A stretch of 64,000 nt of DNA from Ricordea florida (lineage: Eukaryota; Cnidaria; Anthozoa; Corallimorpharia; Ricordeidae): positions 2,365,001 through 2,429,000 of the forward strand of contig OX453277.1 of assembly GCA_949710005.1 (NCBI GenBank), read 5' to 3'. Made by a program: the position numbers and the translations under genes. Below, piece after piece: positions 1-64,000 of the stretch. Positions within the stretch are counted from its first letter, which is position 1. Each line of letters opens with the position of its first letter. A model generated the notes under the pieces. The model did no database searches, was not told the origin of the DNA, and saw nothing but the letters and a program-made list of their open reading frames with translations.

Positions 1-99
1 TGCTTATAAACGCGTGTAATCACATTCCACACGCGGAAAGCCAATGAATTATCTGATGTACACGCATTCCCAAATCTCTGTTGCTCTTTTTCTCCTTAG

Positions 100-2753
100 A
101 TAAATGCATTAGCCTGAAGTTCCTTAACAAAATTCGTAAACCTATTAAACTGGTGTCCAGTATGAAGCCAGAGGGTTACTTGATAACTGCAGAGACCTTC
201 AAACTGAGGACCATCTTCAAACACCCACGAAAACACCATCACGTCATCTTTTACGCGCGTGACGCCGATGACAGAGACAATGAAGTCTTGCTGAATAACA
301 ATAACGCAATCGCTGTCACGCCAGGAGGATGTGACTTGCCTTTCAGGAGCGTGTTACTGTCACACCACGGGCAAATTGTGAACAAAGGTAAATATGATCA
401 AACGGCAGCAAACAGAGTTTTGTGTTGGGTTGTTTTGCTGTTGAATCCACACCACGTCACAACTAGGATTTCCAGCTGTATTTTGTGAAAATAAGCCTGA
501 CAATGTGTGGTAATGTGTAGATCACACGAGACTCGCGCGAAAAAAAAAAGAAATTGCTATACATTACGCCTTAATGCAGCTTTCCAAGTTCCCATGTGCC
601 CAGTTCAGTCATACCATACTAAGTAGCCTTGATAAGGGAAACATTGCAGTTCTTGCAAATTTTCAATAGTAATGAATGAGCTGGGCAAACATTCTTGTTT
701 TGTTCCAGTATATTAGTGAACATTGCTATTCCAAAGCGGATTTTTCTTTGATCTCTTGGATGCATCTCCTCCCGCTTGGAGCAACAATCTGAGCCATTCC
801 CCCAGCTTCCCGACGGTTTTACCGATTGCACCGTTATTTACTAATACTGTGTAACTAGTTATAACAGCAGCAAGAAGCTCTTAATCGACTTACCAGTCCT
901 TCGGAATTTTCTGTTTTCGCAGAAGTAGAACGTTTGCGCGAGGAAGATGAGTACAACGCGTCCATAGATGCAGCAAGTAAGGCTACCATCGTAGGACAAA
1001 AAGAAAACTTTAATCAATGGACCTCGTTTAGCAGTTGCAGTGCCACTTGTGGAAGAAGCCTCCAGACAAGAACACGCTCGTGCAAACCAGGCAAGATCTG
1101 CAAAGGAAAATCAGTTGAGATTAGAACGTGTATACAAACGCCATGTCCTGGTAAGAAACTGACCAACCTATATTGAGCACTCAACACGTTCAAAATACAA
1201 CTACGACATGTTCCCATGCTTTACCCGCGCTTGGTGATTCCGTTCTGATTGGTTCATTTGTGTGTACACCTTTTATGATTGGTCATAGCAATTTCTTTGG
1301 TTTAGTTTTAAGACTATCAACTGAAACACTGATCCCATTCTTTCTTGATTTTGCAGTGGTAACTTGTGTGAAGACTTACAGCGGAAAGTGCTGTGCTTTG
1401 CCGTTTGTTTATCGAGGTGCTGTCGTAAACCGCTGCCTGGTGGACCCGCAGACACATCATTCTTGGTGCGCCACAACACCCAACTTCGACAAAGAGAAAC
1501 GATGGGGTTACTGTCAGCCGTCAGGTAAACAGGTTATCACACGAGTATCACGGAGGACACATTATTGAATATTACGGACCGTTCGTTATTTTACGAAGAA
1601 GGAGGGGCTGGTGTGATTTTTTTTTTTTGGGGGGGGGGAAGCATGCGAGAAAAACGGCTTTCGAGGGGGCTCATTCCAAAAAAATAGGGAAAGTGGGGGA
1701 TCACCTGAAAATATTTTCGCAATACTTTGAAATAGCAAAATGTTTTAACAAGAGCCCATCAATGAAATCGCTGCTTCGAGAGGTGTGGGGGGGGGGGGGC
1801 ATGTAAAAAAAATTGGCAAGTTGAAGGGGGTCATGCAATTTTTAAATGGTTCTTCCCGATTAACACCAACCCCCCCCCCCCCTTCCCTCGTAAAAAAATG
1901 AACGGTCCCTTATGAGATCCCGTGGAGATACGAGATTGTGAAACATCAGAAGAGAAATTTTGTTTCATGAAACCAACTATGGAATTTTCTTTACGCTGAA
2001 TAGAATTTAGTGGTTTACCAATTGGTCGAAGATCGATAAAAACGCCATTTAGCCCGTAACATCACACAAAACAACAACAACAGTTTTTTTTTTGCCAGAC
2101 TAGGTACACATACACAGTTAAACTCCACGAACAACAACTGAGACTCCCAAGTTTAAATCATTTATCAAGGTTCGTACACTTTTTCAGGCCAAAAGTTCAA
2201 AGACTTTGAAATTTCAAGGACTTTTTAATAAGAACGTATGTGCGCGAGAGTAACGAGAAAGCATTGGAAACGAAAACAAGCGTTTTTACGCATTTTGTGG
2301 GCATTTCGAGAATGTTATACTTTGTTTACCTGAACATTTCTTGTCCCTGACTTTCATTTACTTTAAAACCTGAGCACTAATTTTTTTCGATCTTGTTAGA
2401 AAGACGATCACGTACGAACCCTGATTTCTACATAGTGCAGTGTTTTTGTTTCAGCTTCCAAGCAATCTTACTATTTCCGACACTTTCCAATTTCCGAGAA
2501 CTTATCACCTTGTTTCAAAATTATTCATGTAAAAATATTTGTGGTAGCTGGATGTGTTACTCTGCTCAATGGTAAATAACCTTATCCTTTTTCAGGCCCC
2601 CGAACTGAAAAGATGGCAGCGGTGATACGAAGCTTTCTCCCAGTCCCCCCAAATTCCCTTCAGCCACAAACAGCCCCATGCCCCCAGGGATGCAGGAAAG
2701 TCTGCATGGCTTGGTGTCAACGAAGTTGTTGCACCGCGAATGCAAAAGTTTGA
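100..2753 (+). CDS. TSP1 / fibronectin-II / minicollagen-type cysteine-rich domain protein, 3' part
   Basis: Four exons are readable: 100-387, 923-1150, 1357-1524 and 2596-2753 (stop TGA). All internal junctions are phase 1, typical of shuffled extracellular modules. Exon 1 encodes about 96 residues I do not recognise. Exon 2 carries a thrombospondin type 1 repeat (WTSFSSCSATCG, then RTRSC and TCIQTPCPG). Exon 3 is a fibronectin type II-like fold (CCALPFVYRG ... WCATTPNFD ... WGYC). The last exon has a short Pro-rich stretch, then CPQGCRKVCMAWCQRSCC, which fits the C-x3-C-x3-C-x3-C-x3-CC pattern of minicollagen CRDs that disulfide-crosslink the nematocyst wall. The 5' end, including any signal peptide, lies outside the window. 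The protein is probably secreted; a nematocyst role is inferred from the CRD only. Exons within 1525-2595 could have been missed. Confidence 0.78.
1575..1909. mobile_element. Harbinger-like MITE (TTA target duplication)
   Basis: About 335 bp bounded by inverted ends (GGACCGTTC on the left, GAACGGTCC on the right) and flanked by TTA at 1572-1574 and 1910-1912. The interior holds long G runs on the left and C runs on the right, so the arms pair over about 40 bases. It lies in the intron after the fibronectin-II exon. There is no coding capacity. Confidence 0.6.
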
Positions 2754-3947
2754 AAGCACTTAGTATTCATTAACAGAAACCACGGAGACCTTAAAGTGGT
2801 AGGGCTAAAACGTCTGGCCACATATGCAAGCAAACATTAATGTCATTGTTTCACCACTTATTTTGCCATAAAAAAAAAATCCAAGCCAAAAAGTGGTGGT
2901 GCTATAACCCTACCAGCCCCTCCCCCTCCGCGGTCCTTGATTAATCATACTTGTTTCAATTTGTACAAAAAGGAGAAGGAATTGTACATCAAAGTTAAAA
3001 ACATTTTAGAAACTTTATTTTCTACTCGGAGTATATTTTCGTAAGGGTGAATTTCATCAGTTATTCAGAGAATCACGTGCATATCACGTCAGTTTCCTAG
3101 AGAATCACGTGCATGTCTCGTGGTTAGAATCTCGACTTGCGACATTTATAAAGCGTACACCCTTTACCTTCCATGTACGTTCCATTAAGTAAACTCCACA
3201 GAGACAAATAAACATAAAGTTCTTTTCAAGTTTCTGAACTGCTCCATAAGACGCTGAATTCTCCTGGGATGTTCAGCCCATTATAGAAATTTCTCTCTCG
3301 CTAAAACTTGACTGTCCTTGTCTATAATCACGAGAAGCAAACGTGACGATAATGTACAGCTCGACATGTGAGCTTGGAATGTTTAATATCGCCATTAAAT
3401 GCTAGTGTAATTGCAGTTCATTCAATTTAAATTGATTTGCTATATACACGTACGGAGTCTATATACAGTTCATATCATCTGATCGAGACAATACTCAATA
3501 CTTTCCTTCCGTAGAAGCAAAAGTCAAGAACTATACTCTTCCTTGAATGGTGTTAGAATGATTCAAATCCTACCAAATATGTTCTTAAAATGATTCGAAT
3601 ACTTACTTATATGGTGTTAAAATGATTCAAGATACTTCCTCAAATGGTGTTAGAATGATTCAATGTACTTACTTGTGTAGTATAAAATTGGTTCAAATCC
3701 TTCCTAATATGGTGTTAAAATGATTCAATTTGCTTGATTTGATCATTTTGGCAATTCCGGTTACCTGTTTGCTTGACAATTTAGAAATATTGTCAGGAGA
3801 AGTACACGAATCACTAGAAAGAGTCAGGGTTGATTCAATATAGGCCTCCACTAGTGATATTTAAGTCCATGTAACTTCCATTATTGGCGTAAGGTAGTAC
3901 TTTGACAGTCCACATATAAACCGGTTTGACTTGATTCTGTTCCTGAT
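2754..3947. other. gene-free interval between convergent genes
   Basis: This stretch separates the stop of the TSP1/FNII gene (+) from the stop of the acyl-CoA dehydrogenase (-), so it should hold both 3' ends. An AATAAA lies near 3206 and could end the plus-strand transcript. A minisatellite occupies 3540-3735. I see no coding exon. Confidence 0.6.
3540..3735. repeat. minisatellite, about 45-bp units
   Basis: Five or so degenerate copies of a unit containing ATGGTGTTARAATGATTCAA, separated by ACTTCCT-like spacers. Confidence 0.75.
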
Positions 3948-6345
3948 CTATAACCGGTTCTGGAATTCTGGATGTCCTTTCATGACTAGCGCCAGGTCGC
4001 ACATGGTACTTTTGTCATTGTACGCGTCCTGGTCGAGGTGCGTGAGCACTGGGGTTAAGTCCTGACGACACCATCTGGAAATTAACACGTTTAAAATTTT
4101 AATTTTAAAATTTTTACTTTTCTTGATTTCTTTCTCGAAAAAGGCCACCGTCGTCAATTCAAGCAGAATATAGGAAATTACGACGAAGAACGCTTTTTCC
4201 TATGTTAAAAACTGAAGTCAACATACGCACCGCTCTGCGCAGATATATTTCAAAAATTATTACCCCCCTCCCAGTCCTACCCATCACCTACCCCCCCAAC
4301 CCCCTACCCCCTAGGACAACAACCTTAGAATCCCGGCAACCCCCTGTCGGCTTCAATGGCCACAACGGGAACCGTTGTCGAGATTACTACTAATAAACAG
4401 CAAACATTCGGATCATCTCCAGTGTAATATAATTTACTCACTTTCTTTGTGAATTAGGGTTACGTGCATTGCTAAGAATGCTTTGTGTCCTTTGTTTTGC
4501 GTCAGTTGTGTGAATAAATTATATTGCACTGGAGATGAGCCAAACATTCCAACTTACCTCTTGGCAACTTCAATATCCTGTTCATTTGCTTCTTTCCACG
4601 ACGCATGCTCCAACAGCAGCAATGCTGTGTTTAGAAATAAAATTAAATAAGGCGATTCGTGGACGGTAACAATATGAAACGAAATTTGTGGCAACGGGGC
4701 AAACGGAGAAAAGCACAGGGAGAAAACAGAGGGTATGTAAAATAACACAAAGTACGTACCTATGTATATCCTTGCAAGGCTTATTGCCAGGTCCCGCGCG
4801 GGCAACGAGTCCGAAAGGAGCTGGTAATTTTTTGGAGACAACAGCTAATTCAGAGAGAAGCTCACGTGATCACATACCGTCTGCAGGGAGGGCTGAGATG
4901 AACAAGCTGTTGATAGTTTATCTGTAACACTGGCATGAAATGACTAGAGAACCTGCGGTACAGAAAAGACAAAATATAATGACAAAATTGCTTAGTCAAA
5001 AGGTGACGGTAGACGAAAACGTCACATCACATATAACTTGGCTCTATCATAAGTCTTTCGCGATTATTCAATCTCGTCCACGTCCTACAAATGTGAAGTA
5101 CTCTAAAAAGAAATTGGTACGAGCGGTTTCAGAGTGAAAGTAGAATGAAAGATTCTCTGTTACATACTTACGCTGTCATCAAAGCCTCAAATTTGGTGAT
5201 TTCATGTCGTCGTTATGCAGAGGACCGCTAATGTACTTGCTAAAATCCGTGCTGCACGTGCAGCACGATTATTTATATTCTTTTAACCAATGATATGATT
5301 GTTTTGTAGGGTTGTCGTAGTCGTAGCCGTCGTCGTTTCTTAAACTCCCAAATGAAAACAACTACGGGCTAAACTACACAGTTGTAAATGGTTTGTTTGT
5401 CGAGTTCGATCGTTCAGGTGTAAGTAGTTCCAAAGAGAACTACTGATGATGATGTTAACTGACGTTTTGACAAACTGAGCGGAAGTCATCATTAAAGCCA
5501 AGTGCTTCACGTGTCGTCCGGTGTTTCGTCCTAGACTGTCACTCCACAAAACGAGCACTGTGATTGGTTGATTCTTGGTCACGTGCCCCTGATCAAATTT
5601 AAATGTATCCCGACCGGGATACAATTGCGCAGTTGTTGCCCACGCGCCAGTTGTGCCGTCTTTGTTTGTTTGTTTTTGCTATATTTTGTTAAAGGAAAAG
5701 TCTAAATATATAACAAAGCAATTAAGGTATGGTCCCTCGAGAAACTAGTTAGTTTTGTTTTCCCTCGAGTTCTGATGTTTCCCTCGACGAACATCAGGAC
5801 TCTCGGGAGAACAAAACTAACTGTTTCCCTCGGGACCATACATTAAGTGTATAATGTTACACCTTCCAAACAATAGGCCCAATTATTGGTTCGACATTTC
5901 AATTTATTCTTCCTATTTGTAACCAGTGCCGAGTCTAACAAGACACAACTTTTAAAGTACGTTTAAGCCTAAGCAAGGTTATAATGAGTTATTCGTCTTT
6001 TTTGTAGCCTGCCAGGAGCCTGAGCCTGCGTAGCAGTCTTTTCCGTTTCCTCTAGAGCCAAGAGGAAGTCGCGCGAAGGTATGAGGCGAGAGCAAACAGT
6101 TAGGAAAGGGGGGGAGGGGTGGGGAGACTGTGCCCCGAACCCTCGCGCGACTTCCGCTTGCCTGAAAGGAAACGGAAAAGAACTGCTACGCAGGTTACTT
6201 TCTAACAAAACAAACCGGCATATTTTGACGACTTACACAGAGCAAGAGCAACTAAAACTCGTCTCACCTCTCCTTGACTTTTAAACACTGCACGAAGCAC
6301 ATCCAAAGAGAGAACATTTGTTGTTCCTTCCCAGATGGGTAGAAC
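3948..6345 (-). CDS. acyl-CoA dehydrogenase, C-terminal exons only
   Basis: Minus-strand exons read in order: 6345-6268 (phase 0 to 0) carries PIWEGTTNVLSLDVLRAV, the diagnostic acyl-CoA dehydrogenase motif near the FAD/substrate site; 4844-4760 carries SLPARDLAISLARIYI; 4624-4558 carries LLLLEHASWKEANEQDIEVA; 4074-3948 carries WCRQDLTPVLTHLDQDAYND and the stop TAG. The last three exons join in phase. The family uses FAD to oxidise acyl-CoA thioesters; the tail resembles the longer AidB/ACDH-11-like branch rather than short MCAD-type enzymes. About 70-80 residues expected between the first two exons were not located, nor any exon upstream of 6345. It may be a 3' fragment, a pseudogene, or a gene with exons I missed. 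The 4844 acceptor could instead be at 4820. Confidence 0.75.
4410..4540. mobile_element. short TIR element with 9-bp target duplication
   Basis: 131 bp with inverted ends (ATCATCTCCAGTG... and ...CACTGGAGATGA; the arms pair over about 26 bases). The direct repeat CAAACATTC flanks it at 4401-4409 and 4541-4549. A 9-bp duplication suggests a Mutator-like origin. It sits in an intron of the acyl-CoA dehydrogenase. Confidence 0.6.
5727..5841. mobile_element. foldback element, near-perfect hairpin
   Basis: 115 bp starting GTATGGTCCC and ending GGGACCATAC, with arms of about 50 bases. ATTAAG flanks both sides (5721-5726, 5842-5847). Confidence 0.65.
6023..6195. mobile_element. foldback element, AGCCTGCGTAGCAG family
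   Basis: Left arm AGCCTGCGTAGCAG followed by TTTTCCGTTTCC and a CGCGCGA stretch; the right arm is the reverse complement, ending CTGCTACGCAGG. The loop is G-rich. Confidence 0.65.
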
Positions 6346-6659
6346 CTAAAACCAAGATGGAATTGAACTCTTCAAAAGCAATACCTTCCAACACTAGGAA
6401 GGCAATTATTAAATAGCCCATTTCCGAGTTGCTGTATACCTCAATTTCAAAGCGAGTCTTGGCGCACAACCATTCAAATGGAAATTAGTTGCGTATCAGT
6501 ATGCAAATCAAACTCATTTCCCTATCAGTTGTTAAGCACCAAGACTCACTTCATAACAGATTCAAACAGCAACTCGCAAACGACCCATTGCATAATAGAC
6601 GGCGAGAAGTCCATTCTTTTTGTCCCTCTGCGCAGACGTAAAGCTAAAGCTTGACGGAA

Positions 6660-7870
6660 GCTAAACACATTTTTAGACTATGTATGTTCGCGGATTCTTT
6701 TCACACTTGGATGGTCTGCATCAGCGGTGGTATTGAGAGCTATCCCTGTACTGTCACCTATTCTAGCAAAGTAACTGGCAATAAGCTCGGACACTTCATG
6801 CTGGTCTTGGACAATTTCATCTCCCTCCTTTAAGTGAATTGAAGTTTCTCCACAACCTTTATCTCTCAGAAATGGCGTGAATGTTTTGAAGAAGGTGCGT
6901 GGGTTTTTCCCAAGATCATCAGATCTCTCTTTCCAATATTGCCTTATGGCTTTTTTTCTAATAATGATAGTTGCAATATTGCGCCACTTCTTCCGCAATT
7001 GGTCGCTTTCATCAGTTTGTAGCTTCTTATGACACTTCGCGTACTTTCTCCTTTTCCTGACAGCTTCCTTCCATTCTCTGGTGATATAAGGGGCGTCCCT
7101 TTCCCTGACTCTTAGTTTCTTGATCGTTGTTGTATGCCTATCCAAAACTTCGGTAAGCGCGTTGAGCCACCGATTATACTGTTCCTGCGTACTCTAATAA
7201 TTATCAAGCTCCAGCGTACGCATCCGACTACAAACGTCTGCTCTCAGCGCATCAAGGTCGAAATGTTTAATACTTCGGAAAGATATGACTTTTGCTGGAT
7301 AATGCTTCACGTTCGGTTTCGGGTGATCAATGACAACTGACTGATCAAGCACCTCTGGTATGTGTGTAAGAACAACATCAAGCAGTCCCTTTTTTCATTT
7401 CGGTTCTTTGATCAGACATTCAAACTGCAAGATATCATCAAGATCCAACAATACTTTTCCCTTTACACTTATCGGCTGTAGTCTGTCCAGATTGAGGTCA
7501 CAAAGAGTAACGACGCTTTGCCTTTGTGAGCAAGCCCAAAGCTGCAGGCTGTTTATTTCCTATTCGATGTTTGTCAGGTACTAAAAGTATCACTTCTAGG
7601 AGGTCTGTAAATGCAAAGTACCACGCAGTTACAACCGCTTAGTTTAATGTCGAGTGCGATCACTTCAACAGTTGACTGCAATCCCTTCCTTGACATATAC
7701 TAGGACCCCACCCCTCCTTTCTTCCTTTCGTTCCGTTAAAGTGTGTAATTACTCAGTCTAAATTGGTTGTTGGTGTAGGTGGAATCAATTTTTGTTTCCG
7801 TAAGTATTAAGACACTAGTTTTCATTTTCTCGTTGATTAGCTTAAGTTCATCGACTTTATTTTGAAGACT
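6660..7870 (-). mobile_element. decayed non-LTR retrotransposon, endonuclease to linker
   Basis: Reading the minus strand from 7870 gives INSLQNKVDELKLINEKMK and then SVLILTETKIDSTYTNNQF, the usual opening of an AP-type LINE endonuclease. Between about 7600 and 7140, pieces such as IPEVLDQSVVIDH and QYNRWLNALTEVLDRH continue it in shifted frames. The block 7145-6678 (YITREWKEAVRKRRKYAK, RTFFKTFTPFLRDKG) is the linker before reverse transcriptase in CR1/L2-like elements. Frames are broken and the RT is absent, so it is inactive. Confidence 0.75.
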
Positions 7871-8365
7871 GTTAATGGTCAATGTACGAGTATATCTTGA
7901 CTGTGATGGTGTTGTCGGAGAAGAGACATATCCTCAAGTGTGTCATGTGCTGACTGTACACCATCGAACAACACAGTTTCAACGCTGTTAAAAGAGCCAT
8001 TTAGGGTATTGAACTTTGCATGGGTAGTTTGGGAGCATATCCAGGAGACACATCTGAGTACACGGTACATACCATCCCTGACTGTTGATACTCATGTACT
8101 GAAGGAACCGATTACTTGGAGCCTCCATATGTGCTGTACCCTTGAATCAACACTTTCCCGTAAAGAATGATTTTTAGAACAGGCTTTCCCGCGAAAATAC
8201 ATTCTTTGTTTGTTTGTTTCCGAGGACTTCTGCATATTGCCGTAATGAGAAAACTTCAGAACACAAAAGCGAATATGTAAATGAACATAACTGAACTGCG
8301 CTCTGATTGGTTGATTGGTTATTACGCATTAGGGGGTGGCAAATGTTCCACGAAACTATTTCTAG

Positions 8366-8560
8366 AAGTGAATATATAAGAAAGACCATTTATTTGAACT
8401 GCGGAGTAATATGTATTGACATTGATTGATCATCCCAGTTATGCACACAACTTAAGCAGCTGTGAAATTCAAGCCTGAAAAAAACTCAGGCCTGAACGGG
8501 ATTCGAACCCATGACCTCCGCGATACCAGTGCAGTGCTCTACCAACTGAGCTATCAAGCC
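8366..8560 (-). mobile_element. tRNA-derived SINE
   Basis: The minus strand starts at 8560 with a tRNA-like head containing an A box (TAGCTCAGTTGG) and a B box (GGTTCGAATCC), then an unrelated tail down to 8366. The anticodon loop reads CTGGTAT (GGT, Thr-like), but the anticodon stem is damaged. A second copy of the tail with a scrap of B box lies at 8620-8740, giving a partial tandem duplication. Confidence 0.8.
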
Positions 8561-8759
8561 ACCTGGGAGCTGGTCATGTTGTGAGTTCGTAATATACCCG
8601 TAGATGGAGAAGAATGCAAGTGAATATATATGAAAGACCATATATTTGAACTGCTGAGTAATATGTAATGACATTGATTGATCATCGCAGTTATGTACAC
8701 AACTTAAGCAGCTGGGAAATTAAAGGGATTCGAACCCTATTTCTATAAATAACTTTTGA

Positions 8760-8960
8760 TCAGAAAGGGTTGACTCCAAGGGCTTGTAAGGAGATGGACG
8801 CTCATAGTAATCGGCTTCCATGTACAGTTAAGCCCGCATACTAGAAGTGTAGATTCTTTTCACACTCCTTGCATTGTACCCAACGATGATTGCGAGCAAT
8901 GGTCCTCTCACAAACGTAGCATTTAGGTTTTCTTACGTTAGCTTTTGATACGGGCCCTGG
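8760..8960 (-). mobile_element. LINE-derived PHD-finger fragment
   Basis: The minus strand encodes KPKCYVCERTIARNHRWVQC then KECEKNLHF followed by a stop. The C-x2-C ... NHRWVQC-x2-C spacing is the PHD-like finger found at the 5' end of many cnidarian CR1-type LINE ORFs. It probably belongs to the same element as 6660-7870, now split by the SINE. Confidence 0.55.
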
Positions 8961-9089
8961 TTTGGTTGCGATGTCGCCGCCTTGAAGTGTAAGATGTCGG
9001 GATGCGCTGGAGCTCGAGTAGTAGCGGCTCCAACTTTTCCCTTTTTGAGTTTCCTGTGATAGAATCGTGATTTAAGAAAAAAAAATTTC

Positions 9090-9275
9090 TCGGCCCAAGG
9101 GTATGCAAGGGTATACAGAGGTATACAAGGGTATAGATAACAGTTTACAAGAGTATAATAGGGTATACAAGAGTATATAAGTGTATTCAAGTGTGCACAA
9201 GTATATACAAGGTTATACAAGGGTATACGAGAGTATACGAAGGTTCACAAAGGTATACAAGGGTATACAGGGGGA
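9090..9275. repeat. minisatellite, about 10-11-bp units
   Basis: Many diverged copies of AAGGGTATAC / AAGAGTATAC in tandem. Confidence 0.8.
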
Positions 9276-10834
9276 AACATATAGTTTGCGTCATAAAAAG
9301 CGCTACGTACGGGGTTGTATTCACGAGGAGAAAGAACGCAAGCTACGAAGTATGCATTAGGATTACGGGATAGGAACAAATAAGGCATAGCAGAAGAAAG
9401 AAAGTTATAATGAAATGCCACAAATACAATTTTGGACATTAATTACAATTAACATTAAATATTCAAAAAGATCGTCTGACACTCAAAACATAGTCACATT
9501 TGTTTTTTAAAAAACTTATTAAAATACTTCAACAATGTCATTTTGTAAAAATATATTCTCTTTTGAGGCACTGCCTCCGTTTAAATGAATGTGAATTAAG
9601 AGTTCAGCTATTCAAAAACCAGAAACTAATTATGGCCAAAACGTGATCTTTTTAACCAAGCAAAACACAGTCGTGTCCATTTCAGATGAACTTGAACGTC
9701 AAAACAATCCACATTTTCAAGTAGTTCATCCTAAACTATGATTCCATTCCGAATATCCTCAAGCTTCGGGTCCTTCTCCAGGTACCGGCACAGATGACGT
9801 AAAACTACTAAATAATTTACACACAATGGTCATTAGTGCCGGTACCTGGGGAAGGAGACCAAGCTTCGTAGCAAAGACCAGGAAATCAATCCTGCATCCT
9901 TAATTTCTCCTTCTAATTCGTCACGTTTTAGATGCTACATCAAACACCTAATAGCTGCGTTACATAAAATACTTAACAGCTCGAATTTCAACAGATACTC
10001 CACTAGGTATTATAATCTCAACTATCTTTCCCGTTTTAAGATTTGATATAGGTGATGATCAGTTACTGTTTGACATATTCCATCAAGCTTTTTTAAACCA
10101 ACAAATGAACACGAAGACAACAACCACTACTCAGAGCTAAAATCAAGACGGACGACCAAAATTTCTAATTGTGCAAAGTTTATCTTGCACTAAACATCAA
10201 GTTGGACCAAGAACGTCACAGTATCAGACACATCTACACGTAGCTTGTGTGTCCTCCTGAAAACCAAAAGAAGAGGAAGTAAAAAATCTGTTCAGAAAAG
10301 TGCTGAGAGACAAATAAAACTACAAAGTGCTTAAAACTATGATTATAGTAAAGTGATTCTTCATATTAACAACCGCCAAATCGACCCATGTCATCCCAGA
10401 AATCTTATTTCCCCCTAAACAAGTTGACATCTCAATTCCAGACCACAAACCAAACTTGAACATCTATCTTAATTACCCGAGATTTGTATAAGTAATCAAA
10501 GAGAATTTTTCAGATACTGAAAAAATTGCACGAGCCAGCAGAGCGAGTGCAATATGTTGTTCACGAGTGCTTATTGATAAAAATTGCACTGAAAAGCATT
10601 TGATTACTAGTTAATAATAAACATCCAAAAGTGTAATTTCAAATTTCTGTACTCAATTTCATCTTTCTGCACTGTTTGGGATTAATTGACATGCTCTCAG
10701 CCAATGAGCGAGTTGAAATTTTGGATGCATATTATTTATCAAACAACAATGTGAAACAAAAACTGATGGCAAGCAGTAATCCACAAACTTTGAACTTTAT
10801 CAAAACCCTGTACCAAACCTCATACTAACAAGTT
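9276..10834. other. gene-free interval downstream of the PxW gene
   Basis: AT-rich; probably includes the 3' UTR of the minus-strand gene that stops at 10835. An inverted repeat pairs 9761-9791 with 9836-9866 (AAGCTT...CAGGTACCGGCAC). Around 10510-10600 is a short repeat rich in GAGTGCAA and its complement, also seen near 33140-33250. No exon recognised. Confidence 0.5.
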
Positions 10835-11697
10835 TTAAAACTCAGCGGTTTGTTTTGGGCTCTCGACCGCAGAAGCTGTAGTCTCTGAAAAGAAAGGAAA
10901 TAGCAAACGCAAAATTGCATCTTCTTCAACACTGGTATTATTCCCGCTTCAAGTGGCGCGATTTTCTTGTTTTATACAGCAGTGAAGAGTAACTGATCTC
11001 AGGTCTTGCTAAAAAAGCTGTAAGGACATTCCCGCTCACCTCGAGATAATTTCTTTTTCTTTTTCTCAAACTCTTTCATAAAGCTGGGCACGGCAACTGG
11101 TGTTTCCTCAGACTGACTTCTGGGAATGATGTTTGCTTGAATTCGGCGCGCGCTCGAAAGTCTCCGCTGCCACTCAGGAACATCCGCTGACCTGTCAATA
11201 TTGTTGGGCTGTTCCCTCACGGTTGAGTTCCCACTTCGCCTCATTCTTTCAGAAAATTCTTTCTTCCACTGTGGTATCTCAGGAGAGGTCTTGTGGTTTT
11301 CCATGTTGTAGTTTTGTACGACCATGGCATCGCCTCGTTGTTTTCGTCTTTCCGTCAGTTCTTTCTTCCACTGTGGAATAACCACAACGTTGGGGGTGTG
11401 TGACGGTTGGGACCGATCTGCAACCGAATAAAAGTCTGACATGAAACGAATCTTTAGTTCTTCACGGATATAATCAAACGAAAATGGAACTTGTTAAAAG
11501 GATCGTGAAGCGGAACCATAACCAATTAAGATAAACAGGTATGAATTAGCTAGAGGGGGGGGGGGGGGAAATTAATTTTGACGGCGGTACCACCAATTCC
11601 CCGCTATTCTTTTCGATACACTCGCAATAAGCACAAACTCCCAAAAGCTACCGGGTAAATGGGCGGATCTAGGGGAGGGGTGCATGCACTCCTCCCC

Positions 11698-11784
<87 letters not shown>

Positions 11785-14700
11785 AGATGACCTGCGGCTT
11801 TCTAACATAACTAGTGCTCTGCAAGAAAAAAAAGCTATGTGGTTTATTGGTGTTGAAGTGAAACACGAGTCATAAGCCGCCTGCTTCGTTGTTCGCTTTG
11901 CAAATTTGTTTGCCGTCAGCTACGTCATTCCTTAGAGGTGCACCCCTTTCTAAGGGCCTGATTACACGAGCCGGGCTGGCCCGGTTAGCTGGGCTGACTC
12001 GGTTTGCCGAGATGACTTTCAGCCCGGCATCACATGCGCCCGGTTAGCAGGGCTGGCCCGGTTTGCCGAGGTGACTTTTATTAGCCGAGGCAGCCCGTGG
12101 CGAGCTGAATTTTGGCGCGAACGTCTTTGGCGAGAAGTAGTTTATTTCAAAATAGCTCCCTCAAGTAGAATGCGTCGAATGATTGTCATCACCTTTCTAC
12201 AGCATCTGACTGCATTGTTTTCCGTTTCAATGCAGTTTCATGGATTGATCTATCTTTATATGTTGTATAGAAAGCGGAACATAGATTTGATGGTGCTCGA
12301 AAGAGAAATCTATTCGTGAAGAAGTGCAAGCAGTTAAAACTTCGACGGCTTCATGTTTGAGAGAGAGCACCAATGCTCATGAGTTTTATAAAGTACCTGA
12401 TGTCCAGCCTCGTCCTATTGCTGGCCCAGCAAGCCGGGCTGGCCCGGTGAACGCGATTACATGGAAAATTTTCAGCCCGGTTAGCCGGGATCCCGGTATC
12501 GCGATACCGGGATCTCGGCTAACCGCGCTGGCCCGGTTGTCATGTAATCGCGAAGTTGATTTTTGTGCGTTTAACAGACGTGCCGAGATCTCAGCAAACC
12601 GAGCCAGCCCGGCTCATGTAATCAGGCCCTAAGAAAAATCCTGAATCCGCCCAAGGGGAGAGTGTTCCATCTGTTATATTCCAGAGATTTCACGGCTTTC
12701 GCCGTGTCCGGTCGTTTACACCTTTGAGCTGGTCAGTATTAGGTTAAGTCCTATATTATATGCGTTTCAGAAAGAAATCAAAATCGGTCTTGCGCGAGCA
12801 AAGGAGACTTCAGGGACAACTTGACCAGCGCTAATCGCAAAATTATTTCACGCCCTGTCATGTTAATTCCTGTTAAACCTGACTCCAACTAACCTGGGGT
12901 TTTGCTCGTTTCTGCGCGCAAAGCAGCGTTCCTTTTCTTCTCCATGAGTTCAAATTTCCATTGCGGCAACACATCACCAGAATAAGTCGGACAGTACTCA
13001 TTTCCTCTCCATGACGCTCTGTAGTCGCTACGAGATTTAACTTCTGTAGCTGTCACTATAGTCGAGTTGGGTCGAAGCCTATCAACTTTGGCGTCCATTG
13101 TCTCTAAACTGGTCCGCCGAGCCGTTGAAACTTCAGGTACTTCAGTTGCTGTTACCTTAACAGTTTGGGATCTCACCGATGGTTTGGGTCTTGTCTTTGG
13201 TGCAACCTTAGGTGGCACACTAACGTAATTAGAGGAAACAGTCACTTTAGATGGTGGAAAACGTGAACTATGCGTCGCTGAAAACTCAGAAGTAGTCATA
13301 TCCTGCCGTGAGGACTTCGGCTTTTCCGATGAAACTAACTCAGAAGAACGAATTATACGATACTCGGGGGTATCACGACTTTTATTTCCTTCCGTCAAAC
13401 GGGAGCTACGGGTTTCTGATTCGTTTTTTTCGTCGACCGGCAACGCCGTAACTGTGTAAGACAAAGACTGCGTTGCTGTTTTGCGTGTTGGTGAACTTAG
13501 ATCTACTGTTTCTGCTGAGGTATCGGTCGCTGTAGGTAAGGTTTCGGCAGTCGCGGATGGTCCCGAACCCGAAGTCCTTGCAATCGACTTTAGACGAATT
13601 GGTTGAAATCGTCCAGCCGATTCCCCGTTATGATTCGTCACTGGGTCCGGTCTTTTTACCGGACGGAGAAAAGCCGTCGCAGATGCAATGGTTTTGTCCT
13701 CTTCTTCAGAGTTATTTACTGTAGGTATTGATCGTACAACAGGACGAAGAGAAACACGCTGGGGTTTGGTTTCACCATCATCCTCACTAGTTTTGCGTGT
13801 CGCTGGTTCAGCTTTTTGAACAGAACGGAGAAAAACGTTACGAGATTTGACCGCCACATTGTCGTCTTCTTTTTTGCTCGCCACTGGAACGGACTTCACC
13901 ACAGGATGAAGGATAACATTGTGCAGTTTATTCGATTCATCGTTCTCATCTTCAGTTCTCGGGGTCGTTACAGGTTCAGCTTTACGGACTGGGCGGAGAA
14001 TTACGTTCTGAGGTTTAGACACGCTGTCCTCGCTGTCCTCATTCGCGGGTCTTGTTCGAACTTGTCTGCGTTTTTCATGGAGTTTTCTCCGTGTTTCAGC
14101 CTCTACCAGCCACGCGGGTTTTTCTGGTTCTTTATCCTTTTTCTCTTCTTTGACTGGGAGGTTTTTCTTCCCCTCCGCTGCCGCACGAACAATTTCAGCT
14201 GCGCTTCCCTGGGAACGCTGCATAAAAAAATAAAATAAGACAACCGGGTTAATTCTCCCGAAATAATTGGTCATGAAATAATTGGTCATGTTCTAACGAC
14301 AATCAGGATACTGACGGGGTTTTCTGTCAAAAGATTAGGAATTTAGTTATTTGAAACTTTATGCAGACGTTCTTTGGGCTTCATCACGCGTTTTTCCATC
14401 ACGGACGCGTGACAAAGCCAAGAGGAACAAAGGCTACCCCGGGACATTCACAAAACTAGGGATACTACAACATGAATCGGGAGCGATATGGCTCTTCCTG
14501 GTTCTCGTTTTCTGGTCCAATGTTCGTGGAAATGACCAAAATACTGACCTTAAGGTTGAAATTAGGTGAAGCAGGCAGTGCCACCATTCTCTTGTTCAGT
14601 TCCTCCGCCAGCCCAGGAAGACCAATACCAGATATGGTCTTGCTCTTAACACGTGGCTTGGGTTTAGTTCGTGGCCGCGCATTACTTGTACTGCCAACAT

Positions 14701-17700
14701 ACTGCGGAGGGTCTTTAATTACGAAACTCCCGGATGATGTCACGCTTTTTACTTCTTCCTGCATGCTGTAACAAACACAGACAATCAGAACCGACAACGG
14801 TTATGTTCACTCCAAATGTAAGACATCGCTCAACAAACAATGGACTCGCGCATTTTCGAAACGGAGAAAGAGGGGTTTCTTGAAAACTGTCACACTACAC
14901 TGAACCAGACCACCGCTACGCTACAGTCACACCACTGTCACAGAAACAACAACAGTCAAACCGCCGTCACACAATCCAACCACCCCATACTTCAGTCACA
15001 CAACTGTCACCCACTCAAACCAAACTGCCGTCAAACTTCAATCACACCACCGTCATATCACCGTTACACTACGATAATTAATAGTAATAATTAATCAATT
15101 TATAAGGCGTAAATCATATATTTATATATTCAAACGCGCCATAACATTACGGGACCTACAGTTTATCGTCCTTATCCGAGAAGACTAGAAAGTCTAACCA
15201 TTTACAGATGTCATTGCAAAGGAAGCATTTTATTCTCAGTTATTTAAAGATCTCTCAGACGATAGTCCCGTGCTCTACCAACTAAGCAAACCGGTCGGCG
15301 GTTCAATCACACTACTGACACATAACCGCCGTACCATCGTCACATCACCGTCAAGAAACATCAATCACCCTTTTATTAAATCACGCTTCCGTCACGCACT
15401 CTAATCACACTGCCGTCACACACCCTAACCATACTGCCGTCACGCACACTAATCACACTGCCGTCACACACCCTAACCATACTGGCGTCACGCACACCAA
15501 TCACACTGCCGTCACACACCCTAACCATACTGCCGTCACTGTCAGATTACAGTAACAAAACCGTCGCACAGCAGTAACATCACGTTCACTAAACCAACCG
15601 CCATCACCGTTCCTTGGTAAGCAGGCATTAGCTACTTTCAGGTGTGGTTAGTTTGCTTCTTTACGCAAAATGAATTTTTGACCTTTGACAAAACACTTGC
15701 ACATTGGGAAACTCGGACATACAGGGTCGGCGGAGCGTATTTTAAAGTGGAGGGGCTTGAAAACGAGCGCGGAATGCGCGAGTTTGTATGGGGGTCTGGG
15801 GGCATCCTCCCCAAAAAAGGTTTGAAACCTAGAGGCTCGGAAATGGTATTTTCAACATTCTCCATGAGATATTTTTTTGAGAAAAGACAACCTGGATAAG
15901 CGTAAAATGACAAAAAATGTCACCGTCGTAAAAAGTGGGAAAGCCCTCCCCCCGGCTCCGCCGTCCCTGACAGAATTCCATGGATACCCATTTAGGGCTA
16001 GGGCTTTAGTAGACACGAGGAGAAGCTCGACTGACCACGTGCGCCTTACTCTCAGTCACGTGTAGCATCATTCCACTTACGACTCTTCTCCTTCACTGAT
16101 TTTATCCGCATCGTCCCAGTCCTCCCCGACTCCTTGTTTCAGACTTCTTCGTCTGATAGACGCTGTGGGTTTTCGCCGACCTTTCAATGATCCTTGCCGT
16201 CCCAAAGGGATTTTAGACTTTTGGGGTTCCACGTTTAGCACTGAACAGTTCTAAAACAAAACCGTCTTCATTTATAAATCTCTGGAATAAACGTTTCCAT
16301 CTAATACACTAATACAGAGCAAGCATCTCTCTTATATACTTCTATTTAGCGGACCCGCCTGTTATACTTGTAAACCTCTGTTATACTTGGGTACAACCCA
16401 GGCGTTCTCTGGGCTTCGCATGGCGACGCCCAAACAACGCCTGCGCAGGAGGCTATTTTTGTAAAGAAACACAAGAAATTGGGTTTATCAAACAAGTCGA
16501 TAAAGTTAGTTATACCACCGCAAGGTACAAAAGGCGGGTGCTTACGTTTCGAACGTTAGCTCTTCGTCAGAGCGAATGAGAGGATTATGGGTCATGTGCA
16601 TTTTATATAGAGAGGTTTGGAGCTATGCTATTGGTGGAGCCATAGCAGCATGTGAACGAAAGTGAATTAATTAAACGAATGAAAAACGTTCGTTGATACC
16701 GTGGGGATTAAGAGAACCGACTTGGAAGATAAATCTTCGCTCTAGGTTTTTACGGCTTTCCGTGTTGCCCTGTTGCAGGGAAAGGCCGCACATCGCCATG
16801 TTTTGATTGGACTGGTTAGTGTGTCACGCTACTGGTTAAGATGCATCTTTGTCATTTCTTTCGACGTCACACAGATGTTAGATGTACTTTTGTAAAGACA
16901 CCGGGTTGAATTTCCAATATCGTCCCTACAGTTAGCTTTTAATATACTGATTGCAACTGTCTTCAAATTTAAATGTATTATTGCTAGACATCAGGAAAAG
17001 ACCCCAAGGGCAGAATAGAGGTTGCAAACGACACCCTACGCTAGACCAGAACCACACCCTGTAGACCCTATCCCATAATTCATTTGGTGGTTCTTGTTTT
17101 TTCCTACAGCCTATAAGCGGATGGTGCTTGATACCGGTCAATATAGAAAATATCACTTTTTACAACAGAGCCTCAAAAGATTTGGCACGCTTACCGAGAC
17201 TACATAAGAGAAGTCGATATCCGAAGCAGACTTCCTTCGCTGAACCGTCAATCCTTTGCCTTCCTGCTGAAAACAGAGAACCAAGAAATTTAACAAGCTG
17301 CCACAATGTCCTCACCAGAAAACGATTATTGGAAACAAGGTCTGGGCTAGACTTACTTTCAAAATTTTCGTGCTTGAGGAAGGCACTGCTCTGATGGTCT
17401 TCAAGAAATCCTCCTACGGACATTGAGAGTAAAACCTGACTATTTTGCCAGCACATTGTATTCAGTTATTATCATCCATTCAAATAGTCCTCCACTTCTG
17501 ACTGGCTGAAATTTCCTGGCTAATTCTACATACCCCCAGTAACGTCAATCATCTAACAATTTTCTATTATTGGATGAATGACGTCTTCGTCCAACAACAG
17601 AAATTATTGGACGTCTGACGTTACCCAAAAATGGCCTTGGCAAGGGAAATAAAGGCTCACAGCGGCTCTCCCGAGTTTTTCTGACTTATTGAATGATAAA

Positions 17701-17882
17701 GACAACAAGAACACACAGCAACGCAAAAAGAAAATTTGATTTTCATAGTGTATATGTTGTAGTTCATTTTTTTCCTTGGTTCAAATTTTATTTTCCTTTG
17801 TTGTTTGATATGGTAATGTATGATAATGAGTTTGAAACAAAGGAAAATAAAATTTAAACCAAGGATAAAATTGAAATACAAC

Positions 17883-17975
<93 letters not shown>

Positions 17976-20900
17976 TATATATATACATATATATATATAT
18001 ATTCTGGAGAAAAAACTTCCCAAATCCTAAAACAGCTGAAGAATAGGCACGTCAGTTCTAAGAAAAAGTCTTTGCATAAATTTTTATGGGAAGAAAATAA
18101 TTAAAATTACGCTCGTAGCTCTTGCTCTTTGCTTTTTACAAGCGGAGGTTCTGTAGATTGGCAACTACAACCCCGGACAAAACTGTTGAGACATTTCAAT
18201 ACAATTATAAATTTCGAGCCATGCAACCATCGTGTCCAAAAGGAACAAATTCGTCCCCCTCCCCACTCCCGGTACAATGTTGTTTTGGCCTAACAGCTTA
18301 CGTGTGCATTTCTTGTGTTACCGCAAACAACATTGCAATAGGGGAGGGGGGGGGGGGAAACTGTCTTTTTATTAGCTACGGTAAGTGTTTTTGTCATGTT
18401 GATTGAAAAAAATAGGTATTTTTGTCATGTGTCTCAACAGGTTTTGTCCAATGTTGTAGCTTAATTTGAAAAAAAAGAAGAAAAAGAAACCAATTCATGG
18501 ATACAATATTTATACATTGCCATGAAATTTACTTACAGTTTCAGGATCATCTTCCACGGTTCCAACTGACAACACAATTGATTTTGGTGATTTACGGGCA
18601 CTCTTACTGATCACCTATAAAATATATATAAATTCAAAACAAACAACTGAAGTTAAAAACAATAAACATAGCATGGCAAAACCACATCATTACCTTAATT
18701 TTACCAAGATAAAAGTTATCTTAATCCTACCTCTGCTCTTTCCTGTATTTCAACTAAAAGCTTGTCTTGTTTTCGTTTTGGAGGCCCTTCTTTGTTACAA
18801 GTCTCTGAGTTATTGTCTTCATTGTCATTTTTCTCATCTGCATTGCTCGACAAATCCTCCGTCTTGTGCACAACTGGCTTAAGATTCACCACTGCTGTGG
18901 ATGTCTTTGTTTTTAGTTCAGAAATAAACTCATTTTGTTTGGCATCTGGGAAAACAATACAGAAAAAGGGTAATATTATACCTACATAAACCTCTCCTCT
19001 ACTAGAAATTATAATTGCTTATTGTCATATATCTTGTCATATATATAATCTCATTAAAAAGACACCAAAAATATACAACTTTTGGTTCAAAAAGGGACAA
19101 AAATTCAAAATTCAAAACTTTATACAACATTTCGGTCTATCAACCTTTGTCATATATACATACCTATATAATGCATTTGATTTATTTTAATTTTATTCAT
19201 CTGACTTATTTATATGGCCGTTTTGTTTTGCAGGAGAAAGTGGTATAGGCCCATCTTGCCCCAGGGGTAGCCAATCAGAACTTAGGATTACACTTATAAG
19301 CCTGCTCATGGAACCAACCATAAAACAAATCTCACTGTTGGATTGAGGCCCAAGAAACTGCAACGTCTGATGAGAAACTATTTCTATTGGTAGAGATGAA
19401 TTTGAACCCCAGAGGTTAAACCAACTGAAAGTACAAAAGCAGTCTAAAGTCAACCTGTTTGTGAAAATGTAAGTTTTTTATTGAAATTATCTACTTTAAG
19501 TGGTTGGATTATTGCTTTTCTTGTTTTATCAGAAAATGTAACATCTCATATTAAAAAAGTTCTAAGATTTAAAACCATTATGAAAAAAAGCACCAATACC
19601 CAGATAGCTTTTGTCATTGCTCAGCTCAGAACTTGAGGTTACCTGGAAACAATAAACAGCACAGAAACAGGGACTTGAACTAAGTTTCAGTTATACAAAT
19701 CAAAACAAAATACAGAGGTTTATTTTTTCTCAAGCATCTGAGCGGGCTCAAATCCTCAAATTCAACTGGCTAATCACGCGCATGTAACCGGTCTGTGATA
19801 CCGCCCACAAGCCTGATTTTTTTTCCCAGTTGAGTGATTATGGCTCTCTTTTCCCACTTTAAAAAGAAGGCATCTGAAAAAATTAAATGAGTTATTTGAT
19901 GGGCTAGGTTGGTCCTTATGGGAAAAAAACTGTGCCCGTGGTCTGGAGTATGACCTTTGGCATCCAGCCTTGGAACGTACACAAGATCTCAGGCACAGTT
20001 TTTTCCCACACAGACCTCCCACCTGGTAAATAAACATATATTTATTTTTTTTCTTCAGAATCTCAGCGGGCCAGAATCCCAAATCCTCGAATCTGATTGG
20101 CTAATTGCGCGCTTGTAACTGGTCCAGCTTTTTACGATACGAACCACGGTCCGGATTTTTATCAGCGCTATTTACGGCAAATTGAAATTGTTGCAAAAAA
20201 AAAAGCAAACAAACAGAAAAAATAAATAAGTTATTTACCGGTCTAGGTCGGTCCATATGGGAAAAAACTGTGCCCTTGGTTTTGAGTACGGCCCAAGGCC
20301 GAAGGCCAAGAGCCGTACTCAAGACCTCGGGCACAGTTTTTTCCCATACGGACCTCCCGCCCGGTAAAAAACATATATATATATAGATATATATAGCTAA
20401 TGGAACGAAGGGTTAAAAGTATATATCTGGGGGCATGTTTGAAGCGTTAAAGCCAAGTCAGTCAGCCAGCCAAAAGCTAGAACAACCCTATGGAAAGTGA
20501 AATTCAAGCAAAAATGCTATTATACATCCCTTACTTTTAACCCTTCATTCCATTAGCTTCTTTTCCATAACGACCCATTGCCAACATTATTGCATATTGC
20601 AAACCGAGACCCTATGACATAAATAATACATACTTTGCTTGATTCCTCCCTTTCTTTTCCATCTTTAAACCTGTCTAACATATCTCGCACACAGTCAATG
20701 TCATCCTTCATCTCTTCGTCTACATCCTCACTCTACAATGTACATGTCACACCATAAACTCAAATCACTTCACAGGGTGGAGTTACAAATCCAGAGTACT
20801 TTGATTCAAATTAATGGTGAAAAGTGCCTGCAATCTCATCAAACAAAGACCTTGAAGGCTTTTATAATAAAATAAGATAACTTCTGATTGAAATCACTTG

Positions 20901-23900
20901 GTGTTAAAGATGATCCATTTAACGTTAACTCTATGGTTATCGATTTGACTCCCTCTAGTCAAAACACAGCAAGTACATTTTCATTAGATAAGATGATTTA
21001 TTGCAGAGTATTCAACAAAAAGAGGTTCTTCATCTACAATATGTGCACTATAAATGTAAATAAATAAAACAATATTTAAATAGAATATATACATGTTTAC
21101 AATTGTGTTTGGTGTTTAAAACTCCTTCTATAAAAGATGTCTCTTCACACTACAACAGAAGGAATTGTACTCAGTTTTGTTTGTAATTGCTACAAGGAGC
21201 TTATTAAAATAGTTGCTGCTGAGCACTGAAATGTTCCTGATTCTCTCGGAACAGAAAGGATAGGCGCAATTGAAGATATTAAGCTATAAGAACCGACTTT
21301 GTGTAAATTCAATTTAAGATATGCAGGAAACTTTTTAATCATATAGCAACTTAAAAGCTAACTTTAAAAGTATATTAAGTTCAATGTTCTTATTCACTGG
21401 CCTGGAAGCCAGTTCAACTTTACAATGTCCTTCACTCTTGCGAACCTTTTTGTGACAAATCCAGCACATGCATTTTGTATCCTTTGGAGGCACTTCATTT
21501 GAAATGCTGGCAGGTGGTTGAAAACAGAACATGCGTAATTTACTTTTGAGATATACAGATAAAATTATACAGATAAAATTTAAATCAAAGTCTGGCATTT
21601 GTATCACAAAAATTATAAGCATCCCAAACTATTTCACATATCTGGGTTTGATAAAATAGAAGATTGATATGATAGAACCATCTAAACTTGAACTAACTCT
21701 CCTTATTAAGAAAAGACTCAAACACGAAAACAGGAAGTTTGCAATATAATTCATTTGCAAGAGATGTCTGTTGAAGATGACAGTTATATTCATAAATCAC
21801 TTCTGGCTACTGCAATAAACGGCCTAAAGATTTAAGATCAAGTAATAGTTAATTATAATGCTGTTGAAAATTAAGATCTGTGCACCAACTGTTTAAGATG
21901 CCACATTGCTGGACATCTGAGAAAGGTGAAACAATTTACATTTCATATTCACATCAGGTGACCATTAACTTCCTTACGCTTTCTAACCTACATTACTGGA
22001 AGCATCTAAGCTACAGTTGAGGAATCAATTACAGAAACACATATTTACCTCTTGATCAAGTCTTCTTCTCCAGTTAGGATTGGAAAAGTAAGGTTGCTTG
22101 GGATAATAAATGAGGTAAGAGGATTTAAAAGCCATCACATCAGATGAAGGAAGGCTTTCCCAACATAGAAAATGTCTGCCATACACAGACACAGTCATGC
22201 AGTAATAACCATATCATGTGAATAACTTTTACCTCAATTTACCCACACATATTAGTTCTGGGTCATTTGTGTTCAATCCCTTACAGCAGGGATGGCTCTT
22301 TTCTTACCTTCACACCTAAGGCAGTTATGCATATAAAAACCATATTGCTGTGACACGAGGCCTCTTAACTTCAGATGGGCAGGCTAATATGCCTATAATC
22401 TGTCAGGTAACTTGTATATTATTGTTTTCAGCAGGAAATTGGCAACTACTTTAATTAATGATTGAATAATGCTACTTAGAACAAGCTCTTAAGAATCCAA
22501 GAACTGTAAGTTATAATAGTATAAAGTAAAATTAAACATTTTAAACAGAATATTATTCCCTTGCCTTGGTTTAAAAAGCCATCTTTGAAAACTAACTACG
22601 GTACCAAAGTGGAATTACACCTTGAGTCAATCAGAAACTTGGCTCCCAGCAACAGCTAGTTTCTAACCTTTTGGCAAAATTCCTAGTAATTCAAAACAGT
22701 TTCCTTAAAATTTGTCAATTTTCTTTAGGGTTGACAATTTATTACACCTCTCTGTGAAAGCAAAGTGATTAAAACCTTTAAATTGTATAACATGACACTA
22801 TTTATACAACCAAGCTGCATAAATTCAATTGATCTTTTGTTATCTTAAGTAAAATGATGCAGATTTGCATACATATAAGATACTAATAGAAGCAATTTCA
22901 GCAGAATACAGCAACCATTTTGTTCTTGATGCAAAACTACTTAAAGGAAACACGAAGCCATTGATGACAAAGGAACTGTGATGCCATCAACACAAGGTAT
23001 ACACAGCCAACTTCAAAACATCTGACAGACTTAATACAACTATCCCTTTTATGGATATGGTTACCACTCAAAATGAATTAACAATTATGTTTTTGTTTAC
23101 ACAATTAATGCATTGAACTGTGACAACAGTTTAAGGTACGGTTTTATGCCTAGAGGAACCTTATTGTGAATAATGAAACAAGATTCAATACAGCTGACCA
23201 AGTAATGTGACGAAAGAGACAGCAGAAGAAACACTAAAAACAAAACATCACAAAGACTTTTGTTCTGAACAGTATCCTTGGTAACACAGTTATCTATCAG
23301 GTATTCTGTGTTCAATAGCCTTAATAATTACACACTTGTGTCCACAGCATATCATTAAGAGGTAAATGTAGAAATATTCAAGTTCTGTGACCAGACAAGA
23401 TTGACTAACCCTCTTGGTCAATTGAGTGCTGGAAAAACAAACCCAATTTTATATGATGATAATATAAATTCTTCTTTTTGTCACACAATGTAGTCACTGG
23501 ATGTTGATCGCGACGTTTCGACTGCTAACTGCTAGTTTTCCCCAGGTAATGGGGTCAACTGATTCCGGTTCACCATTCTGTAGCTGTGTGGTCTGCTCTG
23601 ATTTGTGTGTTCATGTTTTGAAAAAATTAGACCTACATGTAATCACAGGATAATTTAGGTAAATGTTTTGCTCCATATAATTTCTCATAATCTTATTCCA
23701 TACTTCCACTTATGTTATAATTTGCTTTGCCATCCTTTCCCAGATCAGCTCAACAAATTCCTTTTCTTCCATCACATTTTCCCATAAGAATGTTTGTTTT
23801 TGCAAGTCTCTTTTACAGTAAGTTCTGATTGCCAACACAGGCCTGTAATTATAGCATGAAGGACATAAAATAGTGATGAACCATGTGCCACTGTGAAATT

Positions 23901-26253
23901 ATGACAGTATAACCGACTCGGAAACAAGTGATATAGAACCCAACATTACTGTGTAGTTCTTAATCTATATTAGATGTTACACAGTCAGTGAGGCAGAAGT
24001 TATATGCTCTTAACATAACATAAAGTTTAAAATCCCTTGAAATCCTTGATTGGGCTCAGTGCATATTGGAATTTATGCAGAACACTTGTGTGGAAATTAG
24101 AAGCGATGTTGGTAATTGAAGTTTCAATGTCTTCAATGCTATACTAGGAGACTGGGGAAACACTCTAGCTTAAAGAATCACAGACTTTTTTTAAACTAAG
24201 GCAAAATAACAAAAGAGACATTCTAATTAAACACTCCATATGATTTGCATATTACAACATTAAAAGAAGTGAGCTTTGGATAGGGGATAGACCCTCTACC
24301 CTCCCTCCTAGAAAGGCCTCTGTCCCTACCCTCCCTCCCAGAAAGGCCTCTGTCCCTACCCTCCCTCCTAGAAAGGCCTATGTCCCTACCCTACCTCCTA
24401 AAAGGGCCTCTGTCCCTACCCTACCTTCTAGAAGGGCCTCTGTCAGTATTTGCCACAAAAAGCCAAATTAAGAAGCTCAAAATAACATTTTTTCAAGTAT
24501 GATTTTCTCAACTGTCCACAAATGTAATATAAGAATATCTCTAGTTTACCCTTACACTCCCACATTCTAAGTAGAAATTATCGACATCAAAAGCAATAGA
24601 TAGACTTCCTTTTACATAAATGACAATGTGCTGAATAAGATTTAAATTGTGGAAGGGAAAATTGCTTCAGTGATCATTTCAGGAGTGTAAGGGACAATGT
24701 TAATTGATGATAACAATGACCTGTTGAACTGTCAGTGTTAAACAATTCTGAATTAAACTGTTAGTAACACATTTAGAAAAATTTAATCGATTTGTTAAGC
24801 CCACCCTAATCATCTGATATGCCTTGCATGATTTTCCCTTATACTAAATCTGTGTTAGATTACCTTACCATAGAATGTACAGGCAAAAACACAACAAAGT
24901 TTACATGGACAAATTTATCTACTTAGGACAAGCAAAATTTGACAAGGTTTAGTTCCAGCAGATAAACATGATTTATTTCTCTTTCTAACAAGTCTGTTAT
25001 GCTGCATTTCTTCTTCCTTGAGTGGAATTGCTTCCTTTATCCTCAATCACTTTATATGTAACATGGCTATCCACAGAGTTCACTTGCAGACTTAAATGGA
25101 AACTTTCATGTGATTCTGCACTGAAATATTTCATAAAAAGGCAAAACACAACCAATCTGACCTTGGTATTTGACATAACCTAATTACAGCACTTCTTTGG
25201 AGATCAGGTCCTACAGTGCAAGCCCTTGGGCATTACCAGAAAAATTAATTTCTGGCTGGCATCTAAGCTCAAAAGAAATACTTATGGTAACATCCACATG
25301 AAAAAAAAATTATTTTTATTTTAGGAATACTGTTAATATGAATGGGTAACTTAAGCAATGTCTAATGATGAACACTTACTCCACATATATTTAAACCCAA
25401 TACAACTCATTCTTTACACTTCTCCCCAAGACACGTACCTATCTTATTCGAAAAGTCACTACTAAACACATCAAATGCAATGTGTCATATAAACAAAACA
25501 CATTCCCTCTGCACAACGCGAAATTAGGTTCTATACCGAAAACAATAACAAAATCGACAAACTATGTTAAGAGTCCCGTTGCTAGCCAATGACGCTAATA
25601 TAAATAGCGGAGAACACCTCGATTAACGGTATATTAATTTACTCTTATAGGTGAAACTTCACATCACAAAATGAACGCAAGAACACGTATACGTAACGTA
25701 CCTACAACATAATTGATGTTCAATATTGCCAGCTTGACATGAATAAAATTCGACTATTTGTTAGTCTGTTGAAATCATGTTCGTTTAAACCTGTGTTGCT
25801 CGACATAAGTACAGACTAAGACTAAGTACAGAATTATCGTACAGATATACAACCTTTCAGTAGCAGCATAGTTAGTGGTTGCAGTGATGGCCGATGGCGA
25901 AATAAAACGTGCAAAAAGCCTCTTCGTCGAGTCTGTGTCAGTTTTTGAGACTCTAACGGCACGTTATTATTTTTTCGACGCCTTTTCTCGCGCAAATACA
26001 AATATCCTAAAGACCAGTTCACAATTAGCAGTCCCGTTTCACTGTGTTCTATCTTACTGAACATACCGGGATTATACGTTTAGTTTCTCAGTCTTGTTTA
26101 TTTTGATAAAGGGGAGTTTCCGCTAGCGGGACAAGTTTGAGCTGATTATAACTTAAGCAACACAACGCTAAAGCACGACATGAATCATGAAAATGTAAAC
26201 AGGATCTTACTGCCACTCTTTCTACAGTCCTCACGAACACGAAAAGCGACCAT
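10835..26253 (-). CDS. large protein with repeated PxW(K/R)xxL motifs, espin/taperin-like
   Basis: Twelve minus-strand exons join in phase: 26253-26211, 25732-25702, 22175-22049, 20732-20634, 19642-19600, 18945-18731, 18614-18537, 16250-16081, 14765-14549, 14217-12894, 11417-11040, 10884-10835; total 2775 nt, 924 residues. No enzyme domain is visible. Motifs of the type P-x-W-(K/R/Q)-x-x-(L/F) recur: NPNWRRRLDQ (~60), PAWLVEAETRRKL (~375), LPQWKFELMEKK (~762), IPQWKKELTERRK (~798), IPQWKKEFSERMR (~835), VPEWQRRLSSARR (~868), VPSFMKEFEKKKKKL (~895). Such motifs occur in espin, taperin and phostensin, which bind actin or PP1. A basic stretch near residue 240 (KGRRKPTASIRRRS) and five 27-residue repeats (~400-540) are present. 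The first two exons are least certain; translation could also start at ATG 22198 or 22135. Confidence 0.72.
11700..11781. repeat. (CA)n microsatellite
   Basis: About 40 uninterrupted CA units in an intron of the PxW gene. Confidence 0.95.
11954..12629. mobile_element. Harbinger-like MITE, GGGCCTGATTACA ends
   Basis: 676 bp with inverted ends GGGCCTGATTACA.GAGCC and TAA target duplication (11951-11953, 12630-12632). Subterminal blocks repeat CCGGGCTGGCCCGG and CGGTTTGCCGAG in both orientations. TWA duplications and GGGCC ends fit PIF/Harbinger. It lies in the last large intron of the PxW gene; open frames inside look non-coding. Confidence 0.75.
14880..15545. repeat. GTCACA-rich tandem repeats
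   Basis: Degenerate CACAC(C/T)...CCGTCA repeats from 14880. Between 15380 and 15545 they become an ordered minisatellite of about 24 bp (AATCACACTGCCGTCACACA alternating with CCCTAACCATACTGCCGTCA). A SINE interrupts at about 15150-15295. Confidence 0.7.
15150..15295 (-). mobile_element. tRNA-derived SINE, second family, rearranged
   Basis: The minus strand shows a tRNA-like head (TTGCTTAGTTGGTAGAGCAC) at the 15290 end and the body ATGACATCTGTAAATGGTTA toward 15160. The body matches the copy at 31944-32225. The B-box segment is missing. Confidence 0.65.
16474..16573 (-). repeat. dispersed repeat, CGAAACGT motif family (copy 1)
   Basis: On the minus strand it reads GCTCTGACGAAGAGCTAACG, then TTCGAAACGT and GGTGGTATAACTAACTT and a TTGTTTGATAAACCCAATTT tail. 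The same order occurs on the plus strand at 43635-43732. Confidence 0.7.
17751..17888. mobile_element. foldback element, TATGTTGTRGTTCA family (copy 1)
   Basis: Long hairpin with arms of about 55 bases (TATGTTGTAGTTCA ... AATACAACATA). A second copy in opposite orientation lies at 43793-43931. A (TA)n(CA)n microsatellite follows immediately (about 17885-18001). Confidence 0.8.
17885..18001. repeat. compound (TA)n(CA)n(TA)n microsatellite
   Basis: TA-rich, then about 35 CA units, then TA-rich again, in an intron of the PxW gene. Confidence 0.9.
19735..20372. repeat. two adjacent copies of a palindromic repeat
   Basis: Copy 1 (about 19735-20035) and copy 2 (about 20045-20372) share TCAGCGGGC...CTGATTGGCTAAT.GCGCG and GGTCC.TATGGGAAAAAACTG. 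Each contains an inner inverted repeat built on AACTGTGCCC / GGGCACAGTT. Possibly a tandem duplication or two insertions of one foldback family. Confidence 0.7.
20395..20558. mobile_element. 164-bp MITE with 27-bp TIRs
   Basis: Starts AGCTAATGGAACGAAGGGTT and ends with its near-perfect reverse complement. The interior is unrelated and non-coding. Confidence 0.7.
24287..24441. repeat. 30-bp minisatellite, about 5 copies
   Basis: Unit TACCCTCCCTCCTAGAAAGG plus CCTCTGTCCC, repeated head to tail with few changes, in the long intron between exons 2 and 3 of the PxW gene. Confidence 0.9.
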
Positions 26254-28451
26254 TATGTTAAAATTATTATCACAGCTCGCTAAAATGGCTTCACCACTGA
26301 ATCAAAGCAAACATACCAGAGACTCACTAACGTGTTATGAAGCATCTCCTTGAGCGAACATTGTCAATTGAATTTTCACCTGTCTGCGAATACACAAAGT
26401 GACTAGACAGAATTTACAATGCTGCCAGAAATAGAAACATACCTTGACTTCACCCATGCTCGCACCTTCACAGATGATACAGCCGGGTCCCTTCTCAGAA
26501 CAGGACCAAACAAATCGGTCGAGGTCAAACGTAGCTTCCTCTCGAATCAAGAGGCCACATTTAAACTGAAGCTTGGCACAGCTTGTGTTGATGACTTTTC
26601 ATAATCTCGCCGGATGAACAAATAATCCTTTCAAAGACCACAACACCCGCAGTTTCAGTGAACTCCTCTCACAAAGAACACAGTCCTTCTACAAAATACG
26701 ACGCTTTATAGATGGCCTTACAAAATTGGGCAATGTTGATTGGTTCGTTGCCATATTGGGTTTGTATTGCGTAACAAATTGATTTCTCGCTTGTCTAATA
26801 TTTTACACACCGTGAGAGTGAAGCAATTCCAGTAACTTCGATTATCAGCGCAAAGAATAGCTTTCGTGGGAAAAGACTGCGGCTAATTTGAATGACAATA
26901 GCCTAATGTTCAGACCCAAGACCTCAGGTCAATAAAAACCGTGAGAGCCTCCTTAACCTACAGACAAATATTGTAGTACCAACCAACTACTCAAAACTGT
27001 CAAAAGCTTTATCTCGTTAAAACTTTTTTCTCTATTCAGCCCAAGCTCTTGCAGCTTTTATTATGCTCTTCCAATTTAGCTTTTTGGTGTCTATTTTTTC
27101 AGAAGTCGCGTAGCACACAAAAAAAAACTGTAAAAGTGAGTACGCTTCTCACCACTGACCTTGCCCTAGCTAAAAAATGCGAAACGACTCTTGGACTAAA
27201 GGATACAAAAACTTTGTTTAATTGAAACTATTTCCGTGAGCTCCGGTGGTAAGAACAACACACTGATTTTTGTTTTCACTACCCTAAGAACTGTGACACA
27301 TTAGCCCCCCACCAAAGATTTTTCTTTACTTTGATAATTTATAGGTTTGTCTCAATTCGGGACAGCCGCCACGCAAGGGAATAATTAAAACGGTTATTTT
27401 ATGTTTTCTTTTCAGCAAGGCTTAAATTTTCCAAAAAACCCGAAACTTTTCAGCACAATTTTCGGACGCAAGAATTTACTGTATAAGTTTGGTAACAAAG
27501 ACGTTTGTGTCAATCAGACTTGCAGTTAGGTAAGACAACTGTTTGGGTTTTGTCAACTTCAACTACACCAGCCGCGCCCCCGGCCATTTATATTTAGTCG
27601 GGTATTTTTCAGGCACGATTTGTGTTTGAGAAACCGGGAGTGGGGTATCTGTTAATTCATTCAAGAATTTCACATTGGTGCTACTTTGAACGCATATGCG
27701 GTATGCCGTTTTTAGGGGAAGTTTATAAAAGCAATGCCACAGAAGAACAGAGATGCAGAGAATCTCTTTGATGTTTACCCTATTCAAAATGGTTGCATCC
27801 CTCAACTCCATCTGAAAAAATTATCATATCGGTCTCTCCTGAGAGAGAACATTAGGCAACAAGGAAGAAGACACTATAAGCAAATAATTAATGCGAACTT
27901 TTTAAACTTTGGTCACATTGTCTTGTTTTAAAAAGGAAAAAAAAAACAAAACAAACAAAAAACCAAAACAGTTAGGGGAATAATCAAAACTAAAAAAAAT
28001 AATTTTATCATGTTGGAGAGATTTGGCGCCGCCATTTTCTTTCCCACTTGTTTTTACCTCAAGCGCGACGGTTTAAGAACAAAGAAAGGCCCTCCGTAGT
28101 CTAAATAGATTTAAAATCATGCCACAGAACTGATCGTGAGTAAGACATCAGGAGTATTGTATTTGTTACACAGTATCAAGAAACATCAGTTACAAATATG
28201 AGAAAAAATGACAAAACACAAAAGAGACGAAACTGTCGTCACTGACAGTGAGCAACACCGTACTTTAAAACAGGCAGGAGCATTATTCTAAAGAACTTAT
28301 ATACAGGAAGAGTAATTTTATAAAAGTACAAAGATTTTTTATGTACAGGTCATAATTGGTAAGGCTTACAAACCCGGTAATAACTAAATACGCCAACATA
28401 TGCAGTGAAGCGTGATACTGATGGACTATGCTTCCTTTCACGTGTGTAAGG
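26254..28451. other. gene-free interval, promoter side of PxW gene / 3' side of CDC45
   Basis: Both neighbours are on the minus strand. It should contain the PxW gene promoter and the CDC45 3' UTR. Short open frames around 26340-26600 and 27560-27930 have no recognisable similarity and no consistent splice context. No repeats stand out. Confidence 0.5.
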
Positions 28452-31400
28452 TTACTTCGGAACGAGAAGAGCTGAAAGAGCATCGAAGAACTTGCCACGG
28501 TCCTCACTTTTCATTTCTATAACTGTAAACGGTAAAATAACGCTCAAGTCAGTTGATTATATGCTGGTTCCGCGAGCGAGCAAGGTCAGCTAAATCCTAA
28601 CATCTGATTGGCTGCTCGAGCTTTCTTGCCCGCTAGCGATTTCCCGATTTGTCCCGCAACCACCCCTCTTCGCCACCCCCCCCCCTCCCCTCCCTCGCCA
28701 CAAAAAAGAATGGTTATATAATACTGGCTATGTTGCGTTTTGCGGTGATGTCTAGCGAACATGTTAACAAAAAAGGTCTAACTGAACACAAAGAAGATGA
28801 CGGCATGTAAAACACAAATAAACAAACCTGCTGGGTCAAAATGATCGTGAATCGTTCGGGATTTGGTTTTGTTTGCTGCCATTTCAAACGCTCTTCCCAA
28901 AAAGCTGCAACAAAGGAAAGAAGGCATGTTTAATTGAATAATATCAATAATAATAATAACAACAATAATACAGTCGAACCTTTATTAAGCGGTCACCCTC
29001 GGGGAATGGCTAAGTGACCGTCTAATACAGGGTGACCGTCTAATACAGGTTGCAAGAAATACAGTTAAAATACAATCAGAATACCATTTTAATGTACGAA
29101 AAATGAATGACAGCGCTGATAATGGCAACGTGATTGACTAATTGTCAAATTCTTGAAAGGTCATTATTAAAGAAAACGCGTAAACAGAGGAGGTGGCCAT
29201 GGTATTGAAGTGCAATGTGAACATCATTTTCAAGAGGTCAACTTCTCATGCAATTGGTTCAAACAGAAATTAATGAAAGAAGAACTCTATCTCCAGTGCT
29301 GACCAGACGTTTTACGTCAAATGACAATCATTCATTTGCGGCGTTTTAATGATTTGCAAAAATAAACAAGGAAATGAACTGTTGTACCTCGTGTGTTACA
29401 TTATTTGAAACTGTATGAACACACCGTGTGACCATTTAATACAGGTCAAGAAAATACAGAGCCTATCAATACAGAGCCTACCAATGTGGCGGACAAAAAC
29501 ATGAAACTGGGCATATGAATCTCTTCTCATTTGTTAATCATCGCTCTCGTTTTTTATCAGTGTATTTCTGTATCTAGCACGTAGGTATCTCTGTTACACA
29601 GACAATGTAACACAAATAAAATTGATTTTTTTTGACATTATGTTGATTATTTTTTCATTTCGGGAAAAAGCTAATGCCAACTCTGTTTTATGGTTTTTAA
29701 TTCCCCGAAAATAACGACCCCACGAAAATAACGACCCCCCGAGAGTAACGACACCTTGAAAGTAACGAGCCCCAAAGGCTGCTAATTCTGAAAGTAACGA
29801 GGGTCGCTACTGTGGGAACTTTATGGCAATCTTCGCAAGTTTGAAAACTGACCGCTTAATACGGTGCCGCTTATTACAGGTTCGACTGTAATTATCATCA
29901 TTATTATTATCACTATCGTTATCCTCATCATAGCCATTGTCATCATCATTATACTATCATTATTATTATTGTTATTATTATTATTATTATTATTGTCATT
30001 ATTAAAATCACTATTACTATTATTATTATCGCTATCGTTATTGTTATCTTTATCATTATCATTATTGCAATTGTTATTATTAGTATCACTGTGTATTCGA
30101 GTATCAACTACCTTGACCCTTTCCCTCAGATAAGATCAATATAAAACTTCTCTAACCAGTAACAATGGATTATAAAGCTAAATGATAATGAGAATCAACA
30201 AAAAGATCAACTCAGATATACTGAATTGATCTGACACCAAATTCTCCGAAAAAACTTAAATTCAAATGCATTGCACTTGATTAAGAGAATTACTACTTAG
30301 ATGTTGGTAGTTAAAGGGTTAATTCCGGAATGACTTACTTCTTGCATGAGTCATCAGCAACTGGGGGAACTCCAACAACAAGACATGTACCTGACATAAT
30401 ATAGAAACGTGATTAAAAATCAAACAAGCAAGAGCAAAACAAGTCGTGATCCATATGGACAGTAGATGTTCAGTATTAATGTTCTGGATCCAAATTGCAC
30501 CTTAATGATACCAAACACAATAGCGAAGCGATTCGAGTTTCTAATTAAGTAGCGACTCGTATGTACTCAAATCGTTGATATCATTCCTTACACGAGCCTA
30601 TATGAACTCAACATTGACTTGCTTCTAGCGAAGACGGCTGGTTTAACTCAGCTGGTACAGCGTCACACCGGAATTCGCGAGGTCGTACCTTTTTCAGAGT
30701 CCAGAGGAGCTGCGAGCACAAACGGTAAGGCAGCTGCCTTCTTGTTTTTCGACTGAAAACAAAGGAGAGAAAAAAAAGAACATGGGGTTAGAAGGACACA
30801 AAATCCGCAGTGCTGCGTTATGAAAAAGAATCACTCAATGAGGAGTTTGACTTGTAAGCCTCTTTTGGACCACATCGTTTGCGACTTTCCTGTCTCCTCG
30901 GATAGGAACGATAAGCCATAGGACCCGTCTCACATCCCTTGCTCATGATAACGTCATGGTAGGTTAAAGAACCCACACACTGATAGTAAAGAGTAGGGGA
31001 CGTAGTTCCCGGTGTTGTGGTCTGGCCTTTGGGTTGGCGGTTCACATAGGGATAACCTCATTACACCTTTCCCCTTGGATAAAATTGTTAAAAGTGGTTA
31101 GCTTTAAAGCAAACCTTGATCGCTCTAACTCCGAAAACAAGAATTGTAGTTTTCATTAATAAAAGTAGTCTTTGCTATAATAGATTCTAAGAGTTTCCAG
31201 GATTTGAACTCATCTTTGTTTTTCGTAAACGTCTTCGGTCTCCTGATTTTCCCTCATCTCCATCCCACCTCTAAATCCCGTTCACACCTATTTTTTCCCA
31301 ACTCCACCCCCTGAATCTCGTTCAAGTCCCATTCCCTCCACACGTATTCCAACAATATTATTCCCAACCAATATCCCAGTGCCGTAGCAGAGGGGAGGGC

Positions 31401-33593
31401 CCGGGGGGCGTGTGCACCCCCCAGTTTTTTTCCCAAAAAGTAAAAACAGACCTGTATAAAATGTTGAAAATAAAATTTTATCTCGCGTGCACCCTCCCCT
31501 ACTTATTTTACCCTTGCTACGGCACTGTATCCTCACCCCTCGTCAGTCAATCTATGTGAGGGAGACTCGATGGGGTATCGATAGAAAAGCGAGATTCCGT
31601 GAGAAAATTGTACCCGAAATTTTCCATTCTATTTAACTAGTTTACGGTGAGTTTCTAGGGGTGAGAGGGTTTAGCCGGACCTACCATGGCTACATAGGCG
31701 CTGAGTGCAAACCGTGCCAACGCTCCAAGGACAGCTGGTTTACTGAACATCTTAAGATTTGGAACACCCTGCAAAGATTCAATAAACTTAATTGTTCATT
31801 TTAGCGTTCCACTCACATTGGTTGTCAAAAACATGCAATTTAGAGCCCGCGGAGCGAAACTCCTGATTACATAGCAAAGTTCTGAGCCAATGAAATTGCA
31901 CGGATCACTAGCAGGAGCCCATTATCAATTACCCTTATCAGCGTGCGGGAGGTCGCGGGTTCAAACCCCGGCCGGACCAACACTCAGGGTCTTAAAATAA
32001 TTGAGTAAAAAGTGCTGCCTTTGTAATGACATCTGTAAATGGTTAGACTTTCTAGTCCTCTCGGATAAGGACGATAAACCGTAGGCCCCGTCTCACAACT
32101 CTATCTGTAATGTGGGACGTAAAAGAACCCATGGCACTGTTCGAAAAGAGTAGGGCGTGTTCCCGGTGTCATGGTCTAGCTGACTCGTGCCGTCATTGGT
32201 CTGGGTGGGGTTCATTAGTATGTGAGGCGCATTTGAAAACTGTATAGTTGAATTTGCGCCACACAAATGAATGTCATTATTATAATTATTATTATAATAA
32301 TAATTATTATTATTATAATAATTATTATTATTATTATTATTATTATTACATTGAATCATAGCTGTCTGAAAAGTAACGCTGGGGTACGCAGTTAGAGAAG
32401 ATAAGAAGGTCACATATACTGAAATCATACGTAGTAATAATAACATTGATAATAATAATAATAATGATAACAATATTAATGGTAATAATAATAATAATAA
32501 TATGAATAAGAATACCTCCCTAAGGTGTGAGTACAGAAAGTGCCCAGCACACATTATCTGGTGTGTATCAATCAATGATTGAACTTGACCAACAACGGCA
32601 ATCAGCTGAAAAAGAGAAAAAACTGGCTTCAGAAACCTGACAACAATCTTATATTGGCCCTCCAACTTAAAATAACGCCTCAAACTTTCCAGTGATTAAC
32701 TAAGTGTCACGGATACAAGGTTGGAAAGTTGATATTTACCTGTTTCTTTCCCATCTCGATACCATCCTGTAACTTGTCAGCATGAGATCTGAAATATAAC
32801 AGGAAGAAAGAACAATGAACCAAGAATAACGGACAAAATAGTCAATTGTATTCATTGCTATTCTTGTTCTCCCCAACCCCAGGCTATCTAGTTTTCTGTA
32901 TAATATAAAACTATTTTTTGAGGGAAGGTATATATATTTGCCACAATTGAACGACCTTGAGGGAGAGAGTTATAGCATTTACCAAATGATTTGGATAAAC
33001 AATGCTGGGAGGTCGTTTAAGAGCATTGATTTGGGAAAATGTCAACAAACGAGCGAAACAAGGAATAGTCCAGGAATCGCGAGTAAAGTGAACCAATCAA
33101 TTCAACTTGTACTTTGTACTGAATGGTAAACATACGGTTTTGACTTCGATTTGCGATTTATTTGCACAAGAGCTGTTGCAACGAGTGCAAATTGAGCTTT
33201 TTGAAAAACTCACGAGTGCAAATAAATCACAAATTGATCGAAAAAAAGGTAAGATTACTTGTTAATAATCATACATGAAAAAAGTTTGATTTCTAAGTTG
33301 CACTGGTGTTACACGTTTTGCTCAGGTGTTTAACTTAAAATACACTGCTCTTAACCAATCACAATCCAGTATTTTTTTCATACATATTATTAGGTAAATA
33401 ATTAGTTTTGTTAGTACCTATCTTGCTAATGTTAAGAATTCGCAGTGTTACTCAACTGACCTTGAGAGTGAATCAAGAGCTTCTAGAAAGTTGTCCCACT
33501 TTGTATTTCCTTCATTCTACAGGGAAAATTTCTTTTTTAGTATTAAGGGTACAAAGATATTATGTGTAACTAATGATGATAATGATAATAATG

Positions 33594-33628
<35 letters not shown>

Positions 33629-36600
33629 TTTGTTTATTTAGCGCTAAAATCCATTAATTGTCCAAAGCGCTTTCCAAAAATTACAACAAAAATTACAATA
33701 AAAATATATGGTATATTATAGAAAATAATAAAATAGAACACTCAAAAAGATGATATTATAGCTGTATAAAGCAGACAAAAAAGCATATATAATAATTAAA
33801 TGCCGTTTTAAACAGACGTGTTTTAAGTTTCCTCTTAATGAAGACTTGCTAATACCTAACGATAGTTTATTCCATAATTTAGGTGCTACTTAAATCAAAG
33901 TTACACGGTTAGTGCAGTGTTCAACTAACTCAGAACTCAAGCAAATACATGTCGTTAGCAAAAAGCGCGGCAAAACCCCTAGTTTTACTTCTGATTGGTT
34001 GACAAAGTGGTGCAAGTTCATATGTCAATCGCTTATCGTAGCGTTGCAAAACCATAACTGGGAATTTATTTGCCACTGAAGTGAAAATGTTCAAACTCAA
34101 ATTAACTTTGTTATCCTTACCGGGGCCTCCAACAGAGCACCAACTGCGTACACAACATCACTTGCACACATCTAAACCAACGAAAAAAGGGAAGAAGAAC
34201 GCGTTAATCAACTTACGAATGCGCAAAGAGAGAGAGTAGGCTTCTGTTTCGGTGTCCTTTTTCGTTAAATCGGAGGTGTACATAAACAAAAGAACATAAA
34301 TAGATTACAAATCTATAGGCTCTTACTCGAGTTTTTTCCGATCGGATTCATGGCCCAAGAGTGAAGCGGCGGGCCATAAATCCGAAAATACTCGGTCCGT
34401 AACTTACAGTACGTACAGAGAAAATGAGGTTTGTAAGATACTTATTTATCAAGACAGTTTTTGAATTTAGCTTGAATTTTAGCTAAATTGACCAATCACA
34501 GTGCGCGTACTAACTGAGAGATATAATTATCTGTATTATTGTCCGCTCCTAATAAAGACTGGTTTAAAGTTTCCGCAATATACTGTTTTCAGGTATTTTG
34601 TAATACACAGTACTTTGTAATACACAGTATTCAACGCTGTTAGCAAAAAATTTCATCCGTCAAGATTTAGTGAAATCTTACGTTTTCTAATAATCTCGTA
34701 TTTCTTAGCTATTTCTTACCTTGTTTTTAAAGCCATATTGAACGTGAAATGATCCATAAGTCATTTCATCCAGCCTTGAGAAAAAAAGTAAAATTTATGC
34801 TCTTGTCATGCAAGCCACATACAATAAAAATGAATAAACTGTATTTACCGCAATGTAAAGAAATTTTTAAACCTTTACATGCTGGAATTGTTGCAAGTAA
34901 TTGTCGATATCAGACAACACAGATTTCAGACTTCTGTAAACGCATACATAAAGTTGGCGAAATAGTGGCGTTCTCAATTTTCCCGATCTGATCCCGACCA
35001 TTAATGGCTATCACTGACTATTACCGATAATTCCAACTATTGGGGACTTCGGCGAGGCTGCGTTTTCCTTATTGGTCTGGAAAATCTGTGATGTGCAACA
35101 CCACCGTATTTGGCTTTCCAGTATATAATCGAAGGCATGCTAATGTGAGCTCGTGGAGCAAAAAGGGCTACGTGTCATATCCCGTTAAGTTTCTGAATTT
35201 CAGTCACATTCAAAGCAGGGCTGCAAATAATTTCCCAGCCGGCGCCAGTCAAATTGTCCGGTCAAACCTATTTTTGCTTGGACATATCCCATTTTTGGCC
35301 GGGACAAACACCGATTACGTCTTATCGCTATCAAAGTGCCCTCCCCCGCCCCCCCCCCTTCACATGATGTTTACAAAACTCACACGGACTAATTTATATC
35401 GGGGCTGTCACTAAGGGCCGGGGGCTGGGGATTTCCCCCGGCTTCTGCAAGTCTGAGCCCCGGCTACTTTCTTACAAAACCAAAACATAAGTCACACCAG
35501 TAAATGTTTGTCCCCTAGCTACTTTTTCCATTTCCCCGCCTACTTGAGAAATGAGTGACAGCCCTGTATATAATAAGGTAATTCACAGCCAGACATTTTA
35601 TGACTGCTACAAATCATTTATTAAAAGTTCTTGGTCTGGTAGTTAAGTATCCGTCTTTTCCCCTCCTTTTTCACAAATGCCAATAATATTGAACCTTTAA
35701 ATATTTAAAACTTGAAACTCTTAGTTTTTTCGTTACCAGCGTACACGACTGGACAATTTGTCCGGCCATCAAAGGATTTGACCGGACAAAACGTATTTTT
35801 GACCTTGTCCGTTGACCAGCCGTTATTTGCAGCCCTTCAAAGATCACGTGGCATATTCTAAATTTTGATTGACCGCCGAAAAAAGAACCTTTTAATAAAT
35901 ATGAAAATAGAATATTAATAGAAATATAGAACGTGCGCTCCATTATAGAGCGCTGTAGCGACAGGAGTGAAACAAATTGTTTGTTATGGATCTGTCGAAG
36001 CTTTTTCAGCCGCATTAATCACTACCAGGGTGATTCGCTGCTGTCGCTACAGTGCCCTATCCTGGAGCTAGGCTCGATTTCCACCGCTCACTCGGGTCCG
36101 GGGAGGAAGCCCGGACCCGAGTGAGCGGTGGAAATCCAGCGTATACTGGAGCGCACGTTCTTTCTTTCTATTAATATTTATTTAATATTTATTTTTAATT
36201 CTTTTTTTAAAGAATTGTGCTTTTGAAGAACGAGGTCTATCACAATGGACTCTTTTGTTATTCATCAGTATGTAAATAAGTGGACAGGTATTCTGAAGTC
36301 TAGTCTAATTAAGATAATACACCACAAAGGAAAATCTAAATCCGTGTTAAGCTTAGTTTTTAGCTCGTGTAGCTTTAACTCAAGAGCTGTTGTGATGGAT
36401 GGGGGAATTGGGATATCAAGCGTAAACAATAGAATTTTCTGAACCAAATCGTCTGAGAGTCCGGGTTTTGGTCGAGAGTCGAGTGTCGAGGGTAATATGT
36501 CGAGCGAGGGTCGAGGGTAACATGTCCAGGGTAATTAAAAAAAGAACCAAATAATAATAAATATCATAATAATTCTTGACACATGTAAATGAAGTGGACA

Positions 36601-39600
36601 GGTATTCTGAAGTTGCTCCCTTAATTATTTCGGCGTAAGTTACTTACCCAAATTTATCAGCAGATGTTTCTACCCAGCCTTTTAAGTTGTTTCTTAAATC
36701 AAAATCCATGCTGTAATACTTTTGTCGACTTTGAACAAGAGGAATTCTAAAAAAGTACAGTTAAACACATTTCAGTATCATTAATCAATTAATTCTATGA
36801 ATATTTGAGCAGATATCAATTACCGCTAGCTGATAACATAAATGCAATAAACACAAAGCAATAAAATACTCTTAAAATGACCAATGACAGTTAAGATAGA
36901 CAGTGACATGGATAATCACAGTTGAAAATTCATGGGATGGATGAATATCCTATTGCAAAACATTCAAAGCAAAAATAATGTTCTATTGTACCCCATATCT
37001 GCTAGAAACTCCAAGAGTTTCTTTTGTCCCTTTGTCCTCCATACTCTGAACCTAAAGAGAATAAAACTAAATGTCACCCAAAATGAATCAAAGAAAAGTT
37101 TAACTCTGCAGTTTGTGTTACGTTTATTAATCAACAAATTTTAAGCATTATTTTGGCCAAACATTCAAAGAAACCTTGGGTCCACGATTATGCCAACCCA
37201 AACTATCTATATTAAGCAGATTCATGAGCTAAGAAATTTAATATGACAAGGTTAAAAATCCTCACCTGCAGGCAGTGTAATGTGAATTACAGATGCTTTC
37301 ATACAGTGACCAGTGTCTGTACAGTGAAAGCCTCAGTCTGATTCAACAGGTCAAGGACTCACTGTAATCTGTACTCTTCATGTTTATGGACCTTATTCTC
37401 TTGTACATTTTGATTTCCCAATACAGATCATGAGATGATACTCATGAGATTTGATCCTTTGTCTTGTACATTAAAAAGAGTGCATGCAAGTATGAATATG
37501 TCTGCCTGCACTCTTTTTAACGAACAAGACAGAGGACCAAATCTCCTTAGTATCATCACATGATCTGTATTGGGAGAACAGAATGTACAAGAGAATAAGG
37601 TCTATTGCATTGTGATGAGTCTCATTTTTTGTGTTAGAAGTAAAATAAACATATTTTCAGTTTAACTGATCAGTCCTCAGAGTTCACAGTACAGTAATAT
37701 AAAGCAAGAAAAATACAGTCCAAACTCACTATCTTGAACACCCGAGGGAAACAAAAAATAGTTTGAGATGGTGGCTGTTCGAGATAACATGAGAACTGAT
37801 ACAGTGGTAATTGCTTGTTATGGACCTGTCAACGCTTTTTCAGCCGCATTGATCGCGACCAGGGTGATTCGTTCCTGTCGCTACATTGCTCTATCCTGGA
37901 GTGCATGTTCTGTAATTCTATTAATATTCTATTTTAATTCTTTTTTTAAAGAATTATTGTTTTATTTATTATTATTTGGTTCTTTTTTAATTATGCACCT
38001 ATCAATGTTAAGCTGGCGGAGGGGGGGGGGAGGGGGGTGGGGCAGGAGTCAGGGCATGGGGTGGGGATTTGATTGTCTTTGTTGGCCCTGGGGTAGGGCA
38101 TTTGACTGACCTTGTTCTCCCGGGGGAGGGAATATTTGAATCTTTCTTTGCCAGCCATGGGATATTTGACAGCGATGTGCAGCCCGGGGTGGGGTAATTT
38201 GGTTGCATTTGACTGGAATGATTTGTCCGTGGGCAGGGAATTTGACGGCAAATTTTTCAAAAATGTCAAATCCCCACCCCATGCCCTGACTAACCCCAAC
38301 CAACCCCCCCCCCCCCCCCGCCGACTTAACATTGATAGGTGCATTACCCTCGACGTGGGAACCTCAACGCTCGGCATGTTACCCTCGACACTTAACCCTT
38401 GACCAAAACCCAGACTCTGAGAAAACTGTCAAAACAAATGAGACATTGTGGGAGGTAAGTGGTTCACAGTGTGCTATTCCCTAACACACTATCGGCTAGA
38501 CTTCAGAATACCCGTCCACTTATTTACATACTGATGAATAACAAAAGAGTCCATTGTGATATACCTCGTTCTTCAAAAGCCCCCGACACATGTAAGTGAA
38601 GTGGACGGGTATTCTGAAGTTGCTCCACACTATCTCTCTGCAGCCAGGTGGATTTATATCTAATAATTATTCGTAATTTAATGCAATGGAGTAGCACCTT
38701 AATTAAGATGTAAGGGTAACAATACCCCCAGGGTTATTCGTGGTTTACAGAGACTAGAATAAGCTTCGACACTCACACAGGCGATAAGGCATAAAGGCCA
38801 AGACCAATCAAGCTTCCAACAAAAAACGAGAAACATTTGAACAACTGAAGGATACTCTGTGTCAAAGACAATCTTTATACAGTTTATGGATGTACCATTC
38901 TCGTCAGTACCGTGATTGTGTCGCATTACATGTTCATGGAGGTTCTCTGCATCTGTCACATACTTATCACTGAAAAGTATAAATCTGATTCAGCAGATAG
39001 TTTATAGTTAGCTGTTTATGTTAGAAATAATTAAGGTGAAAGAAGATGGGGAGACCAACTTGTCATAACCTGTAGAAATTCCCTGAATCCATAGGTGCTG
39101 CAATTACCAGTCAGGCTCAAAGAAATTATCTTTCCAAGGTGGCCAATGAGTCAATGATGTCCTGAAATTAATCTGAATCAGGAAGAGTTATAAAGAAAAT
39201 CATATCAAGAGCTTACCTGTCAATTTTTTCATAGAGGTACTGATGAGTTAACCCAATAGCAGCCCACCATAACAGATCATTGCTATCCTTACTCATTTTC
39301 CATGCCAACTCATACATGATCAATGATGCCTGAAAAAAAGAATTGAAGAGGTCAGTGCAAAAAGAGCATCAGCAAAATAAGGTGCTGGATGCAGTTTGCA
39401 AAATGATATACATGTATGATTATGCTCTGCTATAAAACATTCAATTATATCCTCTCTGCCTTGTTACTGACAAAACCCATTTATTTAGCATAACTAAATC
39501 TGCAGGTTTGCACTAAAGAGCTAGCCATTATATTATCAAGAGGAAGGGCTCAGTGATATCAGAAAAGAATTCCTGGAAATAAAAAAAGGCAGAAGATAAA

Positions 39601-42600
39601 ACTTGAACAGAAACAAATACATTATTGACCACGCATAAGATCAAAATGGCTGCATATTGGCCGAGTTCTTTTTTTGTGTGTTTTTACTGACCAAGATTTA
39701 GTCTAAGTCAATAAAAACACTAAAAAGGAACAAGGCCAATATCCAGCCATTTTGACCAAACAAGCTTGATCAATAAAGGATTTATATCATATGGTCTTTA
39801 TGCTCTGTTTTTTTTTTTTGTAAAATAAAGCGGGAAATCCCCAATGGGCAAGATAGGTCCATGTTGCTCACTCAGGTAGCCAACCATAACACACTATTCA
39901 GCTCATCTCGCCCCCTCAAGGAGCCAGCAATATAACAGAAAAGCATTATTCCTTGTACCTGCATGTAGAATTAAAAACATATGAGAACACTGGTATGGCT
40001 GAAAGAAAATATTCACGTACAGGCCAAATAACACCACCCCCGTGTCCTCCCCTCTTAAAAATCAAATGGGCAACCCTTCAGTCAAGTAGTTATACAGATT
40101 GATTTAGAGAACACTGTACAACTTACTGCACTTCCATGAAAGGCATATGCATAATATTTGTAGAGAATTTCCTGCCTGTAAATAGAAAATTAGAGAAAAT
40201 GATTATTTAATATATAATACTATAGCAAACAACCTATTCATAACCAAGGATCTTTCGTTTATTGCCTTGTACAATAACGCAGAGCACCTGTTTTGATGCC
40301 ATTGTCTTTTAGATCTGTGTTTCGATGATGAAGAGTCCTAAAATAAATGAAAGAAAAAATATAATGGCTACATGTAGCTGGCAGGCATAAAACTACTATG
40401 AAATCATGCTTTATGTAATCAATACAATTACCAAATAAATACTTGCATCCTCATTAGTCAATTGTATTATCAATTAAACAAGGTAAAAGGAATGCATTGT
40501 GGTTTCTAATATTAAACCATACAAGACCTGACATGAATGAAATGGTTAAGTCTGATTGTTAATAATAAAAAAAACAACTAGCAGGCTTAAATGATCAACG
40601 AAATGTTCATTTTCTCACTTTTTTCAATGATTAATGTTCCTTATAATTCATTGTTGAAACAGTTTAAACAAATTGAATATTCTGGCCAATCACAATAGAT
40701 CCATGAGGGTTGTAAAAAGTAGCCAACTGCCAGCGAACATCGCCACCTAATAATTTGTCATATCAGCTGGTTACTCTGCTTGACATGCCCCAAGACACCC
40801 CCCTTTTGCACTTGACTGTCCAGAAAGTTACTTTTCCAATTTAACCTCCTACTTTAGAACTGTTTGTCAACCTTGTCCATACTGGTTATTTACACGAAAT
40901 ATACTCCATGAGGCAGACTCAATACACCATTGTGGGTAGCCAGAAATTAATTGAAAGAAATGGAAGTTTTAATGCTTTGCTTTGTGTACATCAGTTTGTA
41001 AACCTGAGACTAATGTGAAATCATCCTAGATCTACAGTGTATATATTGTAGGTTAAAATGAATTTCAGGTCAAGATGGTTTCAAACTAGTTTGATTTGTT
41101 TTTTCTTTGTTTCAGATTAATCTCCATAGTCCTCCAATAATCTGATACAAAGGAAAAAAACAAATCAAACTAGTCTGGAACCATCTTGACCTGAAATTCA
41201 TTTTAACCTACAACATACACACAATAACACCCATACTTGACTTAAGTTCATTGTGTGCCCAATTCTTATCATCCATTTCCTTAGTATTGTATAGATACTG
41301 AAATGATAAGTTGTATGTTAATCACACCTGGGAGTGAAAGGATTAAGTAAGAATTTACCTCATCTTCTGTTTTTCTTCTTTTTGATGATGGCTCCAAATC
41401 TTCATCTGATTCTTCAAATTCTTCCTGATCAATTTTAAATTAAAGAGGAAGTAAAGAACAATTAATGATAAAATGTTGTTTATTAATAATGGGAATTTAC
41501 AACTGCATCATTTAAGAAAATAAGAGGACAAGAAAGGAAGCCGGCAAAATGTCAGAACAGTGCTGTATATAAAACAAAAAAAATCATGTAAAAAATACCT
41601 CAGAATCTGCATAAATATCATCAAAGTCAGGGACTTGTAGATGCTCCCCTTCTTTAATTAAAAGTTTGATTTGGTCTTGATTGTAAATGTTGTCAAGGTC
41701 AAGTGGCCTATGACTAACCATAAATAAAAAATGATGTTAAAAACCAGCAATAAGAATTTCATAAGAATATAAATCACTGATTTATTTGCAATAAGTATTG
41801 ATAATGTTCCATTAATTAACTCCTACCTATCTGCAATATAAAATTTCACATCCTCTTCCGGTTCTAACATCTCCAAGATGTTCAAATTCCCACCACAATT
41901 AACCATAAAGATGTGTTTCAGCTGCAAGAAATGAAATAACACATTGTCTTACAAAGTAATAATTTCACAATTTCTTTTACAGCTGAAATAGCTGAAATAG
42001 AGATTATAATGAATCGGAAAACTATGACAAATTGATACACTGTTTTAAATTATTTCGGTTAAAATCTCGAGACAAGGGTTGGGACAGCCCTCTCTATTCA
42101 TATTATTTGTAAACACATCAAGTCTTTAATGTGAATGTGAACGTTGATCTGGGGTAAAAAATATAATGATTATAAGCTTGGTCTTTCGTACCTGTTCAGA
42201 ATGCTCATGATATGCACGGACCAGGTCTTCTTTACCACTAACAGGAACTATCGTGTACTGTACATTATCACACTTGAACAGCCACTAAGGGATAAAACAC
42301 GTAAGAATCTCAGAAATTCAGAGTACAGGACACTAATAACAGACACAGTGTCAGCAAACTCACACATAACTTTACCTGCAAAATCTTGCAAGCACATAAG
42401 GAATCGACGTCCATAGAAACAAGGACCAGAACTCTCTGTGTAAATCAAAAGAACTCGGATTTCACTACCAGATAGACCGAGCCATTTTCCAATAAACACA
42501 GCGGCCATTAACACTAAACAGCACTAAACGACACTGAAAAGTTCCGAAAAGTACTTACCTCGTTCGCAACAACATCATAAACTTCTTCTTTAAGTCTTTC

Positions 42601-42609
42601 GACAAACAT
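28452..42609 (-). CDS. CDC45: CDC45, DNA replication initiation factor
   Basis: Cdc45 is the C of the CMG helicase (with MCM2-7 and GINS) that unwinds DNA at replication forks in the nucleus. Twenty-three exons: 42609-42559, 42435-42376, 42284-42192, 41921-41827, 41713-41599, 41424-41359, 40337-40288, 40175-40127, 39329-39217, 38969-38856, 37337-37266, 37051-36992, 36746-36648, 34774-34720, 34171-34121, 33516-33461, 32788-32740, 32605-32516, 31768-31685, 30752-30689, 30390-30339, 28904-28828, 28522-28452. They total 1686 nt, 561 residues (human 566). Landmarks: start [28 protein letters not shown] (DHH-like phosphoesterase fold); [12 protein letters not shown]; an acidic loop; [31 protein letters not shown]; end [12 protein letters not shown]. 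Phases agree at every junction. The exon at 38856 uses a weak donor (GA|GTATCC) that the reading frame supports. Several introns are packed with MITEs and foldbacks. Confidence 0.97.
28971..29888. mobile_element. pogo/Tc1-like non-autonomous element, CAGTCGAACC ends
   Basis: 918 bp flanked by TA (28969-28970, 29889-29890), with inverted ends CAGTCGAACCT.TA.TAAGCGG. No transposase is visible. It lies in the last-but-one intron region of CDC45 and is related to the element at 53863-55417. Confidence 0.75.
29890..30105. repeat. imperfect (ATT)n microsatellite
   Basis: A run of ATT/ATC triplets directly after the pogo-like element, in a CDC45 intron. Similar ATT/ATA runs lie at 32270-32350, 32432-32505 and 33575-33630. 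Confidence 0.9.
30817..31075 (+). mobile_element. SINE body, second family
   Basis: Shares GGATAGGAACGATAAGCCATAGG, CCCGTCTCACA, AAAGAACCCA and TAGTTCCCGGTGTTGTGGTC-like blocks with the copy at 31944-32225. The tRNA-like head is absent here. Confidence 0.6.
31377..31527. mobile_element. 151-bp element with CAGTGCCGTAGCA TIRs
   Basis: Perfect 13-base inverted ends CAGTGCCGTAGCA, flanked by TATCC on both sides (31372-31376, 31528-31532). The terminal CAGTG resembles hAT ends, but only 5 bp of target duplication is clear. It lies in a CDC45 intron. Confidence 0.65.
31944..32225 (+). mobile_element. tRNA-derived SINE, second family, 5'-truncated
   Basis: Begins within a tRNA-like head (GGTCGCGGGTTCAAACCCCG, B box), followed by the family body (ATGACATCTGTAAATGGTTA, CCCGTCTCACAAC) and ending near an (ATT)n run. 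It lies in a CDC45 intron. Confidence 0.75.
35880..36210. mobile_element. nested foldback element
   Basis: Outer arms (AATATTAATAGAAA..AGAACGTGCGCTCC and reverse complement) enclose two inner hairpins: one built on CTGTCGCTACAG, and one of 27-base arms (GATTTCCACCGCTCACTCGG mirrored at 36110-36137). It lies in the intron between CDC45 exons 13 and 14. Confidence 0.75.
36220..38640. repeat. dispersed inverted and direct repeat cluster
   Basis: 36230-36310 (GGACTCTTTTGTTATTCATC, GGACAGGTATTCTGAAGT) recurs inverted at 38495-38580; 36560-36620 recurs directly at 38575-38630. An element at 37993-38343 has ends GCACCTATCAATGTTAAG and reverse complement, with G-rich/C-rich arms. 37805-37970 resembles part of 35940-36230. 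CDC45 exons 11-13 sit within this cluster. Confidence 0.7.
37389..37602. mobile_element. foldback element with ~100-base arms
   Basis: GACCTTATTCTCTTGTACAT on the left is mirrored by ATGTACAAGAGAATAAGGTC on the right; pairing continues to a small loop near 37495. It lies in CDC45 intron 10. Confidence 0.8.
39622..39776. mobile_element. foldback element
   Basis: Arms TTATTGA.C...AAAATGGCTG.ATATTGGCC and reverse complement around a T-rich centre, in a CDC45 intron. Confidence 0.7.
41047..41213. mobile_element. foldback element with ~65-base arms
   Basis: TGTAGGTTAAAATGAATTTC on the left is mirrored by GAAATTCATTTTAACCTACA on the right, in a CDC45 intron. Confidence 0.8.
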
Positions 42610-43634
42610 TTCCGTTGAGAAAGGTTCGAAAAGCGATTACAAAGGTCTGAATTTCATGAAAGGTCTTGACGAGCAACATTGATTCCAATTCTTTCGAATT
42701 TTAATTTTCGGCGGGAATGCTTGTTCTGTGGCATTAGTGCCCAATACTCCATCTTTCAAGACAATGGAACGCCTTACAGAAATAAGCAAGAAAGAAACAG
42801 ATATAGATTACCGGTACTTCATCACTCAGTACTTCGCTTGGTACGTCTGTTAGGGGTTAGCTTCTTCTCTAAAGGTCCCTGAAGAAGCTAGGCCGTGCTC
42901 AGTCAAAGGTAACCCAACAATGGTTTTTCGCAGCAAGGAGAAAAACCCAAGTCGTTCTCGGAAGCGAACTTCCAGACAAGTTAGTTTGCTCGTTGGCTGG
43001 GTTAGGGGCTATCTTTACTTCCCAACACAGCATCTTCCATATTCCCCAGGTAACAGTTTAATAGATAAGATAAGGGCAGTGATCCTCCTGAAAGAACGAA
43101 GTTGTTGTAGCGCTACGTGAATCCCGCGGGTACTCCTGTAAGTAAGTCACGTGACATTTGGCGCAATAACCATGCGAAGCAATGATTGTCACTCTGGATT
43201 TGCTTGCCGATTAATAAAGATGTGTTGCTCTCTTAATGCTGTGTTTTAACTGAAAATTGTGGCGTTACATTATGAAAGAAACATTAAAAAATGCCGACAA
43301 GTGTTATGATACTCCCGTATACTCAACCAGACAGTAGCTGCTAGTATATAGCTTCTGCAAGTAATAATACACTTCACTTAATGTACATTATGAGTTCGAG
43401 ATTTCTGTGGGGTGATAGTTTATGAGGCCGAAGGCCGAATCAACTATTACCTCATAGAAATCGAGAGCGAATAAATAATATAATTGTTTCAATAAAAATC
43501 ATAATAAACAAATCATGTGTCGGTGAAAAAAAAACACCAAAATACTCAATCTTCCTGCGAAACTTCGCTAAAAGCGCCCATACGTCGCCATTTTGGAAAC
43601 AATCTTCAACCAAGTGCTATCTTGCTGTCTAATT

Positions 43635-43732
43635 CGCTCCGACGACGGGCTAATGCTCGAAACGTCAGCACATCCCTTCTACTTTATGGTGGTATAACTT
43701 ACTTAATCAATTCGTTTGATTTACCCAATTTC
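43635..43732 (+). repeat. dispersed repeat, CGAAACGT motif family (copy 2)
   Basis: Plus-strand order GCTCCGACGACGGGCTAATG, CTCGAAACGTCAGC, GGTGGTATAACTTACTT, CGTTTGATTTACCCAATTTC matches the minus strand of 16474-16573. Confidence 0.7.
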
Positions 43733-43792
43733 CAATGGCTGATAGTCTGCAGTAGCACAGCCAATCACATTGCGGCATTTGTGTTAGAAATG

Positions 43793-43931
43793 TATATGTT
43801 GTGGTTCAATTTTATCCTTGGTTTAAATTTTATTTTCCTTTGTTTCAAACTCATTATCATACATTACCATACCAAAAAACAAAGGAAAATAAAATTTGAA
43901 CCAGGGAAAAAATTGAACCACAACATATATA
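43793..43931. mobile_element. foldback element, TATGTTGTRGTTCA family (copy 2)
   Basis: Same sequence as 17751-17888 in the opposite orientation, including the asymmetric loop ATGGTAATGTATGATAATGA. One mobile family is therefore present rather than a chance hairpin. Confidence 0.8.
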
Positions 43932-46370
43932 TACCGAACAAGGTTGACAGTCAACAAAGGGCAAGATATATACGTCATTGAAAGGGAAGGGAAAGCAATA
44001 TCAAGAGAAGAAAAAAAGTTACACTCAAAGAATTGAAGCATGGTGGTAGTTTATTAATGTAGTTTTCCACATAGGCAAAAATTTCTGACTGAGTGATTGC
44101 GACATTTGTAACAAAGAAAAGTAAACACGTCCCGACAATACCCGAACAATAAAGAGGTTATAATTACCTCAACTCAGTAGTCATGAAAAAATTGTGCCGC
44201 CCTTCTATACAAAATGGTTTGGAATAAAGTTGTACATAGTTAATTTCGAGGCCAGAGAGTTTTAACTTAACCTTACTTGCTCATCGCAACAACAATTCAA
44301 AGAATTGAACTGATGACAATTAGAAAAAGGAGGTAAGAGTCAGTTCGGTTCACGGTAAAATTCAGATGAATCAGAAATCACAGAAAATAGTTAAAACAGA
44401 CCTAGCATTGTTGTGGTTCTTCTGGCTCTGTTGTTATTTTTATCGTTCATACGCCAGCTCCCCAGCCTAAGAGGATATCGTGAAAGTCCGAATTGTATTT
44501 TCCACCTGTCGTTTGAGGTTCTTTTAAACTCATTCACTAAGCGATATTTCTCTTTTAATTTACCCGTAGGCAACTTTACTTAATGGTTAATGTGACGGGC
44601 GTGTGATGTCTGTGTTTACATTTCAAACGCTGTGGACAAGAGTCATAATTTGCATAGTGTTTCAAAGAAAAAGGCAAAAGGCACAGAAGTGAAGACAAAA
44701 GGCAAGGCTGCACGAGTTATCAAATAAAGCTACACGGCATCGCTTTCAAGCAGAATCAAATAGGTCAGTAGACCAACAGCTGACTCTCAATAACTCAGTG
44801 ATAAAAAATCGTTTTCTAAGTGAGAAAACTTTTCTCCTTCGAAGGTAGTGAACAATGTCAGTACATCGTTTCCTTCACTGCAATTAGATAAAAATCAAGA
44901 ACCTGTTTGTCCAGCACGTCAGCTTGCATCCATATTTGGGTAGAAAAATAATTCATTTGTCACAGAGGCGGTAAACGGAGACAAAATAATATATTTTTTA
45001 GTTTAATTGATCAGTGACATGTAAGAAAATTGCGATTTTGTTTGATATGTCTCTTAAAAGCACCGTGTGGCCGCCAAAAGCTGGTTTGTTCTCACGACAG
45101 TCAGGGTTAAACCTCAGCCGGACTTAGTCGTACTGTTAACTAACGCTTTCTTTGAACCCCGAGTTAATTAGCAGGAATATTCTGTGGCGTAGCATGCAGT
45201 GAGATTCGTTTGTAAATGAAAAACAGCAAAGGGTTTTTTAAGTGCGAAGAACAAAAGCTTACTCCTTATTTTAATAACTTCGTTGAGATCAGTTAAAATC
45301 TCATAAGAGAGCAAAGTCTTATTTCATTTCGTTTTTCCTTCTAATGTAAGAGCACCGCGAAAAGGGCTCATTCTCTGCTTGTAAATCTACTTCATTATAT
45401 AAAATGTTAAATCGTGTTTTATTAAAAAGGAACCCCTATTCAGTTTAAGAAAGTAAAGGTGCACGGTCTCGCAATTATTGAAAACAAAACAACCTTTTGC
45501 AAGATTTTTGTTCAACACTGTTTGCCAGCTACAAAGGCCATAGCGAGATGTCTTTCATTCTTTTATTGCCCTGCAGGTGCCTGTCGATGCGTTGTACGAG
45601 TAAGATTGCTCTTTGTTTTTCTTTAAAATACACTCACGGTTCTTGAACAATCTCTGTCATGCGGCTTGCCACCGCTTATGATTTCACATCAGTTAATCAT
45701 TTGCCATAACCTTGAAGGTTTGAGAAGGGTAATTTGAGTTGACACCATAAATTTTAAAGTGCTGCTATTTTGGCTGATACTGACTAAAACTTTTAAAACT
45801 TCCTAAATCTCTGACACCACCACTCTATAGCACTATATATCTCAAGATAATAGATTTTCTCCAAATTTCCTCCGGAGATTCAAAGTTGTAATAAGAACGC
45901 AGAAAGTGAAACAAGGGTATATTAGCCATATTTGCGGGCAAGTAGACTCCGGCGCGATGCCACTGATTCTGGCTATGAATACTGAACATCCACAGCTAAA
46001 TGATTCATTTTGTCTTGTGTTATAACTCCCTATTACAAAAAAAAAATGAATTGAAAAAATGTTCCCCTTGGAAAAGTTCATCCCAATTTCAGCAACAAAC
46101 GACGCCTGAGTGCTTCTAGTTAAATTGCACATGCGTGCATGAGCAGCACTCTCCAATTAAACCGCGCATCATCATACATTATCACACATCATAAGTTTGA
46201 ATTGCACACAACTCTTTCGTCGATTGGTGGAAATGTGGCACCTTCAGCTCGCCACATTGGCTGTTGACAAAATTAATGCAAAACCAGCCGTAACAATTAC
46301 TCTGGCTTTTCGATAAAGATTAGGGGAGACTTTTTTCAGGGTTGAGACGCCTTGAGATGTTTTCAAAATA

Positions 46371-47267
46371 ATGGGATCGTTCCTCGGTCATGTGGTTCCC
46401 GGGACAATGTTCCTTTTGTTATCGTTCTGGTGGTTCGCTGGCGTTGCATTGGAGAAGAGCCTTGGGAACGAAACGCAAAGAAAATTACTACGCTGTAGTA
46501 GCTCGACAGGAACACGACTTAAATCGAAGCCGAGAGTGTGGTACCCTTGCCCAGGGAGATCACTGTCTAAAATCCCGTTAGAGCCCATTGTCAAAGTTGT
46601 GTTCGCTGTGCTGGGTGTTTTGGGAGAGCTCGTTCTTGATGGCTCCTATACATTGATTGACAAAAACGGCGAGTTTGTAGCTGACCATTTGAATAACCAC
46701 GGCCACACCGCGATGTACTGTTTCTTCGGACTGGCTGGTGTTGTTGATCTTCTGATGTTTTATAACCTACTTCTCCTTCCGCCGAAGCTCGACTACTTGA
46801 TCATGTCGGTAGCCTTCTGGGTGGAGGGTTTCTTGTTCTTCTATCACCTACACGGCCGCTCAGCGATCGATGTCCGCTTACACACCATTCTTTACCTTGT
46901 TATCTTTATAACATCGGCTATATTTCTGGTTGACGTCTTTTTAAAGCGACAACAATTGGTCTTGTTTGCCCTAATGAGAGCTTTTCTAGTTGGTGTTCAA
47001 GGCACTTGGTTTTTACAAATTGGCTTTGTTCTCCACGGACCGCGTCCCTGGGAAAATACACCCAGCAATGTGGCGTTTTTGGCGGTAGCTTTTGTTTGGC
47101 ATTTATTTTCTTTTTTTATTACGATTCTCGTCTTTTACGCTGTTGTTTATTACCTTTATATGAGAAAAAATACCAGACGCAGCGATCAAATTGACGAAAT
47201 TTCGGACGAAGAGGAGGAGCTTACTACACAAGAAAACTCCAGAGATTTAGAAAAAAACCTGCTATAA
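46371..47267 (+). CDS. TMEM45-family (DUF716) membrane protein, intronless
   Basis: A single uninterrupted frame of 298 residues. The opening MGSFLGHVVPGTMFLLLSFWW is the family signature (MGxFxGHxxPGxxF...WW), which fixes the start. About seven hydrophobic segments follow, with family blocks GELVLDG, DHLNNHGHTAMYCFFGLAGV, FFYHLHGR and GTWFLQIGFVLHGP. The tail is charged and cytosolic-looking (DEISDEEEELTTQ). TMEM45 proteins are multi-pass membrane proteins of poorly known function, studied mostly in epithelia. AATAAA lies at 47295-47300, only 28 bases after the stop. Lack of introns, unlike all neighbours, suggests an old retrocopy or a lineage where introns were lost; the frame is intact, so it is probably functional. 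Confidence 0.92.
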   Translation: MGSFLGHVVPGTMFLLLSFWWFAGVALEKSLGNETQRKLLRCSSSTGTRLKSKPRVWYPCPGRSLSKIPLEPIVKVVFAVLGVLGELVLDGSYTLIDKNGEFVADHLNNHGHTAMYCFFGLAGVVDLLMFYNLLLLPPKLDYLIMSVAFWVEGFLFFYHLHGRSAIDVRLHTILYLVIFITSAIFLVDVFLKRQQLVLFALMRAFLVGVQGTWFLQIGFVLHGPRPWENTPSNVAFLAVAFVWHLFSFFITILVFYAVVYYLYMRKNTRRSDQIDEISDEEEELTTQENSRDLEKNLL

Positions 47268-49374
47268 AAGAATTCTGATCTTTGTGCGAAGAAAAATAAA
47301 GAAAGCGACTCATTAACATAAACTCGATTTCTGCCAACTCTATCGCTGACTTACATCGGCTTACAACGCAGCAGGTGTCAGTCAATGCATATTCCACCAA
47401 CCACAAAGTAACAGTCTGCAAACAATATACTGTACTGCTGTGTACAGAATACGTAATCGTCTTTATTGCCCGAAGAACAAGAACAACAACCGTACATATG
47501 CAAATGTTTCGTTTGCTGACCCTCTCAAGTTTGTCTCAACTGAAGCGGAAGCACTGACTTCATGTCCATATTCAATAAATACCTCACTTTACCGTCAGTA
47601 TGTATATTGTCATAGCATAATCGTTTTCTGTTGTTGCAAAAAGAAATCAACCCAGGCTGATCATGTTTAAGACTAGTAGAAAAAAAGTGCAATTCATCCG
47701 AGTTATTTGCGAGGTCATTAAACAAGATATTAACTTAGAAATAAAGTTTTCCGCGCGCTTCAGCTTGTTGGTGTGGTAAACACAGAGATTTTAAACTGAA
47801 GTGTAAAAACCTTTCAAGCCATTTTGTTCTTGGGCGATTGAAAGTGGCTCCTTATAAAGAAATTAACGCGGCCATTCTTGTCAATGCGTTGTGAAGTAAT
47901 AACTTGAAAACTATTTTGATAAAATAAATGTTCAATTTCAATTTAATTTAAGAGTTAACGTTTTTGGAATGGGCTTGCTACGGAAAGCAACTAGAAATAG
48001 ATATTAATGAAGACTGTTTATAGCGAAAAAAACTCCTGCAGTGGCTTTGCTAGTCAGTATGACGACAGCGGTCTAAACATGTACAGCAATAAACTTTGTG
48101 TGATGTGCCTGCTACAAAACAAGTTACTTAAAAACAAAAACAGAATAACTATAGGAGCTTCTTAATAAGTTTAAGTTTGCAAAAAATATATCTGCCTTTG
48201 AACATCGTGCACTATGGAGGACGCTTAATATTCTGTTATATTACTTTAAAACGCAAATCTCCCCTATTTAGATGAGTAATGTTATCTACTTAAGTGAAAT
48301 GAAATGTCATAATACATAACGATTTGTTTACTTTGTCTCAACTCTGAAACTTATCCCTGTATCATCCCTAGTTTTCAATGGAGTCAGTATGAAAATTCAA
48401 TAGACTGCGTTGAGTTGAGTTGTCTTATTTATCTTAAATATTTAAAAGTTTTCCTCTATCAGAGAAACGATCATTCTAAACAAACTCGAGAGATCACCTT
48501 TTACATAAATTCTTAAATAAACCGCGAAGGATGATGCTGAGCTCTGATTAATGTTAAGCCATAATTGATATTCTCTTGCGTGGTAGCTTTAATCTGAACG
48601 TTTTATTAAAACCTCTGGAATATACCACAATTCAGAAGATTCGTATCGACCTTCTGAAGTCCACGTTGAATGAAACTTTGCGTGCAATATTTCCTGTGAA
48701 CCCAACACTGCAAAAGCAGCTGCAAAATGTAATCAATATTGATCTTGCATGCTAGCCACATCTCTCCCTTGTTCCGTTCGCGCCCCGTTCCCTCCCCCCT
48801 CCAATTAAAGGGTTGGTCCTCTATCTGGTAATACATTCATGTCCTATATACACCAAATATTTAAAACATTGTAACTCTTCTGCTTTTCAAGATATCTTGC
48901 TGAAAAAATTCATGTAAACAAAGCATCAAGTAAGAAACAACATGTAGAAGTATAAGATTTTTTGCTGTAAACGTTTTTGTGTAATTATCAATTGTAAACT
49001 CAAACAGGTCTGGAAGAACGGCTCCAAAATATAGGACATGAATGTACTACCCTCTATCTGACATCATCAAGATACGGGCATGAAGACTTATGACATGGCT
49101 AACACTCATTTATTTTGATGCAAACTGCATTAATCAGAATCAACTGTATTTCTTGCGAGGGTTTCTTGCGGCATTTCCGGAAAATATGTTCAGTCTGGAC
49201 ATATTTTCAGGTCGATCATGGCGAAGTCACAAAGAGCTAGCATCTAAGTATTCTTCTTCGGGTACGCACAAAGATGATTGCATAAGTACTCGGAGCATCC
49301 GAACCAAATGAAGTGCTCGGAACGTGCGAACCACATGTAATACTCGGAGCGGCCGAACAAGTAATCGGAAGGTC
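47268..49374. other. gene-free interval, 3' flank of TMEM45-like gene
   Basis: AT-rich with short unsupported open frames. No repeats or RNA genes recognised. Confidence 0.45.
47295..47300 (+). terminator. polyadenylation signal of the TMEM45-like gene
   Basis: AATAAA shortly after the stop at 47267. Inferred from position only. Confidence 0.5.
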
Positions 49375-49377
49375 TTA

Positions 49378-50112
49378 GGGCCTAAGCAGCTAGGGTAACC
49401 CTAGTACTAGGGTTACCCTAGCAGGAAGGTTACCATAGCGCTCCCACATTTCGTATTTTTTTCATCAATGTGTTTACAAGGCAGCTAGGGTTACCCTAGC
49501 ACTAAGGTAACCCTAGCTGAGTGCTAGGGTTACCCTAGCGCCAGGGTAACCCTAGCTGCCTTGTAAACGCTCTGCTAGGGATAACTCGCCTACCCGGGAC
49601 AACTTTTTACTTGTTTCCACACCCTTTGAAGGTTGACAACAAACGGCCATCATGGCGGATCGCTTACACTGTGGTGCTGGCCGTGGGGCTAATTGGAGAG
49701 TTTCTTTGCCAGAAACCGAAAATATTTCGACTGCAAGGTCAGCGAGTCCGCTCGTATTTCGTCCTTCCACACCTAATCATGAAGACGAGTCAAATCAAAC
49801 ATCCGGACTGGACAAAAATAATGATTTGCAATCTCATGAATCTGGCGGGAAAAAACCAAAGATGTCAACTGATTCGAATCTGATCCAGAAAAAAACTGGA
49901 AGCAACGACAGCAGAATCGAAGAAACTGCCAAAATCCTTCCCTTGTCGGCCATTTTGTTTGCGATGCGTGCGGTTACCAAGCATATTAACTTGTCCCGGG
50001 TGGTGGGGTAACCCTACCTGTAAAATTTTGCTTATAAACCCGGGCTATCTTTCACCCGCCTGCTAGGGTAACCCTGGCACTAGGGTTACCCTACCTGCTT
50101 GTAAACAGGCCC
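49378..50112. mobile_element. Harbinger-like MITE with CTAGGGTAACCCTAG repeats
   Basis: 735 bp beginning GGGCCT and ending AGGCCC, flanked by TTA (49375-49377, 50113-50115). Both ends contain clustered palindromes GCTAGGGTTACCCTAGC, about ten in all. An open frame at 49652-50011 (119 codons, MADRLHCGAGRGANWRVS start) lies inside. I do not recognise it and cannot tell whether it is translated. Confidence 0.72.
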
Positions 50113-50789
50113 TTAGGTTTCACTCCTGTTTGGAGAACTCGGATATGCTTTTTCCGAGTTCTAAAAAGTCACATTTTTCCATGATTGCACACTGTTTAAT
50201 TATTGTGCGCAAATTGTTAAAAAAACGTCTCTGATTTTATTTCACTGTTTTTGCTTCATCACTGTCCGGTACCGAAAGAAAGGCGCGGAACTAGGAAGTT
50301 CGAGTTTGCGACACACTTTAGAATGAGTTAAAACTCGATATTTTTTATGTAATTTGTCAAACATACAGTGTTTCACCACAGATCGATTACCACGGACAGT
50401 TGAAAATACGACGCACAGAGAATTACTTTTTGCGAAATGCGAGTTGTTTGATATGTGATAACACACACGTATCAAGTATTTGATGTAACTTCCCAAACGA
50501 AATGATTTGGAAGTAGAAATTTTACGTGAAAAAAACGAGCCGAGTTTTCAACACATGTCCAAGTCACGGTGCCCAATTTTTTCTTTCACTCATACGTTAT
50601 TAATGACTTTGAAAAGTAAGAGGCTTCAGGGAACATTAAAAATAAATAGTGAGAAAAAATGGTTAAAAATGTTCAATTGCTTTAATGGTCATGTTCTCTG
50701 GCTATATACTGGGTTAGTTCCATATTCTATATTATTCAATAGGACTTATTTTTTTCACTTAATGGTCAATTACATTAAAACTCTGGATC

Positions 50790-50925
50790 AATATCAGTTT
50801 CTGGGCAACTGTGCACCTACCCCTCCCCTAATCCAACAAGTTATAATGAGTTAAAAAGTTAGCGTTTATGTTGGTTTAGGGGAGGGGTAGGTGGACGGTT
50901 GCCCAGAAACTGATATTGAAACTCT
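50790..50925. mobile_element. foldback MITE, CAGTTTCTGGGCAACTG family
   Basis: ATATCAGTTTCTGGGCAACT then CACCTACCCCTCCCCTAA, mirrored at the right end (GGGGAGGGGTAGGTGG ... CCCAGAAACTGATAT). Confidence 0.8.
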
Positions 50926-51242
50926 TTTCACCCCAGGTCAAGCCAGGTAAAATTAAGCGAAAAGAAAGGAACAATGGCTCAACGATCAAGTTCGATAATA
51001 CAATTTACTCTCTTTCCTTTGTAAATTTGTCTCATTTTAGAGCAGTCCTGGAGATCGGTCTCCATGTACAGAGAGCTGACAGTGGGCGGAACATGTGGCT
51101 TTTGTTGAGAACGTGAAGTCAAACCTCTCTATTGACCCGAGTCATCTGGGTCCGATTCGTCATCATTATCATATTGAATCATCTGGGTCCCGATGATCGC
51201 TTTATCGCGACAAAACAGTACTCAATGCTGAGGGTCTCAATG

Positions 51243-51382
51243 GGGTTAACCGTTAGCCAAAAAACAGGCAAAAAATTAGCCGTTAGGCGTAAATATTGGA
51301 AAAATTTTAGCAGTTAGCCGTAAAAAATGTTAACCGTTAGCCGTAAAACAGTCAAAAATATTAACCGCTAGCCGTAAAAGTC
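51243..51382. repeat. minisatellite, AACCGTTAGCCGTAAAA units
   Basis: Four to five degenerate copies of about 33 bp. Confidence 0.75.
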
Positions 51383-51404
51383 ATCACCACACTGAGACCT
51401 TCAA

Positions 51405-51558
51405 AGCTTAACGCTTAATCCACGGGGTCAATCCAATAAAACTTTCACACGTGTAATTTACCGATATCATTATTGTTTTCAAACTCTAAAACAATAGCCA
51501 CAGTTGTGAATTACATTTGCAAACGTTTTATTGAGTTGACCCCTAGTTAAGCGCTAAT
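51405..51558. mobile_element. foldback element
   Basis: AGCTTAACGCTTAATCCACG then GGGTCAATCCAATAAAACT, mirrored by TTTTATTGAGTTGACCCC and TAGTTAAGCGCTAA. Confidence 0.7.
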
Positions 51559-51862
51559 CGACTTTTTACGAACCTGGGACGGTCTTCCGACTAAGCAAAG
51601 CCCACAGGGCAGTTTCTTTTATACCCGAATTAAGCTCCTGATCTGGCTAATTCAGTTATCACAAATTGAACGAATAGAGAAACAAATGTATTGAACTATC
51701 TGTCATAATTATTATCCTCAATAAAAAATCAACTTTGAACACAAATTTCTACACTCAGTTTCTACTATTTGTAGGCCGCCTAATTCTATGATTCTTATTT
51801 ACAAGGGATTCCTTCATACTAAAGGAAAAGAAAATGTAACAATACCTTTACACAACCATCAC

Positions 51863-52107
51863 AGGGGCCGGTTGTTCGAAGGCCGATTAACGCTAATCCA
51901 GGGTTAAATTTTAACCCGGGCTTTCTTTTCCTCTAGTTAAAAAGCATTTTCCCCGATAACTTCTTCTATATGTTTTTCGATCATTCAATCATCAAATTGT
52001 ATTAAAAGAGAATTACACTGAATGTGCTTTTTAAGTTCTCATATCTGCATTTAAATTTCGCACTTACCCTTGGTTACCTTAACCCTGCTTCGAACAACCC
52101 GGCCCAG
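51863..52107. mobile_element. MITE with GGCCGGTTGTTCGAAG ends
   Basis: About 245 bp. The left end GGCCGGTTGTTCGAAGGC and right end CTGCTTCGAACAACCCGGCC are inverted; inner TTAACCC / GGGTTAA also pair. It lies just downstream of the paxillin stop. Confidence 0.7.
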
Positions 52108-52338
52108 GATAATAAATTCGTGGTATCAACAACAACAAGAACTCATCCTAAAACAAGTATAGACTTTAGTCATAGTTCATATTACTCTATTACCTCAGTC
52201 GATTGAAGAGAAATACCATACTCGATCGTCTGCTATGGCAACCCGAGCACGAAAAATCCAACTTAATTTTGTATCAGTGTTTCTTTTATGATAAAAATTT
52301 TGAACGTGTTCGTTGGTATCCAAATAAGCGCATCGTTT

Positions 52339-55300
52339 CTATCCGAAAAGTTTAATGAAACAAGCATGACAGTATGGCTTGTCGTTCTGTTCCTTGAAGG
52401 TTCCTTTGTTGAGCTGTTTGAGGCAGAAGGCACACACAAAGTGCTCAGGATGGAACTTGCGATGCATGGCGGTGATACAGCGTCCCGTAATTGGTTTTTG
52501 GCAGCTATAGCATAGTGTACCACGTCGTGCGTGGTAGTGCATCTCACAATAAGGCCTGCCTTCGTGTTCAAAGAAGCTACCGCCTGGGAATGCCTGGTGA
52601 CACTCCTTGAAGGAAAAAAAGGCATATATCAATTTCCATAAATTAATGCATACATTATTTGCCTCAATTAAACGACATTAAAGTTTACAGCTCTATCGAG
52701 CTAATCCTTCCAATCCTGTAACTTGTTCATTACGAAAGCCTATTCGCAAGTCAATGACAAAGAGACAAAAATGCGAAAGACTCACTGCTGAAGAAATGAA
52801 ACTGAGAACTGCATCGAGGAAATGAAAGTAACCATAAGCACAAAACAAAACTTGAAATAAGCGATAGAATTGAATAAATTTGACCTGGCCTTATAACCCG
52901 ATGAAACAACAAGGAATTTTGGGAGAATGCGAGATAAGGTTGTAACTCATTCAGCAATGGACTCATGATTTACAAGCTTTTCGAGTGTTCTCCTAACATC
53001 ACAAATGGGTTTATCATGTTGTAAATTCTGGGAAAATGGATTTTATTGATTTAATGACAAAACTAATAAAGACACATCAGAAAATATCAAGTCACCAATC
53101 CACCAGGCCTGATAAAACACACATATTGTATGTGGGGTTATGTTACAAAACGCAATGATCTAGCCTGCCTACAGGCTCTCTGGAGAGAATGATCAAAAAA
53201 GCACAGTCAGTCCCAAAACATAAATAGCAATTCTCATCAGTGAGTCTCATATACTTCCTGGTGTGTCATTACAGAGAATGCACTATTAGATCAACTTAAA
53301 ATCTTCAAGTCAATAAAATGCATTATTTTGATCATCTGTTTGCTTAACAGCATATTGAAACTTTCAGGCAAATTGACTCTTATCACTTATCAACAAAAAT
53401 TTACTTACAAAGCAAACAAAGCATTCTGAGTGCCAATGAGCACTGAGTGCAGAGATGTAGCTGTCCATGATGGCTTGTCCACAGCCACCACACCTGGGAG
53501 CAAACATTGCATAGTAATCCTCACGACAGTATGGCTTGCCGTCTCTCTCATGGAATCCAGTGTCACCGAATGGCTGTCCACAGCTTGCACAAACAAAATG
53601 TTCCGGGTGCCATGTCTGGTCCAAGGCAGTCACGCAGGACTATAATGAATCATTGGAATAATAACTACCCATTTGACAATAAAAAAACATGAATTTATAA
53701 TACCTAGATTTACAATTCAAGCAAAAAACAATGATCGAAAATAATTATGTTGTTTGTTCCTTATACATACCTAATTTTGTTTCCTTTATCAAAATTTCTT
53801 GGATGGAAATGAGATTTACATGGAGGACATTTCAAACCCTCCCTGAGCCAATTTACACACTACAGTCAAACCTCTATTAAGCGGCCCTCTATGAACCCTT
53901 TAAGCCCTAACAGTACCTTAACAGATTTTACTCTGGCTATATAATGCCTGACAATTTTCCTTGTCACAGGGAGACCCCTTAGGGCTTCAAGGGTTAATCA
54001 AAAGCACAAAATTCCTCTTTTGCCATTATTTCCACCCAATTTTCCATTTAATGAGCAAATTTGGTTGTTTTGAACAGGAAAATAGATTTCATTAAATCAC
54101 TTGCTCCTGGAACTTTTGCTGAAAAACAGCTATTTGGATAGTTTTCTACTCACCGTTTGCCTAACAAGTACTGAAACTTGCCCACATTTTTCTTGAAAAT
54201 CAAAAGTAAACAAGCCTTCATATCAGATGGTAAATTACAGGGTCTGAAGTTCAGGCATGCGCAGAAAGCAAAATTTCGAGATTCAAACTTTCGGTTTTAG
54301 GTCGAAAAGTTTCCCAGCTCCCTTGACTTTTACTTTTCGCTCCCTCGCCTCACCGCTTCTTTTGTTCTTCTCACTCCATTTTGTTCTTGACTTTGCTGGG
54401 TATTTAGTAAGCTTTGGTTCGGTGGGAAACATTTTCACAAAATCTCAGAGGATTGTGAAATCCTTTTGAACAAGATCTGGGAAAGCAGTGAAGCAAAATA
54501 GTGTTTCTCTGGACTGCTTGACTGAATCATGCTGATCTGGGTATGGTTTGAAAGATCTTTTCCTGCTGGATGAGTTACCTTGACCGTTAAAACTGATGAT
54601 GTCACAAGCAGTACAAGGGTCGTGGTTTGGCGCGGTTTCGGGCGGTTGCGAATGGGTTAAGCAGTCACCCTCTATTAAATGGACACTAATCAAATTCCCA
54701 AAAAGCAGTCTCCTCATTTACAGTAACTTTGACCTCTATTAACTGGGCACGGTCAACATTGTGTCTCACCTCTCTTAAGCAGTCAATTGGTCAATTACAA
54801 TACGATATTTCAGGATATTTTGACATGATGATACACGAACCATGTCCAGTTTCTTTCAACAGCTTATCAAACACAACATGATATACATAAAAACTAGAAT
54901 CAGTAATAAGACTGGTTTTGTTTGGGCTTATAAGTCTTCAAGGGTCTACTGCAGCGTATGTCAAATTCCTCTTTTATCAACTTCACTTGCAGCCAACCAC
55001 AAGGAAAACTGTCACCTTTAAAAAGATGTTTGCAAGAAACCTGGAGACCATAGCCATCTCTTCTGTTTACTCGTTTCCCCTTGATTATTACTTTTCTGCA
55101 GTTCGTAGTTAACTTAAAATCTGTCAGTCACATTATTTGAATGAACATCACCAGATTGCTGGATTTTCTTTATGCCAGATTTTTCCACTTACAACTGCAA
55201 ATACATTGATTGTTTTTTTTTCTTTTACTTGATGTGTTTTTCTAATATTTTGTGTTACTGATGTTGTGAACTGATGCAATATACTGTATAAATGCTACAG

Positions 55301-58300
55301 TTCAATTTTTACCATATTTTATACAAAATTTTGGGGAATCTCTGTTAAGTGGTCAACCTCTATTAAGCGGTCAGTTAGCTCACTCCCAAGGGTTACCGCT
55401 TAATAGAGGTTTGACTGTAATTCTTTTGAGAAAGCACATGATATTCAAATAGTGTTCACATAAGAGGAGCAGCCGGGGAAAGGTACTTGAATTAGAACTT
55501 GTTTCATAAAATAAAGGCAATTTTCAATTACTAACTTACTGAAAATGATCTGCAAAGGTACAGACATTTGACTTACATCTAGAATGGGTCCACTGCAGTA
55601 TGCACACCTTGGAGCAAACTGTTCATGGTAGTCCCGTTCACAGAATGGCCTTCCATCTCGCTCAAAGAAATTAGTCGCCCCAAGAGGCACTTCACAAGTA
55701 ACACAGGTGAAATGTTCAGGGTGCCATGTACGACCCAGTGCTGTGCAAACCTGGCCTATGATTGGTTTGTTGCACGCAGCACAAATTCCTTTCTTTGTTG
55801 TACTGACACCTTGTCTTGTCATGTCTGACTGAAGTGAGCCCAACATGGAGTCAAGCTGACTCACTTTACCAACTGGTTGGAAAATAAAGAGCAAAATTGT
55901 ATAAGAATATATTTCTTTCACAGGGATAAGCAAGTGGTATAAAATACTGCTAACACCTGTTAACTGAACTACCATGTTTCAGAGCTGTCATAACAACCTA
56001 CAGTATTAATACCTTAAAATTTTTCTTAATGTGAACAAGACCAAGTCTACATTGCAGGTAGCAAGAAACGTATCTCTCAATTGTTGCTGACAGCAGCAAT
56101 CACACCATGATGAAGATCACCAGCTACTCCAGCACAATAAAAATAATTAAAATACCAAACAAATTTGCCTGGTACGCTACTTTATCTGCTTTGGTGGAAA
56201 CGTGCAAAGCAAAGTATCACACAAGACATGTGAAAAACAACAGTAATAACAACTACAATTATTTTGTGTAACAGGTAACTTGTATATCATGCATAAGTGA
56301 AAGACAATTAAATCAAGGATTGTGGCATGTTTGGATATCTTATCAACTGACAAGCACGCCTAGTTGCATCTTAATTTCCGTTCCTCGATCATCCCTTGTA
56401 GAAGCCATAAAAAACACTAAAGTCAACATCTAATGGGACTGTTTAGTCAGTAAATAACACTTAATGATGGTATTCACTGACCAGGAGTTGCTGGTTTTGC
56501 CTTATTAGGCTTGGCATAATCTCCACTGAGACGTGCCTGTGATGGTGCAGGGGGAGCAGTAACATTGACCTTAAAGTCTGACAGCGAGGCCATCAGGTCA
56601 TCCAGCTCTTTGGTTGCAGTGGATGCAGTACGAGATTGCCTGTTGTCTAAGTCCCTTGTTTGTTGTAGTTGTCCATGTATGGGGGTAGGTTTTACGATGT
56701 GTGTCATGGTCACTTGGTTGCTGTGCACTTCTGGTCCATTGGACCTCTCGCTGTAACGCAAGTCAGCTACAAGGAACAGGCAGTAGACTGAGTTACTATT
56801 AAAGACTGACAGGTTCAAAAAAATTCTGGTCATTAGAGTACTGAGGCTGGTACACATGCAATACATTTATAGGTTGAAGATTGATTGTTTCACAGATAAG
56901 CAAGAACCAAATAATAATAAAAATCATTATTTGATTATTTATTGCATTAATTATAATTAAAAGGCTTGGGGCAAAAACATACCCTCTAATCTTTCATCAT
57001 TTATGGAAGGCTTCAAAAATGGCCAAAATTTTGCATGTAGCTTTTGTTTCAGGAGATAAACATTGTTCTGAAGTTTTTTACTAGTTTCTGCTTCATTTTC
57101 GAGAATTAAAGTTTGCAAAAACCTTTGAATTGTTATCATTATCATTAATTACTATTAACTCAAATAGCCTCCTGTTAACTCAACCCCTCTATCAGACCAG
57201 GACTCATACAGTGACTGCAGAAAATCCTACAAAATATTGGTGTACAATGGAAATCTCTTTTAATTATAAGCTAAAACAGGAATACTGGTATCAAAATCAA
57301 AGGTAATAATCTGTATTTCATATCAAAGTCTGGGAACTGATCATCAAAAAAACAAAGTGATAATTACCAGATTTTTCTTGCGCTAATGCTGTTGGTATTG
57401 CTTTATAACTTGGGGGACGACCATTAACTGCTGGTCTTGGTGACGATGACGCTTGGCTAGTTCTAGGTGATTCTAAGCTAATTCTTTTTCCTAAAACAAG
57501 CGAACATAAATTACAAGAACCTGTTGAAAGGTGTATGCCATAAAATACATTTTGAGGGTATTCAACACATTCAAAACTTGTCTTTCAAAGTTAGAATTAT
57601 GGTATCAATCACCAAACCAGTATTGTTATTGAGTAAAGGCCCTTAATAAATTAACTGTGACAGCAAACCAAATGTAACATTTCCAGACTAGCAATTTTGC
57701 AGAGAAAATGTGGAAAACAAGAGTAAGTTGGTCTTCAGTATTATATACCGGTACTTGTGTACCCAGAAAGACCCCTACCAAGCCCTGAGAAATTAGAATA
57801 ATTATTTAAACTTTTGTCTTCAAAGCTACACTGCAAATACTGTACCTGGTTAATGCAAAGTAAACATGGCATCAACTTCATTGATGCAAGTTTAGTTTTA
57901 ATTACAGTATAGTGTACAAGGTAAACACAAAAGTTTCTTTTTCAAAGTTTCCAACACACTATTTAAAAATAATTTAATTGGAAATCCAGAGGTCCATTGA
58001 AAACCACAACAAAGGGCTTGGAATTCAGAGCGTGGTTTTGGATTAATTTCACCAAGCTTTCTGTTCTAAGAGAAAGGGACAGAAGTGTTATTTACAATAT
58101 TGCAAAATTGCAACAATATGCATGTTACAGAATTCTGAAAAAAATATAAATATGAGAGATGGAACAGGAAAGCAAGACAATGTTTTAGTGTCCCTGCAGA
58201 GTACACAACAGTGTTTGGCATTAAATAAGATTACACACCTAAAATCTACACACATTAATTTACAGAGAAGCTGGAGGTTATTTCATCGGTGCTGCGGTAT

Positions 58301-59438
58301 ATGAAATTTTATTTTTATGTCCAAATGCAAACATTAACATAGTATGTCGTGAATTAGTTTCACTCCTCTTTTCTGATCTACTTGATTGGTTACATCTGAT
58401 TACGATATGAAATCAAAATTTCAGCTTGCTTATCCTATGTTCAATAAAGGTGACGTGTTTGCTTGTTCTTTTAAACTCGCTCGCTGCAAAATCCGTAAGA
58501 TTTATTGTCACGACATCGCACACCAAATTAAACGCAATAATAAATGCAACAGCTGGCTGGCTAGCCTGCCACGCCAAAGTCAGAAGAGAGTTATAAAGAG
58601 GTTATAGGCGACAGCTGCACACAGGGCAAGTCTATTGGTCTCCTACAACAACAATCTACTGAAAGGGGGAATTTTCAAAGTCTTGTAATATTTAAACACC
58701 GATTACACTGAGAAAAAATATTAAATAGATTTAAAAGGCAAGGTATTTGCATTGGCCCTTCAAGAATAAACTAAATATTTTTGGTCAATATCCTACAATT
58801 TTTAAGAACAAGATTTTCTAGTCTTCTACGAACAAAGAATCGTCGAATTTTCTTTCCCCGTTCCCTGAAAGGGAACGTGGTCCCACAAGCACGTTTTACC
58901 CTCATAACATCGAAACACGGCTAGTAATATTATTCGCACGCTATCCACAGTCTGAAAAGTACAAGCGCTCGCCGATTGCTCTTCCATTAGTATTTTTTCC
59001 AATATTATTTAATACTTCGCCACGTTCGATTTTGTTATTGGAAATAACCCTTACAAAATATATTTCATTATATCACAAAATATTTTTACCTGGTGGATCG
59101 GAAATTGGGTACTGCAAAGGATTGCTCAGATTCTCCAGTAAGCTGTCAAGCTCCGAAAGATTCTGTCCTAAACTGGACGATGGCGCAGGTGGAGGGAAGA
59201 GACCGTCATCTTTGAGATCCGATTCGTGAGGATCGAGGGCTTCAAACGGCGGCGGAGGAGGCAAAGGGGGAGGAAGATCGGGAGACTCGCTGCCGTTCAC
59301 TTGCCGTCCTCTACCTGCGGTCGGTGAAGTAGTCACACCGGGACTTGTAGCTTGAAGATCGGCCAACAAAGCATCTAGAAATTCAATATTCTTCTTTAGT
59401 TTCTCCTCGATCGAGGGTTTTCTAGTTCGTCCTGGCAT
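52339..59438 (-). CDS. PXN: paxillin (LD-motif and LIM-domain focal adhesion adaptor)
   Basis: Paxillin is a cytoplasmic scaffold at integrin adhesions that binds FAK, vinculin and GIT/PIX. Six exons: 59438-59090, 57490-57368, 56766-56482, 55872-55577, 53639-53409, 52605-52339; 1551 nt, 516 residues, phases consistent. LD motifs: LDALLADL (21-28), [12 protein letters not shown] (93-104), [15 protein letters not shown] (209-223), [12 protein letters not shown] (256-267), corresponding to LD1, LD2, LD4 and LD5. A proline run lies near residues 56-64. Four LIM domains fill 283 to the end, starting CAACNKP, CAYCSGP, CGGCGQA and CYSCQKP, with Zn ligands such as HPEHFVC intact. The end KLFG matches the short LIM4 tail of the family. 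This start ([16 protein letters not shown]) adds about 20 residues before LD1; a second first exon at 60347-60359 gives the classical start. Confidence 0.96.
53863..55417. mobile_element. pogo/Tc1-like non-autonomous element, CAGTCAAACC ends
   Basis: 1555 bp flanked by TA (53861-53862, 55418-55419), with inverted ends CAGTCAAACCTCTATTAAGC. Degenerate CTCTATTAA.CGG blocks recur inside. It contains a smaller nested hairpin (about 53893-53997; AACCCTTTAAGCCCTAA and reverse complement). No transposase is visible. It fills most of the paxillin intron before the LIM2 exon. Confidence 0.8.
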
Positions 59439-60346
59439 ATTATTACTCTAATACAGTATATGGCTATCCTTTGTTCGGTGCGATGTTCTACATCGGATCT
59501 GAAGATCTCCGCTTCGCTTAGCTTTCATTGAATCAAAACCAACCGTACCGCGTGTTTTGAATGACATAAAACATGCTGTCGGATCTATATCCCGTCATTT
59601 GCCTCACCAAAGCACAATAAAGTAACACAAAGCAGCATAAATTATTCAATAGTAATTTGACATGTGTGTAAACCTTTGCAGGAATTCGAACTGCAAAACT
59701 GCACGCGCGCATTCACAGACCGCATATAAATTTTAAAGAATCTAACACAGAACAAGGAATATAATAGATATGAGGTGCCGAATGGGTAATCACAGCGGAC
59801 GTCCAAGTGTGCAATCTATTCAACTAAATACTTTGTAAACTTTTTAACGTCGCTCTGCAAAACACAGGGACTGACATGGAATCTTTACTTATTGTTTTAA
59901 CAGAGAAATGAGATGAGATCGGAATGTAGATAGATTCTACACTCTTGACCGTTTTAAATATGTAAGACCAGAAGTTCAAAACATGACCAATTCACCTTAA
60001 ACAGTTGCTTCAAATAAAATCCATTGTTCACTGGTGCGTTTCCACTATAAAGTTCTGTTCGTTCATAGCAACCTTGAGGACGATTTTCTCAACAACACAG
60101 CTCAACTGATCATACAAATGTGCTTCCAAGTAACGTGACCGAATGTGGTTTCATTCCGACCTTTGCAATAAAAATTCCACTTCTATTTACACAGTATCAA
60201 AAATGGTCAGCTTTATACAATCCTTCCACGGTTTACGAAATCAGAATTCCCAACAGAAATCTAAACATAAAATAACTTCCAGATTGCTGCTAAGCATGTG
60301 CAGAGCATCGATTTCCTGAAGCAAAGCAACGTACAATTCATCTTAC

Positions 60347-60359
60347 CCAAATCTTCCAT
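60347..60359 (-). CDS. PXN: alternative paxillin first exon (MEDL)
   Basis: The minus strand reads ATGGAAGATTTGG then GTAAGATG, a good donor, in phase 1. Exon 1 of the main model contains an internal acceptor TTTCTAG at 59375-59380. Joining the two gives [14 protein letters not shown], matching the vertebrate paxillin N-terminus ([12 protein letters not shown]...). The frame is kept exactly. This is probably a second promoter isoform and may be the principal one. Confidence 0.75.
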
Positions 60360-61802
60360 GGTAGTCTATCTGTTCACAGCCAATCTGCAAAAGCAACTTA
60401 TGATCGCCACCTTTAGCTTCTGTGAAACAAACTAATCTGTCAAAAAGATGCGCTTTTGATTTGTCGATACCTCACGTACGTCGAACCCTACTTTCGTTCT
60501 TTAGCTGCTCATTTGGCTTCCGAAGTCATCGTGACGTGTCGGATTTGTTCGCGTGGGATCGGATATCACCGCGCCCAATCCTACGGACAACTTCGGGCAT
60601 TCCATACATACCATTGTTATATCGGGACTGGGTGTGACCTTCCGAGTGACGTAAAAGAAGCTTGGTGTAATTCACAAATCGGTGTCAAAGTTCACTCTTT
60701 CTCAAAACAAATCCAAACGAAAAAATAACATTCTCAGACTTACTTGTCATCAGCATATCTTAAGGGAGATAGTTTTTAACCCTTTCACTCCCAAGGGGAC
60801 TCCATTTGAAGAGTAAAATCGTCTGGCATTAGACAGAGTAAGATCTATAAAGTTACTCTTGGGAGTGAAAGGGTTAAAAAAATAATAACCGGAACAGTGT
60901 GACACTAACCAGAAGCAAATGATGTTGGGAGGGTAACTACACATGTTTTGAATTAGCTTCCCATTTTTCAATTAAAAATAAATTAAACAGCCATTCTACA
61001 TGATAGGCAAATGAAGGCCAAATTTGTCTAGATTTCGGTCGTGATAATTAAGGCATGCTTCATTATGCCTGCTGTTGTTGCATAGTTTAGGTGTGCCAAA
61101 TGAAAATTTTGCAGTTTCTAGAAGGAAACAGTGAAGCTACAAATTATATGCATAACAAAGTATGGAATGATGTAGAAATCTAAACCAATATCTTTTTTAT
61201 GGAAAACATCAAATTTTGCAACAGAACTGAAGTACTGTAGCAACAACAACAACTGTAAATGGAAGAAAGGAGAGAAAGTAGATAGACTGCATAACAGCAT
61301 GCCAAGAAAACCAAACAAACATTGGAGTGATTTTGTGCCAGCTATTGAGATTGTTGCACCTGCACCCAATACCAAGCATGAAGTTTAATGGAATGAAACT
61401 CTACTAGACAGCAAGATGGCTGACAATTGAGGCACATTAATATAAATGTATACTGACCTGAGTCCAACAGTGCAGCACTCAACAATAGCTTTTCAAAGCA
61501 CAACAGAATGAAGTACATATTTCTAAGCCAAATGTAAATACAGTTTATTCTCTGAGTACAACTGTTTATCACCACAACACCAAATGCAATGCTCTATTGC
61601 TGTCACCAATAGCTTATAATTGATATTTCATTAATTCTCACATATAAATAAAAAAAGGAAAAAAGATGTATATGTATTTTCCAAGAGTAAGACATAAGGG
61701 ATTTAGTGGAACAAAATTATTCAAAACACAGATTGTCAAATGTTCTGCTCTCCTTGTTTCCCTTGTACATTAAAGAATCTCTTGACCACATGCCAGTAAG
61801 CA
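60360..61802. other. interval between paxillin and GLTP
   Basis: It should hold the upstream paxillin promoter and the GLTP 3' UTR. TTTATT at 61544-61549 (AATAAA on the minus strand) is a candidate GLTP poly(A) signal. The only other landmark is the TTAA-flanked MITE at 60776-60877. Confidence 0.5.
60776..60877. mobile_element. piggyBac-like MITE (TTAA flanks)
   Basis: TTAA, then CCCTTTCACTCCCAAG, a short centre, CTTGGGAGTGAAAGGG, then TTAA. The CCCT ends and TTAA target fit piggyBac. A half copy seems to lie near 41318-41345. Confidence 0.75.
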
Positions 61803-63883
61803 TTACACCACCTTTGCATCATCCAAATAATTTTTTTGATAAAATTCCTCAATAACATTGACATTTGCAGACAATAGATCAAGAAAGTCTTTCATTTCTT
61901 TGAGGACTGTGTCTTCATCAGCTTTCCCTCTGCCCAAACTTGTAATGAAGTCCTTACGATAAGGCACAGCCTTCAAGGCTAGCTGAAATTGTGTTTATAT
62001 CAAAATCATATATTAATAACAAATTGAACCTTGAAACACCAAGACACAGCACATACTATTTAATACTGAAAATAAGAACCCACGGAAATGAACGCCAATG
62101 AGCTGGCTTGATATGCAGACAAACACTTTCCCCTTACTTTTTCTGGCACTTTAAAGGAGGTACATATATGGAGACTGCTCAAGAGAATTTGGACCTCAAT
62201 ACTGGGACTTAATTAAAAGGGTAAAATGAAAAATTTGACAGTCTCTTCAAACACTGTGATGAGGCTTATTCAGTGCTTGGTTAAAAGAGTTAAAAATGTC
62301 TTACCTCTTGTCAAATTGGAAGGTATATATTCAAACAACAAAATGGCCAATAAAATGAGTTTCATAGTCACAATATCTTTTGCTTATAAACTCAATGATA
62401 TATTTTATACATCTTCTTAAGCACCACTGAGACAAAATCATCAAATTGATGCATTGTAGTGTTTACTGCATTAACACGTAAAAACATTACCAGTACCTGT
62501 AATAATGGGATGATTTAGGGGTTAACAGTGGGTGCAACTCTGAATAATGCCAACATATTCTTAAGATCTAAGAGACTTACAGAGAAAACACCTTGGACCA
62601 TCCATCCATGAAACTTTTTAAGAGAAGCTTCATATGCTTTCTTAGCACATTTGACAAGATCAAGCTGTCCTGTAAGTACTTCTTCCAAAAATACTGTAAT
62701 AAATTTCAAAGCCCTGAAAAAAAAGGTCAAATTTGAAACAATACCTGTCTATTCTATATTTAATCATTATAAAACCCAAATTACTTCAAGGATTTAATTA
62801 ATATATGACTAACACCTTCAAAGGGGGCCAAAAGAAAAAAATGACAAAAACTGGTGATTCAAGGACATGGCAACAGTAATAATAGTTGCACAATACCTAG
62901 AGTAATAATATCATTCTAAAAAGGGAAAATGAAAATCAGCAAAAAATATGGTAACTGGTAGATTCACTTTACATGGACCATTACTTCTTTTGTCACCTCT
63001 TTGTATTTACATAATAGGAAGAAGTTCCATATTGATAATGTCTTGGAATATAGAGTCAAGCAACCTTAAATTAGAGTAAATACTTGTAATATATGCCTCA
63101 CCTTTTCAACCAAAGCAGAGCATCAGTAGCAGAATTCTTTGCTTTAGTTGACTTTTCCTCAATTTCACTCTCCACAATTCCTTGCAATGTTCTATATTTC
63201 TCTGGGTCTTTCAAGAATTTTTCTCTTAATTTCTGAAAAGTACAAAAAAAACTAATGCACCCCTTTGACACAAAAGTTATGATAACAGCCTGTATCAATT
63301 AACTACTGTTAGTATTAAAATGACTTGACTCTATGTCAACATAGATATCATTTCATAATTCTATCTACTGGGATGACATCATAATATACTTACAGAATTA
63401 ATTAACAAAATGTTAAAAAGCTATTATTCTTGTGGTTTTTTTTTTAAAAAATATTTAGAGCTGGTTTCAGCAGGTGAGCCATTTGTCTAAATTTCATTTT
63501 CTACTGAGTTTTTATTTTTTTTTTTCTTGCTTGTTCACTTGCTTGCAACCCTTCACATCAAATATTTATCATATACAACAATTCCTCGACTTCATTTCCT
63601 CTTCAAAGAAAATAATAAAATTAAAATTTGATATTGTAATGACACCATTTCTCTATAAAATTTCGTCAGCATCTATGATATTCTCTTTCAGAAAAGGAGA
63701 CTTGAAAGCAAAAAAAAAAAGTGAATAACAATTAGTTACATGTATTCATTAAATGAACTACTAGCAGCTCTGTTCTGTGATGTAGATATCAATACATGTA
63801 ATTTTCATCTATTTAATAACTGACCTTTATGTTTCCATTAATATCAGACTTCACCGGAGCAAAGGCTGTTGGTCCTAAAACAT
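61803..63883 (-). CDS. GLTP: glycolipid transfer protein, 5' end outside window
   Basis: GLTP shuttles glycosphingolipids between membranes in the cytosol. Exons: 63883-63825, 63232-63102, 62713-62581, 61982-61803 (stop TAA), all in phase. The glycolipid head-group site is intact: SDINGNIK carries the Asp-x3-Asn-x2-Lys residues, LLWLKRAL the Trp that stacks on the sugar, and KKFHGWMVQ the His. The end FYQKNYLDDAKVV is slightly different from vertebrates. The first exon(s), roughly 40 N-terminal residues, lie beyond 64000. Nothing suggests inactivation. Confidence 0.94.
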
Positions 63884-64000
63884 CTAATATATTCAAACAA
63901 AAATTTAGCGATTAGGATTCAGAGGAGGGGTATACACTTTACACTGTATCTACAACAAAAATTATACCCTGTATCATGAATAATTTTCAATTAAATTTTC

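Follow-up and report, generated by a model that had tools for sequence, protein, structure and literature searches.

Minicollagen-type cysteine-rich domains (mCRDs) are a cnidarian device that builds a pressure-proof disulfide polymer. The locus studied here raises the question of what kind of protein carries a single mCRD behind a TSP1 and a fibronectin type II (FNII) module, and whether such a protein belongs in the stinging capsule. The gene reaches into the start of the window, a 64,000-nucleotide stretch of the Ricordea florida genome (C6:2365001-2429000; 538 Mb in 48 contigs); 40 kb of upstream sequence was added for gene assembly, and relatives were searched within this genome only.

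Gene structure and modules

The assembled and translated chain is a seven-exon gene with an open frame to the stop and a product of 927 amino acids, 22 of them Cys (Table 1). Each of its six introns has GT-AG ends and a phase 1 position. Splice sites and frames of the four window exons were checked base by base and bear out the phase 1-1 chain of the initial annotation, which had also proposed that the full gene be sought upstream of base 1; three further exons lie there and carry an AbfB domain. The analysis shows this modelled structure, the module identities and the family context.

Table 1. Exons and C-terminal domain of the window gene, and loci carrying copies of its exon 4 domain
Feature	Position	Strand	Content
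Exon 1	C6:2358835-2358904	+	upstream of window base 1
Exon 2	C6:2361566-2361844	+	upstream of window base 1
Exon 3	C6:2362453-2364045	+	upstream of window base 1
Exon 4	window 100-387 (C6:2365100-2365387)	+	VHL-beta-like domain (predicted), phase 1-1, unmatched in Pfam
Exon 5	window 923-1150 (C6:2365923-2366150)	+	linker and TSP1 (TSP1 ~1003-1149), phase 1-1, Pfam TSP_1
Exon 6	window 1357-1524 (C6:2366357-2366524)	+	FNII domain, phase 1-1, Pfam fn2
Exon 7	window 2596-2753 (C6:2367596-2367753)	+	proline-containing linker, mCRD, stop TGA 2751-2753
mCRD, CPQGCRKVCMAWCQRSCC	window 2679-2732	+	CX3CX3CX3CX3CC pattern of PMC4863159
Exon 4 copy	C10, 22884838	-	5 strict mCRDs, polyproline in between, FNII
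Exon 4 copy	C10, 22911898	-	4 strict mCRDs; polyproline-rich exon ahead of FNII exons
Exon 4 copy	C10, 22940352	-	5 strict mCRDs; polyproline-rich exon ahead of FNII exons
Exon 4 copy	C10, 23046186	-	polyproline-rich exon; one variant CRD, C-x3-C-x5-C-x3-C-x3-CC; FNII not seen
Exon 4 copy	C10, 22989889	-	Ala/Pro-rich exon; mCRD not found within 10 kb
Exon 4 copy	C6:14.10 Mb		FNII exon; mCRD not found in the stretch covered

The N-terminus is hydrophobic, the rest of the protein lacks any strongly hydrophobic stretch by hydropathy, and the start reads, by eye and by hydropathy, as a predicted signal peptide. A Pfam scan of the assembled protein up to E 10 returned only fn2 (9.5e-14, 51.6 bits vs a cut-off of 22.2), AbfB (5.7e-12, 46.4 bits vs 22.8), TSP_1 (9.2e-7, 29.4 bits vs 21.6) and TSP1_spondin. 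The TSP1 and FNII calls of the initial annotation, for which it had suggested an HMM search, therefore stand, as does its minicollagen-type domain; AbfB, the exon 4 domain and the paralogues had escaped it. AbfB, a carbohydrate-binding module, spans exons 2 and 3 (residues 62-149, profile positions 29-115 of 137). FNII domains bind collagen or gelatin, and TSP1 binds glycosaminoglycans. The 478 residues between AbfB and exon 4 hold 12 N-glycosylation sequons and have a high content of Gln, Asn, Ser and Ala.

As to neighbouring sequence, exons resembling ionotropic glutamate receptors by eye lie on the plus strand, 7.9-11.6 kb ahead of window base 1, apparent retroelement remains, also judged by eye, occupy window positions 6600-7900 on the minus strand, and a tRNA-Thr gene is found at 8488-8560.

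The exon 4 domain

Exon 4 appears to encode a domain of its own with a predicted pVHL-beta-like fold, an assignment that comes from one good model. The exon was also considered as part of the AbfB trefoil; this found no support, since the Pfam AbfB match is confined to residues 62-149, some 500 residues earlier, and the model matches pVHL. Sequence profiles are silent: neither the window domain nor any of eight family members has a Pfam VHL match up to E 10, and a PDB profile search with the family gave four chance-level matches (E 0.4 to 1.5). A second fold, with a paralogue placed first in the alignment, produced a poor model (pLDDT 66.0; 24 matches, pVHL not among them) that neither confirms nor excludes the likeness.

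The VHL beta fold is an intracellular reader of hydroxyproline. Its pocket in pVHL includes Trp88, Tyr98, His110, Ser111, His115 and Trp117, as listed in PMC9528729. In an uncertain alignment, hhalign places Ser19 of the window domain on Trp88 and Phe50 on Trp117, and Tyr26, Thr37 and His47 were set on pocket positions by eye; on this placement the pocket residues are alike in part only. The window domain further differs from that of pVHL in lying within a predicted secreted multidomain protein and in lacking a Pfam VHL match; nor does the 927-residue protein have a Pfam match to the Elongin-binding alpha domain, although such a scan cannot exclude one.

A bolder proposal is that a secreted VHL beta fold reads proline or hydroxyproline in capsule minicollagens and polyproline while the mCRD fastens it in place, the window gene then belonging with its C10 relatives to a family of proline-reading crosslinkers. 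Polyproline in the C10 relatives and aromatic residues at several pocket positions speak for it, and a C15 gene that probably encodes a secreted single VHL-beta protein, given its signal-peptide-like start, was counted on the same side. Against it, neither Trp position of the pocket holds Trp in the window domain and there is a single good model; the proposal is doubtful. The C15 gene is a short open frame at C15:12445608-12445835 (plus strand) with a Pfam VHL match of 3.2e-10; another VHL match lies 1 kb past it, and two more are on C9.

The C-terminal mCRD and its relatives

PMC4863159 defines the minicollagen CRD as CX3CX3CX3CX3CC with a conserved Pro at position 11, attributes the switch into the C-type fold to Val/Ile at position 4 together with Pro at position 14, and calls the N-type CRD of Hydra monovalent. 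The six Cys of exon 7 follow this spacing exactly, an arrangement with a chance probability of 1.7e-6 for six Cys among the exon's 52 residues; a first-order Markov model yielded one such motif in all over 300 windows, each of 64 kb and read in six frames. The window mCRD has Gly4, Ala11 and Gln14. The missing Pro11 is equally missing in 17 of the 27 other distinct mCRDs; Pro11 is present in 10/28 and Pro14 in 21/28 of the set, whose loci were chosen by the queries of this analysis. Because of Gly4 and Gln14, the domain resembles the N-type at these positions, and by extrapolation from Hydra it may be monovalent. Searched against PDB sequences up to E 10, exon 7 has one weak match, the NOWA mCRD (2hm3, E 0.89), and as a genome query it matches only itself (one candidate scored).

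A stronger argument than chance statistics comes from the family. At E up to 1 the exon 4 domain has ten matches, i.e., the window, eight copies at C10:22.88-23.05 Mb (minus strand) and one at C6:14.10 Mb, and nine of 13 genomic AbfB matches are on C10. AbfB lies upstream of all eight C10 copies (7/8 over the Pfam cut-off), and none was found upstream of the C6:14.10 Mb copy. Downstream sequence was covered for six of the nine paralogous copies (all but 22964747, 23010349 and 23023847; C10 22878000-22884838 is outside it), with exons joined by order and strand alone. Three C10 loci share the order FNII, FNII, mCRDs, FNII, and their four or five strict mCRDs each, set among FNII exons, strengthen the reading of the window tail as an mCRD.

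TSP1 was rejected as a family feature: among at least 41 genome matches (150 of 302 candidates scored), none falls in C10:22.86-23.11 Mb or in the C6 paralogue at 14.08-14.10 Mb, so that TSP1 is, on this evidence, special to the window gene. In a poorly resolved tree of 17 FNII domains, which left out one of seven C11 loci (L006), the window domain sits on a long branch drawn next to C11 copies and does not group with the FNII domains of the mCRD-bearing paralogues.

Several other loci deserve mention. The C11 cluster comprises about 50 FNII exons (51 counted) across 165 kb (C11:26323832-26488290, minus strand), where AbfB and mCRD queries found no match. In the C6 paralogue, the presumed intron that separates the exon 4 copy from FNII holds a Polinton- or adintovirus-like gene set (14089-14102 kb, minus strand) with an A32-type ATPase (3.1e-11) and a capsid-like frame below cut-off (1.9e-4). 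A 661-residue open frame at C5:4761 kb (minus strand) has 10 strict mCRDs, and C8:32155153-32158160 (plus strand) combines polyproline and three strict mCRDs in adjacent exons, a CPP-1-like look.

Capsule adaptor or other matrix protein

Hydra offers the closest known designs. NOWA has a lectin domain and eight CRDs, and its authors propose tube-surface crosslinking through sugars (PMC10014300); CPP-1 and Cnidoin are non-collagen proteins fastened into the capsule wall by CRD disulfides (PMC6910907, PMC4321713). Like NOWA, the window protein joins a putative sugar-binding part to a C-terminal minicollagen CRD, but with AbfB, VHL-like, TSP1 and FNII modules and one CRD in place of a C-type lectin domain, for which the Pfam scan up to E 10 gave no match, and eight CRDs. 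It is CRD-bearing and collagen-free like CPP-1 and Cnidoin, and the C10 paralogues share polyproline with CPP-1; those proteins, however, have CRDs at both ends of a polyproline or silk-like core, whereas the window protein has a single terminal CRD and no proline run longer than 2. With minicollagens it shares the CX3CX3CX3CX3CC domain, but it lacks an N-terminal CRD and, across 927 residues, any Gly-X-Y run reaching four triplets.

Because the protein fits a NOWA-type design with other heads, we infer a cnidocyst matrix protein that is secreted and modular, an adaptor with one covalent anchor, and give this about an even chance. The predicted signal peptide, once cleaved, would admit it to the secretory pathway; AbfB, the VHL-beta-like domain, TSP1 and FNII would bind matrix ligands, be they sugars and glycosaminoglycans or collagen-like and proline-rich chains; and disulfide exchange would lock the single mCRD into the minicollagen polymer during capsule maturation. 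Expression would be in cnidocytes, and 'nematocyst protein' is a presumptive label. The intact phase-1 chain, the Pfam matches, the exact mCRD pattern and paralogues combining AbfB, the exon 4 domain, FNII, polyproline and 4-5 mCRDs argue for the adaptor. The lone mCRD with Ala11 and Gln14, its weak NOWA match, an exon 7 without sequence relatives in the genome, the separate placement of the window FNII in the poor tree and the two of six paralogues, one of them with an FNII exon, whose covered stretch yielded no mCRD argue against it.

The main rival, tentative yet serious, places the protein outside cnidocytes, as a secreted matrix, mucus or adhesive protein whose CRD-like tail would crosslink and whose AbfB would bind sugars. 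TSP1 and FNII are matrix modules of general use. In an adhesive-gene study of Hydra, two transcripts with AbfB count among the genes specific to the basal disc (PMC5080974), and a mesoglea collagen of Nematostella that carries a minicollagen CRD is cited as unpublished (PMC4863159); by contrast, the strict mCRDs that three paralogous loci combine with polyproline next to FNII have the look of capsule proteins like CPP-1. Rather improbable is a tail that keeps the mCRD spacing without crosslinking, a cystine motif, degenerate or put to another use, that ends an ordinary adhesive protein: Ala for Pro11, Gln14, the single copy and the weak NOWA match would suit it, but the exact spacing is improbable by chance and Pro11 is dispensed with in most other mCRDs here. 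Least probable, exon 7 would be part of a different transcript, or the gene would end with the FNII exon by read-through (its frame is open to 1568, with a stop at about 1566), since the FNII-mCRD splice (1524/2596) is predicted from genomic sequence, but the donor and acceptor are good, phase 1 matches, the frame stays open to a stop, and mCRD exons adjoin FNII exons in three paralogous loci.

Proteins bearing mCRDs are known; for this set of heads no description was found in the searched literature, where no title or abstract joins an mCRD with FNII, AbfB or VHL. PMC12549020 may already mention VHL or FNII domains in Nematostella, as an index records the terms 'von Hippel-Lindau' and 'fibronectin type II' once each in its text. 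That an mCRD ends a binding protein of several modules, whose relatives form a cluster on a different chromosome, points to a capsule network that may accept exchangeable heads, something NOWA already hinted at. Lying beside proline-rich chains, a secreted VHL-beta-like domain would lend itself to a concrete and cheap binding experiment, and in corals and anemones the window gene and its relatives are candidates for cnidocyte markers.
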